From Akkermansia sp. (lineage in GTDB: Bacteria; Verrucomicrobiota; Verrucomicrobiia; Verrucomicrobiales; Akkermansiaceae), in contig JAFXCP010000021.1 of NCBI GenBank assembly GCA_017521405.1, positions 62,001 to 126,000 of the forward strand: DNA of 64,000 nucleotides, read 5' to 3'. The notes beneath the pieces were generated by a model, which saw only the letters and a list, made by a program, of their open reading frames with translations, searched no databases and had not been told where the DNA came from. Shown here piece after piece: positions 1 to 64,000 of this stretch. Numbering within the stretch: the stretch's first letter is position 1; each line of letters begins with the position of its first letter. The position numbers were made by a program, and so were the translations under genes.

Positions 1-92
1 ATGCAAGCGAAACCAACGATTACCACGGCATGGGCTTCCTGCGTATCCCTCTTAGTGAGGTAATGAACGCACGCCCTCAGGCACAGAAATAA
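1..92 (+). CDS. C-terminal end of an unidentified protein (partial)
   Basis: Reading frame 3 is open from the window edge to a TAA at 90-92 and gives the last 29 residues of a protein that starts outside the window. Visible residues include YHGMGFLRIPLSEV. The GF-plus-hydrophobic ending faintly resembles the end of formylglycine-generating-enzyme-like (SUMF1) domains, but this is too little to assign a function. A clean terminator hairpin starts 25 bp after the stop, which supports this being a genuine gene end. Confidence 0.5.
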   Translation, partial: ASETNDYHGMGFLRIPLSEVMNARPQAQK

Positions 93-117
93 CCCCGCTT
101 AACATCATCTGTTGCAG

Positions 118-150
118 CAGCCGCCTCATCTTCCGGGGCGGCTGTTTTTT
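118..150 (+). terminator. Rho-independent terminator
   Basis: An 8-bp stem (CAGCCGCC at 118-125 with GGCGGCTG at 137-144) is followed by six T. It ends the gene entering from the left edge. Confidence 0.85.
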
Positions 151-274
151 CATTATGGCAGCAATTGGAGCATTGGACGATGCATAGCAAAAAGATGGCA
201 CTTCGTTATGCAGTGTGGGCATACCCCATTCCCGGAGTAGAAAAAGGCGTCAATTTTGGGCTCTTCTGCAATAA

Positions 275-487
275 TTGTGGAAGAGCCAAATATTCAAGAA
301 ACTGGGGCGAACGATTAGGCAATGGTTTGAACCCATCATCCGTATGTGGAGGTTCTCAAAGAGCAATGGAATCACGGAGGTTTTCCACCGAAAAATGAAA
401 TTAATTCAACACCGCGCTTATGGCTATCGCAACTTCCAAAATTACCGGTTAAGAGTGTTAATTGAATGTGGGCACGTTGTGATATGA
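275..487 (+). pseudogene. ISL3-type transposase C-terminal fragment
   Basis: About 65 codons match the C-terminus of ISL3-family transposases. The SNGITEVFHRKMKLIQHRAYG stretch and the following YRNFQNYRLRVL are the usual ending of that family. The same frame has a stop just upstream (268-270) and no N-terminal or DDE catalytic region is present, so this is a broken remnant, not an active element. A full ISL3 transposase is about 400 aa. Short direct repeats containing AATTGGGCTTGA follow the fragment at about 506-546 and may be the old element end. It marks this left side as a zone of past insertion. Confidence 0.7.
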
Positions 488-852
488 AAATTCAAATTCC
501 ACAAAAATTGGGCTTGATCCGCTTGACCCCAAAATTGGGCTTGACCCAAAAATGAAACAGGCGGTAGATTCACGAAAAATCTACCGCCCATTTGTGAAAG
601 TGGCGTTAACGAGCCATCAGCTTGGGAAAATTGAGCCCGGAATTCGTTTTTTTCGTTTTTCCTACGTTCAGCCCAAGCAAATATGGAATCACATTATAAT
701 ATATTGGATAAAACGTTTTATGAAATCCGCTTCGCAATTCAGGAGAATCTCACATCGCTTGTAAGAGGTCATGGCAAATGAAATACAGCATTCTCGTGGG
801 TACTGTTACCTTATAATGGAGCAACATGCCAAAATAGTTCCGTTTAGAGCAC
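488..852. other. Noncoding stretch after transposase remnant
   Basis: No convincing gene is seen. It contains two copies of a repeat around AATTGGGCTTGA (about 506-546) and a 10-bp perfect hairpin (560-569 with 579-588, GGCGGTAGAT arms) without a clear T-run. The rest is AT-rich sequence whose short open frames show no recognisable domain. Confidence 0.4.
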
Positions 853-881
853 TTGAAAGAGGAATTCCTATCTGGTAGAAT
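853..881 (+). promoter_or_regulatory. Promoter of the small hydrophobic peptide mRNA
   Basis: TTGAAA (853-858), 17 bp, TAGAAT (876-881). Predicted start is near 888, giving a leader of about 137 nt before the peptide start codon, unusually long for this genome. Confidence 0.65.
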
Positions 882-1024
882 ACAGCTGCTCTTCCGCTAT
901 CAGTTCGGCTGGTAGGTGGCCACGTCACCTATCGGCGGAGAGTAACCAGTCCTGTCCGCTAAAGGGACGTGTCCGCAAGGGTACGGAACAGCAGTTGAAC
1001 CAGACTGGAGGAGATTAACACGAA

Positions 1025-1096
1025 ATGTCTGTAGTATCGTGGATCGAGCTCATTGTGCTGATTGTACAAATAGTGATATTTGTCGTGAAGCTCTAA
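1025..1096 (+). CDS. Small hydrophobic peptide, candidate type I toxin
   Basis: A 23-residue ORF that begins MSVVSW and is mostly I/V/L, with a single membrane-spanning stretch (about residues 7-21) and a Lys near the C-terminus. It has its own promoter (853-881), a strong GGAGGAG ribosome-binding site at 1007-1013 (11 nt before ATG), and a terminator at 1104-1147, so it is a complete monocistronic gene. Size, hydrophobicity and the long structured leader match type I toxin peptides (Ibs, ShoB, TisB, ZorO class) in style, but no family sequence is recognised. Ten bases over its start codon (1026-1035) are perfectly complementary to the short RNA encoded just downstream. Membrane toxicity is inferred. 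Alternatives are a membrane micropeptide of another role. Confidence 0.65.
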   Translation: MSVVSWIELIVLIVQIVIFVVKL

Positions 1097-1103
1097 TGGC
1101 TCA

Positions 1104-1147
1104 GCGCAGTTGGGCTCGCCACCCAGCTGCGCACCTTCTTTTTAGTT
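1104..1147 (+). terminator. Terminator of the small peptide gene
   Basis: An 11-bp stem (1104-1114 with 1122-1132, one G-U pair) is followed by T-rich sequence. It begins 8 nt after the peptide stop codon. Confidence 0.85.
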
Positions 1148-1175
1148 TTTTTGAGTTTATACTTTTAGTAAAAGC

Positions 1176-1203
1176 TTGACAACAGCGTTAATTTTAGTAT
1201 CAT
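1176..1203 (+). promoter_or_regulatory. Promoter of a short RNA
   Basis: TTGACA (1176-1181), 16 bp, TATCAT (1198-1203). The perfect -35 makes it one of the strongest-looking promoters in the window. Predicted start is near 1210. Confidence 0.6.
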
Positions 1204-1209
1204 TTCCTC

Positions 1210-1292
1210 AGAAATCCACTACAGACAGTGTGACATTTCCAAGTTTCCGGAGCTTTCCCAACGGCGTAAAGGGAAAGCTCCGCTTCTTTTTT
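1210..1292 (+). ncRNA. Candidate small RNA antitoxin (about 80 nt)
   Basis: The segment is bounded by a strong promoter (1176-1203) and a strong terminator (11-bp perfect stem GGAGCTTTCCC 1249-1259 with 1271-1281, then a T-run to 1292). It contains no ORF. Its 5' part can pair with the peptide mRNA: ACTACAGACA (1218-1227) is the exact complement of 1026-1035. In an alternative register GACATTTC (1232-1239) complements 1022-1029, while 1218-1223 pairs with 1030-1035. ATCC (1214-1217) adds pairing with 1041-1044. The paired target covers the start codon, so blocking of translation is the natural inference. It is encoded in tandem on the same strand as the peptide gene. Confidence 0.6.
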
Positions 1293-1300
1293 CGTCTTAA

Positions 1301-1501
1301 CCGAATCAGATAGTCATCATCGAGACCAAGGGCGACCATCTGGCCAATGAGGAGACGCTGGCCAAGCTGCACTTGGGCAGAGCGTGGCAGGAACAAGCCG
1401 GGCCGGGGTATCGCTATTTCCTCGTGTTCCAAGACAAGGATATCAGCATGAACGGGGCGTACCCCATGAGCGAGTTCCTCAAGATTCCGGCCGAACTGTA
1501 A
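1301..1501 (+). pseudogene. Type III restriction subunit (Res) C-terminal fragment
   Basis: A 66-codon open stretch follows a TAA in the same frame (1298-1300) and ends at a TAA (1499-1501). It encodes IVIIETKGDHLANEE and then LGRAWQEQAG with YRYFLVFQDKD, the typical C-terminus of type III restriction helicase/nuclease subunits. The helicase domain and the Mod methyltransferase are absent. It is a decayed tail left by deletion and starts directly after the short-RNA terminator. Confidence 0.7.
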
Positions 1502-1647
1502 CCAACGCACAAAACACCACTTTGCACCACATGACCCGCACCCGGCAGACCAAGAGCTCCACTTCGAGCGCATCCTCCCCTTGCAGCCAGTTTTTGAGCC
1601 ATCTGCAACAAAAATGCAGGAAACTCGCAACAAAATGCCCGCCGCGC

Positions 1648-1676
1648 TTGAACAGAAGGGCGGGAATTGATATAAT
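1648..1676 (+). promoter_or_regulatory. Promoter for the 146-aa membrane protein
   Basis: TTGAAC (1648-1653), 17 bp, TATAAT (1671-1676). The predicted leader before the ATG at 1703 is about 20 nt. Confidence 0.65.
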
Positions 1677-1702
1677 GCCCCGTAACAGATACACGCTTAG
1701 TT

Positions 1703-2143
1703 ATGACCATGCCCGCAGCCTCCTTGCCTTCGACGAAAGACTCATGTCGCCGATCCTGGCTTCTTATCAGCGGTGTATGGCTGGGACTCAATGCTCTCGT
1801 GCATCTGTTCTTGTTCCCCTTTTTGCTGTATACGGGCTTGTGCACGCTGTTGATGCCGTTTTCCCTGTGGATTCTTTCTTCCCTGACCACCAGCACCAGA
1901 ACTTACGCGCTGCTGAACATCCCACTCATGCTTTACACACTGGCGTGGTGGTTCACCACCCCTTTGATGGGCTGTTGGTTTACCCTGCTGTGGCTCCCCT
2001 TCATCCCGATGGGGTTCGGAGGTCTCCGCTGTCGCCCAGGCAACAGCCTGACACTTCAATGTGTGCTGTATCTGGTAGCGCTGCTGCCCTACATTGCCAT
2101 GCTGCCGTTTCTTATATTCGTCTTAAGAGATTTCAACAGATGA
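1703..2143 (+). CDS. Small multi-spanning membrane protein, unknown
   Basis: A 146-residue protein not recognised as any family. After a short polar N-terminus it is strongly hydrophobic, with about four membrane segments (roughly residues 19-41, 45-60, 66-98 as one or two passes, and 118-141), joined by short loops containing Trp and Pro. A good promoter lies 27 bp upstream. No ribosome-binding site is obvious, which is common in this window. A second start two codons in (ATG at 1709) is possible. It stands alone in the accessory left zone and no partner gene hints at a function. Confidence 0.6.
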   Translation: MTMPAASLPSTKDSCRRSWLLISGVWLGLNALVHLFLFPFLLYTGLCTLLMPFSLWILSSLTTSTRTYALLNIPLMLYTLAWWFTTPLMGCWFTLLWLPFIPMGFGGLRCRPGNSLTLQCVLYLVALLPYIAMLPFLIFVLRDFNR

Positions 2144-2242
2144 TTCCATCCATTGTGCCACACATCCCCGAATCCTGAACATCACAGCCCTGTGCCTTGC
2201 GGCGATGGGAGAGGCATCTATTCCTATAAAGAAACAAGCATA

Positions 2243-2536
2243 ATGAAAGTTAATAAAGAATTTCTTATATTTTTGATAGGGGTTGCAGTCTTTCTTCTGG
2301 GGGGACTGTTATTTATTGTTCTGCGTTCTTGTGACCATGAATGGCTAGGGATACGTTTATGCTTGTCTGTTTTCATGGGCGTTATGTGGTCTCAATCGAT
2401 TCTGTGCGTTCGCTCCGGGCACTTCGGAGGAATGTACAAAAAAGGGAATCCCGGCCAATTCGCTCTTCGAAAATGGGCCTCGCTCATAGCCAACACAATC
2501 GGCACAGCTGTACTGGTTTGTGTATGGTGTCATTAG
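2243..2536 (+). CDS. Small membrane protein, unknown
   Basis: A 97-residue protein starting MKVNKEF and carrying about three hydrophobic segments (residues 6-26, 33-50 and 76-95). Between the second and third is a basic loop with a Gly-His-Phe-Gly-Gly motif. The frame is open further upstream, but the ATG at 2243 immediately precedes the first membrane segment and is preferred. No family is recognised. It lies 100 bp after another small membrane protein on the same strand but shares no visible similarity with it. Confidence 0.55.
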   Translation: MKVNKEFLIFLIGVAVFLLGGLLFIVLRSCDHEWLGIRLCLSVFMGVMWSQSILCVRSGHFGGMYKKGNPGQFALRKWASLIANTIGTAVLVCVWCH

Positions 2537-2974
2537 TCTGTGAAACGTCCCCAAACACCACATGCAAGCTCTAAGTAGGGCAGGGATTCCGACCATCGCT
2601 TGCAACCTGTCTCGGCGAAGCCTTGACGAAGACGGAGTGTCTTTTTATCGCCTTGCAAGCGATGTTTCATTTTAGGTTGACACTCGGTGAAAAATGGGGC
2701 TTAAACAACTGATTCTGTGTAGCTTCGCAGTTCGAAACATCTTTGCTTGTCGCAGAGTTACCATCTGCTCAAAGTTGCCTAAGCTCACAGAATCAGCGGA
2801 TTATAGATTCGAAGCATCTTTAGTGACCCTAAAAAGCGTTCGCGCTTAGGAAACGGGCTTCCGGCTTCTCTACGATACGCCGTGACGGGTAGGAGTTTTG
2901 GGCTTTAAGAGAGCGATGTCATGCTCATGGGTAAGCCAAGATGTTTGATGACCCATTCTCGTCCGGAGTGTGAT
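2537..2974. other. Noncoding region with two long inverted repeats
   Basis: No gene is seen. Two perfect 11-bp inverted repeats are present: ATCGCTTGCAA (2595-2605) with 2653-2663, and CTGATTCTGTG (2709-2719) with 2786-2796. A near-direct repeat of the form TTCGAARCATCTTT occurs near 2731 and 2808. The arrangement suggests a structured RNA or a miniature repeat element. No T-run follows either pair. Confidence 0.45.
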
Positions 2975-3223
2975 TTAGAAATGCTTAATAGCGTATGCTC
3001 TGCCTGCACCTGTTTTAAGATAGCGTTCGTAAGCAAAGGCTTTTTCTTTGTCACGAAAAGCAATGGCGGTTTCAATATACCATGGTGCAAATTTGGAGGT
3101 GTGGGGGACGTGCCCGGTGTTGTGCATTGCCAAGCGTTCTTGCAAATCATGCGTTACGCCTGTGTAGTGATGTTTCCCGGTAGCGACATCACGCAGAATG
3201 TAGACGTAGTAGAACGAGCCCAT
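2975..3223 (-). CDS. GIY-YIG domain nuclease-like protein
   Basis: An 82-residue single-domain GIY-YIG protein of the UPF0213/YhbQ type. From the chosen ATG it starts MGSFYYVYILRD, with the motif variants YYVYIL and HYTGVT corresponding to GIY and YIG. Then come a conserved Arg (LQERLAMHN), an AIAFRDKEKAFAYERYLK helix with the conserved Glu, and a short C-terminus. The frame is open further upstream, but the family begins just before the YVYIL strand, so the start at 3223 fits. Members are small putative endonucleases of unclear role and are often found as isolated genes, as here. Confidence 0.8.
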   Translation of the reverse strand: MGSFYYVYILRDVATGKHHYTGVTHDLQERLAMHNTGHVPHTSKFAPWYIETAIAFRDKEKAFAYERYLKTGAGRAYAIKHF

Positions 3224-3388
3224 GGAGGTAGTATATGAGGGAGAGGGGGCACAATCAATACAAAAATGGATTTGCACCAGCTTATCTGCCTTGCTTACCA
3301 TTTGTCTTCTGCATCGCGGGTGTGCCCGCTTCCGCACGTTCGTGCTTCAGCGTGGCAGCCTCCCTTTTTTATTTCGTTGTCACGCAAT

Positions 3389-3427
3389 AAAAAAGTTGGC
3401 TTGGCAAACCTAAAGGCTTGCCAAGCC
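3389..3427 (-). terminator. Terminator of tRNA-Ala
   Basis: A 10-bp stem (3398-3407 with 3418-3427) is followed on the minus strand by a T-run (3389-3394). It lies about 30 bp beyond the tRNA 3' end. Confidence 0.8.
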
Positions 3428-3455
3428 GAAGTTTTTTCTCCGAAAAAACGGAGGC

Positions 3456-3528
3456 TGGAGCATAGCGGATTCGAACCGCTGACCTTCTCAATGCCATTGA
3501 GACGCTCTACCAACTGAGCTAATACCCC
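3456..3528 (-). tRNA. tRNA-Ala (anticodon GGC)
   Basis: A cloverleaf on the minus strand: acceptor GGGGTAT pairs with ATGCTCC, the D-arm contains AGCTCAGTTGGTAGAGC, the anticodon arm TCTCA-ATGGCAT-TGAGA gives anticodon GGC, and the T-arm contains GGTTCGAATCC. Discriminator A73. CCA is not encoded. Its promoter (3561-3589) leaves a leader of about 25-30 nt for RNase P to remove. Confidence 0.95.
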
Positions 3529-3560
3529 GATGTGTTGCTGTCCTTCAAGAGGACGAGGGG

Positions 3561-3589
3561 AGTATACACGCAGATGATGAGTTTGGCAA
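3561..3589 (-). promoter_or_regulatory. Promoter of tRNA-Ala
   Basis: On the minus strand: TTGCCA (3589-3584), 17 bp, TATACT (3566-3561). Confidence 0.65.
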
Positions 3590-3606
3590 GTAAAAAATGA
3601 AAAAAA

Positions 3607-4191
3607 TTACGTTAGGCGGGCAAATTGGAGGTGCATCCAGTCATAATCGCGCTGGCGGCCAAGGGAAATGGCTCCATGAGATTCCCATATTTGCCACCAT
3701 GTTTCACATTCCGGGGAGGAGAGTGTGGCTCGGGGTCGTTTGGTGCGGTAGGCATTGGCTGCGGGGGAGAAATCGAGGGCGATGCCCCATGCGTGCATGG
3801 AGAGTGCGGAGCCGTTGGCTGTGGGGCGTAGGTTGTAACTTCCGCCGTAAAGGTCGAGTCCAAGGCGGTGGATGTTGTCCCGGCCGTAATGACAAAGGAT
3901 TTCTTGCAGTGCTTGCTGTACATGGGGGGCGATAAGGCGGTGTACCCGAATGCTGCGTACGGTTTTACCTTCGTAGTAGAGGGGGTATGGCGGGCAGAGG
4001 CTAACAAGGTTTTCTTCCTGCCCGGCGGGACCGAAAATGGATGTTCCGCTGCGTACTTCTTTTTGGGTGGGCCACAGGGGGGTGGTGGGTATACCAAGGG
4101 CAGCGGCAATTGCACTAAGGGTGCGAGGGCCTATGATGCCATCGGGGGTGGTGCCCACTTTGCGCTGGATGTTCCGAATGGTGTTTTTCAT
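3607..4191 (-). CDS. Peptidoglycan peptidase, M15 family, endolysin-like
   Basis: A 194-residue protein with a short N-terminal peptidoglycan-binding-like stretch (about residues 4-34, with TPDGIIGPRTLSAIAAAL) and a C-terminal M15 zinc peptidase domain. The zinc and catalytic motifs are visible: SMHAWGIALDF (His and Asp ligands, about residues 131-141) and DWMHLQF (catalytic Asp region and third His ligand). M15 enzymes cut D-Ala-D-Ala or L-Ala-D-Glu bonds in peptidoglycan. No signal peptide is seen, as for phage lysins that need a holin. The start ATG overlaps the stop of the upstream membrane protein by 4 bp (ATGA), so the two are translationally coupled. Confidence 0.8.
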   Translation of the reverse strand: MKNTIRNIQRKVGTTPDGIIGPRTLSAIAAALGIPTTPLWPTQKEVRSGTSIFGPAGQEENLVSLCPPYPLYYEGKTVRSIRVHRLIAPHVQQALQEILCHYGRDNIHRLGLDLYGGSYNLRPTANGSALSMHAWGIALDFSPAANAYRTKRPRATLSSPECETWWQIWESHGAISLGRQRDYDWMHLQFARLT

Positions 4192-4445
4192 AAGGAGGAG
4201 GGGGTGGCGGTGGGCTGGGGAAGTAAGGTGTGCTGCTCCAAGATGAGGAGGCGGTTGTCCATAGCTCGGAGGACTTCAACGGTTCGGGCTGCGGTGGTGG
4301 ATTGGTCCTGCGCCAGTTGGCGGAAGTCTGTATAGACGAAACACATGAGGCCGAAGCCTCCGAAGGTGATGAGTTCTCGGGTGTAATCACGGAGAAGGCC
4401 GAGGTAATCGCGGAATGGTTTGCACATGTGTGTTGTATAGCGCAT
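4188..4445 (-). CDS. Small membrane protein, holin-like, coupled to M15 peptidase
   Basis: An 85-residue protein with one hydrophobic segment (about residues 25-38, LITFGGFGLMCFVY) followed by a polar helix of probable coiled-coil character (residues 42-75). It shows no strong family match. Its position directly upstream of, and overlapping, the leaderless M15 peptidase mimics a holin/lysin pair. A start at the internal Met7 is also possible. Function is inferred from context only. Confidence 0.5.
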   Translation of the reverse strand: MRYTTHMCKPFRDYLGLLRDYTRELITFGGFGLMCFVYTDFRQLAQDQSTTAARTVEVLRAMDNRLLILEQHTLLPQPTATPSSL

Positions 4446-4478
4446 TCCGCTTGGGTACGCAAGGGGCTAGGCTAAGCA

Positions 4479-4512
4479 AAGCAGCACTTTCCGGGGGTGG
4501 AAAGTGCTGCTT
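4479..4512 (-). terminator. Strong hairpin between lipoprotein and lysis-like pair
   Basis: A 14-bp perfect stem (4479-4492 with 4499-4512) lies 47 bp after the stop of the lipoprotein gene and 34 bp before the start of the holin-like gene, both on the minus strand. The T-tract is weak. Confidence 0.6.
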
Positions 4513-4558
4513 GAGGGTTGGAAAATGTGTTTTCCGTGCTATTTTGCCGATTCCGGGC

Positions 4559-5497
4559 TCAGGGTTGAGCGGGTGTGGCAGGTGCGGGGGCGGCAGCGGC
4601 AGCGGGTGCAGCCGGGGCGGTAGCCGGGGCCACATGCACAGGAGCAGCGGCCGGGGTGGTGGCTACGCTAGCTGCGGCATCCGGTGCTGCAGCGGGTTCC
4701 ACGGGTTTGGGGTTCGTGGTGGGCGGTGCCTCCGGGGGGGTGTAAGCGTAGTAGACGTTTCCATTCACGCTGGCAAAGTAAATGCCACCGGATACGATGC
4801 TGATGCCTACGGTTTTGCCGTTGTATTCGGCAGGGGGATCGACTTTGTAGCGGCGGATTTCGGGGGCTCCGTCTTTATCGGGGTCGCGTACGACAACGGT
4901 GATGGGGCCTTTAATGGGTTCGGCGTTCTCCATGGGGGTGGAGTGGCTGCGCCCTTTATCCATGAATCCGCAGGGGTAGATGGTGCCGGCAGCGTCCTGC
5001 GCCTCCACAAAGATGCGTCCGTTCGTGCAGTTAGTAATCTTGACGGAGTAATTCATGGAACCGGCATGCATGTTCCCGGTGGCGGGCATGGTGGGTTGCA
5101 CGGTCTGGTGAATGTAATTCGTTTGCGGAGCCGTGGGCATGGGCGTAGCGGCAGTGTAACCGGGCTGCTGCATATAGGCCACGGAGGTGGCAGGTGCGAG
5201 AGCCTGATTCATGGTGCCGGATACGGCCTGTTGCATGCCGGCGGCAAAACCTGCGGCGGAAGTGGTGGGGGAGGGCGCAGCGGTGGGGACTCCATAGGCT
5301 GCGGCGTGCTGCTCAAAAGCAGCATCGACAGCCTGTGTGTTCACGGCATAAACCTCCTGACCCGGCAGAGCTACATACTGTGCCGGCTTCTGTGTGTGGG
5401 GAGACACCACCGGAGTAGTGGTGGTGGGCGTTTCGGTTGTGTGGCAAGAGGCTACAAGAAGAGCAGCCCCTGCGGCAAGACAGAGTTTATACTTCAT
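4559..5497 (-). CDS. Lipoprotein with Ala/Pro-rich tail, unknown
   Basis: A 312-residue protein with a lipoprotein signal (MKYKLCLAAGAALLVASC, lipobox LVASC, Cys18), so it is probably anchored to the membrane and exported. A low-complexity Thr/Pro/Ala linker precedes a compact region at about residues 145-255 (YSVKITNCTNGRIFVEAQDA and following) that looks like a small beta-domain. The last 60 residues are almost pure Ala/Pro with scattered Thr and Val, as in wall- or peptidoglycan-spanning linkers. No known family is recognised. Nearby M15 peptidase and rplQ-rpoA genes give no functional hint. Confidence 0.75.
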   Translation of the reverse strand: MKYKLCLAAGAALLVASCHTTETPTTTTPVVSPHTQKPAQYVALPGQEVYAVNTQAVDAAFEQHAAAYGVPTAAPSPTTSAAGFAAGMQQAVSGTMNQALAPATSVAYMQQPGYTAATPMPTAPQTNYIHQTVQPTMPATGNMHAGSMNYSVKITNCTNGRIFVEAQDAAGTIYPCGFMDKGRSHSTPMENAEPIKGPITVVVRDPDKDGAPEIRRYKVDPPAEYNGKTVGISIVSGGIYFASVNGNVYYAYTPPEAPPTTNPKPVEPAAAPDAAASVATTPAAAPVHVAPATAPAAPAAAAAPAPATPAQP

Positions 5498-5591
5498 GCT
5501 GGGGGGAAAGTAGCATAATTATTGCGTCATGGCAAGTCTTAATTGCCGATGGAGTGGTGTGCAAGGTGGATTCTTCTCTGCACCGGGGGCT

Positions 5592-5626
5592 AAAAAGCCG
5601 CTTCTGCGGAAAGCAGAAGCGGCTTT
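5592..5626 (-). terminator. Terminator of rpoA-rplQ operon
   Basis: A 14-bp perfect stem (5594-5607 with 5613-5626) is followed on the minus strand by a T-run, 30 bp past the rplQ stop. Confidence 0.9.
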
Positions 5627-5655
5627 AGAATTGATTTTGTATGTCCTGCGGGTGC

Positions 5656-6096
5656 TTAGGCCTCAGCAGCGGGAGTTTCCGTGGCGGAGGTGGAACCGGT
5701 GGCCGTGGTGGTGGAGGGTGCCACGGGAGCGGTAAGCTGGGGCAGGTCGATGATTTCGATGAGAGCCATGGGGGCGCTGTCCGTCATGCGCTGGCCGAGC
5801 TTCACAATGCGGGTGTAACCGCCCTGACGCTCTTTAGTGGCTTCTGCTACGACGCTGAAGAGCTTAGCCACAACCTTGGGCTGGGGCAGTGTGGCGAGAG
5901 CCTGACGGCGGGCATGCAGGGAGCCATTCTTACCGAGGGTAATGAGTTTCTCCACGTAGGGGCGGAGGGCTTTGGCCTTGGCAAGGGTGGTGGTGATGCG
6001 TCCGTGGCTAATCAGGCTGCAAGCTTGGTTGGCCAGAAGGGCTTTACGGTGGGAAGCGTTACGCTGAAGTTTGGCTTTCTTGACGCCGTGTCTCAT
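5656..6096 (-). CDS. rplQ: 50S ribosomal protein L17
   Basis: A 146-residue bL17. The N-terminal signature MRHGVKKAKLQRNASHRKALLANQ is almost canonical, followed by LISHGRITTTLAKAKALRPYVEKLIT. The family core is about 115-120 aa. Here a Thr/Ala/Pro-rich acidic tail of about 25 residues extends the C-terminus. L17 is part of the large subunit near the exit tunnel. It is transcribed after rpoA with a 55-bp gap, the usual rpoA-rplQ order, and ends at a strong terminator. Confidence 0.97.
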   Translation of the reverse strand: MRHGVKKAKLQRNASHRKALLANQACSLISHGRITTTLAKAKALRPYVEKLITLGKNGSLHARRQALATLPQPKVVAKLFSVVAEATKERQGGYTRIVKLGQRMTDSAPMALIEIIDLPQLTAPVAPSTTTATGSTSATETPAAEA

Positions 6097-6151
6097 AGTC
6101 TTGTGATGTGTTTGGGGTTATGTGTTGTTTTTGGTGATGTGTGCGGGGGCT

Positions 6152-7279
6152 TTACTCATCGTCATCATCGCCGAAGGCGCTGATGTTCTGGGAGATGAGG
6201 GCTTGAAGGTCCGTAGCACGGGTCTCGTCTGCCGTATCGCGGAGGCGGGAAGCCGGCGTGGGAGAGGCGAGCAGTTTCGGGTCGAACTGCATACCAAGGG
6301 AGAGGCCGTGCTGTACGAGTTTATCCTTAATTTCGTTAAGGGATTTTTTACCGAAGTTGCGGTATTTGAGCATTTCGCTCTCTGTTTTCATCGCCAGCTG
6401 GCCAACGGTGGTGATGTTGGCGTTGTTGAGGCAGTTGGCGGCGCGCACGGAGAGTTCGATTTCGTTCACGCTCATGTTGAGGAGCTTGCGGAGCTGGGCG
6501 GTGTTAGCATCCTGCTCGGCACCGGAGGCTTTATCGAATTCTACGCGACGGCTGTCGCTATCCACGAATACGTCCAGATGGTGGCGCATGATGCTGGCGG
6601 CTTGGAGCATGGCATCGCCGGGAGTGACGCGACCATCCGTCCAAATGTCCAGCACGAGTTTATCGAATTCCGTCATCTGGCCCACGCGGGCGTTATCCAC
6701 GGCATATTTGACGCGGGTGACGGGGGAGAAGATGGAATCGATGGGGATAACGCCGATGGGGCGGTCCTTATCGTTGTTATCATCGGCGGTGTGGAACCCA
6801 CGGCCGACGTTCACCTCGAAATCGCAATCGAAGATGGTGCTTTGGTCAAGGTGGCAAATCACTTGGTCCTTATTCACCACGGAGTAGATGTGGTCATCCT
6901 GAATATCACCGGCAGTCACCACGCCCTGTTTCGTTACACGGAGGGAAAGCGTGCGGGGTTCTTTGCCATGATGGATGAATTTGACCTTCTTGAGGTTAAG
7001 GATAATTTCCGTCACATCCTCCACCACACCGGGGAGGGAGGTGAACTCGTGCTGGGCACCGGCAATGCGAACGCTGGTGATGGCAGCACCTTCCAAGGAG
7101 CTGAGGAGTACGCGGCGGAGGGAGTTACCCAGTGTGTGGCCGAAGCCGGTTTCGATGGGCTCGGCGATAAAGGTAACGTGGTTGGGGTCCTCGGGGTCAG
7201 CGATACGCTTGAGGGTGTTCGGAATCTCGAAATGGGCCAGCTGGATGGTCCCCTGCTCTGTATTGAAGTCGTCAGACAT
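6152..7279 (-). CDS. rpoA: RNA polymerase alpha subunit
   Basis: A 375-residue alpha subunit. The N-terminal dimerisation domain has the typical GFGHTLGNSLRRVLLSSLEGAAITSV helix (about residues 47-72). The C-terminal domain (about residues 275-345) has LSVRAANCLNNANITTVGQL and YRNFGKKSLNEIKDKL for DNA and activator contact. It is longer than the roughly 330-aa E. coli protein because of a longer linker and an acidic tail. It is the first gene of a two-gene operon with rplQ and is transcribed from a promoter at 7380-7408 with a leader of about 95 nt. Confidence 0.97.
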   Translation of the reverse strand: MSDDFNTEQGTIQLAHFEIPNTLKRIADPEDPNHVTFIAEPIETGFGHTLGNSLRRVLLSSLEGAAITSVRIAGAQHEFTSLPGVVEDVTEIILNLKKVKFIHHGKEPRTLSLRVTKQGVVTAGDIQDDHIYSVVNKDQVICHLDQSTIFDCDFEVNVGRGFHTADDNNDKDRPIGVIPIDSIFSPVTRVKYAVDNARVGQMTEFDKLVLDIWTDGRVTPGDAMLQAASIMRHHLDVFVDSDSRRVEFDKASGAEQDANTAQLRKLLNMSVNEIELSVRAANCLNNANITTVGQLAMKTESEMLKYRNFGKKSLNEIKDKLVQHGLSLGMQFDPKLLASPTPASRLRDTADETRATDLQALISQNISAFGDDDDE

Positions 7280-7379
7280 AGTTTATTGGGGTTGGCCGGG
7301 TTTCCCCCCTTGCGGGCTTTACTTCCTAAAGGAAAAGGAGGACCTACGACCGAGTTTTGGATAAACCCGCGCGGGGCAG

Positions 7380-7408
7380 AGGATAGCGTTTAATGCACGC
7401 TTTGGCAA
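7380..7408 (-). promoter_or_regulatory. Promoter of rpoA-rplQ
   Basis: On the minus strand: TTGCCA (7408-7403), 17 bp, TATCCT (7385-7380). The long untranslated leader (about 95 nt) could hold autoregulatory structure, but none is obvious. Confidence 0.55.
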
Positions 7409-7495
7409 GCCTTTTTTAGGTATTTTGTCATGATTTGTTCCATTTCCTGCTTATATCGGCGTTTTTCATTATATTTTTCTCACAATAAAGGGTGC

Positions 7496-7523
7496 TTGCA
7501 TCCGGCGGGAAATATGGTAGAAT
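7496..7523 (+). promoter_or_regulatory. Promoter of CBM9-like gene
   Basis: TTGCAT (7496-7501), 16 bp, TAGAAT (7518-7523). The predicted transcript begins almost at the ATG at 7531, so the mRNA would be leaderless. Confidence 0.6.
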
Positions 7524-7530
7524 GCAGAGT

Positions 7531-8097
7531 ATGCAAAGTATCATTAGCCGAGGGGATGCGGCAAGAGCCCCGCAAAAGTTGAGCCACGAGTGGTATGGTA
7601 AGGAAATTGTACCGGCGGTGGAGTATAGCTTTAGTATTGAGGGGGCGTATCTCGTCTTTCGGGCAGCGCAGGCAGCGCAGGCTCAACCGCACCCGGAGGG
7701 GAAGCCGGGCGAGTTTAAGGAGGAGCTGTGGAAGTATGATACTGCGGAGTTTTTTATTGCGGATGCAGAGGGCAAACTTTACATGGAGTTCAATCTTTCC
7801 CCGGTCGGGGCATGGTGGGCCTGTGTTTTCAGCGCTCCGCGGGTGACCGCCCCGGAGTACGGTGTGCCGCAGGGCGTGCAAACAACAGGCAGTTTGAGTG
7901 CCGAGGGCTGGGCATGTAGTGCGCGGATTCCGCTGGAGTATTTATCCACGTTGGGCATCACTCCGGAGCGGTGCCGCTTGGCAGCTACCTGTATTCTGAA
8001 TAGTCCGGATTATGTATTCCTCACCTCTGCGGAGGATTTGAGCGGGGAGCCGGATTTTCATCGTCCGCATTCCTGGCCTGCAGCCCTTTGCCATTAG
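7531..8097 (+). CDS. CBM9-like carbohydrate-binding protein
   Basis: A 188-residue single-domain protein resembling family 9 carbohydrate-binding (DOMON-like) modules. The conserved pattern is visible: SHEWYGKEIVPAVEYSFSIE near the start, YDTAEFFIADAEGKLYMEFNLSP in the middle (the usual D-x-x-E-x-F plus Y-x-E-F-N core), and WACSARIPLEYL near the end. There is no signal peptide, so it may act in the cytoplasm or be bound to sugar-processing partners. Starts at 7492 and 7522 are possible. 7531 is chosen because the -10 box overlaps the earlier ATG. Ligand unknown. Confidence 0.75.
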   Translation: MQSIISRGDAARAPQKLSHEWYGKEIVPAVEYSFSIEGAYLVFRAAQAAQAQPHPEGKPGEFKEELWKYDTAEFFIADAEGKLYMEFNLSPVGAWWACVFSAPRVTAPEYGVPQGVQTTGSLSAEGWACSARIPLEYLSTLGITPERCRLAATCILNSPDYVFLTSAEDLSGEPDFHRPHSWPAALCH

Positions 8098-8120
8098 AGA
8101 GCGGAGCCCTGCCCCGGGCA

Positions 8121-9134
8121 TTATTGGTAAATATCAATACCCATGCGCTGCAAATCCGCAAGGGGCACGGCACAAGGGTCCGGTGCCACCCAATGCCCCG
8201 GGGCTATCTCCCGCGGGGAGAGGTCCATGCCATAGGTACTCTCTAAATAAGGGTGGTTAATGCGGCGGCCGAAGGCACTGCCGGGGGGCGGGTCTATGGG
8301 AGAAGGTACATCCCCGGGGAGAATGGGCACATGCTTGCGCCGGGTGGGATCCGGCACGGGGATAGCGGACATGAGGGCACGCGTGTATGCATGCACCGGG
8401 TGGGAATAAAGGCTGTTGGCTCCGGCCATTTCCACAATTTTGCCGAGGTACATAACGGCCACGCGGTCGGACATGTGGCGCACTACGGATAAATCGTGCG
8501 AGATAAAGAGGTAAGCCAGCCCCAGCTCGCGCTGGAGATCCAGCAAGAGATTGAGTACTTGGGATTGCACGGAGACATCGAGCGCGCTTACCGGCTCATC
8601 CAGCACGAGGAGTTTCGGACCGGTGGCTAATGCGCGGGCAATGCCGATACGCTGGCGCTGACCGCCGGAGAACTCGTGCGGGAATTTCTCTGAGGCGCTG
8701 GCCGGAAGCCCCACAAGGTCCATCAGCGCATTTACCCGCTGGCGGCGGCTCAATCGGGAGCCGGTGTGGTGGATGTCCAGCGGTTCGGAGATAATATGGC
8801 GTACATCCATACGGGGATTGAGCGAATCCGCCGGGTCTTGGAATACCATCTGCACACGGCGCCGGAGCCGGCGCAGGAGCCACTGGGCACGGTGTGTAAT
8901 ATCCTTGCCCATAAAGCGAATAGTGCCGGAGGTGGGCTCCAGCAGGCGTACAATGCAGCGGCCAAGTGTGCTTTTGCCGCAGCCGCTCTCTCCCACGAGG
9001 CCAAGTGTTTCTCCCGGGGCTATGCTCAGGCTCACCCCATCCACCGCCTTCAGAATACCGGAACTGCGGGAAAACACCCCATGACGCACGGGAAAGTGCA
9101 TCTGCAGCTTATCAATTTCCAATATATTCTGCAT
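8121..9134 (-). CDS. Oligopeptide/dipeptide ABC transporter ATPase, OppF/DppF type
   Basis: A 337-residue ABC ATPase. Walker A GESGCGKST, signature FSGGQRQRIGIARA, Walker B LLVLDEPVSALD and an H-loop FISHDLSVVRH are all intact, so it should be active. The C-terminal OppF-like extension (IPVPDPTRRKHVPILPGDVPSP) is present. However, the usual cysteine cluster (CxFxxRCP) is replaced by GSAFGRRINHP. No permease, binding protein or partner ATPase is adjacent, so its complex must be encoded elsewhere. The frame extends 12 codons upstream. The start at MQNILEIDKLQMHF is chosen because the domain begins there. Confidence 0.85.
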   Translation of the reverse strand: MQNILEIDKLQMHFPVRHGVFSRSSGILKAVDGVSLSIAPGETLGLVGESGCGKSTLGRCIVRLLEPTSGTIRFMGKDITHRAQWLLRRLRRRVQMVFQDPADSLNPRMDVRHIISEPLDIHHTGSRLSRRQRVNALMDLVGLPASASEKFPHEFSGGQRQRIGIARALATGPKLLVLDEPVSALDVSVQSQVLNLLLDLQRELGLAYLFISHDLSVVRHMSDRVAVMYLGKIVEMAGANSLYSHPVHAYTRALMSAIPVPDPTRRKHVPILPGDVPSPIDPPPGSAFGRRINHPYLESTYGMDLSPREIAPGHWVAPDPCAVPLADLQRMGIDIYQ

Positions 9135-9206
9135 AGGAAGAATAGCTTTTAAGCGGGGAAGCAGCACCACTGTACCACGAGGCGAGGTCCCTTGGCAAGC
9201 GAGAAA

Positions 9207-10577
9207 TCACGCCTGCTCACCATTCCGGAGGCGGCGCAGGTATTCCATGCGCTCGGTGATGCGAAGTTCCATACCATTCCGGGTAGGATGGTAGTATACC
9301 CGCCCCTCCGGGAGATAGGCCTGGGGAACATAATGCTCCTCGCCAAAATCGTGTGCATACTTGTATTGGGTAGCCTCCTCCGAAACACCGCGCAGACGTG
9401 CCAGTTTTTTTCGGGTGGGTGTGGCTAAGTGGTCAGGCACAGCGAGAGTGCGGCCTTCCTTCACATCGTGCAAGGCGGCATCCAGAGCTTTATAAGCAGA
9501 ATTGCTCTTAGGAGCGGTGGCTATATAAACCGTAGCATGTGCAAGGGGGATTCTGGCTTCCGGCATGCCTACCATTTCTGCAGCGCGAGCAGCATCCAAA
9601 GCCACTCGCAAAGCATTGGAATCGGCGAGTCCCACATCCTCGCTGGCACAAATGACGAGGCGGCGGGAAATAAAGCGGATATCCTCCCCGGCATTGAGCA
9701 TGGAGGCCAACCAGTAAAGGGCGGCATCCGGGTCGCTGCCGCGCATGGATTTGATGAAGGCAGAGATGGTATCGTAATGTCCATCTCCTGCGCGGTCGTA
9801 ACGCACTGCTTTTTTTTGGATGGATTCCTCCGCCACTTCCAGGGTGAGATGAATGCGACCATCCTCTGCAGGAGGGGTGGAAAGAGCCGCCACTTCCAAC
9901 GCTGTAAGAGCCTTGCGGGCATCTCCGTCTGCCTTAAGCGCCATATGTTGCAAAGCATCCTCGGCACATTCCAGCGGTAAATTTCCCAAGCCCCGCTGGG
10001 AATCCGCTGCGGCACGGCGCAGCAACTGTACCAACTCGGCCTCCGGCACAGGCTCCAGCGGAAAGATTTGGGAGCGGCTCAGCATGGCGGAATTGATGGC
10101 AAAGTACGGATTCTCTGTGGTAGCTCCGATAAAGCGTACTGTTCCCTTCTCCAAATGAGGCAACAGCACATCCTGCTGAGCCTTGTTAAAACGGTGCAAC
10201 TCATCCACAAATAGGATAGTACGCTGGCCATGAATAGCCATGCGCGTGCGCGCCTCTGCAATTTTGTCGCGGATTTCGCTCACGTTGGATTCCACGCCAT
10301 TGAGCATCACGAAAAAGGCACTCGTACAGCGGGCAATCACATATGCAAGAGTTGTCTTACCCACCCCGGGCGGACCATAAAAAATGAGGGAAGAAAAACG
10401 ATCCGTCTCAATAGCCCGGCGCAACAATTTTCCCGGAGCCAAAAGATGCTGCTGCCCTGCCACCTCCTCCAGAGATTCCGGGCGCATGCGTGCCGCTAAG
10501 GGCATTTGCAACTGCTCCGGCGCATCGTGCGGCACTTCCTCCCGGGAGCCATGGGGCGTAAATAAATCGTATTCCAT
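9207..10577 (-). CDS. rarA: Replication-associated recombination ATPase RarA/MgsA
   Basis: A 456-residue AAA+ ATPase of the RarA/MgsA/WRNIP1 family, which acts at stalled replication forks. Signature regions are RPESLEEVAGQQHLL, Walker A GPPGVGKTT (about residues 70-78), Walker B LFVDELHRFNKAQQD, sensor GATTENPYFAINSAMLSR, and the C-terminal tetramerisation region with SAFIKSMRGSDPDAALYWLA and YKYAHDF. Length is normal. It starts 20 bp after the stop of a dynamin-like GTPase and is very likely cotranscribed with it. Confidence 0.95.
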   Translation of the reverse strand: MEYDLFTPHGSREEVPHDAPEQLQMPLAARMRPESLEEVAGQQHLLAPGKLLRRAIETDRFSSLIFYGPPGVGKTTLAYVIARCTSAFFVMLNGVESNVSEIRDKIAEARTRMAIHGQRTILFVDELHRFNKAQQDVLLPHLEKGTVRFIGATTENPYFAINSAMLSRSQIFPLEPVPEAELVQLLRRAAADSQRGLGNLPLECAEDALQHMALKADGDARKALTALEVAALSTPPAEDGRIHLTLEVAEESIQKKAVRYDRAGDGHYDTISAFIKSMRGSDPDAALYWLASMLNAGEDIRFISRRLVICASEDVGLADSNALRVALDAARAAEMVGMPEARIPLAHATVYIATAPKSNSAYKALDAALHDVKEGRTLAVPDHLATPTRKKLARLRGVSEEATQYKYAHDFGEEHYVPQAYLPEGRVYYHPTRNGMELRITERMEYLRRLRNGEQA

Positions 10578-10597
10578 ACAGCTAAGGCGGGAAAACT

Positions 10598-12241
10598 TTA
10601 AAGACGAGGAGCCACGGAGCGCAACTCTCGGAAAATTTCGCTCTGGCGTTTCTGCAAGGGAGCCAAGGTTGTTTCGTAATTAGCCACCCGCTGGCGCGGG
10701 GCGGTGTACAACCTGCGATAAGCTGTCACACGAGAAACAACGTGTGCCTGCACCACCGGTACAAGCTGCACAAAAAGAGCCTCGTACAAAGGGTCGGCAT
10801 GCTCCCGCATGGAACGGGTAACGCGGTTTCCCACCAAAATATGAACCAGAGACCCCAGCAGCCAGACCACCACGGTGGAGACCACACAGCCCACGGCCAG
10901 CACATCCTGCCCCAGCAGCCCTAAGAGACCTGCTACAAACAAGCAAATGCAGATAAGCACAACAAAAGCCCGCATCCACTCCACCTGTTTTTTAAAAGGT
11001 GCAGCCATTTGAGTTCTTAATTTCAAACGGCGAAAAGGCTCATACAAATCCGTCTGCAAACGCTGGCGGAGCTGTACCAATTCCTCCATGAGAGCTTCTG
11101 CGGGGAAATCTCCTATCTCACATTCCAAGGTTTTCTTCATGCGGGGGCGAACACTGCGCCAGTGCCCGGCACAAGAAAGCGCAAACTGCTGGTCGGACTC
11201 CGCTTGGTGGTGCATCACGTCGTCCCGAAGGAGGCGGAAATAGAGATTTTCCACACCGGAACCATAGCATTCCAGACGCAAGAGCGTAACCGGAGAAAGC
11301 ACCCAGCCGAACGAACGGCGCACCCGGCGCAACAAAGCAGGCACCACACGGCGCGCCCCCTCAGAATAACTCAGCACGCAATTGGTAACCCCCTGCATCT
11401 GGCGCTCAAGGAAATTATCAATCTCCTGCTCAATACCGGCTAAGAAACCGCTATCCGTACGCGCCACTGCATCGCGCGCCTTAAGCACACTTCCCTGCTT
11501 ATACAAAAGATCCGAGGCACGTTTTCCCACCTCTCGCACGGCCGCACGCAGCCCCGTAGGGGAGGTTTCCAAAGCCTCTTGCACGCGGTCGGTAAAAGCC
11601 GCCATTACCAGTTCAATCGTGGGGTTCACTTGGTAAACAGCCAAAGGCGCACCCACCTTCTCGCGGCAAATCTCGCGCACGGAATCACTCAGTGTACGCA
11701 CCAGTTCCGCAGAGAGCGCATCCGCATAAGTAAGTGCCACAATGCAGGATTCCTTCTTCTCCTCCGGAAGTGCTGCCAGCAAAGGCCACACGGGCGAAAG
11801 CGCCGGATTCCGGGAATCCACCACCGCAATCACCACATCCGCATCCGGCAGCAGCTGCGCCACTGCGGCGGCCACAGCCGCATCCTCGCAACCACGCGTA
11901 TCCACCAGTTCCAACCCCTCCAGCGAAGCCTCCGGCAAAAAGCGGGTTTCCTCCTTTGGCGGAACATCGCTACAAAAACGCCAGCGCAAAGCTGCACCGG
12001 CAGGTGCCATTTTAGCCATCACCGGGCATCCGGCAATACCTGCCAACAGCTGGGACTTGCCACTCTTCCGCCCCCCCAACACCACAATGCGGCGATCCGC
12101 CGCCATGGAAGAAAGCGCTTCCTCCAGAGGTGCCACCACCTCCGCAAGAGACTCATCATCAATATCATTACAAAGCTCAACAGCCTGCTGCGACCAATAC
12201 CGCACCAAGCTCTCCTGCACTCTGTAACAACGCTTCAACAT
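10598..12241 (-). CDS. Dynamin-like membrane GTPase
   Basis: A 547-residue protein with an N-terminal GTPase domain: P-loop GGRKSGKS (56-63), switch-II DTRG (114-117), and a G4-like TYAD, followed by a long helical region. A hydrophobic hairpin (about residues 418-465, with VVLICICLFVAGLLGLLG and VVSTVVVWLLGSLVHILV) could insert into membrane. This G-domain / helix / membrane-paddle layout is that of bacterial dynamin-like proteins, though the sequence is divergent. Such proteins remodel or repair membranes. Pairing with rarA is unusual. A near-leaderless promoter lies at 12253-12281. Confidence 0.7.
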   Translation of the reverse strand: MLKRCYRVQESLVRYWSQQAVELCNDIDDESLAEVVAPLEEALSSMAADRRIVVLGGRKSGKSQLLAGIAGCPVMAKMAPAGAALRWRFCSDVPPKEETRFLPEASLEGLELVDTRGCEDAAVAAAVAQLLPDADVVIAVVDSRNPALSPVWPLLAALPEEKKESCIVALTYADALSAELVRTLSDSVREICREKVGAPLAVYQVNPTIELVMAAFTDRVQEALETSPTGLRAAVREVGKRASDLLYKQGSVLKARDAVARTDSGFLAGIEQEIDNFLERQMQGVTNCVLSYSEGARRVVPALLRRVRRSFGWVLSPVTLLRLECYGSGVENLYFRLLRDDVMHHQAESDQQFALSCAGHWRSVRPRMKKTLECEIGDFPAEALMEELVQLRQRLQTDLYEPFRRLKLRTQMAAPFKKQVEWMRAFVVLICICLFVAGLLGLLGQDVLAVGCVVSTVVVWLLGSLVHILVGNRVTRSMREHADPLYEALFVQLVPVVQAHVVSRVTAYRRLYTAPRQRVANYETTLAPLQKRQSEIFRELRSVAPRL

Positions 12242-12252
12242 GCTGACGGCGC

Positions 12253-12281
12253 ATTATAGCCTTCCACCCCAGCCTTGTCTA
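12253..12281 (-). promoter_or_regulatory. Promoter of dynamin-like gene and rarA
   Basis: On the minus strand: TAGACA (12281-12276), 17 bp, TATAAT (12258-12253). The -10 ends 11 nt before the ATG, so the leader is only a few nucleotides. Confidence 0.65.
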
Positions 12282-12356
12282 CTCTAAAACGTGACCGCAC
12301 CCCTCACGATGAACACCTGCATTTTACCACATTAAGTAAAGACCAAGGATAGGGGC

Positions 12357-12385
12357 TTGCCCGCAGGGAGCACTTCTGTTAGAAT
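12357..12385 (+). promoter_or_regulatory. Promoter of crcB
   Basis: TTGCCC (12357-12362), 17 bp, TAGAAT (12380-12385), with the ATG 11 nt downstream. No fluoride riboswitch is recognisable in this short space. Confidence 0.6.
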
Positions 12386-12396
12386 CGCCGCACACA

Positions 12397-12813
12397 ATGG
12401 CAATGATGATTTCCCTGAAAACTCTATTCTGCGTAGGTTGCGGGTGCTTTGTGGGAGGCATCCTGAGGTATCTGACAGGTATTTTTGTTTACAACAAATG
12501 GTGTACCCCCCTGCCGTCCATACCATGGCAAACACTCATCATCAACATGATTGGTTGCCTTGCAATGGGGATTTTCAGTGCCATGGCAGAGGAACACCTA
12601 TTGGAATCCCCGCACCTTAGAGCAGCTCTCACCTTCGGACTCTGCGGGGGCTATTCCACCCTTGCAGCCTTTTCACTGGAACATGTAGCTATGCTCAAAG
12701 CCGGAGCATACATCCCCGCCCTGTTCTACACATTGGCCACGGTCATCGGTGGCACGTTGGCGTTTTTTATGGGGCACTTCTGCATCCACCAGCTACTTGC
12801 GCTCAAAGGCTAA
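12397..12813 (+). CDS. crcB: Fluoride channel CrcB/Fluc
   Basis: A 138-residue, four-helix membrane protein of the CrcB/Fluc family, which exports fluoride as a dual-topology dimer. Family marks are GGILRYLTG in helix 1, TLIINMIGCLAMGIFSA in helix 2 (the conserved Asn-x-x-Gly), and GLCGGYSTLAAFSLE in helix 3, equivalent to the GxxGGxTTFSTF pore motif with the first Thr replaced by Ser and STF relaxed to AAF. Length is normal. It has its own near-leaderless promoter and no riboswitch was found upstream. Confidence 0.92.
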   Translation: MAMMISLKTLFCVGCGCFVGGILRYLTGIFVYNKWCTPLPSIPWQTLIINMIGCLAMGIFSAMAEEHLLESPHLRAALTFGLCGGYSTLAAFSLEHVAMLKAGAYIPALFYTLATVIGGTLAFFMGHFCIHQLLALKG

Positions 12814-12830
12814 CAGGCGGACAAGCTGTC

Positions 12831-12859
12831 TTGCCCTGCCGGGGAAAATGCTGTATATG
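12831..12859 (+). promoter_or_regulatory. Promoter of Y-family polymerase gene
   Basis: TTGCCC (12831-12836), 17 bp, TATATG (12854-12859), 17 bp before the ATG. Confidence 0.5.
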
Positions 12860-12876
12860 TAAAAAAACGCCATTCC

Positions 12877-14370
12877 ATGCCACAAAAGGCCTACATAGCC
12901 ATTGACCTCAAATCGTTCTACGCCTCCGTAGAATGCATTGAGCAAGGCTTGAACCCGCTCGATACCTACCTCGTAGTGGCGGATGAGGGGCGCACGGATA
13001 AGACCATTTGCCTAGCGGTTACCCCGGCACTCAAGGCGCATGGCATACCCGGGCGTCCACGCTTATTCGAAGTACGGCAAAAAACGGGGGAGGTGAATGC
13101 GATGCGGCGCCGGCATGCCACCGGCAGCACACAGCAACACTCCGAATGGATGCAGAACCCGCATTTGCTAATAGATTTCATTATTGCGCCGCCCCGTATG
13201 GCTCATTACATGGAGTACAGCACCCGGATTTACCAAGTGTATACCCAATTCGTTTCACCGGAACACATGGTGGTGTACTCCATCGATGAGGTATTCATCG
13301 ATGCCACACCCTATTTGCAAACATACCGCTGCACAGCACACGAATTAGCCCGGCGCATCATCCGTGCCGTGCATAGCAGCACCGGCATTACCGCCACAGC
13401 AGGCATCGGTACCAACTTGTATTTGGCCAAGGTGGCCATGGACATTGTGGCAAAACACATCCCCGCAGATGAGGATGGAGTACGCGTAGCGGAATTGGAT
13501 GAAATGAGCTACCGCCGCCGGCTCTGGAGTCACCGCCCGCTCACCGATTTCTGGCGCGTGGGGCGCGGATACGCCGGAAAATTGGAGCAACACGGACTTT
13601 ATACCATGGGCGATATTGCCCGGCGTTCCCTCCGCCACGAGGAAAGCCTCTACCGCCTCTTCGGCAAAAATGCCGAGTTGCTCATCGACCACGCATGGGG
13701 CTGGGAACCTTGCACCATGGCGGACATTAAAGCCTACCAGCCGGAAAGCCACAGTTTGAGTTCCGGGCAGGTATTACACTGTGCTTACGAAGCGGAGAAA
13801 GCCCTCCTCGTCCTGCGGGAAATGGCAGATTTGCTCGCTCTGGAACTTGTGGAGAAACGGCTGGTAACAAATCAGATTGTCATAACCGTGGGTTACGATA
13901 TCGAGAATCTTACCCAAGCAGAACGGCGCAGGAACTACAAAGGCACCATTGTTAGGGATGCCTATGGGCGCCACGTACCTGCACCGGCGCATGGCTCGCA
14001 AAATCTGGGGCGGTACACCTCCTCTGCACGCTTACTCATCAAAGCCGTGGCCGAGCTGGCAGAAAGAATTATCGACAAGGAACTGCTGGTGCGCCGTCTC
14101 AACGTGGTGGCCAACCATGTGGTACAGGAGGACTGCATCCCCCGGGAACCCGGAGAGGGAACCCAATTAGAACTCTTTGCCACCGATGGCAGCCCCCAAC
14201 CGCCCCCGGAAGAGGAAGAACCACGCCTGTTACGAGAACACCACATGCAGCAAGCCATGCTCGGCATTCGGGAAAAATTCGGCAAAAACGCTATTCTCCG
14301 GGGAATGAACCTGGAAGATGGTGCCACCGCTCGCGACCGCAACCGCCAAATAGGAGGCCACCAAGCATGA
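12877..14370 (+). CDS. Y-family DNA polymerase (UvrX/YqjW type)
   Basis: A 497-residue translesion polymerase. Catalytic motifs are YIAIDLKSFYASVE (about residues 6-19, first Asp) and VVYSIDEVFIDATPY (about residues 130-144, Asp-Glu pair). Thumb/HhH and little-finger regions follow (ITATAGIGTNLYLAKVAMDIVAKH). It matches the long Gram-positive UvrX/YqjW branch, not E. coli DinB. That branch is commonly coupled to a YolD-like protein, as here: the stop overlaps an ATGA start of a YolD-like frame. The gene's last 95 bp lie in a 180-bp duplicated segment and remain full length. Confidence 0.9.
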   Translation: MPQKAYIAIDLKSFYASVECIEQGLNPLDTYLVVADEGRTDKTICLAVTPALKAHGIPGRPRLFEVRQKTGEVNAMRRRHATGSTQQHSEWMQNPHLLIDFIIAPPRMAHYMEYSTRIYQVYTQFVSPEHMVVYSIDEVFIDATPYLQTYRCTAHELARRIIRAVHSSTGITATAGIGTNLYLAKVAMDIVAKHIPADEDGVRVAELDEMSYRRRLWSHRPLTDFWRVGRGYAGKLEQHGLYTMGDIARRSLRHEESLYRLFGKNAELLIDHAWGWEPCTMADIKAYQPESHSLSSGQVLHCAYEAEKALLVLREMADLLALELVEKRLVTNQIVITVGYDIENLTQAERRRNYKGTIVRDAYGRHVPAPAHGSQNLGRYTSSARLLIKAVAELAERIIDKELLVRRLNVVANHVVQEDCIPREPGEGTQLELFATDGSPQPPPEEEEPRLLREHHMQQAMLGIREKFGKNAILRGMNLEDGATARDRNRQIGGHQA

Positions 14371-14455
14371 GTTCCCCCTACGACGATATTATCCACCTGC
14401 CCCGCCCCTCCTCCGCCCGGCCGAGGATGAGCATGACCGAGCGCGCAGCCCAATT
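14276..14455 (+). repeat. Left copy of 180-bp direct repeat (target duplication)
   Basis: 180 bp matching 17940-18119 at 177 positions. It contains the last 95 bp of the polymerase gene and the first 89 bp of the yolD-like gene. The differences give T for Ala in the yolD frame on this side (SMTERAAQF instead of SMAERAAQF), so this copy is the one drifting from the family consensus. Confidence 0.95.
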
Positions 14456-14540
14456 CATATCAATTTATGAATCTATGAAAAAAATCATAGCGCATGAAAG
14501 CATGCTTATCATGAAAAATGCCGTGAAGATTAAGCTATGA
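14367..14540 (+). pseudogene. Truncated yolD-like 5' copy fused to insert sequence
   Basis: This frame starts as in the intact gene at 18031 ([20 protein letters not shown] and so on) for about 30 codons inside the repeat. It then runs out into AT-rich inserted DNA, giving a 57-residue chimera that ends at 14540. It overlaps the polymerase stop by ATGA. It is the by-product of the duplication and probably has no function, though it may still be translated by coupling. Confidence 0.8.
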
Positions 14541-14704
14541 ACGCCGTTTCGGTGGCTCAATGAGTTAGAGTCCCATAACTCATGGCAAAGCAAGAAAAAG
14601 ATTTAACACAAGCAAAATATCCGTCCGGGATAAAGATTTGCGGCACAACTAAGACTTTACGGACATTCTCTCCTCGATTTTGAGTTATAAGACATGCTTT
14701 CAGC

Positions 14705-14733
14705 TTGCAGGAAATGCTTACTTTTGGTAGAAT
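14705..14733 (+). promoter_or_regulatory. Promoter of the restriction-modification genes
   Basis: TTGCAG (14705-14710), 17 bp, TAGAAT (14728-14733). The leader before the methyltransferase ATG is about 37 nt and contains AAGGAG at 14757-14762 as a ribosome-binding site. Confidence 0.6.
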
Positions 14734-14776
14734 CTATACTCGTCAATAATGAGTTTAAGGAGACTCTCAAAGAACC

Positions 14777-16651
14777 ATGTCTCAAAGGTCTGACTTCCTC
14801 GAGCAACGCACAGCTGTAACATTCGTTGATTTATTTGCCGGAGCTGGTGGCATCAGCGAGGGTTTCTTACAGGCATACACAGAAAAAAAGTATTTTGACT
14901 TTATTCTTGCCTCTGACATTAATGAAAATTGTGAATTAACTCATGAGGTTAGATATAACGAACAACTCGGCATCGATTTGAAGTTTATATGTCAGGACAT
15001 CATGGAGGATAGCTTCCTTGAGAACCTGAGGAAGGAGATAGGGGACACCATAGTAGATGTTGTTACGGGCGGACCAAGTTGCCAATCCTTCAGCCTTTCG
15101 GGAAGACGACGAAAATTTGATAAGAGAGATGACCTGTTCTATCACTATTTAAAAGTAATCAGATTCCTTAGACCAAAATACTTCGTCATGGAGAATGTCA
15201 AGGGCATTTTAACTAAGGATAAGGGGCGAATTAAAGAGCGAATTTTGAAAGAAATACGTTCCATTGTGGATATCCATAAAGTACCCAAGCTTTATACCTT
15301 CATACAATCTGAACTAACCGAACTTGATCCTTTTCAACGAAGTATTTATTTAGTCAAACTGGATATCGAAACAACGGAGCAAGAGAACAAAGAAAATTAT
15401 CGCGATTTATATTTCTCGATGCTACAAGAGCGTTTCAAAGAGATTACAAGAACCATTGACTATAAAATTAGCAAATCGAATTCTTCTGTCAACTCTGTAA
15501 GGCACGGACTGGCTCTTATGAGGCAGAATAAAATGAGAGAGCAAATTAAAACACGCACCATACAGCTCAAAACTAAGACCGATTTAGATAATGATATATA
15601 CATCGATAGAATGAATGATTTTATCGATTTCATATCCGATTCTTCAATCATAGAAAAAATCGTTACTGCACTTGAACATATGAAATCCATAACAGGTAAT
15701 CCTACATTGATTTCATTGCTTCAATGGTCTCTTAATTTGTATGTGAAGTCGGTTGATGAATGTTTTGATGACTTAGGTTTATATGCTCAACACGAAGGAA
15801 AATTTGCCCAGTTATCCGCCATTCTTAATGAAGTCCGTCTATACAACATAGCAAAACCTATGGTTCTCAATTCTGCTGATTATGGGGTACCGCAAAATCG
15901 CGAACGAGTCGTGTTTATCGGTTGCCGTAATGACCAGAAGTTGATTTCTTCTATTCCTGCCACAGTTACTCCGGATCAAAAGGTGTCCGTATATGAAGCT
16001 TTGTGGGATTTAGACTTTATAGGCAATGGGGAAGAAATAACGAAGTACAAGACAATCAAGCCCAAGGCAAAATATGCTAGTATGCTTCGGAAGCGAGGCC
16101 GTGACGGCATTCCGACTGACCATGGAAAACTATATTCTGAATGGCAAAAACATGGACGATTGGGACATCGTTTTATTTTTGAAAAAGCCCCTTTTTATGT
16201 GCGAGACAAAGCAGCGTTAGCATCACCTTTACTACATCGCTATGAAACGCTTCACAACCATCAGACAAGTGTGCAAAAAGAATTGGTAAGGCAAAGGTTG
16301 GAAGTAATAGCAAGATGTGGTGATTATAATGAACAAACGAAGAAGGTATTAAAAAGCCAAGGCCTTGATTCAGACAAACGCAATTATAACGTTCTTAACC
16401 CCGAGACTCAAAGTCCCACGGTTATGACAATGCCTGATGACTTTATTCATTATTCTGCATATCGAGCTCTTACAGTCCGAGAAATGGCACGTTTGCAATC
16501 GTTCGATGACGCATTTGTATTCCAAGGAAAAAGGAGTACTGGGGGAGATAAGAGGAAAGTTGAAATTCCCCAGTATACTCTTGTTGGAAACGCAGTTCCT
16601 CCTTTAATGGCCCGAGCCATTGCTCAGTCAATTCTAGAAAATATACACTAA
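14777..16651 (+). CDS. Type II DNA (cytosine-5) methyltransferase
   Basis: A 624-residue m5C methyltransferase. Motif I is VDLFAGAGG (17-25), motif IV is GGPSCQSFS with catalytic Cys102, motif VI is ENVKG, motif VIII is QNRERVVFIG, and motifs IX/X are VREMARLQSF and LVGNAVPP near the C-terminus, so the enzyme should be active. It is far longer than the usual 320-420 aa. About 240 charged residues are inserted between motifs VI and VIII, in addition to the normal recognition domain after VIII. It protects host DNA from the nuclease encoded 10 bp downstream. Low GC contrasts with the neighbours and supports transfer. Confidence 0.93.
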   Translation: MSQRSDFLEQRTAVTFVDLFAGAGGISEGFLQAYTEKKYFDFILASDINENCELTHEVRYNEQLGIDLKFICQDIMEDSFLENLRKEIGDTIVDVVTGGPSCQSFSLSGRRRKFDKRDDLFYHYLKVIRFLRPKYFVMENVKGILTKDKGRIKERILKEIRSIVDIHKVPKLYTFIQSELTELDPFQRSIYLVKLDIETTEQENKENYRDLYFSMLQERFKEITRTIDYKISKSNSSVNSVRHGLALMRQNKMREQIKTRTIQLKTKTDLDNDIYIDRMNDFIDFISDSSIIEKIVTALEHMKSITGNPTLISLLQWSLNLYVKSVDECFDDLGLYAQHEGKFAQLSAILNEVRLYNIAKPMVLNSADYGVPQNRERVVFIGCRNDQKLISSIPATVTPDQKVSVYEALWDLDFIGNGEEITKYKTIKPKAKYASMLRKRGRDGIPTDHGKLYSEWQKHGRLGHRFIFEKAPFYVRDKAALASPLLHRYETLHNHQTSVQKELVRQRLEVIARCGDYNEQTKKVLKSQGLDSDKRNYNVLNPETQSPTVMTMPDDFIHYSAYRALTVREMARLQSFDDAFVFQGKRSTGGDKRKVEIPQYTLVGNAVPPLMARAIAQSILENIH

Positions 16652-16661
16652 GGGCTTACCC

Positions 16662-17840
16662 ATGATACACATGCGTAAATTTACTTCAGTAGAAGAATCC
16701 AGACTTAAAGTTCTCACTAAGAAGGGAATTTCGTATACACTTGTTCATATTACGGCAACAGGATTTCAAAAATCGATTCTCGATGCAACTGAACCCATGC
16801 GTGAGTATTTTTTGGAAAACAACATTCACGATTACGAACGACAGAAACAGGGCACATCAAGCAAAGTTCAGATTAAAACAAAAATCTTAACAGACAAAGA
16901 AGAAATCCATACTGCAACTTCGTTTTATCGACCAGAGACGAAAAAGGGAGACCCGCGCTTGTGGGTATGCGATGTAAAAAAATATTGTTCTCCTAACGAC
17001 ATTCTTGCTTTCACTTTTTTTGATGATTTCCTTTATGTATTGAACATAACGAAATTAGATATTATCGCAAACTACGATAGCATCTATGCAAATCCAATTA
17101 AAGACCTGATTTGTGAGATAGAAAAGAAATCAACATCGGTTGCAGATGAACTTCTTTCTAAGTTTAAAGTATTTGCCGACGAGTGGATTAGAATTGATGT
17201 TGAGGCTGATACTGGTATAGGTAGAACAATTGAGCGCCTGCTTGGAATTCCCATGAATTCGGCAAAAGAGCCGGATTACAAAGGGATTGAACTTAAATCC
17301 GCTCGCACCAAAACAACAAGAACTACCCTCTTTAGTAAAACTCCAGATTGGACAATAAGTGCCTGCAAAAGCACTCAGGATATCTTAAATAAATGCGGTT
17401 ACTTAACAGCAGATGGTCGCCTGTCATATCGCAACACTCTTGTCTGCAACATGCCAAACTCGCAAGGTTTATTCTTGCACATGAATGAAATCGATAGTTA
17501 TCTAGAAATTAGACAAAAACAGTCACTAATAAACTGTGATATAGCGGTTTGGCAACTAAAAACTTTGCACGAAACTCTAAGAAAGAAGCATGCAGAAACT
17601 TTTTGGATTGCTACTAACACAAGAAAAAATCATGAGTATACAGAGTTCAAGATTTCAAAAATAACTCACTCAAGAAAGCCAATTATAACCCAGTTTGATT
17701 ATATGCTGGAGCAAAGGCTGATTTCTGTAGATTTACTTCTGGGTCGAGGCAAGCATGGTGACACTTACGCTTTTAAATTAAAAAAAGGAGGAGTACCTTT
17801 ACTTTTCCCGGATTCTCGTGTTTATTCAATTTCTCATTAA
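16662..17840 (+). CDS. Type II restriction endonuclease, MvaI/BcnI family
   Basis: A 392-residue nuclease. The second half matches MvaI/BcnI (MutH-fold) enzymes: TGIGRTIERLLGI (about 184-196), then the catalytic D-x4-E-x-K pattern at Asp205, Glu210 and Lys212 in PDYKGIELKSARTK. The first 170 residues are an extra domain, not recognised. Known family members cut within CC(W/S)GG as monomers. The specificity here is only guessed to be related. It is cotranscribed with the methyltransferase (10-bp gap). A second start at Met4 is possible. No terminator is seen before the right repeat, so transcription may run on into yolD. Confidence 0.85.
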   Translation: MIHMRKFTSVEESRLKVLTKKGISYTLVHITATGFQKSILDATEPMREYFLENNIHDYERQKQGTSSKVQIKTKILTDKEEIHTATSFYRPETKKGDPRLWVCDVKKYCSPNDILAFTFFDDFLYVLNITKLDIIANYDSIYANPIKDLICEIEKKSTSVADELLSKFKVFADEWIRIDVEADTGIGRTIERLLGIPMNSAKEPDYKGIELKSARTKTTRTTLFSKTPDWTISACKSTQDILNKCGYLTADGRLSYRNTLVCNMPNSQGLFLHMNEIDSYLEIRQKQSLINCDIAVWQLKTLHETLRKKHAETFWIATNTRKNHEYTEFKISKITHSRKPIITQFDYMLEQRLISVDLLLGRGKHGDTYAFKLKKGGVPLLFPDSRVYSISH

Positions 17841-17939
17841 TGATTCCATTAGAAGCTGCTAATAAGATTATTTATACATAACAACTTCTGGAACATTTAA
17901 ATAAAAAACGCCCCAAACTCGAGTAATCCAACCTCCACC

Positions 17940-18119
17940 AATTCGGCAAAAACGCTATTCTCCGGGGAATGAACCTGGAAGATGGTGCCACCGCCCGCGA
18001 CCGTAACCGCCAAATAGGAGGCCACCAAGCATGAGTTCCCCCTACGACGATATTATCCACCTGCCCCGCCCCTCCTCCGCCCGGCCGAGGATGAGCATGG
18101 CCGAGCGCGCAGCCCAATT
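17940..18119 (+). repeat. Right copy of 180-bp direct repeat (target duplication)
   Basis: Matches 14276-14455 with three mismatches. It carries a detached copy of the last 95 bp of the polymerase gene followed by the intact start of the yolD-like gene. Confidence 0.95.
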
Positions 18120-18444
18120 TTCCCCTTTTGCAGCCCTTTCCGGGCACAGTGCCGCGATTGCCGAAACGGCTCGACTCACCGAGGCTCGCCCGAGCCCCGA
18201 TGAGGCTTGCCTACAGGATATCAATCGGCTGTTGCAGGAGGCCGCACTTCCGCCACGGCCGCGCATCCGCATCCGATACTTCCGCCCGGATGCTCGCAAG
18301 AGCGGTGGTGCCTGTGTGGAACACACGGGGCATATTCGCAAACTTCTTCCGGCGGAGCAGCTCATTCTCATGCAGGATGGCACCCGCATCCCTATGAATG
18401 ATGTATTCTCCGCAGAACTACTCGAGGCTTCCCCTTTCGGTTAG
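18031..18444 (+). CDS. YolD-like protein, partner of Y-family polymerase
   Basis: A 137-residue protein of the YolD-like family. The marks are [34 protein letters not shown] and [10 protein letters not shown], then a C-terminal beta region with [20 protein letters not shown] and [20 protein letters not shown]. These proteins are encoded beside UvrX/YqjW polymerases and are thought to act with them in SOS mutagenesis. Here it is separated from its polymerase by the restriction-modification insert but kept intact by the 180-bp duplication. It keeps the AGGAGG-like site of the duplicated polymerase tail but has lost translational coupling to it. Confidence 0.88.
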
Positions 18445-18446
18445 GC

Positions 18447-18475
18447 TTGAAAAAGAGGGAAAAATCTGCTAGTAT
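18447..18475 (+). promoter_or_regulatory. Promoter of pyrC operon
   Basis: TTGAAA (18447-18452), 17 bp, TAGTAT (18470-18475). The ATG at 18483 is 7 nt away, so the transcript should be leaderless. Confidence 0.65.
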
Positions 18476-18482
18476 CGCGCCT

Positions 18483-19490
18483 ATGGAGATTACGCTCAAT
18501 TCACCGCTGGATATGCACCTGCACCTGCGGGATGGGGATATGCTGAAACTCACCGCCCCGCTTTCTGAGGATTTTGCAGGAGCCGTCATCATGCCGAACC
18601 TTGTGCCCCCGGTTACCACACCGGAGATGCTGCAAAGCTACTCCGCCCGCATTGAGCAAGCAATGAGCGGTACGCCTTTCTCCCGGTACATGACACTCTT
18701 CTTCACCCCGCTCGGGGAAAAGGAGCTGGAGGCGGCGCGGCATACTCCCGGATTCTTCGGGCTCAAGCTGTATCCGGCCGGCATCACCACTAACAGCGAA
18801 GGCGGCGTTTCCGACCTCGCCCGGGCGGACAAAACCTTCCGGCTCATGGAGGAAATGGGCATCCCCCTGCTGGTGCATGGAGAAAGCCATGGTTTCGTAA
18901 TGGACCGTGAGGCAGAATTTCTCCATACATACCGCCACTTGGCAGAAAAATATCCGGCGCTCAAATTGAGTATGGAGCATATTACCACAGCTGCAGCACT
19001 CCAACTGCTGGAGGAATACCCCAATGTGTGCGCCACCGTTACACTGCAACATCTGATTATCACGCTGGACGATGTGGCAGGCGGAGCTCTCAAGCCGCAC
19101 CTATTCTGCAAGCCCATAGCGAAGCGCCCGGAGGACCGGGACGCCCTGCTGCAAGCGGCACTTTCCGGGCACCCGAGATTGATGTTCGGCAGTGATTCTG
19201 CCCCGCACCCACGCTGCCGCAAGGAAGCCTGCGGCTGTGCAGCCGGTGTGTTCACAGCTCCGGTGGCACTGCCCAAACTGGCAGAGATTTTTGCCGCAGA
19301 AGGAGCATTGGACCATTTGCAGGATTTCGTTTCCGGCAATGCCTGCCGCTTCTACGGATTAACCCCGCAAGCCAGGAAAATCACCCTCCGGGATACGCCC
19401 ATGCAGGTTCCCGCAGCATACCGCAGTTATGGGGAGGAAGTGGTGCCCATGTACGCAGGGGAAAGCATCGGCTGGAGCGTAGTGCGCTAA
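18483..19490 (+). CDS. pyrC: Dihydroorotase, class II
   Basis: A 335-residue dihydroorotase (carbamoyl-aspartate to dihydroorotate, pyrimidine synthesis). Metal-site motifs are [11 protein letters not shown] near the N-terminus (HxHxR), KLYPAG (the carboxylated Lys region), LLVHGE, and the Asp-containing FGSDSAPHP. Length fits the E. coli type. The frame is open upstream, but the chosen ATG follows the promoter directly and begins the family homology. It is the first gene of a run of five closely spaced genes ending at the terminator at 21692-21722. Confidence 0.93.
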
Positions 19491-19502
19491 TGGCCCAACA
19501 CC

Positions 19503-19796
19503 ATGGAGAACGTCCCCATACCCACGGCCGAAGATTTGTGCACGCTGCTGGCAGATATTGCAGGCACGCATATGCCCTACGGCATGTACGGACCGGCTAA
19601 ATTCCCCCCGCACGGATGCCCGCTCATGGATTTACCCACGGAGTATCTGGACTGGTTCTGGCAACGAGGCTGGCCTAAAGGCAAGCTGGGCAGGCTTATG
19701 GAGCAAACGCTTCTGATTAAAAACAGTGGCTTGGACCACCTCTTCACCCCCTTCCGGGATGCCGCCGGCGGGCGCCGCAAGTACCCTCGTTCCTGA
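19503..19796 (+). CDS. DUF3820 family protein
   Basis: A 97-residue protein matching DUF3820: MPYGMYGP, then LMDLPTEYLDWFWQRGWPKG and KLGRLMEQTLLIKNSGLDHL. Family members are small proteins of unknown molecular function, sometimes labelled quorum-sensing-regulated virulence factors. It sits 12 bp after pyrC and 20 bp before menA, inside the operon. It has no signal peptide, so it is probably cytosolic. Confidence 0.85.
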   Translation: MENVPIPTAEDLCTLLADIAGTHMPYGMYGPAKFPPHGCPLMDLPTEYLDWFWQRGWPKGKLGRLMEQTLLIKNSGLDHLFTPFRDAAGGRRKYPRS

Positions 19797-19816
19797 TTTT
19801 CTTCTTCCTCACACAT

Positions 19817-20725
19817 ATGCCTTCTCTCAAATCCATTTTTTTGGCGGCACGCCCCAAGACCCTCCCGGCAGGCATCGTTGCCGTGTGGGCCGGATGCCTG
19901 ATTGTATGGAAATTCCAACAGCATCTGCCGGAAACAGGTATACGGCTGGATTGGATGCTGGCGGTATACACACTGCTCTCCTGCATGTGCATTCAAATTG
20001 CCTGTAATTTCTTTAACGACTCCATCGACGCAACTAAAAATGCCGATACGGATAAGCGCCAAGGCCCCCGGCGCATAACGGCCAGCGGAGAGATGAGCCC
20101 TCTGGCAGTAAAACTCTGGGGGTGTGTTTTTTTGGGTGGGGCCGCGCTTTTCGGCATCCCTCTCATACTGGCGCAAGGCTGGCCGGTACTGCTCATTGGC
20201 ATACCCAGCATGTTTTTTGCCTATGGATACACAGGCGGGCCTTGGCCACTGGCCTACCATGGTTTAGGGGAGCTGTTTGTTTTGCTTTTTTTCGGTTTGG
20301 TGGCTGTGGCCGGCACAGTTTTTGTACAAATCGGCTGGCACCCGGGCTATATGGAAATATACGCCGCAGCTTTCATTATCGGCATTCAATGCGGGCTGCT
20401 TTCCTGCCTGCTGATTGAGGTAAACAACATCCGCGACCGCAAGGAGGATGCCACCACCGGCAAACGCACTCTGGCCGTACGCTTGGGGGATAAACGCGCC
20501 CGCGGTCTGGCCTCCGCCTTTCTGCTGGCACCCTATGTAACTCTGCGCCAAACCGCATTTTTTCTGCCGGGCTTTCAGTGGAATCTCTGCTGGCTGGCCG
20601 CTATTATTGCCGGAGGCTTTATCCTGCTAAAGCTCCACACCATGCCGGCCAATCGTAAAATGAATATGCTGCTGGGACTCTCCTCCCTGCACATGGTTCT
20701 CTTCCTACTGGCACTCACCATCTGA
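19817..20725 (+). CDS. menA: 1,4-dihydroxy-2-naphthoate prenyltransferase
   Basis: A 302-residue UbiA-superfamily membrane enzyme that attaches the polyprenyl chain in menaquinone synthesis. It has about eight hydrophobic segments. The two Asp-rich Mg-diphosphate sites are visible: NFFNDSIDATKNADTD (NxxxD) and EVNNIRDRKEDATTGKRTLAVRLG. The N-terminal AARPKTLPAGI is typical of MenA, as opposed to UbiA. It ends 15 bp before a lipoprotein gene in the same operon. Confidence 0.92.
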   Translation: MPSLKSIFLAARPKTLPAGIVAVWAGCLIVWKFQQHLPETGIRLDWMLAVYTLLSCMCIQIACNFFNDSIDATKNADTDKRQGPRRITASGEMSPLAVKLWGCVFLGGAALFGIPLILAQGWPVLLIGIPSMFFAYGYTGGPWPLAYHGLGELFVLLFFGLVAVAGTVFVQIGWHPGYMEIYAAAFIIGIQCGLLSCLLIEVNNIRDRKEDATTGKRTLAVRLGDKRARGLASAFLLAPYVTLRQTAFFLPGFQWNLCWLAAIIAGGFILLKLHTMPANRKMNMLLGLSSLHMVLFLLALTI

Positions 20726-20740
20726 TTTACATGCCGCCCC

Positions 20741-21223
20741 ATGATTCGAGCCCTTACCACATCGCTTCTTTTCCTGCTACTGACCTCTTGCCACCTGCTG
20801 CAAAGAGAGAAAATCGAAATATCCACTTTCAATGAAGGGAAGGATGTAACTCTACGTTCTCCGGACACCATTGCCCAGTTCGAGCAGCTCATGGAAAGCG
20901 TGGCCTCGCCGGATAATATCTATAACATGCCGGAAACACCCGCTACGGAGGAGGAGGAATCCGAACTGCCCGGCCGCCCTATCCTTTCCGGCTATGCCCA
21001 TATGATACAGCCGGTTCTCTCCGTTTCCCGCAAAGGTAAAAAACAGGAGTATTATTACCATATCGACCGCCATGCGGATGGTACCTACTTTACCGACCTC
21101 GATAAAGGCAGCGATAATTACTTCATCTCCCCGGCCATGGCGGAGGAAATTAACGATTTCCTCCAGCAGAACGGCGGGGATCCTCACACCCATTACCTTC
21201 CCCTCCCCGAGTTCAACCACTAA
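20741..21223 (+). CDS. Lipoprotein, unknown
   Basis: A 160-residue predicted lipoprotein. The N-terminus MIRALTTSLLFLLLTSC carries a lipobox (LLTSC, Cys17). The rest is acidic and polar without recognised domains. The Glu-rich stretch PATEEEESELP separates two halves, and the second half (YYYHIDRHADGTYFTDLDKG) may form a small beta-fold. It is cotranscribed with menA and the thioesterase. No homologous family is known to me. Confidence 0.75.
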   Translation: MIRALTTSLLFLLLTSCHLLQREKIEISTFNEGKDVTLRSPDTIAQFEQLMESVASPDNIYNMPETPATEEEESELPGRPILSGYAHMIQPVLSVSRKGKKQEYYYHIDRHADGTYFTDLDKGSDNYFISPAMAEEINDFLQQNGGDPHTHYLPLPEFNH

Positions 21224-21237
21224 ACCCACCACACACC

Positions 21238-21666
21238 GTGAAAAATCCTCAGTTCACCTTAAATTACAGTGTAATGTACTACGATACCGATTGCGGCGGC
21301 GTGGTACATAATCTGGCTTACCTGCGCTGGGTGGAAGAATGCCGTACCAAGATGGCTCCGCACATCGGCATCGACTATGTAACCCTAGCCCGGCAGGATT
21401 GCCACCTTGTGCTGGTAAGCCACGAGGTGCAGTACAAATCCCCCGCCTTTATGGCGGATGAGATGAAAATACTGGGCTGGGTGGAAAAGGTGGAAAAATC
21501 CTGTTTCTACTGCCGCTTCCAAATTCGCCGTGCGGAAGACAATCGGCTCTGCGTAACCGTGCGGCAACGGCTGGCACTGGTGCAAATGCCCAAGGGGCGG
21601 CCCCAGCGCATCCCTGCTGAGTGGTATGCCTGCCAAGCTCCGGCAGAGGACCTGCTGGACGACTAA
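21238..21666 (+). CDS. Acyl-CoA thioesterase, YbgC/4HBT hot-dog family
   Basis: A 142-residue hot-dog-fold thioesterase. The active-site stretch YDTDCGGVVHNLAYLRWVEECR (about residues 14-35) contains the conserved Asp of 4-hydroxybenzoyl-CoA/YbgC-type enzymes. Length is normal. The start is GTG at 21238, 14 bp after the preceding stop. It is the last gene of the pyrC operon, followed by a clear terminator. In the company of menA it could be the DHNA-CoA thioesterase that supplies the MenA substrate, an inference from context. Confidence 0.88.
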   Translation: MKNPQFTLNYSVMYYDTDCGGVVHNLAYLRWVEECRTKMAPHIGIDYVTLARQDCHLVLVSHEVQYKSPAFMADEMKILGWVEKVEKSCFYCRFQIRRAEDNRLCVTVRQRLALVQMPKGRPQRIPAEWYACQAPAEDLLDD

Positions 21667-21691
21667 AGGAACATACCCAAGCCTCCTTTAC

Positions 21692-21722
21692 GCCCTATCC
21701 GTTTACAGGATAGGGCTTTTTC
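21692..21722 (+). terminator. Terminator of pyrC-thioesterase operon
   Basis: A 9-bp stem (21692-21700 with 21708-21716) followed by six T. Confidence 0.92.
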
Positions 21723-21746
21723 CTTACTCCACCCCTCACTTTAGGC

Positions 21747-21775
21747 TGGAAAAACACGCCCCGGCACCGTATAAT
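21747..21775 (+). promoter_or_regulatory. Promoter of fumarase gene
   Basis: TGGAAA (21747-21752), 17 bp, TATAAT (21770-21775), 10 nt before the ATG, so the leader is only a few nucleotides. Confidence 0.6.
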
Positions 21776-21785
21776 AACCTGCGTT

Positions 21786-23435
21786 ATGGCAACACCTCCC
21801 TTTGTCTACCAAGAAATGTTCCCCATGGGGGAAGATACAACAAAATACCGCCTGCTCACAAAGGACTACGTTAGCGTGAGCGAATTTGAGGGCAAGCCCA
21901 TGCTCAAGGTTGAGCCGGAAGGTCTGCGCCTGCTGGCAGAAACCGCTTGGCACGATGTGGCTTTCTACCTCCGCCCGGAACACCTGAAGATGGTACGCGA
22001 TATCCTGACGGACCCGGAAGCCTCCGAAAATGACAAGAGTGTTGCCCTGACTATGCTCCGCAATGCCGAAGTGGCAGCCCAAGGCGTACTTCCCCTTTGC
22101 CAGGACACCGGCACAGCCATCTGCGTGGGTAAGAAAGGCCAGCAGGTATGGACCGGCTTTAACGATGCGGAATACATCTCCCGCGGAGCATACGATTGCT
22201 ACACAAAAAACAACCTGCGCTACTCCCAAAACGTGGCTCTGGATATGTACAAAGAAATCAACACCCGCACCAACCTGCCGGCTCAGATTGATCTCTTCGC
22301 AACGGACCATGGGATGGAGTACGATTTCCTCTTCATTGCCAAGGGTGGCGGCTCCGCCAACAAAACCTACCTCTACCAAGAAACCAAGGCACTGCTGAAT
22401 CCCACCAGCCTCAAAAAATTCATGGTGCAGAAGATGAGCACCCTCGGAACCGCAGCTTGCCCGCCTTACCATGTGGCCTTCGTGGTGGGTGGCACCAGTG
22501 CGGAACTCTGCCTCAAAACGGTGAAACTGGCCTCCACCAAGTACTACGATGCACTGCCCACCAGCGGCAACGAACATGGCCGCGCCTTCCGCGATGTAGA
22601 ACTGGAGAATGAGTTGAAGAAAGAAGCCGAAAAACTCGGGCTGGGTGCCCAGTTCGGCGGCAAAGCCTTTGCCTTGGATGTACGTGTGGTGCGCTTGCCC
22701 CGCCATGGTGCATCCTGCCCGGTAGCCTTGGGTGTTTCCTGCTCCGCAGACCGCAATGCCAAGGCTAAAATTACCCCGGAGGGTATCTTTATCGAAGAGC
22801 TGGAGTATGATCCCGGCAAGTATATCCCCGCCGAGTTCCGCGAAACTAAGAGCGAAGGTGTGCCGATTGACTTGGATCGTCCCATGAAGGAGGTTCTGGC
22901 AGAGCTTACCAAATACCCGGTTAAGACCCGCCTTTCCCTCACCGGCACCATCATTGTGGGACGTGATATTGCCCATGCCAAGCTCAAAGAGCTGCTGGAT
23001 GCCGGCAAGGAACTGCCCCAGTACATTAAGGACCACCCGATTTACTATGCCGGGCCCGCCAAGACTCCCGAGGGTTACGCCTCCGGCTCCTTTGGTCCCA
23101 CCACGGCAGGCCGTATGGATTCTTATGTGGAGCTTTTCCAGAGCAACGGCGGCAGCATGATTATGATTGCCAAGGGCAACCGCGACCAGTGCGTTACCGA
23201 TTCCTGCCAAAAATACGGCGGCTTCTATCTGGGCTCCATTGGCGGTGTAGCGGCCGATTTGGCAAAGAACTGCATCACCTCCATCGAATGCGTGGAATAC
23301 CCGGAACTGGGTATGGAAGCCATCTGGAAGATTACCGTTAAAGACTTCCCGGCTTACATCCTCGTGGATGATAAGGGCAATGACTTCTTTGCCGACATCC
23401 GTGCCAACTGGGCTTGCCCGGCCTGTGCCCACTAA
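21786..23435 (+). CDS. Fumarate hydratase, class I (iron-sulfur)
   Basis: A 549-residue class I fumarase, equivalent to FumA/FumB, interconverting fumarate and malate. Marks are [17 protein letters not shown] (Cys105, cluster ligand), [23 protein letters not shown] (second Cys) and [15 protein letters not shown] (third Cys region), plus the C-terminal swivel part [22 protein letters not shown] and [29 protein letters not shown]. The oxygen-sensitive cluster enzyme suits an anaerobe that makes succinate/propionate. It has its own promoter and the following gene is cdsA. Confidence 0.95.
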
Positions 23436-23511
23436 TTTCCTACCCCATGGCAGGGCGGAACCCCGGGCTTCCGCCCTGCCTGTCCACCCCCATCTCCCAT
23501 ATACCTCAGCC

Positions 23512-24375
23512 ATGACCCCCAAGCTCAAGACCTTCCTCGAACGCGGTTTCAGCACCATCCTCCTGCTTTCCATTCTCGGGGGGGCAGTGGCGTGGAACCA
23601 TCCCACCGGATACGGAGTTCTCATCTGCCTCCTTTGCAACCTAACCACATGGGAATGGTTCTGCATGCTCAAAGGCAAAGTGGCAAACCGCCTACTGGTA
23701 CTCATGGGGGGCATCATTTATCCATGGCTGCTCTTTCTCCTGCCGGATGGTGGCATTAAGCAGCTGAATTTCGCCTTCGGAGCACTGGTGGTATACTGCA
23801 TCGCAGCTTTCCTCTGCAATCTCTTTGGCATGGATTACCGCCAAAAAAACGCAGCGGAGGCCTTATCGGCCACAGGCAGCAGCATTCTCGCCTTTATCTA
23901 TCCTGTTTGGCTGTTCTCCCTTTCCCTCATTTTCATTCACAGCGAGCACAGCATCGGGCTCATGCTCTGGCTCATTCTCTTTACAAAGATGAGCGATATA
24001 TGGGCTTATGTAAGCGGTGTATTGCTGGGCGGGCGCTTCATTTCCCGCCGTTTCAGCCCCGTGGTTTCTCCCAAGAAAACATGGGAAGGCATTATCGGCT
24101 CCTTCATCCTGACCATGACGGCCGGTTACTTTCTGCTGCCGCTGTGCTGCCCGGATGCAACAACGGGAAGCAATCTCCTTGTTGAGTATTTTTACATCGC
24201 GCCCATTCTCTTTATCCTTTCCGTGGCGGGGGATCTTGCCGGCTCTCTGATTAAGCGTGGGCTGGAGGTTAAGGACAGCGGTTCCCTGCTGCCGGGCATC
24301 GGCGGTATTTTTGACCTCATCGACTCCCCGGCTTTCACCGTCGGCATCTTCACGGCCATCATGGCTATCTCCTAA
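23512..24375 (+). CDS. cdsA: Phosphatidate cytidylyltransferase
   Basis: A 287-residue multi-pass membrane enzyme making CDP-diacylglycerol from phosphatidate and CTP. The C-terminal signature is complete: SPKKTWEGIIGS and GDLAGSLIKRGLEVKDSGSLLPGIGGIFDLIDS. About eight membrane segments are visible. The frame is open far upstream into the fumarase 3' end, but the ATG at 23512 gives the normal length. It lies 10 bp before a diacylglycerol-kinase-like gene, so a phospholipid precursor pair. Confidence 0.93.
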   Translation: MTPKLKTFLERGFSTILLLSILGGAVAWNHPTGYGVLICLLCNLTTWEWFCMLKGKVANRLLVLMGGIIYPWLLFLLPDGGIKQLNFAFGALVVYCIAAFLCNLFGMDYRQKNAAEALSATGSSILAFIYPVWLFSLSLIFIHSEHSIGLMLWLILFTKMSDIWAYVSGVLLGGRFISRRFSPVVSPKKTWEGIIGSFILTMTAGYFLLPLCCPDATTGSNLLVEYFYIAPILFILSVAGDLAGSLIKRGLEVKDSGSLLPGIGGIFDLIDSPAFTVGIFTAIMAIS

Positions 24376-24385
24376 TTCCTGCTCC

Positions 24386-25363
24386 ATGCCCCAGCGCACG
24401 CCACTGCTTATCAACCCCAAGGCCGGAAGCCTCTTCCGCTCCGGGCTGAAAGCGTGGTTGGATGAGCAGAGACACATCTTCCGCATTGTGCCCACCCGCA
24501 GTGCGGAGGAGCTTACGGAAAAAGCACGCTCTTTGGCAGAAAACGGAGCCCGAGTGGTGGCAGTGGCCGGGGGAGACGGTACCCTCATGAATGCGGCTCA
24601 AGGTCTCATTGGCACCGGTGCCGCCATGGGCATTCTTCCCTGCGGCACCATGAATGTTTTTGCCAGAGAACTGGGCATAGGCTCCCGCCGCTTTCAGGTG
24701 GCGCTGGATGCCATTCTCAGCGGGGAATACCGCGAGGTGGATGTCTTTACCATCAACAAACGTCCGTTTCTGCAAATGGCAGGCTTTGGGCCGGATGCTC
24801 GAATCATCAAACTCATTACCCCGCAGCTCAAGCGCAGATTGGGAGCCGCCGCGCACATTGTCACCGGCATCAAGGTAGCAGTGGAACACCACCCTACCAT
24901 TACCCTCACCCTGCCGAACGGAGAATCCGCCCAAGGCACTCAAATTATTCTGGGCAATGGTAAGCGCTACGGAGGAGAAGCTCATCTTTTTGCCGATGCC
25001 CGGTATGATGATGGGCTACTCGATGCTGCCATTATCCAACTCGCCAGCACCGGAATCCTTTTCGAGGTGCTGGGACTCATGACGCACCGTGGAGCCACCG
25101 AGCGTAACACAACCGATTTTACCCAGCTCCGGCAAATAACAGAAGCCACAATTACGGCAGACGGCAAGCTGGCCTACCATCTGGATGGCGATTATGCCGG
25201 CACCCTTTACCCCGGGGAGGAAGCATACATTGAGCGGCTACCGCACCGCCTGCGGGTTTGCGTGCCGGCCATTCCTGTACCCGTCACTCCTCTGGGAAGA
25301 CTACTTGCCCACCCGATGGTAGAAACGCTGCGGGAAAAACTCCAAGCGCTGGACGAAATCTAG
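24386..25363 (+). CDS. Diacylglycerol/sphingosine kinase-like lipid kinase
   Basis: A 325-residue protein with the DAGK catalytic domain fold. TPLLINPKAGS opens the domain. VVAVAGGDGTLMNAAQGLIGTGAAMGILPCGTMNVFARELGI holds the nucleotide-binding GGDGT loop and the following P-x-G-T-x-N motif. The C-terminal region has DGDYAG. These YegS/DagK-like kinases phosphorylate lipid substrates. Its place right behind cdsA suggests recycling of diacylglycerol to phosphatidate. The start at 24386 directly precedes the domain. Confidence 0.88.
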   Translation: MPQRTPLLINPKAGSLFRSGLKAWLDEQRHIFRIVPTRSAEELTEKARSLAENGARVVAVAGGDGTLMNAAQGLIGTGAAMGILPCGTMNVFARELGIGSRRFQVALDAILSGEYREVDVFTINKRPFLQMAGFGPDARIIKLITPQLKRRLGAAAHIVTGIKVAVEHHPTITLTLPNGESAQGTQIILGNGKRYGGEAHLFADARYDDGLLDAAIIQLASTGILFEVLGLMTHRGATERNTTDFTQLRQITEATITADGKLAYHLDGDYAGTLYPGEEAYIERLPHRLRVCVPAIPVPVTPLGRLLAHPMVETLREKLQALDEI

Positions 25364-25385
25364 GCAAAATGCAAAGGCCGAACAT

Positions 25386-28271
25386 CTAGCCTCGCCGCCC
25401 CAGTGGCACCACTTCGTAAATGCGCTTTCCCTCCTGCCGGGGAGCTTTAAGGCGCGCCTTCTTCAACGCGGATTCAAACTTAAAGCGTTTGATAAAGCGG
25501 GAGGAGGAGGCCGGCTCCGCATCCGCCACGGTACAATCTGCCGTGCCGATAACAAGCACCTCCTTACAACCGGAGGGCAAGGTAAGGAACAAATCCGCCT
25601 CCCCCTTGCCGGAATCAAACACCGTTGTCAAATCGTTATCCTGCAAAGCGGCCGGATTCAACCCGGGCGGGAACTGCGGGCAACCCACACAGAAGCGGGT
25701 GAGCTTTATCTGCTGCCGCTGGCGGCTGGTATTCACCAAACGGACGGCGGAAATCTTACCCTGCGGCAAATCCTTATCCTCCAAGCGCAAGCATTCTCCA
25801 TGCATCTGGCCTTTAAGCTGGTGCTTACGCCCTGATTCCGAGATGCATTCAATACTTGCCCATGAGTTTAACTCCGTATTGCCCAAATCCAATTCCAGCC
25901 ACCGGGGGTCCACAGGCATGGGGAATTCCAACGCGATGCGTTCTCTGGGGCCTAAGGAAAAATACTCCATAATGCGGGCAATGCCTATCGACGTATCGTC
26001 CGAGCTAACAGAAAACGGCGCAGGTTGTGCCATCTTGGAGGATACAAAAGCCTGCAAGCTGCGGTTAACACCAAACTCGCAGATAGAAAGCCCCTTTTCC
26101 TTTTGTTCCAAAATGCGGAAGCGCAGCATACGCGCCCGAATGCGCTTTTTCTCCACATTAAGAACCACTGCGGGACCGGCCATGGGCGCCCCCAGCGGTT
26201 TCCAATTCTGCCCATTGTCCGAAATCTCCAACTGCAAGGAGTTAGCATAATCCTCTCGGCGCTCCCCCGCCATGAGCAACTGCACATTGCGTATGCGTAT
26301 ACTCTCCCCAAAATCCAAGCAATACCAATCCCCTACTTTCTGGTGGCGCCCGGAAGCCCAAAAACTTTGCGGATTAGAATCTGCCAAGAGGCTTGCCCCC
26401 TCCGAGGCATTCCCCGCATTAGTGCTGAAGACAGCAGCGGGAAGATTATGCCGAGTCAACTCCTCGTAAATCATGGGGTTAAGCACACGCAAGGCCGCAC
26501 GGAGACAGGGCGTGAGCGACTTCATCCCCACTTCAACATGCTTCACCGCCTTCGTGCCACTGCCCTCCCAAGATTGGCGCTCCGTGTGTGCCATCTGAGC
26601 AACTGCATCCACAGCATCAAAAAAGTGCGCCAAGCGCTTGAGGCGGGATTTATCCAACAACGCAGCCGTGGCACAATACCCGGCTTCCCCCAGCAGAGCA
26701 AATTGCTGCATCCAAGGGGAAATATCTTCTTGCAGGGGTTTTATACCCTTAGCTTTCAGGAGTTTTTTACCGGAGGATTCCACCTTGCGAAACTCGGAAC
26801 GCAGCGTAGCCGTAGCCTTGCGGTCAACTTCCTTCTGCTGCAATGATTCCATGAAGGTTTTGGCAGCCGCGTCAATCGCCACGGACTCCTCGCGAAAATA
26901 CCCATGCCCATTAGGCAGCAGGTAAGAGTTGTGGTTGCAAAAAGTCTGCATGGCTTCCGCGCATGTGGGGTACAAACGCTCCACTCCGGCACGCCAATTT
27001 TTTTCCGAATTGAACGCTGTTATATTCCAAGCATAATCTCCCACTCCGAATAAGCCCACTTTGCTCGCCTCGGCATGCTCCATGGGATTAGCCACAAACC
27101 CGCTCATGGATTTTTTCATCTCCTCCTCCGTGCCCAAGCCGTATGTACGCCCCATGGATAAACGGGCGCGTTTGAAATCGTTGCACGGCCAGTTCCACCA
27201 TATGAACGTGGGACGCTGCACATGCTGATTCACCCATTTTTGTCCCTCTAGGGTAATATCATGCACCACAGTATTTCCCGTCCACATCACCGGGATGCTT
27301 TTATCCAAGCCTTTGCCGAGTGTCGTCAGGAAGTTTTCATTCGTCCAGCTGCGGTTGTACCCCGTGGGGCACATAATGAGCGTTTGATTCACATCCTTGT
27401 GCTTGCGAATAAAATTCTGGAGGATATAATTGCAAAGCTCCACCTGCCGTTCCGGCCTATTGATTTCGCCACCGGAATCATCCACCAGCACGCCAAAATC
27501 CCGCACCCCCAAATCATACATGAGTTTGAGCTTGCTGCAAAGGCCATCCAGCTGCTGTTTCCCGCCATCCTGATTCCAGTTTACCGTATTGGCAGGGTGA
27601 ATGGCCCACACGAACTTGACGTGATTCTTACGGGCATATTGCACCAGTTCTCTCAGCTCCTTAGCCTTCTCCGCCGGGTAGGGACGATAACATCCCATAC
27701 CATGGTGGAGGGGGTCATCCTTCGGGGCATAAATGTACGTATTCATCTTATTACGCCCATAGAAGGCAAACTGGGATTTACGAGCTTCGAAACTCCATGG
27801 TATACCGTAATACCCCTCCACCGAGCCGCGATACGGCAAATCCGGCCAATCACAAATCGTACCCTCCGGCAGCTTCCCCAATGCGGCCACAGCCTCAATA
27901 TCCTTCTCCGGGAAGGGGTCTGCCTGAGCATTCCGAGCCTCCGGCACCCCTTGCAGTAACTGGCTTACCGTCTGCTTGGCATAAAATACGCCGGTGGGCG
28001 TATTGGCGTATACCTCCATGCGCCCCTTGGAAATACGCAAGGCATAAGCTCCTTCGTTATCCTCCGGCAGTTTTGCCCACAGCCCGCGCTTACTCCCCTT
28101 ATTTCGCATCCGCACGGAAACCTGTTTTACTGTTGTAAACTTGGAAGTCAACCGGCACTCCTGAGGCGTGGGATACACAGCCGGCTCTTCTTCCGCCGGA
28201 GCTTGCAATACCCCGAAAAAACATGCCGCAACCAGCAATGCAGAGAACAATTGTTTCAATCGAAGCATCAT
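25386..28271 (-). CDS. Secreted GH84 beta-N-acetylglucosaminidase
   Basis: A 961-residue exported glycosidase. A signal peptide covers about residues 1-26. An N-terminal GH20b-like domain (about 30-135) precedes the GH84 catalytic barrel, with SVEGYYGIPWSFEAR and the catalytic Asp pair D264-D265 in FGVLVDDSGGE. Downstream are the helical bundle typical of NagJ-like enzymes and a CBM32/F5-8C-type domain (about 620-740, SFWASGRHQKVGDWYCLDFGESIRI). Substrate-assisted hydrolysis of terminal GlcNAc on host glycoproteins or mucin is expected. A TAGAAT -10 lies at 28301-28296. It stands alone, convergent to the lipid kinase gene. Confidence 0.93.
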   Translation of the reverse strand: MMLRLKQLFSALLVAACFFGVLQAPAEEEPAVYPTPQECRLTSKFTTVKQVSVRMRNKGSKRGLWAKLPEDNEGAYALRISKGRMEVYANTPTGVFYAKQTVSQLLQGVPEARNAQADPFPEKDIEAVAALGKLPEGTICDWPDLPYRGSVEGYYGIPWSFEARKSQFAFYGRNKMNTYIYAPKDDPLHHGMGCYRPYPAEKAKELRELVQYARKNHVKFVWAIHPANTVNWNQDGGKQQLDGLCSKLKLMYDLGVRDFGVLVDDSGGEINRPERQVELCNYILQNFIRKHKDVNQTLIMCPTGYNRSWTNENFLTTLGKGLDKSIPVMWTGNTVVHDITLEGQKWVNQHVQRPTFIWWNWPCNDFKRARLSMGRTYGLGTEEEMKKSMSGFVANPMEHAEASKVGLFGVGDYAWNITAFNSEKNWRAGVERLYPTCAEAMQTFCNHNSYLLPNGHGYFREESVAIDAAAKTFMESLQQKEVDRKATATLRSEFRKVESSGKKLLKAKGIKPLQEDISPWMQQFALLGEAGYCATAALLDKSRLKRLAHFFDAVDAVAQMAHTERQSWEGSGTKAVKHVEVGMKSLTPCLRAALRVLNPMIYEELTRHNLPAAVFSTNAGNASEGASLLADSNPQSFWASGRHQKVGDWYCLDFGESIRIRNVQLLMAGERREDYANSLQLEISDNGQNWKPLGAPMAGPAVVLNVEKKRIRARMLRFRILEQKEKGLSICEFGVNRSLQAFVSSKMAQPAPFSVSSDDTSIGIARIMEYFSLGPRERIALEFPMPVDPRWLELDLGNTELNSWASIECISESGRKHQLKGQMHGECLRLEDKDLPQGKISAVRLVNTSRQRQQIKLTRFCVGCPQFPPGLNPAALQDNDLTTVFDSGKGEADLFLTLPSGCKEVLVIGTADCTVADAEPASSSRFIKRFKFESALKKARLKAPRQEGKRIYEVVPLGRRG

Positions 28272-28438
28272 AGGAACTTACACGCTATTGTGTGCATTCT
28301 ACCATATAGAATTCGAAAATCCAGCTTTTTGCCTCCCTCCCCTCCGAAAAAACACTATTACAAGCCCTTTGCCGGGAGCACTTCCTCCTCCGCCCTGTCC
28401 GCATGGCGCAATTTTTCGGCATATTCGCTATTTTGCAC

Positions 28439-28466
28439 TTGCCAAAGCTCCATTTCCATGTATAAT
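28439..28466 (+). promoter_or_regulatory. Promoter of tRNA-Pro
   Basis: TTGCCA (28439-28444), 16 bp, TATAAT (28461-28466), about 15 nt before the mature tRNA start. Confidence 0.65.
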
Positions 28467-28487
28467 TTCCCCGGCTTTTAACAGCAG

Positions 28488-28561
<74 letters not shown>

Positions 28562-28762
28562 TTTTTATTTTTGCTCTGGTGCCATTCCGCAGGTTTGCGG
28601 TGCGCGGTGGAAGTTGGCTTTCACCTTGGCGCGTATGCGGAGGAGGGAAAGGACACATCGGTCATGCATGCCGCTTTTCCCGGCATGGGCTCCTGCTTCC
28701 CGCCCGGGGAACAGGCGCAACGCAAAAACAGCCCTTTTTCTCACCCCTATACTCATACCGTT

Positions 28763-29518
28763 ATGTCCGGTCATAATAAATGGTCCAAAATTAAGTTCAC
28801 GAAGGCTGCTGCCGACGCGAAAAAAGGCAAAATCTTTGCCCGTTTCTCCCACGAAATCACCCTAGCAGCCAAGAGCGGCGGCGGAGATGTTGATACCAAC
28901 CCGCGTCTGCGTGCCGCTATCGAAGGTGCTAAAGCAGCCTCCATGCCCAAAGACAATATCGACCGTGCCGTAAAGAAAGGCACCGGAGAACTTCAGGGCG
29001 AAACCATCCAAGAGGTAACCTACGAGGGCTATGGTCCCGCCGGCACCGCCATCATCGTTGAGGTGGCCACGGACAACACCAATCGTTGCTCCTCTGAAAT
29101 CCGCACTATATTCTCCCGCAATGGCGACAACATGGGTACCCCCGGTTCCGTAGCCTACCAATTCGACCGCAAAGGCGAAGTACGCTTGCAGGATGCCGCC
29201 ATGGATGAAGATGCCGCCATGGAGCTTGCCATGGACTGCGGCGCCGATGAATTCGAACAAGGCGATGAGGACGGCGAGTGGGTTTTCACCTGCGGCCCCA
29301 CTGATTTGGCCACCGTATCCGAAGCTCTCTCCTCTGCCGGCAAAAACGTCACCGGCATGAAGCTCATCTCCGTGGCTCAAAACCCCACCGTGATTTCCGA
29401 TGTGGACACCGCCCAGAAGGTACTCAAACTCTACGAGCGTCTGGACGACTATGATGACACGATGAACGTGTTCACCAACTTCGAAATCGACGAGGCTATT
29501 CTGGAGCAACTCGGCTAA
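28763..29518 (+). CDS. YebC/PmpR family regulator or translation factor
   Basis: A 251-residue YebC-family protein. The hallmark start MSGHNKWSKIKFTKAAADAKKGK is followed by ARFSHEI, NPRLRAAIEGAKAASMPKDNIDRAVKKG and EVTYEGYGPAGTAIIVE. Members bind DNA in some bacteria, and recent work ties the family to relief of ribosome stalling at proline-rich stretches. Length is normal. A TATACT box lies 9 nt before the ATG (28748-28753), again leaving almost no leader. It is followed by its own terminator and then rho. Confidence 0.95.
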   Translation: MSGHNKWSKIKFTKAAADAKKGKIFARFSHEITLAAKSGGGDVDTNPRLRAAIEGAKAASMPKDNIDRAVKKGTGELQGETIQEVTYEGYGPAGTAIIVEVATDNTNRCSSEIRTIFSRNGDNMGTPGSVAYQFDRKGEVRLQDAAMDEDAAMELAMDCGADEFEQGDEDGEWVFTCGPTDLATVSEALSSAGKNVTGMKLISVAQNPTVISDVDTAQKVLKLYERLDDYDDTMNVFTNFEIDEAILEQLG

Positions 29519-29548
29519 CGCTCCGCATCATTCTCCACATTAAACAAA

Positions 29549-29576
29549 GGGGGAGGCAGCTCTCCCCCTGCTTTTT
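29549..29576 (+). terminator. Terminator after yebC
   Basis: A GGGGGAG/CTCCCCC stem (29549-29555 with 29562-29568) followed by a T-run at 29572-29576. Confidence 0.8.
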
Positions 29577-29669
29577 CCGTTTCTCTGCGGCGGGCGAAAG
29601 CCCCTTTTGATACACCCGCCCGCCGCAGCTCCTTTCCTCTCCACCCTTTTCTTGCCCACAGCGCAGCCC

Positions 29670-31058
29670 ATGGCCATTCCCGAACAAAACGAGCAGACTC
29701 CACGGCAGCAGCGCCCTGCCCGCCGATTCTCCTCCCGCCGTCATCACAACAACGGCACCCCGCGCTCCCAGAACCAACAGGACGACACCGGGAACACAAC
29801 CAACGTGCGCCGGGAACACAACCAACAGCGCCAAGGCTTCCATAAAAACCGCTACGGCAGCAAAAATCGCCCCACGCAGCACCACAACCGCACCGCCCCC
29901 AACCAAGAGCAGGAAAAAGGCCGTGCCTATGTTCCTGTGGGAGAGCCGGAACCCCTCACCGGTATTCTGGAAATTACCCCCAAGGGATTTGGCTTTATCC
30001 GCACGGCAGAAAACGGCTGGGCCCCCTCCGATGCCGCCGTCTATGTACCGGCGGACATCATAGAAACCCACCACCTGCGCCCCTATGTACAAGTGAGCGG
30101 CATGGCACAACGCTACGAACGCGGGCACCAACTCATCTCCGTACAAAAAGTGAACGGCCTCTCCCCGGAAGAAGCTGCGGCATGCCCGCATTTTGAGGAT
30201 TTGAAAGCCGTAAACCCCACCCACCGCTTAGCCTTCGAAACCACCCCCGGTCGCTACACCACCCGCACACTGGACCTCATGGCACCCGTAGCTCGCGGGC
30301 AGCGCGGCCTCATCGTAGCTCCGCCCCGCACCGGGAAAACCACCCTCCTTATGCACATAGCCGAGGGTGCCATGGAAAACTATGGCGAAGAGCTACACCT
30401 CATGATTCTTCTGGTGGATGAGCGCCCGGAAGAAGTCACCGAATTCCGCCGAGCCCTGCCGGGTGCAGAAATCTTTGCCTCCAGCAACGACAGCGGCGTA
30501 CGAGAACACTGCCGCATCGCGGAAATGTGTATTGAACGTGCCAAACGCCTCGTGGAAAATGGGCGGCACGTCCTCATCCTGCTGGATTCCATTACCCGCC
30601 TGGCCCGAGCCTACAACAATGCCGAACGCGGCAGCGGGCGCACCATGAGCGGCGGCATCGATGCCCGCGCGCTGGAAACACCCCGCCGCCTCTTTGCGGC
30701 AGCTCGCAACACCCGCACCGCAGGCTCCCTCACCATTCTGGCCACTGCCCTCATCGAAACCAACAGCCGGATGGACGAGCTTATCTTCCAAGAATTCAAG
30801 GGTACCGGCAATATGGAACTCGTCCTCAACCGCCGCATCGCGGAAATGTACATTTACCCTGCAGTGGACATCCTTAAAAGCGGCACTCGCCGGGAAGAAC
30901 TCATCCTCCCGGAGCTTATGCTGGAAAAAGTGCGTCTCATACGCCGTGGCTTGGCAAACCACAAACCTACCGACGCGATGGAACGCCTGCTCTTCTTCCT
31001 CCGCAAATGCCCCAGCAACGCCCAGCTCATGCTGGATCTCAAAGCCCAGCGCAGTTAA
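29670..31058 (+). CDS. rho: Transcription termination factor Rho
   Basis: A 462-residue Rho helicase. An Arg/Gln/Asn-rich N-terminal extension (about residues 1-80) precedes the RNA-binding cold-shock-like domain (GILEITPKGFGFIRTAENGW) and the ATPase core with Walker A VAPPRTGKTTLL, DERPEEVTEFRR (Walker B and arginine region), and LDSITRLARAYN with the R-loop. The basic, low-complexity extension is common in Rho from non-proteobacterial phyla and may aid RNA binding. Own transcription unit ending at 31081-31118. Confidence 0.97.
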   Translation: MAIPEQNEQTPRQQRPARRFSSRRHHNNGTPRSQNQQDDTGNTTNVRREHNQQRQGFHKNRYGSKNRPTQHHNRTAPNQEQEKGRAYVPVGEPEPLTGILEITPKGFGFIRTAENGWAPSDAAVYVPADIIETHHLRPYVQVSGMAQRYERGHQLISVQKVNGLSPEEAAACPHFEDLKAVNPTHRLAFETTPGRYTTRTLDLMAPVARGQRGLIVAPPRTGKTTLLMHIAEGAMENYGEELHLMILLVDERPEEVTEFRRALPGAEIFASSNDSGVREHCRIAEMCIERAKRLVENGRHVLILLDSITRLARAYNNAERGSGRTMSGGIDARALETPRRLFAAARNTRTAGSLTILATALIETNSRMDELIFQEFKGTGNMELVLNRRIAEMYIYPAVDILKSGTRREELILPELMLEKVRLIRRGLANHKPTDAMERLLFFLRKCPSNAQLMLDLKAQRS

Positions 31059-31080
31059 AATAACAGCCCCCTTACCACAC

Positions 31081-31118
31081 GCTGTACATCGACTTTCAAA
31101 TGCGATGTACAGCCTTTT
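31081..31118 (+). terminator. Terminator of rho
   Basis: An 11-bp perfect stem (31081-31091 with 31103-31113) followed by CTTTT, 23 bp after the rho stop. Confidence 0.85.
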
Positions 31119-31308
31119 ACATTGCGGTAGACGGCAGCACCATGGCCGGGATCACCGCTACGGGGGGTGTGTTCGAAGTTCAGGGCGACATCACTGTAAC
31201 GGGTGATAAGATGGTTCTGTAACCACCATTCTGGTGCCGGAGCCGACCACGGCCACACTGAGTCTGCCGGCACTGGCCGCCATGGCAGCCCGCCGTCGCC
31301 GCCACTAA
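31118..31308 (+). pseudogene. Frameshifted C-terminal remnant of a PEP-CTERM surface protein
   Basis: The first piece (31118-31222) reads as beta-strand-like sequence ending GDITVTGDKMVL at a stop. A second frame then reads LVPEPTTATLSLPALAAM and AARRRRH up to the TAA at 31306-31308. This is the same VPEP / hydrophobic / Arg-rich tail that closes the two giant proteins at 40542 and 49892. The shift between the frames and the missing body make it a degraded paralogue or a leftover of a recombination event. It shows that the surface-protein locus once extended further towards rho. Confidence 0.75.
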
Positions 31309-31342
31309 AAAACACGGGGTATCCCCCCAAAAAGCAATTTCC

Positions 31343-31375
31343 GCCGCAGCTCCGCAAGGGGCTGCGGCTTTTTTT
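31343..31375 (+). terminator. Terminator after PEP-CTERM remnant
   Basis: An 8-bp GC-rich stem (31343-31350 with 31361-31368) followed by seven T. It is the surviving terminator of the degraded gene. Confidence 0.88.
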
Positions 31376-31418
31376 GGGGCAAGCAGCATTCTTGGTAAGA
31401 CAAGCTCACACTTTTATC

Positions 31419-31447
31419 TTGCAAGGAACGCAGGGATGAACTATGAT
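31419..31447 (+). promoter_or_regulatory. Promoter of ankyrin-repeat gene
   Basis: TTGCAA (31419-31424), 17 bp, TATGAT (31442-31447). Leader about 65 nt. Confidence 0.6.
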
Positions 31448-31518
31448 GAAAGAAGCCTCGGAGGGGCGGCATATGCCGTGCTTGTTGAAGAGACTGCAAC
31501 GCATCGTTTCTACACATC

Positions 31519-33363
31519 ATGAGACGCCGAATTCACCACATCCGTACATCCAGCATGCTGGCAGCAGGAGTACTGCTCAGCGGTACAGTGCTGGCCACTC
31601 CACCCGCAGCTCTTTCTCCGGAGCTGTTGCAAGCCTCCACACAGGGGGATGCAGCTAAGGTACAAACCGTACTCCAACAGAACCCGGCTTTACTGAATGC
31701 TGCGGATGCGGATGGCACTACACCACTCATGGCCGCAGCCACTAATGGACACGCTGCGGCAGTGCAGCAATTGCTTGCGGCCGGCGCGGACACCTCGAGT
31801 CGCAACACGAAAGGAGCCACGGCACTCATGTATGCCGCATTCAATGGGCATACGGATGTTGTAAAAATGCTGATGCAGGCCGGCGCGGATTCGGAGCTTT
31901 CTCTTCCGGATGGGGAGACGGCCCTCATGCTTGCGGTTAAGAATGGGCATACCACCGCCGCCCAAATGCTACTGGCTCACCGCGCCAAAGTAGATGCGCG
32001 CGATAAACGAGGCTGGACACCGCTCATGCGTGCCGCTTCCATGGGGCAAACGGAAATGGTGACGATGCTTCTGCAAGCTCGCGCGGATAAGAATGCCCGT
32101 ATGCACGAGGGCGGCACACCTCTCATGATTGCAGCCGCCCAAGGGCACACAGAAACAGCCGAAGCCTTACTGGCAGCCGGGGCGCATACAGAAAAATCCA
32201 CCCACGCCGGGGAAACGCCGCTGCATTTCACGGCAGCCACGGGAGATGCCGAAACGGCAAGGACTTTGCTGAATGCCGGAGCCGGCACGGAAAAAACACT
32301 CAAAACCGGGGAAACGCCGCTGCTTCTGGCCGCAGCCAAGGGACACGAGGAGGTGGTGGAACTGCTGCTCACCGCCGGGGCTGATACGGAAGCTCGCCTC
32401 CGTACGGGAGATACGCCCCTTATCACAGCAGCGTTCAATGGGCATGCCGGTGTGGTCGATTTGCTTCTGAAAGCCGGGGCGAATCCCTTGGCGCAGGACA
32501 ACAAGGGAAACACAGCCTTGGAATATGCGCGCGCCCAAGGGCACGAGGATGTCGTACTCCTTCTGCCCGGCGGGCAGAGTGTCGCACCGGGGCAGGACGT
32601 GGCCACGGATATTTTAGAGGCTGCGGAGCGTGGGGATGCATCGCTGGTAATGGCCTTTCTGAAGGATAATCGGACTTCCCTGCGGGAGACGGATGAATAT
32701 GGAGCCACGCCGCTTATGGTAGCAGCGGCAAATGGCCATGTGGAGGTTATGCGGCTGCTGCTGGCTAACCGCGCAGATCTGGAGGGCACGGATACTGCCG
32801 GGCTTACGCCGCTGGCACACGCTGCTCGCCATGGGGAGGTGGGAGCCATGCAGATTCTCCTTGCTGCAGGCGCGAATAAGGAAGCACGAGACCGCAAAGG
32901 AAGAACACCGCTTTCTCATGCCGCAGAAGCCGGAGAGGCAGATGCGGTGCAGGCATTATTGGCGGCAGGAGCCGCCACGGAGGCACCAAGCTACGACTAC
33001 GACACCCCTCTTTCTTACGCCGCCATGAGTGATGATAAGCAAACGGTGCAAACACTACTGGAGGCGGGAGCCCGACGGGATCCGCGCAGCACCGAAGGCT
33101 GGACCCCGCTGGCTATTGCCGCTGTGAGCGGACACACGGAAATTGTGGAGCTGCTGCTATCCGCCGGGGCCAATCCTTCCGTGCGGGATAAGAACAAGTG
33201 GACCCCGCTTATGCAGGCCGTCGCCGCCGGGCATGCAGATACAGTCCGGGTACTCATGAAGGCAGCTCCGGAGAGCGCCCCGGAGGCACTCAAGCTCACA
33301 CAAGAGCCGGAAATGATGCAAATACTGCAAGCTCCGCCCACGCCCCCTGCCCCCCAACGCTGA
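31519..33363 (+). CDS. Exported ankyrin-repeat protein
   Basis: A 614-residue protein with a signal peptide (about residues 1-26, ending TVLA) followed by about 17 ankyrin repeats of the pattern G-x-TPLMxAAxxGH. They fall in two arrays: ten repeats, a Gly/Pro linker (LLPGGQSVAPGQDVATD, about residues 350-366), then seven repeats. Both arrays open with the same capping pattern (L-x-A-x-x-x-GDA), suggesting an internal duplication. Ankyrin repeats bind proteins. Export suggests a periplasmic or surface partner. It lies between the PEP-CTERM remnant and the two giant surface proteins, but no direct link is proven. Confidence 0.9.
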   Translation: MRRRIHHIRTSSMLAAGVLLSGTVLATPPAALSPELLQASTQGDAAKVQTVLQQNPALLNAADADGTTPLMAAATNGHAAAVQQLLAAGADTSSRNTKGATALMYAAFNGHTDVVKMLMQAGADSELSLPDGETALMLAVKNGHTTAAQMLLAHRAKVDARDKRGWTPLMRAASMGQTEMVTMLLQARADKNARMHEGGTPLMIAAAQGHTETAEALLAAGAHTEKSTHAGETPLHFTAATGDAETARTLLNAGAGTEKTLKTGETPLLLAAAKGHEEVVELLLTAGADTEARLRTGDTPLITAAFNGHAGVVDLLLKAGANPLAQDNKGNTALEYARAQGHEDVVLLLPGGQSVAPGQDVATDILEAAERGDASLVMAFLKDNRTSLRETDEYGATPLMVAAANGHVEVMRLLLANRADLEGTDTAGLTPLAHAARHGEVGAMQILLAAGANKEARDRKGRTPLSHAAEAGEADAVQALLAAGAATEAPSYDYDTPLSYAAMSDDKQTVQTLLEAGARRDPRSTEGWTPLAIAAVSGHTEIVELLLSAGANPSVRDKNKWTPLMQAVAAGHADTVRVLMKAAPESAPEALKLTQEPEMMQILQAPPTPPAPQR

Positions 33364-33426
33364 TTTTGCACAAAAAAAAACTTTGGGCTGTTTTTTCTGT
33401 ACATCCTGAAGAAAAAGGAGTAGAGT

Positions 33427-33465
33427 AACAGGATAAAGATTGGGAGAATCCCATTATATCCTGTT
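33427..33465 (+). promoter_or_regulatory. Inverted repeat abutting the start codon of the first giant protein
   Basis: AACAGGATA (33427-33435) pairs with TATCCTGTT (33457-33465). Inside it, TGGGA pairs with TCCCA. The outer arm ends at the base before the ATG at 33466. It could be an operator, or an mRNA hairpin hiding the start region. Confidence 0.55.
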
Positions 33466-36400
33466 ATGAAACTGCATCTTCCTCTTTCTCTTCGTTCTTC
33501 TCTTTTTGCTCTTTTCACCATCGCTATTACATGTAGCACCGCAGAAGCCGGGTACAAACATCAGGACATTTCACAAATCACGTACTCTGATTTCGGACAA
33601 AATACGGGGCGCTACAAGGTGGGCAACACCAATGCTCTGTTAACACATATAAGGGAGCAAGAGGGTGGAGTAATCATCAACTACACCGATGGGAGAACCC
33701 CGAACAAACTCCTGCACGGCATGATTGACTTTGGGGGAGCATATAACGATGCCACTTCTGCCGCCATCTCTCCATCTGCTGTGGCTACATGTGCCCATAA
33801 TTACACCATGGATCCGTATGGCAGATGGGACGCAACCTTTACCGGTTCCGTTTACGGAATTGGGACAGAGCATGCGATTGTTTATAAAGGTATTGAATGT
33901 GGTGTTCCCAATGGTGACAACTATAAAAACTCCTCTATTTTTTCCCACAGCATCAACTCGACAACAGATGCAGACCTCAGCGACCACAAAATCACACGCC
34001 TGAGCAAAATTATTACAGATGCCCCATATGCAGAAATATACGACAGTGCCGCTAAAGGCACCAACAATCTGATGTATTATCATACAGGCAGCGGGCGCCA
34101 AAAAATTGCAGCTTACACAAATAATCTGGATACACTCAATGCCAATTCAACCTTTCAGGCTCCGGGCTACACATATGTTACAGGTGGTATAGTCTCAGCA
34201 AACTGGGAATACAAAAAAGGAAAAGGAACCAACAAAGCAATCGTTTCCACGGAATCCTTCCTTTCCAATGGTATAAGTCAGGCAGATCCGCTTCTCTGGA
34301 CAAGCCAGCCGGGAGATTCCGGAAGCCCGCTCTATGTATGGGATACACAAACGGAAACTTACCAATACATCGGCTCCGTGCGTGGAGAGTTAACAAAAGG
34401 GGCTATTGGTTCACTTTTTGTTATTGATACCGATTTTGATAAACAAGCAATTGCAAGCCACACTAAGCAGGTGGAACTTACAGAAACCGGGACTGTTTAT
34501 CTCAATTCCGTTTCCACCAAAGGAGAAACCATAACAGACGAAAACAACGAAACAACCACCCAATATCTGGGCTCAGTAAGTGATGGGACTAACACCCTTT
34601 GCTCCTTCGTTGGTCTGAAGAGCGGGTTGAACACATGGGGTAATTTAAGCGAAAGGAAGGATACCCAAAATTGGTACAACTACGGAGACTCCTACGTTCT
34701 CCCCAGCAATGCTGATTTATTCTTTACAGAAAATTTAGTCTTCAGCACAAAAGCAGAGCATAATACCATCGTACTAAACGATACGGTTGATTTAGGCATT
34801 GGATATGCCGAGTTCAAAGGAGGAAGTTTTTCCATTCAATCCAAGGAAGGCACGGAAAATACCTTCAACCACGCAGGCTATGTAGTGAATGAGGGCGCGG
34901 AGGTGCATCTCCGGCTTACCAACACCGCAGACTACATGCGAGAATGGAGAAAAATCGGAGCCGGAGATCTTTACATTGAAGGAAGTGGCAACAATAACAT
35001 CTTACTCAATGTAGGCGGAAGCGGCAAAACTTACCTCAATCGTACCGATAACGGTTATGCTGCCTATAATGTACTGGTTAACATGGGGAGTACTGTTGTC
35101 ATCAACGATGTTAACCAAATTGCCCGAGACCTAAGCTTCGGCAATCGTGGCGGCACGCTGGACATGAACGGCAACAGCATGGAATGGTTCACCACAGCCG
35201 AGACGGAAGACAATGCACGCAATGGATTTTCCATTAACGCCCTCACGGAAGATGCTCTCGTGGCGAATTACAAAGGGCATTCTACTTTGACATACAAGGA
35301 AACGGGAACAACAACCTACCATGGTTCTTTTGCCGATTCCGAAAACAGCAGTTTAAAAGTAGAATATGAAGGCGGAGGAGTGTGGAATTTACACAGCATT
35401 CACACAAATTTACAACATACAGACAGTGGCTTGCTGGTAAAAAATGGGCGAGTAGTACTAAGCGGCACCCATACCATTCATGGGCAGGGCTCTGATAACG
35501 GCACAGACACAAACCGCTATACCCACGAGGATGACTGGCATTATGCAGATGCCCGCATGAATGTATCCATCTCCGATAACAGTATTTTTGAACTCGGTAG
35601 CCATGCCCGCCTCACCGGGGATGTAACAGTGGCAAAGGGAGGCACCTATGTGATGCGAGAGGGGGTTCGCCACCAAATGGAATATCTGGAAGGAGGGCAG
35701 CAACCCTCTAATACAGCACTTTTCACAGAGTACTATGGGCACAAAGGAAACACCCATTTGGAAGAGAATGCGCTTCTGAATGTCGAATACAACCCGGGCA
35801 CAACCGCCAACAACACATACAACGGAAACATCAGCGGAGACGGCAATGTATCCGTTCATGCAGCAAACGGCAGTTTCACCCTGGGAGGAACGAATACATT
35901 CACCGGAGTAAAGGAAGTTATTGGCGGCACGCTGATATTGGAGAATGCGGATGCAGCAGGAGATTTAAGCACAAATAAATGGAAGGTGAAAGAGGGGGGA
36001 AGTTTTGCCCTGCTGAGCGGGGATGGCAACACAGCATTGAGCCTGATGGACAGCACATCTTCCGGAACGCTTTTGCTTACTCAAGAGGAAGAAGGCACTC
36101 TGAATCTGGACACGCATACCACCCTTTCTTCCTTAGGGGCACTCGAGGGGCGAACTGTATCCTACGGCTTAGCCGGAGATACATTAAACATACATAACCT
36201 GACGGGGAAAGGTACCCTCATTGTCCAATCCACCCTCAGCGGCAACACCGACCTGAATATCGATGGTCGCGGTTATGCCGGCGGTTCTGTGGAACTCAAC
36301 AAAATCAGTGACTACACCGGAATCATCAGCGTAGGTAGTGCCGGCGGCAGCATGGCTCTTTCCGTAACGCGAGGAGAGGAACTTTCCGGACTCACGGTAA

Positions 36401-39400
36401 ACATTCTTTCCGGGGGTATCCTGCAGGCTAAGGGGGAGCAGGAAACTCTTGCCGGCCATCTGAATTTCTCCGATGGCAGTACGCTGAAGGGGAACGAAAT
36501 TACCCTAACGCAGGGGGCGCATATTTCCGGCACCGTTACCGGCGATGTGGACACCCTGACAACGGCCTCCGGGGCTACGCTCAACATTGCCGAAGGTGCT
36601 AATCTAACAGTGCGAAACATGATAGCCGAGGGGGATATTGAACTCTCCGGCAACATGAATTATAATCAGCTCGTCGTTCAGAACGGAGCTACACTGCAAT
36701 TACGCGCCGGCGGAAGACTCGATGCAGAAAATGCAGCCACCATCTCAGGAAGCGGCACTATGCAGCTTAACGCGCAAACCTTGCAGGATAATGTTGAGTT
36801 GAAAAACGGTGCCACCATATTCGGCAACGGCGGCACTATCGGCACGGAAGCAAGTGTGCTTGCAACGGAGGGAACCGGCATCCTCTCTGCCGGAACCGGC
36901 ACTCTCACCATCAACGGACAAATCGGTGCTGCTGAAAATGCAACGCTTGTTTTAGCCGGCAACACCATAACCATCAACACCATTAATCCGGAAGACAGAC
37001 TGAACGGTTACATTAACAGCAATGGTGGTGTACTGGATGTCCAATGCGGCACTCTGAATCTTTCGCACAACCGTGCTACAGGAACCCAAACGATTGCCGG
37101 CGTAACACTGCACATTGGGGGTACTGTCCGAATCAGCGAGCATTCCACCATCAACGCCTCGCCCAACAACTACACAGCACACCCCTTCTACAATTTCAAC
37201 CGCATAGAAATAGCCTCTGGCAAAACACTCACCATCAACGAAAACCAAGGGCCAGGCTGGAGCAACCACTGGAATATCGGGCAACTCACCGGCGAAGGCA
37301 ACATTCATTGGAAAGCAGATACCTGGTATGTTTCCCAAACAAGAAACAGCCACATGCTGCTCAGTGGGGAAAATTCATTCAAGGGTACTCTGCTCGTCGA
37401 CAACAACAATGGCGAGGGAATGATTCAAACACTGGAGCTGGCACACGATAAGGCCGCTACTTACATGAGCATACAGCTGGAGGGTAATAATGCATCCAAC
37501 ACCTCCGGCTTAGCGATTAATACAAACAACGCCGAAGTAGCCGGCATCCAAAGTAACGCCTACTCTGCCATCTACACCGGTGCAGCAAAAAACAGCGGAA
37601 ATGCAGCTACCTCCTCCGGGCTGTACACTCTTACACTAACCGGGGATGGATTCTACGAGCATTCCGGCAGCATTGCTGGTGATGCCACCAATGGACTAAA
37701 CATCACCATGAATGGCAGCGGTAGCCAAACATTCAGCGGAAGCTCCGTAGTGGTACATGATGTTGCGGCATTAAAGGGGAGCCTGCTCTTTACCGGCACC
37801 CCCACCCTGCATGGCGGTATCAGCATTGCACAGGGTGCCACTCTGCAGCTGGGAGAAAGCATTAGCCTGAATGAGGGGCAAAAGTTGAGCATCCGCGCCG
37901 GAGAAGCAGGCAGCTCTGCCGTGCTGCAATCCGCGCTTATGCTCAATGGCGGGCAATTATCCTTCGATGCTGCGGGGCTGAACACAGACACCGCCACATT
38001 ACTGCTGGAAAATGGTATTAGCTTTGCCGAGGGAGTAAACACTCACAACATCGAACTCATTAACACCTCCACGCTGGATGTTAATCAAGTTTACCAACTG
38101 AGCAATGGTGACTGGAGCGGTCAAACAGTCAGCATCGATTTGCCAAAATACCTGAATGGCACCATCAGTGCATCGGATACGGGGCTCAGCCTTGCCTTAG
38201 GCATGGAGTCCGGTTACTCACTTTGGGACGGCAGTGCTGCCAATGCCCAGCAAGGCACCACCTCCGTCTTCATTGATTCGGAAGGAAGCCACAATCTGGA
38301 ACTTTCGGAAAATGTAACCATTGGCGGCCTACTGTTGCCCGACAGCACGGATTACGCCATTTCCGGCAGCAGCCTGACAACCGATAACATTGACGCACAT
38401 CAAGCCCGCCTCCATATCCACAACACCACAACGGCAAGTTCCTACTCGGTAGATGGAGGAGAAATCATTATTGAACAATCCGGCAGGTTGAACCTCTCCG
38501 GCGCACGCAGTGGCATAGTGGCGCTGGAGAACTTAAGCGGCACGGGTACTCTGGGAGTTAACCTTTCCACAAACTATGGCAACAAACTTGCCGTAGATGC
38601 TGATTTCGAAGGTGAAACCTATGTACAAAGTGGTAACTTTACCATTAACGGCAGCACCTATGGCAACAGCCTGCATTTGGCCAATGGGGTTAACTTCCAA
38701 CTCGAAGGCGGCAGCTCCGTCACACTGGAAAAGAATCTTATTCTGGATGGTGTCTCGCAAGTACATCAAAACTCCGGGGCTACTCTAACTATCAATGGTA
38801 AGGTAACAGGTAACGGCACCTACGAACGCAAAGGCGGCGGCACCCTTACCTTCAATGGAATGGTAGACTTAGGTACATTTACGCAAGGGGTAAGCAAAAC
38901 TTCCACAATCATGAACGGAGCCACGAATCTGGACAGATTGGTGGTGAGCAACGGAAGCCTTACCATTACCGGAAGCACAGCTAAGGGAACAAGTATTGGC
39001 AATGTGTCGGTTTCCGGTGCCGGCGAAGTCACTATTGGAGGAAATAACTCTCAACAGCTCAAGGGCGATATCAACATTACTTCCGGGGGCAAACTAACTT
39101 TCTCCGGCAGCGGTTCAGACGTAATTGATTACAATGCAGGAAAGAACATTGTGGTTGACGGAGGCACGATTAATTTCGGCAACACGCGTCAGACTATCCA
39201 AGGTTGGAGCATCACCTTGAAGAATGGTGCCACTTTGTCCGGTGCTGGTGGTAGCTACAGCAATTCTTCCTACACCGCGGCTCTGGATTTCAACAACAAT
39301 GCCACCATTAACGTAGAAAGCGGTCTAAACAACACCATTTCGGCCAACATGCGCCTGCGCTATGGCAACAGCCGCACCCTTACGTTCAACGTGGCGGAGG

Positions 39401-40542
39401 AAGCCGGGCTAGACGTAAGCGGGAGAATGCATGCGGATAACACATCGCCTCTTGGTATTCTCCAAAAAAAGGGCAAGGGTGATATGACTATCAGCTCTCA
39501 AGTGGCACTCGGCACAATTCAAGCCCAAGACGGCACGCTGACATTGAACTACACAAATGGGCAAAATGTGGTAGGCACTCTCGATACCTCCATGGGCAAG
39601 ACCAGCAAAGGCACGTTCAAATTGGCAAAGAATGTTGCCCTGAAAGTTACAGGCAGTATCTGGAGTTGCAGCAATTCAGCCATTGCTCTGGCGGAAGGAG
39701 CCAGCCTTACCTCTACACAAAGAGGAGTCATCTTCTCCACCCGTGAAGGAGCCGGAGAAGCCCGGCTTGCTTGCAATGTCAATGACGGAGATTACAGCTT
39801 GAGTAACAGTAATTTCGAGCTGACCAATGGACACCTGAAGTACGATTCCAGCAATGATGCCACATTGCTCAACACATTGACCAACTCCTCCGTGGAAAAC
39901 AGCAAGGGCAAAAAGCTCACCGTTGATAACAGCAATAACACCCTGACAGGGGTACATGCAACGGCGGGCGAAATTACCGTGCTGAATCTTTCCAGTGTGG
40001 ATTTGCAGAATTTGGAAGCCGCCGCCGGGCTAACAGTAGGTTTCTACACCGGCAGTACGGAATCTTCCAGTGCAGAAGCTAACGTGACGGTGCGCGGAAC
40101 AGCCACTTTCGGCGCAAATGCCCGCCTGAACGCAAACCTGACGATGAACGCAGGTTCCACGCTGCAAGTGGCAGCCGGGGGGCTTACCATGGGCAGCAAT
40201 GTAACACTCACAGCCGGAGGTCTGCTGGGCGAGGAACTGCTGGAGCGTGTGCAGACGATGGCCTTGGGGGATAGCACCACCCTGTTTACCAGTGTGGATT
40301 GTCTCACCCTGAACAACGGAGACCAAAGCTACACCTACCTGCCGGGAGAACTTAGCACCAAGGACAACATGCTGGCCAGCATCTACTTTACCAACCTGAC
40401 CAGTGATGATTATGTGCTTACCTTCAGCGGCAGTGGAGAGGGCAACGGCACACTGTCCATCGCCATGGTGCCGGAGCCGGCAAGCGCTACGCTGAGTCTA
40501 CTCGCGCTGGCAGCTATGGCTACTCGCCGCCGCCGCAAATAA
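33466..40542 (+). CDS. Giant surface protein: S6-like serine protease, beta-strand repeats, PEP-CTERM tail
   Basis: A 2358-residue protein. A signal peptide (MKLHLPLSLRSSLFALFTIA, cut near 28) precedes a protease domain like peptidase S6 (IgA1 protease/SPATE): YSDFGQNTGRYKVGNTN, GMIDF, and a triad of His111 (ATCAHN), Asp173 (SDHKITRLSKIITDAP) and Ser285 (GDSGSP). From about residue 350 come Gly/Asn/Thr-rich beta-strand repeats of autotransporter passenger type. There is no C-terminal beta-barrel. Instead it ends MVPEPASATLSLLALAAM followed by ATRRRRK, a PEP-CTERM-like sorting tail. Likely exported and surface-attached via an exosortase-type route encoded elsewhere. Substrate unknown. The gene ends at a strong terminator and a paralogue follows. 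Confidence 0.88.
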   Translation: MKLHLPLSLRSSLFALFTIAITCSTAEAGYKHQDISQITYSDFGQNTGRYKVGNTNALLTHIREQEGGVIINYTDGRTPNKLLHGMIDFGGAYNDATSAAISPSAVATCAHNYTMDPYGRWDATFTGSVYGIGTEHAIVYKGIECGVPNGDNYKNSSIFSHSINSTTDADLSDHKITRLSKIITDAPYAEIYDSAAKGTNNLMYYHTGSGRQKIAAYTNNLDTLNANSTFQAPGYTYVTGGIVSANWEYKKGKGTNKAIVSTESFLSNGISQADPLLWTSQPGDSGSPLYVWDTQTETYQYIGSVRGELTKGAIGSLFVIDTDFDKQAIASHTKQVELTETGTVYLNSVSTKGETITDENNETTTQYLGSVSDGTNTLCSFVGLKSGLNTWGNLSERKDTQNWYNYGDSYVLPSNADLFFTENLVFSTKAEHNTIVLNDTVDLGIGYAEFKGGSFSIQSKEGTENTFNHAGYVVNEGAEVHLRLTNTADYMREWRKIGAGDLYIEGSGNNNILLNVGGSGKTYLNRTDNGYAAYNVLVNMGSTVVINDVNQIARDLSFGNRGGTLDMNGNSMEWFTTAETEDNARNGFSINALTEDALVANYKGHSTLTYKETGTTTYHGSFADSENSSLKVEYEGGGVWNLHSIHTNLQHTDSGLLVKNGRVVLSGTHTIHGQGSDNGTDTNRYTHEDDWHYADARMNVSISDNSIFELGSHARLTGDVTVAKGGTYVMREGVRHQMEYLEGGQQPSNTALFTEYYGHKGNTHLEENALLNVEYNPGTTANNTYNGNISGDGNVSVHAANGSFTLGGTNTFTGVKEVIGGTLILENADAAGDLSTNKWKVKEGGSFALLSGDGNTALSLMDSTSSGTLLLTQEEEGTLNLDTHTTLSSLGALEGRTVSYGLAGDTLNIHNLTGKGTLIVQSTLSGNTDLNIDGRGYAGGSVELNKISDYTGIISVGSAGGSMALSVTRGEELSGLTVNILSGGILQAKGEQETLAGHLNFSDGSTLKGNEITLTQGAHISGTVTGDVDTLTTASGATLNIAEGANLTVRNMIAEGDIELSGNMNYNQLVVQNGATLQLRAGGRLDAENAATISGSGTMQLNAQTLQDNVELKNGATIFGNGGTIGTEASVLATEGTGILSAGTGTLTINGQIGAAENATLVLAGNTITINTINPEDRLNGYINSNGGVLDVQCGTLNLSHNRATGTQTIAGVTLHIGGTVRISEHSTINASPNNYTAHPFYNFNRIEIASGKTLTINENQGPGWSNHWNIGQLTGEGNIHWKADTWYVSQTRNSHMLLSGENSFKGTLLVDNNNGEGMIQTLELAHDKAATYMSIQLEGNNASNTSGLAINTNNAEVAGIQSNAYSAIYTGAAKNSGNAATSSGLYTLTLTGDGFYEHSGSIAGDATNGLNITMNGSGSQTFSGSSVVVHDVAALKGSLLFTGTPTLHGGISIAQGATLQLGESISLNEGQKLSIRAGEAGSSAVLQSALMLNGGQLSFDAAGLNTDTATLLLENGISFAEGVNTHNIELINTSTLDVNQVYQLSNGDWSGQTVSIDLPKYLNGTISASDTGLSLALGMESGYSLWDGSAANAQQGTTSVFIDSEGSHNLELSENVTIGGLLLPDSTDYAISGSSLTTDNIDAHQARLHIHNTTTASSYSVDGGEIIIEQSGRLNLSGARSGIVALENLSGTGTLGVNLSTNYGNKLAVDADFEGETYVQSGNFTINGSTYGNSLHLANGVNFQLEGGSSVTLEKNLILDGVSQVHQNSGATLTINGKVTGNGTYERKGGGTLTFNGMVDLGTFTQGVSKTSTIMNGATNLDRLVVSNGSLTITGSTAKGTSIGNVSVSGAGEVTIGGNNSQQLKGDINITSGGKLTFSGSGSDVIDYNAGKNIVVDGGTINFGNTRQTIQGWSITLKNGATLSGAGGSYSNSSYTAALDFNNNATINVESGLNNTISANMRLRYGNSRTLTFNVAEEAGLDVSGRMHADNTSPLGILQKKGKGDMTISSQVALGTIQAQDGTLTLNYTNGQNVVGTLDTSMGKTSKGTFKLAKNVALKVTGSIWSCSNSAIALAEGASLTSTQRGVIFSTREGAGEARLACNVNDGDYSLSNSNFELTNGHLKYDSSNDATLLNTLTNSSVENSKGKKLTVDNSNNTLTGVHATAGEITVLNLSSVDLQNLEAAAGLTVGFYTGSTESSSAEANVTVRGTATFGANARLNANLTMNAGSTLQVAAGGLTMGSNVTLTAGGLLGEELLERVQTMALGDSTTLFTSVDCLTLNNGDQSYTYLPGELSTKDNMLASIYFTNLTSDDYVLTFSGSGEGNGTLSIAMVPEPASATLSLLALAAMATRRRRK

Positions 40543-40560
40543 AACATAAACACGCTCCCT

Positions 40561-40599
40561 CCCCCGCCGGAAACATTTCCGGCGGGGGTATTTTTTTTT
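40561..40599 (+). terminator. Terminator of first giant protein gene
   Basis: A 13-bp arm CCCCCGCCGGAAA (40561-40573) pairs with 40576-40588, followed by a nine-T run. Confidence 0.95.
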
Positions 40600-40621
40600 C
40601 AGATGAAAGCCCACTTTGATG

Positions 40622-40650
40622 TTGCAATAGGGAGGTAAATAAGGTAGTTT
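40622..40650 (+). promoter_or_regulatory. Promoter of second giant protein gene
   Basis: TTGCAA (40622-40627), 17 bp, TAGTTT (40645-40650), 26 bp before the ATG. It makes the second gene independent of the first. Confidence 0.5.
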
Positions 40651-40676
40651 CTATGGTGAAGTTCTAATCTCCCTCT

Positions 40677-43600
40677 ATGAAATTACACCTTCCTCTTTCT
40701 CTTCGCAAAAGTCTGATTGCATTATTTTCTGTAACGCTCGGCATTACGTGCATCCCCACCAATGCCGGCGTGATGCACTCTGATGCCACGATAGCTACCT
40801 ATGTGGATTTTGGACAAAACAAAGGGCGATACGTTATCGGAAATGCAGTCAACGATTTGTTGCAGCATATACGCACAACGGAAGGCGGCATCGGCATCGA
40901 ATATACGGATGGCACACAGACCTACTACATCTCCAATGAGCAAGGAATGATTGACTTTAGCGGGGTGCACGATGGAGGGCATTCTACACTAGTGGGACAG
41001 AACATGCTGGCCAGCGTGCTGCACAATGGTTCGCTGAATGCTTCCTTCTGCCAGGACGATTTGGGCAATGAGCATGCGCTGAATTACTCTGTATTAGACA
41101 TACGAGGCTCTGACACTTTCCGTTTGGCCCCGGATAACGGTAATGGCTCATCCTATGATTACATGTTGCAACGCCAAACTCGCATTGTAACGGATGTCGT
41201 TTCCGCGCCGGTATCCACGGTGGACATCAACACTCTGCCGGGACAACACATGTACCATGCAGGTGCCGGTATTATGGGCATGTACAACGAGGATACGGAC
41301 TCCATCAAAAATCTGGCTTGGGCCTATGCCTTCGTCATCGGCGATATTGATCTGATTACCGGCATCAGCATCTATGGGGAGACAGACAACCACAGCATCT
41401 ACAAAGAAGTAGGCTATGGAAACGGCATTGGTGCCAGCTTGGAAAATCCCTTACCCAATGCAACCCGAGGAGGTGATTCCGGAAGTCCGGTTTTCATTTA
41501 CAACACAGCCACCGGACAATACGAGTACGCGGCCGCCCACCAATCCGGTAATGGGCACTCTTGGGGACAAGCCCGAGGCAATTTAAAATGGACCCATGAA
41601 ACACTGGATGCCTTTAGCGTGCAGGTGGACATGAGCAGCTCGAACGAAGTCCACATTGGTGCCGTCAACACCCGGGGTGCCACCATTACAGATAACAAAG
41701 GCAATAGCGGCACCATCTATACAGGCACCATTACCACAGGCGGTAAAAGCCTGAGTTTTAAGGGTGTACAAAGCGGTCAATACACTTGGCGCGACATGAG
41801 CGACCTGAAAGATACACAAACATGGTACGCTTACGATGCAGGAAGATACGATGCCACAAATAACGCTGACGGTAAGCTCAACCAAAGCGTGACAGACCTC
41901 TTTTATACGGAAAACATCGTGCTGAATCCCACGCAAAAGCAGAATACCATTGTTCTGGATGCCACAGTGGACATGGGCGCAGGGTACATGGAGTTCCGTA
42001 AGGGTACGCTCGATTCCGCAGCCTTCACCATCACCGGCGAGGGAACCCAACTGCACACGGCCGGCTATGTGGTGAATGATGGTGTGGAAGTACACCTGAA
42101 GCTCACCAACCCGGCAGATTACATGACGGAATGGCGCAAGACAGGTGCCGGTGATTTCTATATCGATGGCACGGGTAATACAAATGCCCTGCTCAACGTA
42201 GGCGGAGGCGGTCGCACCTTCCTGCAACAAACAGGAGGTTATGCCGCTTACAATGTACTGGCTAATACAAATGCTTACGTCTGCATTGACAAGGTATCCC
42301 AAATCAAGCGCGATTTCACCTTTGGTGCAGGTGGGGGTACGCTTGATATGAATGGTAATACCATGAACTGGTACACCACCTCAACAGGGGATGACCACTT
42401 CACCATCAATGCCTTGACGGATGAAGCCATGATTACCAACGGAGCCACCACCGGGGCAACCCTTTTCTACAAGGAAGGAGGCGACACGGTATACAAAGGC
42501 TCTTTTAGCGATTCCGCCTCCGGCTCACTCTGCGTTAATTACCAAGGCAACGGCACATGGACTCTGCACAGCATCCATACCGATTTGAGCCACCATGCAG
42601 ACAGCGGTCTGACGGTGAGCAACGGAACCGTCATTCTTGTAGGCACCAACACAATTCATGGAGCAGGCTCCGAATCCGGGCTTAATGCGAATCGTTATCA
42701 TAATGAAAATGACTGGCACTATGCCGATGCCACCATGGATGTGACAGTGTGCGATGGAGCCACATTCGAACTTGGCAGCCATGCCCGCCTTACGGGGGAT
42801 GTAACAGTAAATACCGGAGGCACCTTCCTGATGAAGGAGGGCGTACGCCACGAGCAGGAATACATCGAAGGCGGCAGCAAACTGCAAGATACGAGCCTTT
42901 TCTCCAAGTTCTACGGACTGAAAGGCAATGTCAACCTAGCCTCAGGTGCCGACATGCTGATTAAATACAGCGAGGGTGTAACAGCCGGCACCACTTATGG
43001 TCACAGCATCTCCGGAGAAGGAAATGTGGCTATTGATTTGGGCGGCGGGGACAAACGCTTTGTGCTTTCCGGCAACAACAGCTTCAGCGGCACCAAGACA
43101 CTGCTCTCCGGAGGCTTGATTGCCACCAGCAATGCCGCATTGGGAAACACCGGCACCAACCGCTGGAAGATTGCTAAAGACGCTTGGCTGGCTTCCCATG
43201 GTTTTACGGACGATAGTGAAATCCTGAGCTACATCGATTCATCTTCCGAGGGTACTCTGGCTCTTTCGAATGATTTGACACAGCAGCTGAATCTCAATAC
43301 CCACAAGAGTCTTTATCTGGGCGCAGAACAAGGTCGCACCGTACAGTATGGTGCAGCTGGCACCACAATGGAATTAGCCGCAACGAATGGCGCGTGGCAC
43401 CTCGGCGGTGGCGGCGGTGATTTAATCGTGAACTTCAGGCTGACCGGAGAGAACAACCTGCTACTGGGAGCCAGCGCAAACTCCATCGGTAGTGTTTATC
43501 TCGCAAATACGGGCAATACATTCTCCGGCAACATCATCTTTGCAGGCGAGGGTGTAACGCTGGACTATGCCCCCGGAGCCCTCGGACAATCCAAAGCTAC

Positions 43601-46600
43601 ACTGAGCTATGGTAATGGTATGGCTCTTAATCAAGGAGCGGATATTGCCCGTATGGACGCGCTTTCCGATGGCATGGCACTGCTGAACAAGGCCGGTTCC
43701 GAGGCGGTTGTTCTGAGCGGGCACAGCACTCTGGTACTGGGTGCTTCCATGGATACAGTATACAGCGGCAATCTTACTTTGGCCGAGGGACAGGATTACC
43801 GCTTCGGAGCCATGAACGGAGCCTCGCTCACCATTGCCACCGAGTTGGATTCAGCCCATAACATCCTTGTCGATGGCCAAGGCACCACGGGGGGTACCGT
43901 CATTCTAGCCGGCAACACGGCTCTTGCCAGCAATCTTACCGTCATGGGCAGTCGTGATACCGCAGCAGCAGGCGATATTACCCTTGCCATAGGGCAGGAT
44001 GTGAATGCCACAGGTCTTATTTCCCTAAACAAGGGCGGTTCTCTGGATGTAGCAGGCCACCAACTGACAGTAAGCCAAGGCATTGCCGGAAGCGGAGTCG
44101 TAATTGACAGCACCGGAACCGGCACCCTTGTATTCGATACGAGTAACGGAGCAATCTCCACCAGTGCAGCAATGAATCTGGACACCATCTGCAAGGTGGG
44201 CACAGAAGATTTGAACATTAGCGGCACGCACGCCTTTGGCACGCTGGAAGTGGAGGAAGGCGCTCTCGTACTAAATGGAGACCTTACTGCCGCCGCCGAT
44301 AGCCAAATCCGACTGGGAGCTGGCACAACTCTGGATTTACAGAATTATCAGGCAAGCGTGGGCATCTCCATGGAGGAGAATGCAGGCACAGCCTCCCTTA
44401 CCGTACAAAATGGTACAACTGCCACCCTGAAAAACGGCATCAGCTTGGGCAAGGGCGCACAACTGAACCTGACGGGAGCCAACAGCGTGTACAGCCTGAG
44501 TGGCACCAGCTACGGCGGAGAAGAAGCCACCCTCTCCCTGCAGGCCATGGAACTCCAGTTCTCCACCAACAACGCCGTGGAAATCCTAGGCACGCTGGAT
44601 GTGCAAAATAATGCCAAAATTTACTCCAACGGTACAGCCACGGATATGGAGCGAAACATCAGCGAGTTGAAGGTTTCCAACAATTCCAAGGTTACGCTGG
44701 ATGAACGCACTTGGAGTACCGTATGGAACTTAGGCAAGCTGACGGGGGAAGGCGAGCTACACTGGAACTCCAACACTACACACAGTACAACCTCCCGATT
44801 GATTCTTAGCGGAGAGGGTGACTTCTCCGGCAGCATCTCCATGAATCGGCAGTTTGAGAACGAAAGCCGTACCCACGGTGCTTTCATCGAACTCGCCCAC
44901 AACAAAGCAGCTCAGAATGCAAGCATATCCCTCACAGGCAAATCCGCTAATGCAGTGGCCTCTTTAGCCATCAACACGGATAATGCCTACATCAAGGGGC
45001 TTGAAGGCAACTCCCACAGTTACGTTTACGCCGGAGAATCCCTTGTGGACGCACCCATGAGCGGCACAGCACGCCCGAGTGCTACCCGCGCCGCCCTGCT
45101 GACGATGGATGTGGATACCGGCAAGAGCTATACCTATGCCGGCATGCTGGGCAGTTCCGCTGACTCGCTCACTCAAGGGCTAAGCCTGGTAAAAACCGGT
45201 GCTGGCACGCAAATCTTCACCGGGAATGTTTCCGTAAACGACATCCGCGTACAAGGAGGACAGTTGCAGATTGATGCCGACAAACTCACCATGCGCGGCA
45301 ATGTGAGCATGGGCTATGGTGCCGGCTTGAGCATGGGGGATTACACCCTTGCAAACGGAAAGACTTTCCAAATCCTTAGCGGTGCGGAAGATGCTGCCCG
45401 GCAAGCGTATTTCTCCGGCACGCTGAATCTGGCAGGCGGTACGCTTTCCTTCTCCGGTGATGCCATGCAGAATGCCCTGAACCATGGAACGGCAGTACTG
45501 GGACTGGGAGCGCTAAACTATCAACCAAATAGCACCCAAGCCATTCATTTCGAGAATACTACCAAACTGACTCAAGGTTCCACGTATACCTTAGCCTCGG
45601 GGAATTGGTCCGGCATAAACTCCTTTACCACCACCGGTCTGAATTATTACAATGCCGTATTCTCTAGCGATGCAAATGGGCTGCATGTAACACTCGATTT
45701 GCAGGATGATTGCCAGATATGGGATGGCACAGAAAGTGCCGGCTCCTGGGATGCAAGCACCTTCGGCAGACAAGCCTCCATCCTTGGTAACAATTCCACG
45801 GCTGTATTTGATTCCTCCGCCTCCGGCAGGAATATTCTTGTAAGCAGCAATGTCACAGTGGGCAGTGCCGTATTCAACTCCGCAGAAGAATACAACGTAA
45901 GTGCTATGGGCGGTACCGCCAGCGTGGAAAACCTCCTTATCCAAGGTGGCGGCAATGTCACCATCGAGAATGGTATGACTGTGAGCGGAAAGACAACCAT
46001 CGAAGAAGGGCAACTCATCATCAAAGACACGAACACCCTCAAAGGCACTGTTTCCGGCAATGGCACCTTGGTACTGGATTGGGGTGCCGGCAATACGGGT
46101 ACTCCCACCCTTTCCGGGCTGGATACGCTGCATCTCGTTAGCGGCACCTATGGTCATGTCAACGCGCCCTTACAAAATGTGGACAACATTATTGTGGAAG
46201 CAGGTGCCACCTATGTTCAAGGTGTAAGTGCAGAGTACAATGGTAACATTACCTTCAAAGGCGGCACGCTGAGCCTCCTTGGCGGTTCCATCAGCGGCAA
46301 TCTCTCTCTGGAGGGGGATATCACCCTGTTTGTGCAGAGCTACGGGCTGGATGTAAAAGCCGAGGTGAAATCCCAATTTGTGGGGAATGGACACACCATC
46401 ACCCAAAATAGCGATTCCACCAGCGGTGTAATTCGCTTTGGTGGTGCCTCCTCCGGTGTTCTGGAAAACTATGTGGTAAAGAAGGGCATCCTTCAATTTG
46501 ACAGCAAATCCCACAGCGGGCATGGTACGCTTTCTGTCGAATCTCAAGGCAAGCTGCGTGTAGCAGGTGGTAGCCTCAGCGCAGAAAAAGTGAACCTGAA

Positions 46601-49600
46601 TCATGGTATGCTGGAGATGAAAGCCAATACCACGCTGATGACGGATATCAAAGTCAACAATGCCGGCAGCATTGCCATTGAAGGGAGTGATTCCAGCATC
46701 AAAGGCAGCATCTCCGGCCACGGCACACTCACCATGGCAAGCAGTGCCAATAGCAACAGCATCGTACAATCCACCATATTGGATGGGGATGACGGAGCTC
46801 TTGCACTGAATCACACAGGTGGCACCATCTCGCTCACTGCGGCCAATAGCCACAGCGGCGGTACCACCATCAATGGAGGAATGCTTATTACCCGCAATTC
46901 TCAGGCACTTGGCACAGGCGTAGTAACAGTGAATGATGGTACCCTACTGCTGGACATTACCGGCATGGGTGCCCTTGGTTCCATTTCGGAGCTGGTTCTC
47001 AACGGCGGCATGGTGGACGCCACCGCAGCCGGATACACGGCGGATTCCTGCTTGGCTCTGGGCGGCACAATCACGGCAAGTGGCGGTTACATTGATTTGG
47101 GCAACAATTTCACCTCCACAGGAACCACCTATACCATCTTCGATTTGACAACCGAAGGACTTGTGCTGGATAATCTCTCCTCACTCAAGAGCCACATTCT
47201 TGTGAACGGCAACACCCTCAGTGCCTACACCGGAGCCGATTTCCGGCAGGATGGAAACACGGTAACCCTCTCCTTCAGCAACTTCGAGCTTGCCAATTAT
47301 GTATGGAATGGCGGTACTTCTGCCACTATCTGGGATAAGGAAGCAGCCCTGTGGGATGTAACCCCCGATATTCCGAACGACAACATTGCCTTCAGCAATG
47401 GTACTAATGTGGTCTTTGCCTCCGATGCGGATGTAACGGTAGCTGATGGCGTATCCGTGTACAATTTGGACATCAAGGACAACGTAAACTTAGTAACTCG
47501 CGGCAAGGTGGATATCCAAGGCTCGCTGACAGTGGGCAACAACGTAAGTTGGGATTACTCCGGCGACATGCACCTGAGCTTTGCCGAGGGTGACATGAGC
47601 AAGTTCAAAGCCCTCAATGTGGGGAATGGCGCAAGTCTGACGATAAGCTCCACCAGCACCTCTAACACGGTAGCCGCCAATCTTGGGCAAGTAACAGGCA
47701 CGGGAGATGTAATCCTGAAACTCTCCGGTTCCAACAATGGCAAAGGCGTGAACCTCGCTAACTTTGCGGGGGATGTAACGCTGAAATCCGGTAATCTCTT
47801 GGCGGATACCACCACCCTTAATGAAGCATCCACATTGAAGATGGCTTCTAACAGCATGCTTATCTTCAATGGTTCAAACGTGGAAATCTCCAATAATATT
47901 GACCTGAATGGGACTAGCACTTTCTGGGTCAACAGCGGAAAATCCGGCATTATCTCCGGCTGTATCAGCGGCAGCTCCATTCTATACAAAGATGGCACCG
48001 GCTCCCTCACCTTCACGCAGCAGAACACCCATTCAGGACTTCTCCAAATCGATTACGGCAGCATTGTACTCGACATGGAAGATGGAGGCACCTACAAGCT
48101 GAACAATCGTGTTTCGGGCTGGTATGGCTCACTGGTGGTGGCTGATGGTACCACACTGGACAACAACGGCAAGAATGTGGGTGCCACTCTGGACTTACGA
48201 AGCGGCTCTACCGCCATCTTCACCAGAGCCGAGCAGATTACCTACAAAGCTAACGTCAATGCAGGGGCTACGCTGAGCATTCAGCAGGAATTCTCCGGTA
48301 CAGCATCTGTCAACTATATATATGGCAATGGCTTGCTGAATCTGAACCTGAGTGAGGCGGAAGGAAACAAACTTGCGGTGAGTAGCAGCTTCGGCGGCAC
48401 CACGCATATTCAATGCGGCAGCTTCACGCTCAACAACAGCAGCTTCGGCAACGCACTGAGTTTGGGAGAAGGCACTTCCATGTACCTTAGCTCTGGCAGC
48501 AGTTACACGATGAATAAGGGGCTGACCCTCACCGGCACGGCTCAGATTCACCAGAAGGATGGTGCCTCGTTCACTATTAACGGCAATATTTCCGGTTCAG
48601 GCATTTACGACCGCAGAGGAGACGGAGAACTCACCATCACGAGCAATGTCTCACTGGGCGGCATGCACCACAACAGTAATGGCACCACTAACCTGAATGG
48701 TACCACCTATCTCGGTGCTATTGATGTAGCGAGCGGTATTGTCAATATCAACGGTGCTGCGACGCTTGACCAAATCCGTATCGGTAGCGATGGTACACTT
48801 AATCTGAACCAGATAAAATCCGGGAAGATTAGTCTCGAGAACCTGAGCGGGACCGGTACACTCGGGCTGAATATCACAACGTCGAATTACAACAGCGTCA
48901 TTGCTGCGGATAATGCCTTTGAGGGTACAACCTATGTACGGAGTGGTAACTTTACCATCAACGGTAGCTCCTTCGGCAACACCCTGCGTTTGGCTCATGG
49001 GGTAAACTTCCAACTCAGTGGCGGCTCTACGGTCACGCTCAATGAGAATCTTGAGCTGGAAGGGACCTCGCAAATTCATCAAAACAGTAGTGCCAACTTC
49101 ACCATTAACGGCGATGTTAATGGTAATGGTACCTATGAACGCCGAGGCGGAGGTGTACTCACCATTAACGGAAATGTTAACTTGGAAGGCTTCCTCAATA
49201 ACATTTCCGGCTCCACCTCTTACCTGAAGGGGAACACCTCGCTGCAGCAGCTCTCCATCAGCCAAGGCTCCGTTATTCTGGAAGGGAAAGCCGACATTGA
49301 TGCTCTGAGGGCAACAGGCGGGCAAAGTGCCCTGCTCTACTCCGGAACGGATGGCAACAATGTGGATACTGTGCAACTTTCCAATAATGCCCGGTTGAAC
49401 ATTGGCAACAGCGTTACCCTCAACTCCATGGGAGGTATCACTGTGGGGCAAAACTCCACGTTGAGTTTGGAGTCTTTCGTAGTCATCAATGGTAATCTCA
49501 CCTTAGACGGGGCATCCGGTCTGAATATGGACAGCGTTGTTACGCTGAATGGCGAGCTTTCGCTGGGAGAAGGTCTCATTCTGGGAGGCGAGAGCTATAC

Positions 49601-49892
49601 GCAGGTGATGAATCTGAAGCAGGGCGAAACGCTGGTACTCTTCCAAGGTCTGGATAGCGTAAGTGTGGCATCCCTGTTACAACGCGGTGGAGCCGTTACT
49701 CTGGCTTCCGGGGATATGGTAAAAGCATCGGACTATTTCACCAATATCGGGAACGGAGATTTGATGCTCGCTTACACTGAAGACGAAGCCGGCAATGGCA
49801 CTCTCTCTATTGCCGCTGTACCGGAGCCTGCAACGGCCACGCTGAGTCTGCTGGCTCTGGCTGCACTGGCGGCTCGCCGCCGGAGAGCCTGA
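40677..49892 (+). CDS. Giant surface protein 2: S6-like serine protease, beta-strand repeats, PEP-CTERM tail
   Basis: A 3071-residue paralogue of the preceding protein, sharing its signal peptide (MKLHLPLSLRKSLIALF) and plan. The protease domain keeps YVDFGQNKGRYVIGNA, GMIDF, His116 (SVLHN), Asp161 (YDYMLQRQTRIVTDVVSAP, close to the SPATE Asp motif) and Ser268 (GGDSGSP). A passenger of about 2700 residues of beta-strand repeats follows, including two copies of a roughly 120-residue module also found once in the first protein. The tail VPEPATATLSLLALAAL plus AARRRRA is PEP-CTERM-like. No barrel is present. Nine kilobases without interruption suggest selection for function. Target unknown. Confidence 0.88.
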   Translation: MKLHLPLSLRKSLIALFSVTLGITCIPTNAGVMHSDATIATYVDFGQNKGRYVIGNAVNDLLQHIRTTEGGIGIEYTDGTQTYYISNEQGMIDFSGVHDGGHSTLVGQNMLASVLHNGSLNASFCQDDLGNEHALNYSVLDIRGSDTFRLAPDNGNGSSYDYMLQRQTRIVTDVVSAPVSTVDINTLPGQHMYHAGAGIMGMYNEDTDSIKNLAWAYAFVIGDIDLITGISIYGETDNHSIYKEVGYGNGIGASLENPLPNATRGGDSGSPVFIYNTATGQYEYAAAHQSGNGHSWGQARGNLKWTHETLDAFSVQVDMSSSNEVHIGAVNTRGATITDNKGNSGTIYTGTITTGGKSLSFKGVQSGQYTWRDMSDLKDTQTWYAYDAGRYDATNNADGKLNQSVTDLFYTENIVLNPTQKQNTIVLDATVDMGAGYMEFRKGTLDSAAFTITGEGTQLHTAGYVVNDGVEVHLKLTNPADYMTEWRKTGAGDFYIDGTGNTNALLNVGGGGRTFLQQTGGYAAYNVLANTNAYVCIDKVSQIKRDFTFGAGGGTLDMNGNTMNWYTTSTGDDHFTINALTDEAMITNGATTGATLFYKEGGDTVYKGSFSDSASGSLCVNYQGNGTWTLHSIHTDLSHHADSGLTVSNGTVILVGTNTIHGAGSESGLNANRYHNENDWHYADATMDVTVCDGATFELGSHARLTGDVTVNTGGTFLMKEGVRHEQEYIEGGSKLQDTSLFSKFYGLKGNVNLASGADMLIKYSEGVTAGTTYGHSISGEGNVAIDLGGGDKRFVLSGNNSFSGTKTLLSGGLIATSNAALGNTGTNRWKIAKDAWLASHGFTDDSEILSYIDSSSEGTLALSNDLTQQLNLNTHKSLYLGAEQGRTVQYGAAGTTMELAATNGAWHLGGGGGDLIVNFRLTGENNLLLGASANSIGSVYLANTGNTFSGNIIFAGEGVTLDYAPGALGQSKATLSYGNGMALNQGADIARMDALSDGMALLNKAGSEAVVLSGHSTLVLGASMDTVYSGNLTLAEGQDYRFGAMNGASLTIATELDSAHNILVDGQGTTGGTVILAGNTALASNLTVMGSRDTAAAGDITLAIGQDVNATGLISLNKGGSLDVAGHQLTVSQGIAGSGVVIDSTGTGTLVFDTSNGAISTSAAMNLDTICKVGTEDLNISGTHAFGTLEVEEGALVLNGDLTAAADSQIRLGAGTTLDLQNYQASVGISMEENAGTASLTVQNGTTATLKNGISLGKGAQLNLTGANSVYSLSGTSYGGEEATLSLQAMELQFSTNNAVEILGTLDVQNNAKIYSNGTATDMERNISELKVSNNSKVTLDERTWSTVWNLGKLTGEGELHWNSNTTHSTTSRLILSGEGDFSGSISMNRQFENESRTHGAFIELAHNKAAQNASISLTGKSANAVASLAINTDNAYIKGLEGNSHSYVYAGESLVDAPMSGTARPSATRAALLTMDVDTGKSYTYAGMLGSSADSLTQGLSLVKTGAGTQIFTGNVSVNDIRVQGGQLQIDADKLTMRGNVSMGYGAGLSMGDYTLANGKTFQILSGAEDAARQAYFSGTLNLAGGTLSFSGDAMQNALNHGTAVLGLGALNYQPNSTQAIHFENTTKLTQGSTYTLASGNWSGINSFTTTGLNYYNAVFSSDANGLHVTLDLQDDCQIWDGTESAGSWDASTFGRQASILGNNSTAVFDSSASGRNILVSSNVTVGSAVFNSAEEYNVSAMGGTASVENLLIQGGGNVTIENGMTVSGKTTIEEGQLIIKDTNTLKGTVSGNGTLVLDWGAGNTGTPTLSGLDTLHLVSGTYGHVNAPLQNVDNIIVEAGATYVQGVSAEYNGNITFKGGTLSLLGGSISGNLSLEGDITLFVQSYGLDVKAEVKSQFVGNGHTITQNSDSTSGVIRFGGASSGVLENYVVKKGILQFDSKSHSGHGTLSVESQGKLRVAGGSLSAEKVNLNHGMLEMKANTTLMTDIKVNNAGSIAIEGSDSSIKGSISGHGTLTMASSANSNSIVQSTILDGDDGALALNHTGGTISLTAANSHSGGTTINGGMLITRNSQALGTGVVTVNDGTLLLDITGMGALGSISELVLNGGMVDATAAGYTADSCLALGGTITASGGYIDLGNNFTSTGTTYTIFDLTTEGLVLDNLSSLKSHILVNGNTLSAYTGADFRQDGNTVTLSFSNFELANYVWNGGTSATIWDKEAALWDVTPDIPNDNIAFSNGTNVVFASDADVTVADGVSVYNLDIKDNVNLVTRGKVDIQGSLTVGNNVSWDYSGDMHLSFAEGDMSKFKALNVGNGASLTISSTSTSNTVAANLGQVTGTGDVILKLSGSNNGKGVNLANFAGDVTLKSGNLLADTTTLNEASTLKMASNSMLIFNGSNVEISNNIDLNGTSTFWVNSGKSGIISGCISGSSILYKDGTGSLTFTQQNTHSGLLQIDYGSIVLDMEDGGTYKLNNRVSGWYGSLVVADGTTLDNNGKNVGATLDLRSGSTAIFTRAEQITYKANVNAGATLSIQQEFSGTASVNYIYGNGLLNLNLSEAEGNKLAVSSSFGGTTHIQCGSFTLNNSSFGNALSLGEGTSMYLSSGSSYTMNKGLTLTGTAQIHQKDGASFTINGNISGSGIYDRRGDGELTITSNVSLGGMHHNSNGTTNLNGTTYLGAIDVASGIVNINGAATLDQIRIGSDGTLNLNQIKSGKISLENLSGTGTLGLNITTSNYNSVIAADNAFEGTTYVRSGNFTINGSSFGNTLRLAHGVNFQLSGGSTVTLNENLELEGTSQIHQNSSANFTINGDVNGNGTYERRGGGVLTINGNVNLEGFLNNISGSTSYLKGNTSLQQLSISQGSVILEGKADIDALRATGGQSALLYSGTDGNNVDTVQLSNNARLNIGNSVTLNSMGGITVGQNSTLSLESFVVINGNLTLDGASGLNMDSVVTLNGELSLGEGLILGGESYTQVMNLKQGETLVLFQGLDSVSVASLLQRGGAVTLASGDMVKASDYFTNIGNGDLMLAYTEDEAGNGTLSIAAVPEPATATLSLLALAALAARRRRA

Positions 49893-49918
49893 CGGCGCGG
49901 AACAGCAAGCTAAACGCA

Positions 49919-49958
49919 CATCCGCCTCTTCCCTTTCGGAAGAGGCGGATGTTTCGTT
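49919..49958. terminator. Bidirectional terminator between second giant gene and ispA
   Basis: A 14-bp perfect stem (49919-49932 with 49938-49951). Short T-rich sequence follows on the plus side. It sits between converging genes and can serve both. Confidence 0.8.
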
Positions 49959-49983
49959 AACGGCAATAATACGCGATGGCGAA

Positions 49984-50868
49984 TCAGTAATCCCGCTTGA
50001 GGAGATAATCACTAATGGCAAGGAGGTTCTCGCGGCGGCGGGCGGAGAACACATCCAAAGCTGCACGGGCAGCAGCCGTCAGCTCGCGGGCTTCCGCGCG
50101 GGCATTATCGATGCCCACCAAGGCCGGGTATGTGGCTTTTTGCACCCGGGCATCCTTGCCGATACTCTTGCCCAGCACCTCCGGGGAGGAGGTAACATCC
50201 AAAATATCATCAATAATCTGGAACGCCAGCCCCAAAGTACGGCCATAAATGGTAAGAGCTTCCAGCTGCTCCGGGGAACACCCGGCAGCCATTCCGCCCA
50301 AACGAACGGAAGCAATGATGAGGGCGGAGGTTTTGCCATGGTGAATAGACCGCAGCTCGTCCACATTCAGCGCGCGCCCTTCCCCTTCCAAATCCAGAAC
50401 TTGCCCGCCCACAAGGTGCAGGCTCCCGGTACGGTAGGCCAGCTCCGTCACATAATCGCAAGCGGAGTAACGTGCATTGCCCGGCACGCGCGCCAGTACG
50501 CCGAAAGCCTCCGTCAGCAAGGCATCTCCGGCCAGCACTGCCACGCCCTCCCCGAAAACCTTGTGGTTTGTGGGGCGGCCACGGCGCAAATCGTCATTAT
50601 CCATGCAAGGGAGGTCATCGTGGATAAGCGTGTATGTATGCAGCATTTCCAAAGAACAAGCGGCATTGAGAGCTTCCTCCCCGGTGCCGCCGCAGGCTTT
50701 AGCTGCCTCCAGACACAAAAGGGGGCGTATGCGTTTGCCGCCGGCGAAAATGCTGTAACGCATAGCTTTATGCAGCGTGGTCGGGGCTATATCTTCCCCG
50801 GGCAGTAGCTCGTTCATACGGGCTTCCACCTTCTCGGCCGATATTCGGATGAGTTCCTTGATGTCCAT
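49984..50868 (-). CDS. ispA: Polyprenyl diphosphate synthase (farnesyl type)
   Basis: A 294-residue trans-isoprenyl diphosphate synthase. First Asp-rich motif DDLPCMDNDDLRRGRPTNHKVFGE (about residues 84-107), second Asp-rich motif FQIIDDILDVT, plus GGKRIRPLLCLEAAKACGG near the start. Motif spacing and length fit IspA-type farnesyl/geranylgeranyl synthases rather than long-chain ones. It begins 14 bp after the asd stop and is presumably cotranscribed with it. Confidence 0.93.
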   Translation of the reverse strand: MDIKELIRISAEKVEARMNELLPGEDIAPTTLHKAMRYSIFAGGKRIRPLLCLEAAKACGGTGEEALNAACSLEMLHTYTLIHDDLPCMDNDDLRRGRPTNHKVFGEGVAVLAGDALLTEAFGVLARVPGNARYSACDYVTELAYRTGSLHLVGGQVLDLEGEGRALNVDELRSIHHGKTSALIIASVRLGGMAAGCSPEQLEALTIYGRTLGLAFQIIDDILDVTSSPEVLGKSIGKDARVQKATYPALVGIDNARAEARELTAAARAALDVFSARRRENLLAISDYLLKRDY

Positions 50869-50882
50869 GGCTGAAACGATTT

Positions 50883-51893
50883 TTACTTACCCTTAACGAG
50901 CAGCTCCGCAATCTGCACAGCATTGAGTGCTGCGCCCTTGCGGACTTGGTCTCCCACCACCCAAAGGTTAAGAGCGTTGTCCACGGCAATATCCTTGCGG
51001 ATACGGCCCACATAACAGGTATCTCCATTGGTGGAATCCAGCGGCGTGGGCCACAAGCCGGCGGCGGGGTCATCCATCAGCTCCACGCCGGGTCTGCCGA
51101 CAAAGCAGGCGCGGGCTCCTTCTACATCCACGGGTTTCTCAAACTGGGCGATGCAGGAGATGGAATGACTGCGGTACACGGGGACACGCACGCAGGTACA
51201 GGTTACATTCAGCTCCGGCAGGTTCATGATTTTGCGGCCTTCGTTAAGCATCTTCAGCTCCTCTTTCGTGTAACCGTTATCGGCAAACTTATCAATTTGC
51301 GGAAGTACGTTGAAAGCAATCTGGCGGGGGTAAGTGGAAATTTCCACCGGGTGTCCATCCACCAAGGCGCGCACTTGGTTTTCAAGCTCCATAATACCAT
51401 GCTGTCCGCTACCGGAAACAGCCTGATAGCTGCTGGCAATCACTGTTTTAAGTCCATACTTGAGGTGGATGGGGTACAGTGCCATCAGCGTAATGATGGT
51501 GGTGCAGTTAGGGTTGGCAATGATGTTGCGGGGGTGGTTAAACGCAGCTTCCCCATTAATTTCCGGCACCACGAGGGGGACATCCGGATCCTGCCGGAAG
51601 GCGGAGGAATTATCAACCACCACGCAGCCTGCGGCGCCGGCAATGGGGGCAAACTCGCGGGAGATATCCCCCCCTGCGGCAAAGAGCGCAATATCCACAT
51701 CCGAGAAGGAATCGCGAGTCAGTTCTTCCACGGTAAGCATTTCCCCACGGAAGGCCACCTGTTTACCTGCAGAACGGTGGGAGGCCAGGAGTTTGAGGGA
51801 GGCCAGCGGGAATTGGCGGGTCTCCAAGCAGGAAAGAATCTCAACGCCTACCGCTCCGGTGGCGCCCACAATAGCAACTCTGGGATTGTTCAT
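50883..51893 (-). CDS. asd: Aspartate-semialdehyde dehydrogenase
   Basis: A 336-residue enzyme of lysine/threonine/methionine synthesis (aspartyl phosphate to aspartate semialdehyde, NADPH). N-terminal NADP fold VAIVGATGAVGVEIL, PEINGEAAFNHPRNIIANPNCTTI with the catalytic Cys in NPNCTT, SSYQAVSGSG, and CVRVPVYRSHSISC are all present. The frame extends 11 codons upstream, but MNNPRVAIVGATG is the natural start. The promoter is at 51948-51975. Confidence 0.95.
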   Translation of the reverse strand: MNNPRVAIVGATGAVGVEILSCLETRQFPLASLKLLASHRSAGKQVAFRGEMLTVEELTRDSFSDVDIALFAAGGDISREFAPIAGAAGCVVVDNSSAFRQDPDVPLVVPEINGEAAFNHPRNIIANPNCTTIITLMALYPIHLKYGLKTVIASSYQAVSGSGQHGIMELENQVRALVDGHPVEISTYPRQIAFNVLPQIDKFADNGYTKEELKMLNEGRKIMNLPELNVTCTCVRVPVYRSHSISCIAQFEKPVDVEGARACFVGRPGVELMDDPAAGLWPTPLDSTNGDTCYVGRIRKDIAVDNALNLWVVGDQVRKGAALNAVQIAELLVKGK

Positions 51894-51947
51894 ATTCAAC
51901 AGATGTAAACAGAATTTAATGCACACCGATTCGTGGCGCGCGTGGAA

Positions 51948-51975
51948 AGTATAGCCGAATGTAGCTAATAATCAA
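51948..51975 (-). promoter_or_regulatory. Promoter of asd-ispA
   Basis: On the minus strand: TTGATT (51975-51970), 16 bp, TATACT (51953-51948). Leader about 50 nt. Confidence 0.55.
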
Positions 51976-52054
51976 GCATAATGTGTTTATGTCAGGGCGA
52001 ATCCTTGCAGAGGAGGTCGGAATGCGTTACACTGGGCAACATTCCCGATTTGCT

Positions 52055-53503
52055 ATGGATACTCTGCTTTCCTACCTTGAAACCGCATGGCTCATTCTGC
52101 TGGTGGTTCTTTTCTTTAACGTGATGATTTTTGTACACGAGCTGGGGCATTTCCTGGCGGGTAAATGGCGTGGTGCTTATATTGACCGTTTCCAAATATG
52201 GTTTGGCAAGCCACTGTGGCAAAAGGAAATAGGCGGGGTGAAATGGGGTATCGGCTGGATTCCGGCCGGTGGTTTCGTATCCCTGCCCCAGCTGGCGGAT
52301 ATGCAGAGCGTCGAAGGGGAGGCCGATATACCTGCCGATTTGAAACCGCTCAAACCGCTGGACAAGGTAATTATAGCAGCGGCGGGGCCCTTGTTTTCCC
52401 TGCTGTTGGCCTATGTGTTTGCTGTGGTGGTGTGGATTGTGGGCAAGCCCGTGGGGGAAATACCCGGCACAACCATTGGTTACATTCCGCCGGATAGTCC
52501 GGCAGCGCAGGCAGGTCTGCTTCCGGGGGATACCATTACCGCTATAGATGGGCAGCCGGTTACCAAGTGGATGGGAAATATGGAAGGCGTGCGCGAACTG
52601 GTGGCTCTGAGTGAACACGAAGTGATTACCCTGTCCGTGAATCGTCCGGCGGCGGATGGCAGTATGCAACAGCTTACCCTCACCAGTGCTTACCGCTTAC
52701 CGGAAACCAAGTGGTGGCAGCGAAAGGCTATGCGCCAAATCGGTATTAGCCCGGCACTTCCCTCAGTAGTGGGAGAGGTACTGCCTAATTCCCCGGCGGA
52801 GCGTGCCGGTTTGCAGAAGGGGCAGCGCATTCTCCGAGCCAATGGTGAAATGGTTTATGCACCGGCCGCTGTTATTGCCGCGGCAGAAAAAGGCGCCGTA
52901 CAATTGGAGCTTCAAAACCCGAATGGCAGCACCTGCACGGCCACTGTTACCCCGGAGATTCCAGCTAATTGGCAGGGCTTACCCGGAGCCCGCCCTATTC
53001 TGGGCTATATGTGGGGCGGTGAGGATGCCTCCGCTCTTGCTACGGAGCATCCCAGCCCGCAGGCTCAGGTGAACCAGAGCTTCCGATGGATGGGCGAAAC
53101 ACTGGCTAAGGTGGCAGCCCCGGGCAGCAGCGTGGGCATGGAGCATCTTTCCGGGCCGGTAGGCATAGGCAATTATCTGTACCGTATGCTGGAAACAGAA
53201 GCCGGATGGAAGCTGATTTTCTGGTTTGCCGTGGTGTTGAATGTTAATCTGGCTGTGCTGAACATCCTCCCCCTGCCCATTGTGGATGGCGGGCATGTGG
53301 TACTGGGAACGGCGGAAATTATCTGTCGCCGCCCGGTGAGCGGCAAATTGCTTGATTGGGTGCAAAATCTCTTCTTCTTCCTGCTGCTGGCCTTTTTCCT
53401 CTTTGTTACCTTCAAGGATGTGGGTGATATGGTGGGCGGAGCCCCGAATGCGAGCGAGAACCTCCCGGCTCCCGTCTTTTCCGCGCAAGGTACACGCCCT
53501 TGA
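52055..53503 (+). CDS. rseP: Site-2 intramembrane zinc protease RseP
   Basis: A 482-residue RIP metalloprotease. The first membrane segment carries FVHELGHFLAGK (HExxH, about residues 25-36). Two PDZ domains follow (IPPDSPAAQAGLLPGDTITAIDGQPV and VLPNSPAERAGLQKGQRILRANGEMV). The C-terminal half has the LDG-type motif as NILPLPIVDGGHVVLG. RseP cuts anti-sigma factors and signal peptides within the membrane. The frame is open upstream, but the ATG at 52055 directly precedes the first membrane segment. Divergent from asd. Confidence 0.93.
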   Translation: MDTLLSYLETAWLILLVVLFFNVMIFVHELGHFLAGKWRGAYIDRFQIWFGKPLWQKEIGGVKWGIGWIPAGGFVSLPQLADMQSVEGEADIPADLKPLKPLDKVIIAAAGPLFSLLLAYVFAVVVWIVGKPVGEIPGTTIGYIPPDSPAAQAGLLPGDTITAIDGQPVTKWMGNMEGVRELVALSEHEVITLSVNRPAADGSMQQLTLTSAYRLPETKWWQRKAMRQIGISPALPSVVGEVLPNSPAERAGLQKGQRILRANGEMVYAPAAVIAAAEKGAVQLELQNPNGSTCTATVTPEIPANWQGLPGARPILGYMWGGEDASALATEHPSPQAQVNQSFRWMGETLAKVAAPGSSVGMEHLSGPVGIGNYLYRMLETEAGWKLIFWFAVVLNVNLAVLNILPLPIVDGGHVVLGTAEIICRRPVSGKLLDWVQNLFFFLLLAFFLFVTFKDVGDMVGGAPNASENLPAPVFSAQGTRP

Positions 53504-53530
53504 CAGACCCCCTAAGTCACACAATTTTTC

Positions 53531-53566
53531 AAAGCCCTGTATTTGAGGATACAGGGCTTTTTCTTT
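53531..53566 (+). terminator. Terminator of rseP
   Basis: A 12-bp stem (53531-53542 with 53549-53560) followed by a T-rich stretch. Confidence 0.9.
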
Positions 53567-53567
53567 G

Positions 53568-53604
53568 AAAATAACATTTCCTCTATAACAAAATAACATT
53601 TCCT
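53568..53604 (+). repeat. Two 15-bp direct repeats upstream of an outer-membrane protein promoter
   Basis: AAAATAACATTTCCT occurs at 53568-53582 and 53590-53604, 22 bp centre to centre (about two helical turns), ending 2 bp before a TTGACA -35. The placement is that of tandem activator sites. Confidence 0.6.
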
Positions 53605-53606
53605 TC

Positions 53607-53635
53607 TTGACAAATGGAGGAAGGAAGTACATTCT
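53607..53635 (+). promoter_or_regulatory. Probable promoter of outer-membrane protein gene
   Basis: TTGACA (53607-53612) with a poor -10 (CATTCT at 53630-53635, 17 bp; or TACATT at 53628-53633, 15 bp). The weak -10 fits an activator-dependent promoter. Leader about 70 nt. Confidence 0.45.
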
Positions 53636-53711
53636 ACCCCTGCCCTATGCCGAAAAGAAAATTGATTTTTAGCCACTTGGGGCAAATTAATTCTATTTTT
53701 AATAGACCATC

Positions 53712-54518
53712 ATGAAAAAGAACCTTATTGCGCTTATACTTGGCTGCGGATTAGCCTCCGCCACCACTGTTGTTGACCCCTCCTTAGCCAGCAGCCAGCA
53801 GAACAATGTTACAACCCCTGCTCTGCAACAGGAGCAAGCAATCGTCCCCCCCACCGCCGCCAGCGCTGATGCGCTGGGCATAATGGTGGATGTGAACGTG
53901 GGTACTCAGGGTGTGGGTCTTTCTCTGGGGTACGAGTTCAACGAATACTTCAAGATGCGCTTACGCGGTGCCTACCTCGGTTACACGCACGAGGATACTT
54001 GGACCGATGTGGACGGCGAATTTGAATTCAACGGCAGCAACGCCGGCATTATTTTCGACTACCATCCCTTTGGCGGCGTATTCCGCATTTCTGCGGGGCT
54101 GAACTTTAGCGAACTTTCCTTGGATGCCACAGGCACCATGGATAACCTCGGACAATTTACCGGGGAGTACGAATTCGGCGGCAAGGAATACAAAGTAACG
54201 GGAGACAAGGCTTCCGTAAAGGCCGAGTACGAGTGGAACAAAGTGCAACCCTACATCGGCATCGGCTGGTCCAGCGATGGCGAAGGCGACCGCTCCTTCT
54301 ATTTCACCTGCGATATTGGTGTAAACTTCATCGGCTCCGGCTCCATGGTGGTAAGCCATACCGGTAACATTAAAGAAAAGCAGAACGGCACTTGGGTGGA
54401 TGTAAACAACAGCATGCTGGAGGATACCATCCGTGAGGAAGGCAAGGATTTCTTTGAAATCGCGGACGACTTGTTTGTCTATCCGGTTATCCAGTTCGGC
54501 TTCGGCTATCGTTTCTGA
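53712..54518 (+). CDS. Outer-membrane beta-barrel protein, OmpA/OmpW-like
   Basis: A 268-residue protein with a signal peptide (MKKNLIALILGCGLASATTV) and then alternating amphipathic strands typical of a small barrel: VGLSLGYEFNEYFKMRLRGAYLG, AGIIFDYHPFGGVFRISAGLNF, VQPYIGIGWSS, FYFTCDIGVNFIGSG. It ends VIQFGFGYRF, with the terminal Phe recognised by the barrel assembly machinery. The fold resembles outer-membrane proteins built from eight strands, but no specific family is certain. It is a single-gene unit with its own terminator. Confidence 0.85.
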   Translation: MKKNLIALILGCGLASATTVVDPSLASSQQNNVTTPALQQEQAIVPPTAASADALGIMVDVNVGTQGVGLSLGYEFNEYFKMRLRGAYLGYTHEDTWTDVDGEFEFNGSNAGIIFDYHPFGGVFRISAGLNFSELSLDATGTMDNLGQFTGEYEFGGKEYKVTGDKASVKAEYEWNKVQPYIGIGWSSDGEGDRSFYFTCDIGVNFIGSGSMVVSHTGNIKEKQNGTWVDVNNSMLEDTIREEGKDFFEIADDLFVYPVIQFGFGYRF

Positions 54519-54542
54519 AGCAGACGATTCAATACAGTTAGC

Positions 54543-54579
54543 ACACCGGGCAGGAGGCATTCCTGCCCGGTGTCCTTTT
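54543..54579 (+). terminator. Terminator of outer-membrane protein gene
   Basis: A 13-bp perfect stem (54543-54555 with 54561-54573) followed by CCTTTT. It may also serve malQ, which ends here on the other strand. Confidence 0.88.
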
Positions 54580-56300
54580 CAACACCGACCCGTAGCCGCA
54601 GAGAGCGCCTTCAGCCAAGCACTCTGGGGCATGGCAGCCGCTTGGGCAGCGGTAAAGGGCATGCGCGGGCGCCAATTGGTGCCGCCCTCTGTGCCGGGGG
54701 TATTCAGGCGCACTGGCACATCGAAAAGCTCTGTCCACATGAGAGCAGCATAAGCGGAGCGGCTCGCCAACAAGGCTCGGATGAGACTGGTCTTGATTTC
54801 CTCCCCCCAGGGAACAATGCTTTCCCGGCGGGATAAGCCGGCAAAATCCCCCAACCAAGCCAGCACGCGGGCACAATTTCTACCGGCATCCCGGCGCTCG
54901 CGCAGTGTTTCCGGGGAGAGCGTGGAGTCCTGCATAGCCGCGCGAGCAGCCTCCACTTGGGCGTACCAGTCTGCCCAATCATTGCACAGCGGGGGAAAAT
55001 CGTGCGTGGCATAGGTTGCAAAGGAGCATGGGCTATACGTGTTCCCCTGCACAATCCGCTCATGTGCATCAATCTCCCAATGGGGGATTTTAAATCCGGC
55101 AATCCTCAGGCAGGAAAGATCCGGCCGCACATAATCCGGCACACAGCCCAAATCCTCCCCGATTACCCGCAAGCCAGGCGCTGCGGCCAAAAGGCGGCGC
55201 AGCAGGTAATCCCCCTGCGCCAAGTTGGCACGGCGGTCCTCCTCCCGCCAATCGGGACGCGGGCGAAAACCGGGGCGTCTTCCTCCGCAGCGAGTCGCAG
55301 CCTCGTCCTCACTCAAATGCAGGAACTCTGCGTTACGATCCGGCATCCAAGGGAAGGCGTATATGCGGTAAAAACCCAGAATATGGTCAATACGATACAT
55401 GCGAAACACCTCCGCCAACTTTCGGATACGGCGGTGCCACCATGCAAAGCCATCCTTCTCCATCACCTCCCACCGATACAGCGGAATCCCCCAATTCTGC
55501 CCCCATTTGGCAGTAAATGGGTCTTCCGCAAAATTACCTTCCGCCGGAGCACCACCACTCCACTCCATATCGAAAAGATATCGCTCAAAAAACACATCCG
55601 CACTCGCCACGGATATACCAATAGGCACATCCCCCATGAGGAGTACCCCCCGCGCATCCGCATAAGCTCGCACCTCCGCCCACTGGCGGGCACACAGCCA
55701 CTGCAACCACTGCTGAAAGTGCTTCTGGTCGCGTGAATCCGTACATTCATGGACGATACGCCGAATCACATCCGTATTTTGCTCCGGCCAAAGCCACCAT
55801 GCAGCCGTACCAAACCCATACGATGCCACACAATAGGTGGAATAGTCCTCCAGCCACCTGCCCTCTTCCCGGCACCATGCAGCGAATGCCTCCCGCATGG
55901 CGGCAAACTCCGGCTCTGCCTCAAAACGCCGCCACGCCTGCCGCAACCAGTATCGCTTGTAGGTTCGCACTCGGGCATAATCCACATAATCCCGCCCGCC
56001 GGGCAACTGCTGCGGCGGCATATCCTCCGCATAGGGAGCAAGGGGTGTGGGCATGCCGGGTATATCCTCCAGCGTGAGGTAAAGCGGTTCCAATGCCACG
56101 GAACTGGTAGATGAATACGGGGATGGCGCATCCTCTTCCCCCAGCGTGTTCACCGGTAGTAACTGCAAAAAACCTACCCCATTTTCTGCTGCCCAATCCA
56201 CCCATTCTTTCAATGCCGCCAAATCGCCTATACCGGCATCCCCATCCCGCCGCAGGGAAAACAGCGGCATCAGCACCCCAGTCTTGCGCTCCGTCACCAT
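54579..56300 (-). CDS. malQ: 4-alpha-glucanotransferase
   Basis: A 573-residue GH77 amylomaltase that transfers maltodextrin segments between glucans. Marks are GVLMPLFSLRRDGDAGIGDLAALKEWVDW at the start, LLPVNTLGEEDAPSPYSSTSS, the nucleophile region YRIDHILGFYRIYAFP, the acid/base region VIGEDLGCVPDYVR, and ATHDFPPLCNDW near the third catalytic Asp. Length is within the bacterial range. A near-leaderless promoter lies at 56310-56339. No other glycogen genes are adjacent. Confidence 0.93.
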   Translation of the reverse strand: MVTERKTGVLMPLFSLRRDGDAGIGDLAALKEWVDWAAENGVGFLQLLPVNTLGEEDAPSPYSSTSSVALEPLYLTLEDIPGMPTPLAPYAEDMPPQQLPGGRDYVDYARVRTYKRYWLRQAWRRFEAEPEFAAMREAFAAWCREEGRWLEDYSTYCVASYGFGTAAWWLWPEQNTDVIRRIVHECTDSRDQKHFQQWLQWLCARQWAEVRAYADARGVLLMGDVPIGISVASADVFFERYLFDMEWSGGAPAEGNFAEDPFTAKWGQNWGIPLYRWEVMEKDGFAWWHRRIRKLAEVFRMYRIDHILGFYRIYAFPWMPDRNAEFLHLSEDEAATRCGGRRPGFRPRPDWREEDRRANLAQGDYLLRRLLAAAPGLRVIGEDLGCVPDYVRPDLSCLRIAGFKIPHWEIDAHERIVQGNTYSPCSFATYATHDFPPLCNDWADWYAQVEAARAAMQDSTLSPETLRERRDAGRNCARVLAWLGDFAGLSRRESIVPWGEEIKTSLIRALLASRSAYAALMWTELFDVPVRLNTPGTEGGTNWRPRMPFTAAQAAAMPQSAWLKALSAATGRC

Positions 56301-56309
56301 ATTGGTGTG

Positions 56310-56339
56310 ATTTTAGCATAGACATTACCCAACGAGCAA
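56310..56339 (-). promoter_or_regulatory. Promoter of malQ
   Basis: On the minus strand: TTGCTC (56339-56334), 18 bp, TAAAAT (56315-56310), 9 nt before the ATG. Confidence 0.5.
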
Positions 56340-56420
56340 CTCCAAAAAAAAGCTATTTCCCGATTTTGAGATTCCTGCGTCTTACCGGCTGACTTTATCG
56401 CAGGAAGATGCAATTTTTAC

Positions 56421-56449
56421 TTGAATTTTATTTCTATTTGTGATAGTAG
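56421..56449 (+). promoter_or_regulatory. Promoter of dksA-like gene
   Basis: TTGAAT (56421-56426), 17 bp, TAGTAG (56444-56449). A perfect inverted repeat GTGAA-AAG-TTCAC (56451-56463) covers the predicted transcription start. Confidence 0.5.
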
Positions 56450-56515
56450 CGTGAAAAGTTCACACGCATCGACTATACACAGGTGCGGCTTCCATTCTCA
56501 CGCCCTCAACAGCAA

Positions 56516-57235
56516 ATGGCTACCACGAATAAGAAAAAAACAACAGACAAGGCAGAGGCTCCTGCAAAAAAAGCCCCCGCCGCCAAAAAAGCTGCCCCCA
56601 AGAAAACTGCGGAACCGGCAAAAAAAACACCTACTGCCAAAAAGCCCGATGAAGTGCCCGCCAAGGCACCCGCAGTCAAAAAACCGGTTCGGGAAACCCT
56701 TACGGCAGAAGAGAAAGCTCGCGTGAAAAAACTCCGGGAGACGCTTGCCCTACTCAAAGCAGACCCGGAATGGCCCGCTTTCCTGAAGCAGCAGAAGGAG
56801 GCCCTCCTCCAACTGCGCGATAGCATGCTGCCGAACATGCAGAATGTTACCCGCGACCACCTCCGCAGCGGTGCATCCAATGTTTCCTCCTCCTCCGGCC
56901 AGCATATTGGCGATGCAGGCAGCGAAGCCGAGGTGCGCGACCTCACTATCCGGCTATTGGATAAAGACCGCGAACAACTTTTCGAAATCGATGCCGCCTT
57001 GGAGCGCATTCGCCGCGGCACTTATGGTATCTGCGAAATTTCCTTGGACCCCATTCCCAAGAAACGTCTGCAGGTGCGCCCCTTCTGCCGCCTTACCGTA
57101 AAATGCCAGGAGGAATACGAGAAAAAATATGGTTCCTATGCCAATTACAGAGCAAAAAAACAGGACCATGTAGGGTATGCTGACTTGCAAAATGACATGA
57201 AAAACGCAATTTCGCTTGACGATAGCGAAGATTAG
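56516..57235 (+). CDS. DksA/TraR-like protein with Lys/Ala/Pro-rich N-terminus
   Basis: A 239-residue protein. The first 70 residues are Lys/Ala/Pro-rich (KKAPAAKKAAPKK style, histone-H1-like). Then comes a coiled-coil DksA/TraR domain: RVKKLRETLALLK, DREQLFEIDAALERIRRGTYGICE and ending PIPKKRLQVRPFCRLTVKCQEEYEKK. The C4 zinc finger is altered: canonical Cys2 is Ser (CEIS) and Cys3 is Thr, with an extra Cys at RPFC, so zinc binding is uncertain. DksA-like proteins bind the RNA polymerase secondary channel and work with ppGpp. The basic tail might bind DNA. The frame is open upstream, and the ATG at 56516 starts the basic tail. Confidence 0.85.
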   Translation: MATTNKKKTTDKAEAPAKKAPAAKKAAPKKTAEPAKKTPTAKKPDEVPAKAPAVKKPVRETLTAEEKARVKKLRETLALLKADPEWPAFLKQQKEALLQLRDSMLPNMQNVTRDHLRSGASNVSSSSGQHIGDAGSEAEVRDLTIRLLDKDREQLFEIDAALERIRRGTYGICEISLDPIPKKRLQVRPFCRLTVKCQEEYEKKYGSYANYRAKKQDHVGYADLQNDMKNAISLDDSED

Positions 57236-57243
57236 TGTAGAAT
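57216..57243 (+). promoter_or_regulatory. Promoter of rpmG-rpsR
   Basis: TTGACG (57216-57221), 16 bp, TAGAAT (57238-57243), overlapping the end of the dksA-like gene. Leader about 24 nt. Confidence 0.6.
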
Positions 57244-57273
57244 GTGTGCCCGCAAGTCAACAATTCGCAATTT

Positions 57274-57447
57274 ATGCCTAGAGATATTATCATCCTGGAA
57301 TGCACGGAGGCCAAAGCCGAGGGTAAGACCCCTTCCCGTTACGTCACCACTCGCAACAAGAAGAGCCAGCGTACGCCCGGCCGTCTGGAGAAGGTTAAAT
57401 TCAACCCCTACCTGAAGCGCCGCACGCTGCACCGCGAGATGCGCTAA
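57274..57447 (+). CDS. rpmG: 50S ribosomal protein L33
   Basis: A 57-residue bL33: [43 protein letters not shown] and [12 protein letters not shown] match the family along its full length. It lacks the Cys pairs of zinc-binding (C+) forms, so it is the zinc-free type. It is followed after 28 bp by rpsR. Confidence 0.95.
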
Positions 57448-57475
57448 ACCTCCGAACCTTACATTCTACACGACT

Positions 57476-57721
57476 ATGATGACCGAATTCAAGAGCGTAG
57501 AGCGCCGTATCCGCTTCCGCACCTGCAATAAGAGCATGCCCCGCCGCCGCATCGACATTCCCGCCGATGCCGTGAACATGTGCAACCCCGAATTCCTTTC
57601 CAAGTTCACCTCCGAGACCGGCAAGATTCTTCCCCGCCGTGTCACGGGCGTGTCTGCCAAGATGCACCGCAAGATTACGCGCGAGATTCGCCGTGCCCGT
57701 GCCGTGAATCTGCTCCCCTGA
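57476..57721 (+). CDS. rpsR: 30S ribosomal protein S18
   Basis: An 81-residue bS18. The RNA-binding C-terminal region [25 protein letters not shown] and [19 protein letters not shown] is canonical. Either of two adjacent ATGs (57476 or 57479) can be the start. It is cotranscribed with rpmG, whereas in many bacteria rpsR sits with rpsF and ssb. Confidence 0.95.
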
Positions 57722-57784
57722 TTTTTTTCTGATTCCACATCCCATGGAGGAGTTCTCGACGGCTGCTTGTCGTTGAAATGCTAA

Positions 57785-57819
57785 GGGAGCTTGTAAGCTG
57801 AGAATGCCTGCAAGCTCCC
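57785..57819 (+). terminator. Hairpin after rpsR
   Basis: A 9-bp perfect stem GGGAGCTTG (57785-57793) with 57811-57819, followed by a poor T-tract. It is either a weak terminator or an mRNA end-stabilising structure 64 bp past rpsR. Confidence 0.5.
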
Positions 57820-57858
57820 TCTGGTATTTCATCCTCCACCCAATACATCTTCTCACCC

Positions 57859-58647
57859 ATGCAGGAACTCAAGGACACGCAAAACGAGCTGGACAATCGG
57901 CAAATTTCCATTGACCGGGTGGGCGTGCGTGGCGTTCGGTTCCCGATTGTGGTGAGCGATAAAGAGAACCGCACACAATCCACCGTAGCGACCGTGGCAC
58001 TCATGGTGGATTTACCGGAGGAGTACAAAGGCACCCACATGAGCCGCTTTGTGGAAGCCTTACATGAGCATAAGCGCTATCTGGATGTGCGGACGGCAGT
58101 GCGCCTGCCAAACCGATTACTGGATAAACTGCATGCACGCCGTGCCCATGTGGAAATCGATTTCCCCTTTTTCCGGGCGAAAAAAGCACCTGTCTCCCAA
58201 ATGGAGGGGATGATGGACTACGATGTGCGCTTTGAAATAGATGCCGAGCGAGAAAAGCCCGGAACTTTTACCCTCACCATCAAGGTGCCTGTAACCACGC
58301 TTTGCCCCTGCTCCAAAGCCATGAGCGAGCGCGGTGCACACAACCAAAGAGGCATCGTGACGTACTCCGTACGTTTTTCCGGCAAAGCCGTATGGATAGA
58401 GGATTTGATTGATTTGATAGAATCCTGTGCAAGCTGCCCGGTATACAGCCTGCTCAAGCGGCCGGATGAAAAATACGTAACAGACCGCGCTTACGAAAAC
58501 CCCGTATTTGTGGAGGACTTGGTGCGGAACGTGGCCGTGGCCACAGAGCATTACAACGCTTTTTCTTGGTACAAAGTGGAGGCAGAAAACTTCGAATCCA
58601 TCCACAACCACAGTGCTTACGCCATGGTAGAGCGCACGCTGGGATAA
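57859..58647 (+). CDS. folE2: GTP cyclohydrolase FolE2 (type IB)
   Basis: A 262-residue GTP cyclohydrolase IB, first step of folate/queuosine precursor synthesis. Marks are DNRQISIDRVGVRGVRFPI, THMSRFVEAL, TTLCPCSKAMSERGAHNQRG with the active-site Cys, and ESIHNHSAYA near the end. Length matches the family. Type IB enzymes replace FolE in many bacteria and work with Mn when zinc is scarce. Convergent with fmt. Confidence 0.95.
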   Translation: MQELKDTQNELDNRQISIDRVGVRGVRFPIVVSDKENRTQSTVATVALMVDLPEEYKGTHMSRFVEALHEHKRYLDVRTAVRLPNRLLDKLHARRAHVEIDFPFFRAKKAPVSQMEGMMDYDVRFEIDAEREKPGTFTLTIKVPVTTLCPCSKAMSERGAHNQRGIVTYSVRFSGKAVWIEDLIDLIESCASCPVYSLLKRPDEKYVTDRAYENPVFVEDLVRNVAVATEHYNAFSWYKVEAENFESIHNHSAYAMVERTLG

Positions 58648-58689
58648 GTCCCCGGGTCCCGTGAGAGCCGAAGCTCCGCCACCCCCGAT

Positions 58690-59670
58690 TTAACCTTCCG
58701 AGGGGAGCCCCAAGATGGCACCGGGCATAATCTTATGCCCCGCAAAGAAACTTTCCGCATTCATCTTGCGGGCACCGGCAGGTTGCATGGTAGTAATACG
58801 AATAGCACCACCACGGGAACCACCACAGGAAATAAGCATACCCTCCGGGCCGGATTCCAGCACCATCCCCGGGCGGGAACCCACCGGTTTTGTAATGCCG
58901 GAGAACACATCCACCGGGGGATAGATTTTCAGCGTTTTATCCCCCCCGCTCTTCACCGAAGGATAAATCGTGTATGTACCCGGCCAGGAATGGTAAGCAC
59001 GAATTTTGCGCGCCACTTGGAGCGCGGGCAAATTCCAATCGATTTGGCCATGGGAGCGTAAAAGCTTCGGAGCATAAGTCATCACACTCTCATCCTGCTC
59101 CTCCCGGGGAGCATTGCCCTGAGCCAACAGGGAAATAGCCTCCAGAAGCGGAGCCGGTGCCATTTGAGCCAAGTCATCGTGTAGGCTCTCCCCTGTTTCC
59201 GTACCACGGAGCGGCATGCTTGCGCGTGTAATCACATCCCCGGCATCCAGCTTTTTCACCACATGCATAATGGTGATTCCTGTTTCATCATCACCGGCCT
59301 CAATAGCAGCCTGAATACAAGCCGCGCCACGGTGGCGCGGCAGCAGGGAAGCATGTGCATTAATGCAAGCCACCCGAGGTACATCTATCACCTCCTGAGA
59401 TAGGATTTGCCCATACGCCATCACCACCAACACATCCGGTTCCAAGGCACGCAAAGCCTCCACAGCCTCCGCATCGCGCATGCGCTCCGGTTGCAACACG
59501 GGAATCCCGGCCTGCTCGGCATATTCCTTCACCCTAGGCGGAGTTAACACCATATGACGCCCCACCGGGCGATCCGGCTGGGTTACAAGCCCCACCAGAT
59601 TACCTGTGGACTCCAAAGCCTTGAAGGAGGGAATCGCAATATCTCCCGTTGCCATCATCACGATACGCAT
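58690..59670 (-). CDS. fmt: Methionyl-tRNA formyltransferase
   Basis: A 326-residue Fmt. It starts MRIVMMATGDIAIPSFKAL, contains VTQPDRPVGRHMVLTPPRVKEYA, the catalytic region CINAHASLLPRHRGAACIQAAIEAGDDETGIT (Asn/His/Asp with the SLLP motif), and a C-terminal OB-like domain. The frame is open 35 codons further upstream, but the start at 59670 begins the family homology. It formylates initiator Met-tRNA in the cytosol. The divergent neighbour is ppiC. Confidence 0.95.
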   Translation of the reverse strand: MRIVMMATGDIAIPSFKALESTGNLVGLVTQPDRPVGRHMVLTPPRVKEYAEQAGIPVLQPERMRDAEAVEALRALEPDVLVVMAYGQILSQEVIDVPRVACINAHASLLPRHRGAACIQAAIEAGDDETGITIMHVVKKLDAGDVITRASMPLRGTETGESLHDDLAQMAPAPLLEAISLLAQGNAPREEQDESVMTYAPKLLRSHGQIDWNLPALQVARKIRAYHSWPGTYTIYPSVKSGGDKTLKIYPPVDVFSGITKPVGSRPGMVLESGPEGMLISCGGSRGGAIRITTMQPAGARKMNAESFFAGHKIMPGAILGLPSEG

Positions 59671-59747
59671 AAGCCCCAGATAACAGGAATCCCCGCACTT
59701 GTCAAGGCGAAACCCCATGCAGGCGCGCGCGTGAACACGCTTTTTGT

Positions 59748-59776
59748 TTGCCAAAGACCAATACGCACTGTACAAT
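59748..59776 (+). promoter_or_regulatory. Promoter of ppiC-aroA-dnaG
   Basis: TTGCCA (59748-59753), 17 bp, TACAAT (59771-59776). The GTG start at 59784 is 7 nt away, so a leaderless transcript starting at GTG is predicted. Confidence 0.6.
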
Positions 59777-59783
59777 AAAAAGC

Positions 59784-60800
59784 GTGAAGTGGACGCCGCT
59801 GAAAATCTACGCGTTAAAACTGGCCATGTTCAGCACTGTACTGGGGTATTTGGCAGTGGATTTATGGCTGTTGCAAGGACCGGTATACGGCTTCCTGCAT
59901 GCTGAGAAAAAAGCTGCCGCCGCAGTAGCCACCATATATGGGGAACGCCTCAGCCCCCGGCAACTGGAGCGGCACACCGCAGAACAGGACATGCTCGCTG
60001 GGCGCACAAAACCGGCACCTGCGCTGCAAGCCAGCAGAGTAATGGAAATGGTGTACGGAAGCCTCCTGCGCTTACGCGCCCGGTACAATGATACGAACTT
60101 ACCGCAGAACCGCCCGGAAGCGGAAGCCGAGGTAGCGCGCCTGGCATCCCGCGCCGGCAGCGATGCCGCCTTCGAACAACTTTTAGCCACACAGGGATAC
60201 ACACGCCGCCAATTCACTGATAAGGTGGAAGCCCGCCTGCGCCAGCAAGCCCTGCTGGAACGTAGCATCTCCCAAGGCAGCCATGTGGATAATGCCGCCA
60301 TTATGGCTCACTACAAACAGATGCGGGAGGAGATGACGATTCCCGCATCTCGCCCGGTAAAACACATCTTCATAGCCCAGCATGGGCGCAGCCCGCAGGA
60401 GGCGGAACAAGCAGCCCGCCTTCTGCTCTCGCGTTTGGAAGCAGGCGAGGAATTCGGGGAACTCGCCCGGGAAGCCAGTGAGGATCCCCGCAGTGCCCCC
60501 CAAGGCGGGAATCTCGGCACGCTGTACGATACGCCCACACTACCGCTGGAAGAGCTTAACCTCTTTGGTGCAGCCCCCATTGCTGCGGGCAACCCCGTAT
60601 TGGCTCAAAGCCGATGGGGATGGCATGTTCTGCAAGCAGGTCCCATTACGCCGGCGTACATTCCCTCCTTGGATGAGTGCCGCCAAACCTTACGCACCGC
60701 CATAATCAGCGCCCAGCGGGAGCTGGGAGTCAATGCCTACCTTCACTCCGCCCTCAAGGAAGGGCGCCAACAAAAACGCATCCAAATTCATGCCCAGTGA
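59784..60800 (+). CDS. Membrane-anchored parvulin-type peptidyl-prolyl isomerase
   Basis: A 338-residue PpiC/SurA-like protein. A single N-terminal membrane segment (about residues 7-28, LKLAMFSTVLGYLAVDLWLLQG) is followed by a SurA-N-like helical region and a rotamase domain: RPVKHIFIAQHGRSPQEAEQAARLLLSRLEAGEEFGELAREASEDP and GGNLGTL, ending in SRWGWHVLQ. It probably acts on exported proteins. GTG is chosen as start because the -10 box lies just before it, and upstream in-frame codons lie within the promoter. It overlaps the aroA start by 8 bp. Confidence 0.85.
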   Translation: MKWTPLKIYALKLAMFSTVLGYLAVDLWLLQGPVYGFLHAEKKAAAAVATIYGERLSPRQLERHTAEQDMLAGRTKPAPALQASRVMEMVYGSLLRLRARYNDTNLPQNRPEAEAEVARLASRAGSDAAFEQLLATQGYTRRQFTDKVEARLRQQALLERSISQGSHVDNAAIMAHYKQMREEMTIPASRPVKHIFIAQHGRSPQEAEQAARLLLSRLEAGEEFGELAREASEDPRSAPQGGNLGTLYDTPTLPLEELNLFGAAPIAAGNPVLAQSRWGWHVLQAGPITPAYIPSLDECRQTLRTAIISAQRELGVNAYLHSALKEGRQQKRIQIHAQ

Positions 60801-62100
60801 CTGCATTACCGTAAGCCGCGCCACCCGAGGTCTGCACGGCACCATCATCATTCCCGGCGATAAGAGCATCTCCCACCGCGTAGCCCTTTTGGGGGCCATG
60901 GCCGAAGGGCGCATGAACGTCCGCAATTATCTTTGCAGCGAGGATTGCCTCAACACCCTGCGCGCCATGCAGCAGCTTGGTGCCAGAGTCATCCCCGGAG
61001 CGGAGCCGGAAAACTTCACCCTTTGCGGCACCGGCATGCGGCCCACCGCCCCCCGGCAGGATATCGATTGCGGCAACTCCGGTACGGGCATGCGGCTCAT
61101 GGCCGGCATGCTGGCTGCCATGCCCTTCCGCAGTCGCATGTATGGGGATAGCTCCTTGTGCAGCCGCCCCATGGGGCGCATTATGGCTCCCCTTTCTGCC
61201 ATGGGAGCGCGCATCCGTTCCTGCGGGCAAAAACCCGGTTGCGCCCCATTGGAAATAGAAGGCACAGACTTGCACAGCATCGAATACACTCTACCCATGG
61301 CCAGTGCCCAGGTAAAGAGTGCCATTCTGCTGGCAGGCATGCTGTTGGAAGGTCGCACCATCGTCCACCAACCCGCCATCACACGCGACCACACAGAACG
61401 CCTGTTCGGGCATTTTGGCATACCCTGCGAAGTATCGGCCGATGGGCTCAGCATCTCGGTACAAGGCAAAGCCCATCCCGTGGCCAAGGACATCACCATC
61501 CCCGGGGATATCTCCAGTGCAGCCTTCTGGCTCGTAGCGGCATCCATCGTACCGGGCAGCGAGGTATGCCTCCGCAATGTGGGACTTAACCCCACACGCG
61601 ATGCCATTATCCATGTGCTTCGCCGCATGGGGGCACACATCGCCATCAGCCTCACATCCGATGCAGGAGAACCATACGGAGACATCACCATCCGCGCAGC
61701 AGAACAACTGCACGGCACCACCATAGAAGCCCACGAAATACCCAACCTTATTGATGAGATACCCGTGCTTTCCGTGGCCGCAGCCTATGCCTCCGGCACC
61801 ACAAGCATCCGCAATGCCGCAGAACTACGAGTAAAAGAGAGCGACCGCATTGCCACCACCGCCGGGAACCTGCGTGCCATGGGCGCCCAAGTGCAGGAAT
61901 ATCCGGACGGCATGGAAATTACAGGCGGTGCCCCGCTGCACGGAGCCACCATGGATAGTTATGGCGACCACCGCATTGCCATGGGCTTCCTAATGGCCGG
62001 CTTAAACGCCGATGGGGAAACCACCCTGCTGAATTGCCGCAACATCAACACCTCCTATCCCGGTTTTGCAGAACACCTGCGGGTTCTTACCGGTTACTAA
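60793..62100 (+). CDS. aroA: 3-phosphoshikimate 1-carboxyvinyltransferase (EPSP synthase)
   Basis: A 435-residue EPSP synthase of the shikimate pathway. Marks are IPGDKSISHRVALLGAMAEG at the start, GNSGTGMRLMAGMLAAMPFR, and the C-terminal LRVKESDRIATTAGNLRAMGA and DHRIAMGF. All usual substrate-binding residues in these motifs are present. The ATG at 60793 overlaps the ppiC stop (8 bp), so the two are coupled. A longer frame upstream lies inside ppiC and is rejected. Confidence 0.95.
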   Translation, partial: PSDCITVSRATRGLHGTIIIPGDKSISHRVALLGAMAEGRMNVRNYLCSEDCLNTLRAMQQLGARVIPGAEPENFTLCGTGMRPTAPRQDIDCGNSGTGMRLMAGMLAAMPFRSRMYGDSSLCSRPMGRIMAPLSAMGARIRSCGQKPGCAPLEIEGTDLHSIEYTLPMASAQVKSAILLAGMLLEGRTIVHQPAITRDHTERLFGHFGIPCEVSADGLSISVQGKAHPVAKDITIPGDISSAAFWLVAASIVPGSEVCLRNVGLNPTRDAIIHVLRRMGAHIAISLTSDAGEPYGDITIRAAEQLHGTTIEAHEIPNLIDEIPVLSVAAAYASGTTSIRNAAELRVKESDRIATTAGNLRAMGAQVQEYPDGMEITGGAPLHGATMDSYGDHRIAMGFLMAGLNADGETTLLNCRNINTSYPGFAEHLRVLTGY

Positions 62101-62109
62101 TGGTTCCGC

Positions 62110-63981
62110 ATGGCTCGCATTACGCAAGAATGTGCCGCCCGCATTAAGGACTCCGCAGATATTGTGGAGCTGGTGGGGCGTTATGTCCAGTTGCGCCGCG
62201 CGGGCAACTCGTGGAAAGCCTGCTGCCCTTTCCACAGTGAGAAAACACCCTCTTTTCACGTTAATCCGGCGCGGCAGAGTTTCCACTGCTTTGGCTGCGG
62301 CGTGGGGGGAGATGCACTCAAATTCATCATGATGTTTGAGAATCTGGACTACCCGACCGCCCTACGCCGCTTGGCGGATATGAATGGTATTCCGGTGATT
62401 GAGGAAGCAGAGAACCCGGAAATGGCACGTCTACGCCGCTTGCGCGGGCGCATTGTGGAGGTGAACCAATTGGCCGCCGAATACTTCCACCGCAAACTCT
62501 GCCGCGACCGCGCAGCCCAACATGTGCGCGATTACCTCCGCAAGCGCGAATTCAACATTGATATAGCCAAAACTTGGCAATTAGGCTGGGCGCCGGAGGA
62601 CTCCTCCGAGCTGCTCCGCCTCGCCGCAAGCCGAGGCATGGATACACGCCTGCTTACGGATGCCTATCTGCTGGCTCAAGGGAGGCGGGGCAATTACACC
62701 GTTTTTCGGAATCGTCTCATGTTCCCCATCCACAACGTGCGGGGAGAAGTGGTGGGCTTCTCCGGGCGTGTGATGCAAGAAGAGCAGGACCCCCGTAAAT
62801 ACCTCAACACGGCGGAAACCCCGGCCTTCCGCAAAAGCGAGCTGCTCTTCGGTCTCCATAAAGCCACCGCTGCCATGGGAAAAGCCGGCATGACCGCCGT
62901 GGTATGCGAAGGACAGCTGGATGTCATTGCCTGCCATGAGAAGGCAGATATTCGCAACGCCGTAGCCGGTTTAGGCACCGCTTTTACGGATGAACATGCA
63001 CGGTTACTTCGCAAATATGCCGGCAAGGCCATCCTGTGTTACGATGGGGATAATGCCGGCATCAAAGCCAGTGAGAAAACCTTCCGCAAACTGGCAGCTG
63101 CCGGGCTGGAGGTGTACCATGCCAGCTTGCCGGCGGGGGAGGACCCGGATTCCCTCATCCGCACCCGAGGAGCCCAAGCATTGAAGGATGCCATCGCCCA
63201 AGCCCGCCCCTATCTGGAAGTACGGGTGGGGCAGGAATTGAGCCTTATCCGTGGCGATGCCAATGCCCGCGCCGCACTTATCCCCCGCATGGCCGATTTG
63301 GCAGCAGAAATTACGGACCGCAACCGCCGGGATGTGGCTGTGGCCGATTTGGCTACCCGCCTCAACACCGGGCTGGAGGCTCTGCGAGAAAGCGTGGAAG
63401 CCATTATCCGCAGCAAAAAGGAAGCTCCGCCGGCAAACTTGTACGATGCCCCCGCCGCTCCGGAGATGGATGTCTATGGGGAGGAGGACACTTACCCCCC
63501 ATCCCCGGCAGAGGAGCATGGTACGCCTCCGGCACGCATCATCCCCATTAGCCTACACGCAGTCATCCACGATTTGCTTCTCCTGGCAAGCAGCCATGCA
63601 GAAGCCCAGCAAATGCTGCTGGACCGCATCGAGGAGCTACAGGAGCCTATACGCCTGCTTAGCGGCGGAGTGGTGTTGCAGCGCTTTCTGGAAACCCTCC
63701 CCACCCCCGGGGATGAGACTGCGTGGCAGCAATTCGTACAAAGCCTTCCGCCGGAGCAAGCTGCGGCACTCAAAAACCTTCCCGAAAACCGCCACAGCCC
63801 GGATAACATCGCTGCCACGGTGGAGCAAACCTGCGCTGTTGCGGCCATTGCGGCTCTCAAGGCGCAGGTGGACCGGCTCCGTTCCCGCATTGCCCACATG
63901 GAACCCATGGAAGCAGCCCAAATCATCCAAGAGGTGAGTGAGCTGCAGCGGCTTATCAACCAGGCAGAAAAGGAGAATTAG
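62110..63981 (+). CDS. dnaG: DNA primase
   Basis: A 623-residue DnaG. The N-terminal zinc-binding domain has CCPFHSEKTPSFHVNPARQ and FHCFGCGVGGD. The polymerase core has the TOPRIM motifs VVCEGQLDVIACHE and ILCYDGDNAGIKA. A variable acidic/Pro-rich linker (about residues 440-475) leads to the helicase-binding C-terminal domain. It makes RNA primers for replication. It begins 9 bp after aroA as the third gene of the operon and is complete within the window. Confidence 0.96.
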   Translation: MARITQECAARIKDSADIVELVGRYVQLRRAGNSWKACCPFHSEKTPSFHVNPARQSFHCFGCGVGGDALKFIMMFENLDYPTALRRLADMNGIPVIEEAENPEMARLRRLRGRIVEVNQLAAEYFHRKLCRDRAAQHVRDYLRKREFNIDIAKTWQLGWAPEDSSELLRLAASRGMDTRLLTDAYLLAQGRRGNYTVFRNRLMFPIHNVRGEVVGFSGRVMQEEQDPRKYLNTAETPAFRKSELLFGLHKATAAMGKAGMTAVVCEGQLDVIACHEKADIRNAVAGLGTAFTDEHARLLRKYAGKAILCYDGDNAGIKASEKTFRKLAAAGLEVYHASLPAGEDPDSLIRTRGAQALKDAIAQARPYLEVRVGQELSLIRGDANARAALIPRMADLAAEITDRNRRDVAVADLATRLNTGLEALRESVEAIIRSKKEAPPANLYDAPAAPEMDVYGEEDTYPPSPAEEHGTPPARIIPISLHAVIHDLLLLASSHAEAQQMLLDRIEELQEPIRLLSGGVVLQRFLETLPTPGDETAWQQFVQSLPPEQAAALKNLPENRHSPDNIAATVEQTCAVAAIAALKAQVDRLRSRIAHMEPMEAAQIIQEVSELQRLINQAEKEN

Positions 63982-64000
63982 CCCTCCGCCGGGAGCCGCT

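Follow-up and report, generated by a model that had tools for sequence, protein, structure and literature searches.

A probable type I toxin-antitoxin family with a tandem same-strand antisense RNA in Akkermansia

Tandem transcription units in the window

The locus lies on contig JAFXCP010000021.1 of a 1.99-Mb Akkermansia genome (GCA_017521405.1, here G000), and the window denotes the whole stretch of 64,000 nucleotides that was analyzed from it. Two transcription units follow one another on the forward strand. The first opens with the promoter TTGAAA-17-TAGAAT, which has a TG ahead of the -10 element (853-881), and continues into a structured leader RNA domain (884-1022) that matches the leader covariance model R1 at 147.1 bits, a score from a model built in part from the window copy. 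Folding and alignment place the closing stem of the leader at 888-992, with GCU 888-890 paired to AGC 990-992 and UUCCG 892-896 paired to CGGAA 984-988. In the alignment, a pseudoknot joins CCAGUC (946-951) to GACUGG (1003-1008), and the 3' strand of this helix overlaps the first two bases (1007-1008) of the Shine-Dalgarno sequence GGAGGAG (1007-1013). A 23-codon ORF (1025-1096, stop codon included) encodes the predicted membrane peptide MSVVSWIELIVLIVQIVIFVVKL, and is followed by a terminator-like hairpin of 11 pairs and T-rich DNA (1104-1132). The mRNA folds with a z score of -4.88 over 886-1140. In the upstream DNA of most relatives, a -10-like element was found by eye at a comparable distance from the leader.

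The second unit has the promoter TTGACA-16-TATCAT (1176-1203), matching 11 of 12 consensus positions, and would give an antisense RNA of about 83 nt (1210-1292), the candidate antitoxin. This RNA has a fold z score of -3.87 and is matched by the antisense RNA model R2 (G000:C15:63175-63288); it ends in an intrinsic terminator (1248-1292) made of a 12-bp stem (1248-1282) and a T run. Transcript starts, near 888 for the mRNA and at 1210 for the antisense RNA, were placed from the promoters. Every coordinate agrees with a preliminary description of the locus, which had listed a promoter, leader, ORF, terminator, second promoter, and short RNA unit in this order.

The RNA carries near its 5' end the seed ACTACAGACA (1218-1227), part of which is exposed in a predicted 5' hairpin loop (1221-1226). 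As proposed earlier, these 10 nt are an exact complement of 1026-1035, covering the start codon and first codons. A complement of at least 10 nt to the start window arose in only four of 2000 dinucleotide shuffles of the window RNA, and none of the 2000 reached the energy of the predicted duplex (-31.1 kcal/mol; shuffle mean -17.9, sd 3.7), which covers 1005-1044 of the mRNA. When the whole window mRNA was scanned with its RNA, the initiation region was the best site, at -31.1 versus -21.4 elsewhere. The duplex includes a second contact (1228-1240), in which GTGT 1228-1231 pairs with ACAC 1018-1021 and ATTTCC 1235-1240 pairs with GGAGAT 1010-1015. The latter, an anti-Shine-Dalgarno contact, is weak in the window copy, with one G-U among its six pairs and a perfect-match count of only 4 nt, and it is clearer in most relatives. 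An 8-nt complement (1232-1239 to 1022-1029), described earlier as an extension of the 10-nt one, does exist, but both use mRNA bases 1026-1029 and are therefore competitors. The predicted duplex uses the GTGT/ACAC pairing and the anti-Shine-Dalgarno hexamer instead, as in the relatives. Measured against shuffled mRNA starts, the window pair reaches only z -2.9, and its subfamily (L025, L026, L035, L091, L094, L110) is likewise weak, at z -2.3 to -3.6.

Leaders and peptides of a multicopy family

The window module is one member of a multicopy family comprising 58 distinct leader units, of which 56 come from Akkermansia genomes, one from a misbinned-looking contig (L046), and one from a viral contig (L090); a further viral copy, L179, was added later. 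A covariance model built from 11 leaders (R1) found 57 places in 25 of 261 genomes of the family Akkermansiaceae (one of 16 genera), and matched 20 of 387 genomes in the order sample (one of 50 genera) and three of 387 in the phylum sample (one of 197 genera); these counts are lower bounds because stricter filters were applied to samples of more than 40 genomes and a limited number of candidates was scored per genome. Matching named contigs identified Akkermansia as the sole genus, and where a host is given for those contigs it is the gut of goat, sheep, cattle, buffalo, deer, yak, or horse. The genomes were assembled from metagenomes and are fragmented. One of them (G207) has seven leader copies, the maximum, and a DNA search located a second leader in the genome of the window itself. 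In the family sample of 195 genomes the same search gave matches in seven further genomes, one of them (G080) probably by chance; this match, L009, was dropped, as it lies outside the leader and its DNA contains no module. A blastn search of plasmid and phage record collections returned no match, and neither did a third pattern scan of viral contigs, for one antisense RNA type.

A pattern scan gave 46 stretches, 36 of which are assigned to Akkermansia or Akkermansiaceae. Among the other ten, L044 and L046 are true leaders, L064 is a weak R1 match (24.9 bits), and R1 does not match the other seven at an E value of 0.01. The two true leaders are of the Akkermansia type and stand on contigs filed under a Bacteroidaceae MAG (L044) and a Saccharibacteria MAG (L046); both contigs are probably misbinned, and L044 shares its leader and position with L083. 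For the unit set, 65 of 104 listed rows were used, leaving out repeated places and weak matches (L064 and the second match in L011), and these reduced to the 58 distinct sequences, with the identical pair L096/L097 in G207 counted once. An ORF of 23-25 codons follows the leader in 52 of the 58. Five others (L018, L039, L108, L113, L114) are cut by contig ends and one, L010, is degenerate; two more units, L031 and L037, end before the RNA, which leaves 50 testable units as the denominator used below. One module is preceded, at a distance of about 0.5 kb, by an AbiEi/AbiEii pair, a type IV toxin-antitoxin system by Pfam (L060:3197-4623).

Across 54 distinct leaders, 92.6% of pair cells are standard pairs (shuffled mean 87.2), and 17 of 40 pairs have changes on both sides (shuffled 9.8), whereas slid controls are 23-54% paired; the alignment was fitted to the nested structure, toward which these counts therefore lean, and related sequences inflate them. 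The closing stem is paired in 98.1% of cells, but five of its eight pairs are invariant and none has a both-side change, so that it is without covariation support. The pseudoknot helix, which stands outside the model, is paired in 96.3% of cells and has both-side changes at two of its six pairs. It occurs as CCAGUC/GACUGG, CCAGUC/GGCUGG, CCAGCC/GGCUGG, and CCAACC/GGUUGG; the first pair fails in 10 of the 54 leaders, and in L112 the strand is shifted by one column and reads CCGACC/GGUCGG. At the level of sequence, the leader thus carries a covarying pseudoknot that overlaps the Shine-Dalgarno sequence. Rfam 15 at gathering thresholds identified two tRNAs in the searched DNA and matched neither the leader nor the antisense RNA; with E values up to 10 there were five matches, all far under the gathering scores.

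The LexA site of the phylum is GTTC-N4-GAAC, and this motif was found in none of 57 upstream regions. Another inverted repeat, TTCA-N4-TGAA, lies over the -35 element of the peptide promoter in 17 of the 57 (e.g., L091, L102, L016) and is absent upstream of the window copy; it is a possible operator.

The window peptide has a GRAVY of 2.37, the upper end of the range among 31 distinct peptides (1.29-2.37), whose best 17-residue windows score 1.91-3.18. Read by eye, the consensus is MNxRxMIELIxLILQVILFVMNFIR. Over 34 distinct 15-codon cores the dN/dS is 0.18, and by this measure the peptide is under purifying selection and is conserved as a peptide. A Glu is invariant in all 34 cores, and the position seven residues after it is polar in all 31 distinct peptides (25 Gln, four Glu, two Lys); the two residues would therefore lie on one face of a membrane helix. 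Four of the peptides had no match in Pfam or NCBIfam, and in PHROGs gave one family of unknown function at an E value of 0.1, nothing usable. One further locus, L157 (G201:C67), has a MNTRIM-type peptide ORF and an RNA; no leader core is recognizable in the 330 nt preceding that RNA.

Antisense RNAs across the family

A downstream antisense RNA on the same strand is present in all 50 testable units; on the other strand, the search for RNAs was limited to both-strand matches to R2. A promoter scan found the RNA in 45 of the 52 ORF-bearing units, and in 44 of these a TTGAC-type promoter lies 76-99 nt past the stop codon, with a distance of 4 nt in L091. Five units missed by the scan (L036, L102, L103, L104, L109) have the RNA with weaker promoters, and the other two end before it. 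The RNAs share a plan in which the seed lies in the 5' part and the anti-Shine-Dalgarno stretch in a linker, and a terminator comes last. In about 18 of 29 minimum-energy folds, judged by eye, the seed sits wholly or partly in a 5' hairpin loop, often AUCAG...CUGAU; the other folds differ. RNAalifold found no common pair among the antisense RNAs, so a common hairpin is tentative and R2 is a sequence-only model.

The 45 units provided 33 distinct pairs of RNA and mRNA, in which the cognate duplex averages -31.8 kcal/mol, compared with -16.4 for the same RNAs with other alleles. The cognate ranked first among the 33 in 27 cases, second in four, and third in two, and none of 10,000 permutations reached the observed energy sum (-1048; best permuted -702). 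The longest perfect complement in the start region averages 9.4 nt over the 45 cognate pairs; it is at least 8 nt in 78% of them versus 0.6% of 1844 mismatched pairs. Inside single genomes or contigs, 49 cognate pairs have a mean of -34.1 (weakest -27.6), compared with -17.0 (strongest -27.9) for 93 different-allele pairs. For the 28 distinct RNAs besides that of the window, the complement search was limited to about -22 to +24. An anti-Shine-Dalgarno match of at least six perfect nucleotides is found in 20 of the 29 distinct RNAs, the window RNA being among the other nine, and seeds of only 5-6 perfect nucleotides are found in six (L028, L029, L095, L101, L106, L112). The plan persists, in new letters, among divergent members such as L111, where 14 nt pair at codons 4-8 and another 9 nt at the Shine-Dalgarno sequence, and L112, where the Shine-Dalgarno contact is 10 nt long. 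Judged from these alignments, both RNA contacts change in step with their own mRNA. The preliminary description had named loss of complementarity in relatives that retain both units as an outcome speaking against a functional pair; the opposite was found, matched changes in 33 distinct pairs. About twenty kinds of cognate pair can be distinguished, several of them together in one genome.

L010 (G183) is the only unit with full downstream DNA and no RNA, and R2 has no match nearby; its ORF has lost the usual start codon and the usual end. A second, smaller family has the same layout, a different leader without the large domain, and peptides beginning MRPITPTEA. Its copies are L164:190-560 (G204:C77) and, on the reverse strand, L168 (G198:C40) and L173 (G205), in three of 261 family genomes. 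Five of the eight genome matches to this family were short, and the loci L174-L178 show no module. The seeds CCGTTGGTGT and CCGTTGGGGT match ACACCAACGG and ACCCCAACGG, changing in step in the two intact copies, L164 and L168. In L173 the RNA is truncated and the ORF damaged. Damage to the ORF where the RNA is missing, as in L010 and L173, fits better with a peptide that would be harmful when unguarded, although there are just two cases and simple decay would give the same picture.

Both viral contigs are of phage type. L090 has matches to portal, head protease, major head protein, and tape measure genes, and its module is encoded on the opposite strand, flanked by one gene of 144 codons and one of 139 codons near the tape measure. 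A downstream flank resembling the end of the 144-codon tail-region gene was found in 17 of the 50 units (with loosened patterns for two), and with many different alleles. L179, the other phage contig, carries the allele MNLRNG plus an extra RNA that, from letters read by eye, matches the MNYRIM allele, the one present at that site in L090. In the window, a 64-codon C-terminal protein fragment (1307-1501, forward strand) directly follows the antisense RNA, and this or another recurrent fragment is the flank of 12 of the 50 units. An apparent resemblance of the fragment to type III restriction enzymes received no support in Pfam or PDB sequence searches and was discarded. Further along the window, a GIY-YIG nuclease-domain protein, identified by Pfam, is encoded on the reverse strand (2978-3337) near a tRNA gene (3456-3528).

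R2 matches 77 places in 24 of 77 Akkermansia genomes, and a good part of these have no toxin upstream. Among 22 places examined for an upstream toxin, L157 turned out to be a module that has both ORF and RNA; two others were assigned to the second family (L164, L168), and three (L161, L163, L170) are each the second RNA after a complete module. In L023, three RNAs stand in a row, one cognate and two for other alleles. G211, which has no leader match, has an RNA on a contig that reaches only 177 nt upstream of it, and the hits L162 and L167 are weak and have no convincing target. The genome of the window itself contains an antitoxin-like RNA whose promoter is decayed and which lacks a toxin (L159; G000:C10:34047-34144, reverse strand), the best target of which is the MHAIDM allele, not found in that genome. 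Tandem extra RNAs share a promoter beginning CTTGACTGA, as at L154:560 (G208:C44), L023:1933-2163 (G213:C5), and L007:469 (G179). With a consensus drawn from the array members themselves, this promoter class (21-29 of 30 positions) was recognized in eight of 11 tandem extra RNAs, one barely passing, versus none of 45 cognate RNAs (maximum 20) and none of 12 solitary entries (maximum 19), among which one place was entered twice. The extra RNAs L154b and L023b reach -47.0 and -44.9 with their inferred targets, versus about -37 to -38 for the cognate RNA.

Orphan RNAs were compared by hand with their own genomes, and the target allele was absent for 20 of 21 (13 assemblies), with some assignments weak (L152b, -28.4) and the L108 and L113 units cut before the allele becomes readable; the exception, L166, has no recognizable promoter. 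With about two of some twenty alleles per genome, such absence is near chance and therefore proves nothing. We tentatively suggest, at somewhat less than even odds, that Akkermansia and its phages carry antitoxin-only RNA arrays as a heritable immunity repertoire against the addiction or exclusion systems of rival elements. Equally tentatively, each array unit would stand behind another unit, would have its own promoter and terminator, would lack a toxin, and would match the toxin of another allele, one found in other genomes or phages. The simpler alternative is that the extra RNAs are remnants of modules whose toxin gene was lost. If the array reading holds, the arrays would be the RNA equivalent of immunity genes stacked together, and the roughly twenty allele types would evolve by matched change.

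Interpretation and relation to known type I systems

We consider it likely that the locus belongs to an apparently undescribed family of type I toxin-antitoxin modules with a tandem same-strand layout, in which the short membrane peptide is probably a self-poison silenced by an adjacent RNA that fits its own copy. The type I reading of the preliminary description gains support from the matched complementarity in relatives, the conserved peptide, and the copy without RNA whose ORF is broken. The family displays the sequence-level features of type I systems, namely a small, hydrophobic, conserved peptide and a base-pairing RNA. In the mechanism that we infer, the first promoter would drive an mRNA in which roughly the first 120 nt form a compact domain with a pseudoknot, reaching as far as the Shine-Dalgarno sequence, and the ORF of 23-25 codons after this leader would yield a peptide with a single membrane helix. 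The second promoter, nearer to consensus and just downstream on the same strand, would drive the short RNA. In this RNA, the copy-specific seed within the 5' portion, probably a hairpin, would pair with the start codon and first codons, and the stretch after the seed would pair with the Shine-Dalgarno sequence. Binding of the RNA would block ribosome entry and may open the pseudoknot; peptide synthesis would therefore require that decay of the RNA outpace its renewal. The peptide would then insert into the inner membrane and depolarize or arrest the cell, and carriage by phages would give the module addiction or phage-competition functions.

A phage superinfection-exclusion or abortive-infection gene, with the RNA protecting the lysogen and no addiction module involved, is a possible but rather unlikely alternative. 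It would account for the tail-region-gene-like flanks, for the two viral contigs that carry different alleles at the tail-gene site, and for the extra RNAs that match other alleles, whereas no phage was linked to the 12 units with another common flank, and mechanistically such a gene would still be a type I pair.

We think it unlikely that the leader is the main switch, sensing a ligand or protein in the manner of a riboswitch, with the downstream RNA a secondary brake. The conservation of the leader (66 of 144 columns invariant in alignment A1, of 11 leaders) exceeds the needs of pairing, the pseudoknot adjoins the Shine-Dalgarno sequence, and Rfam gave no match, all of which would suit a sensor. 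However, the conserved antisense RNA would suffice for control, and pseudoknots have been proposed in tisB and timP with no ligand named in the available parts of the sources (PMC7708055, PMC11228461).

Less probable still is that the antisense RNA controls a small, nontoxic peptide of the membrane, such as one that regulates a membrane protein. No known toxin family matches the peptide, and much of the same signature would be expected for a nontoxic regulator silenced likewise, but the many alleles with private RNAs, the up to seven leader copies in G207, the phage carriage, and the extra RNAs aimed at other alleles suit a harmful product better, as does the ORF damage upon RNA loss in L010 and L173, two cases only. 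Chance as the origin of the 1210-1292 unit and its complementarity could draw on the z of only -2.9 for the window pair alone, but it is already refuted at the level of sequence by the RNA shuffles and the family permutations, none of which reached the observed values.

If the type I reading is correct, type I pairs would extend to the Verrucomicrobiota, in a genus of wide interest. The allele series would constitute a natural experiment on how orthogonality evolves in short RNA pairs, and the module would make the anti-addiction idea directly testable with phages and lysogens. In agreement with the preliminary description, no account of this Akkermansia family was found in the literature searched, with preprints and most subscription journals outside its scope. 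As far as that literature extends, the family would be the first in the Verrucomicrobiota, because the available part of one 2025 report limits the type I pairs known before its cyanobacterial case to Proteobacteria, Firmicutes, and Tenericutes (PMC12390103). That case, msoT1/msoA1 of Microcystis, resembles the present family as a type I pair beyond the classical phyla and differs in being cyanobacterial; the two are set side by side from its description there and not by sequence.

The parallels drawn earlier to zor-orz, shoB-ohsC, and tisB-istR fit in part. Like the present family, zorO/orzO and shoB/ohsC combine small hydrophobic toxins with a non-overlapping RNA, and antitoxin-only genomes are reported for orz in the part of PMC11264685 available, which mentions no arrays of heterologous antitoxin RNAs. 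Likewise, tisB/istR-1 shares with the family a membrane peptide toxin (here predicted), a long structured leader, and a separate, non-overlapping RNA gene. Layout and target are where the parallel fails. According to the portion of PMC4147584 available, the antitoxin genes of the tisB/istR, shoB/ohsC, zor/orz, and dinQ/agrB group are divergent and their RNAs have the long 5' UTR, rather than the initiation site, as their binding target, whereas here the RNA lies downstream on the same strand and would cover the Shine-Dalgarno sequence and start codon. On these grounds of sequence layout and target, the family falls outside the tisB/shoB/zor/dinQ group, and no profile match links the tisB peptides to those of the family. 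In Fst/RNAII (par of pAD1), as proposed here, ribosome binding is blocked, in that system through an interaction between the repeats DRa and DRb (PMC4147584); the RNAs of that system overlap extensively at their 3' ends, unlike the two separate tandem genes found here. The combination of a tandem same-strand RNA, a two-part lock on the Shine-Dalgarno sequence and start codon, and a pseudoknotted leader is absent from the families compared. For the leader, the relevant precedents, as far as their sources are available, are the tisB pseudoknot, proposed to serve ribosome standby (PMC7708055), and the timP mRNA pseudoknot, proposed as the active form that is destabilized by the antitoxin RNA (PMC11228461). 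Placed beside timP/timR by description and not by sequence, the family shares the leader pseudoknot, and by this analogy a timP-like role, in which the pseudoknot is opened by the antisense RNA, may be the best model for the leader.
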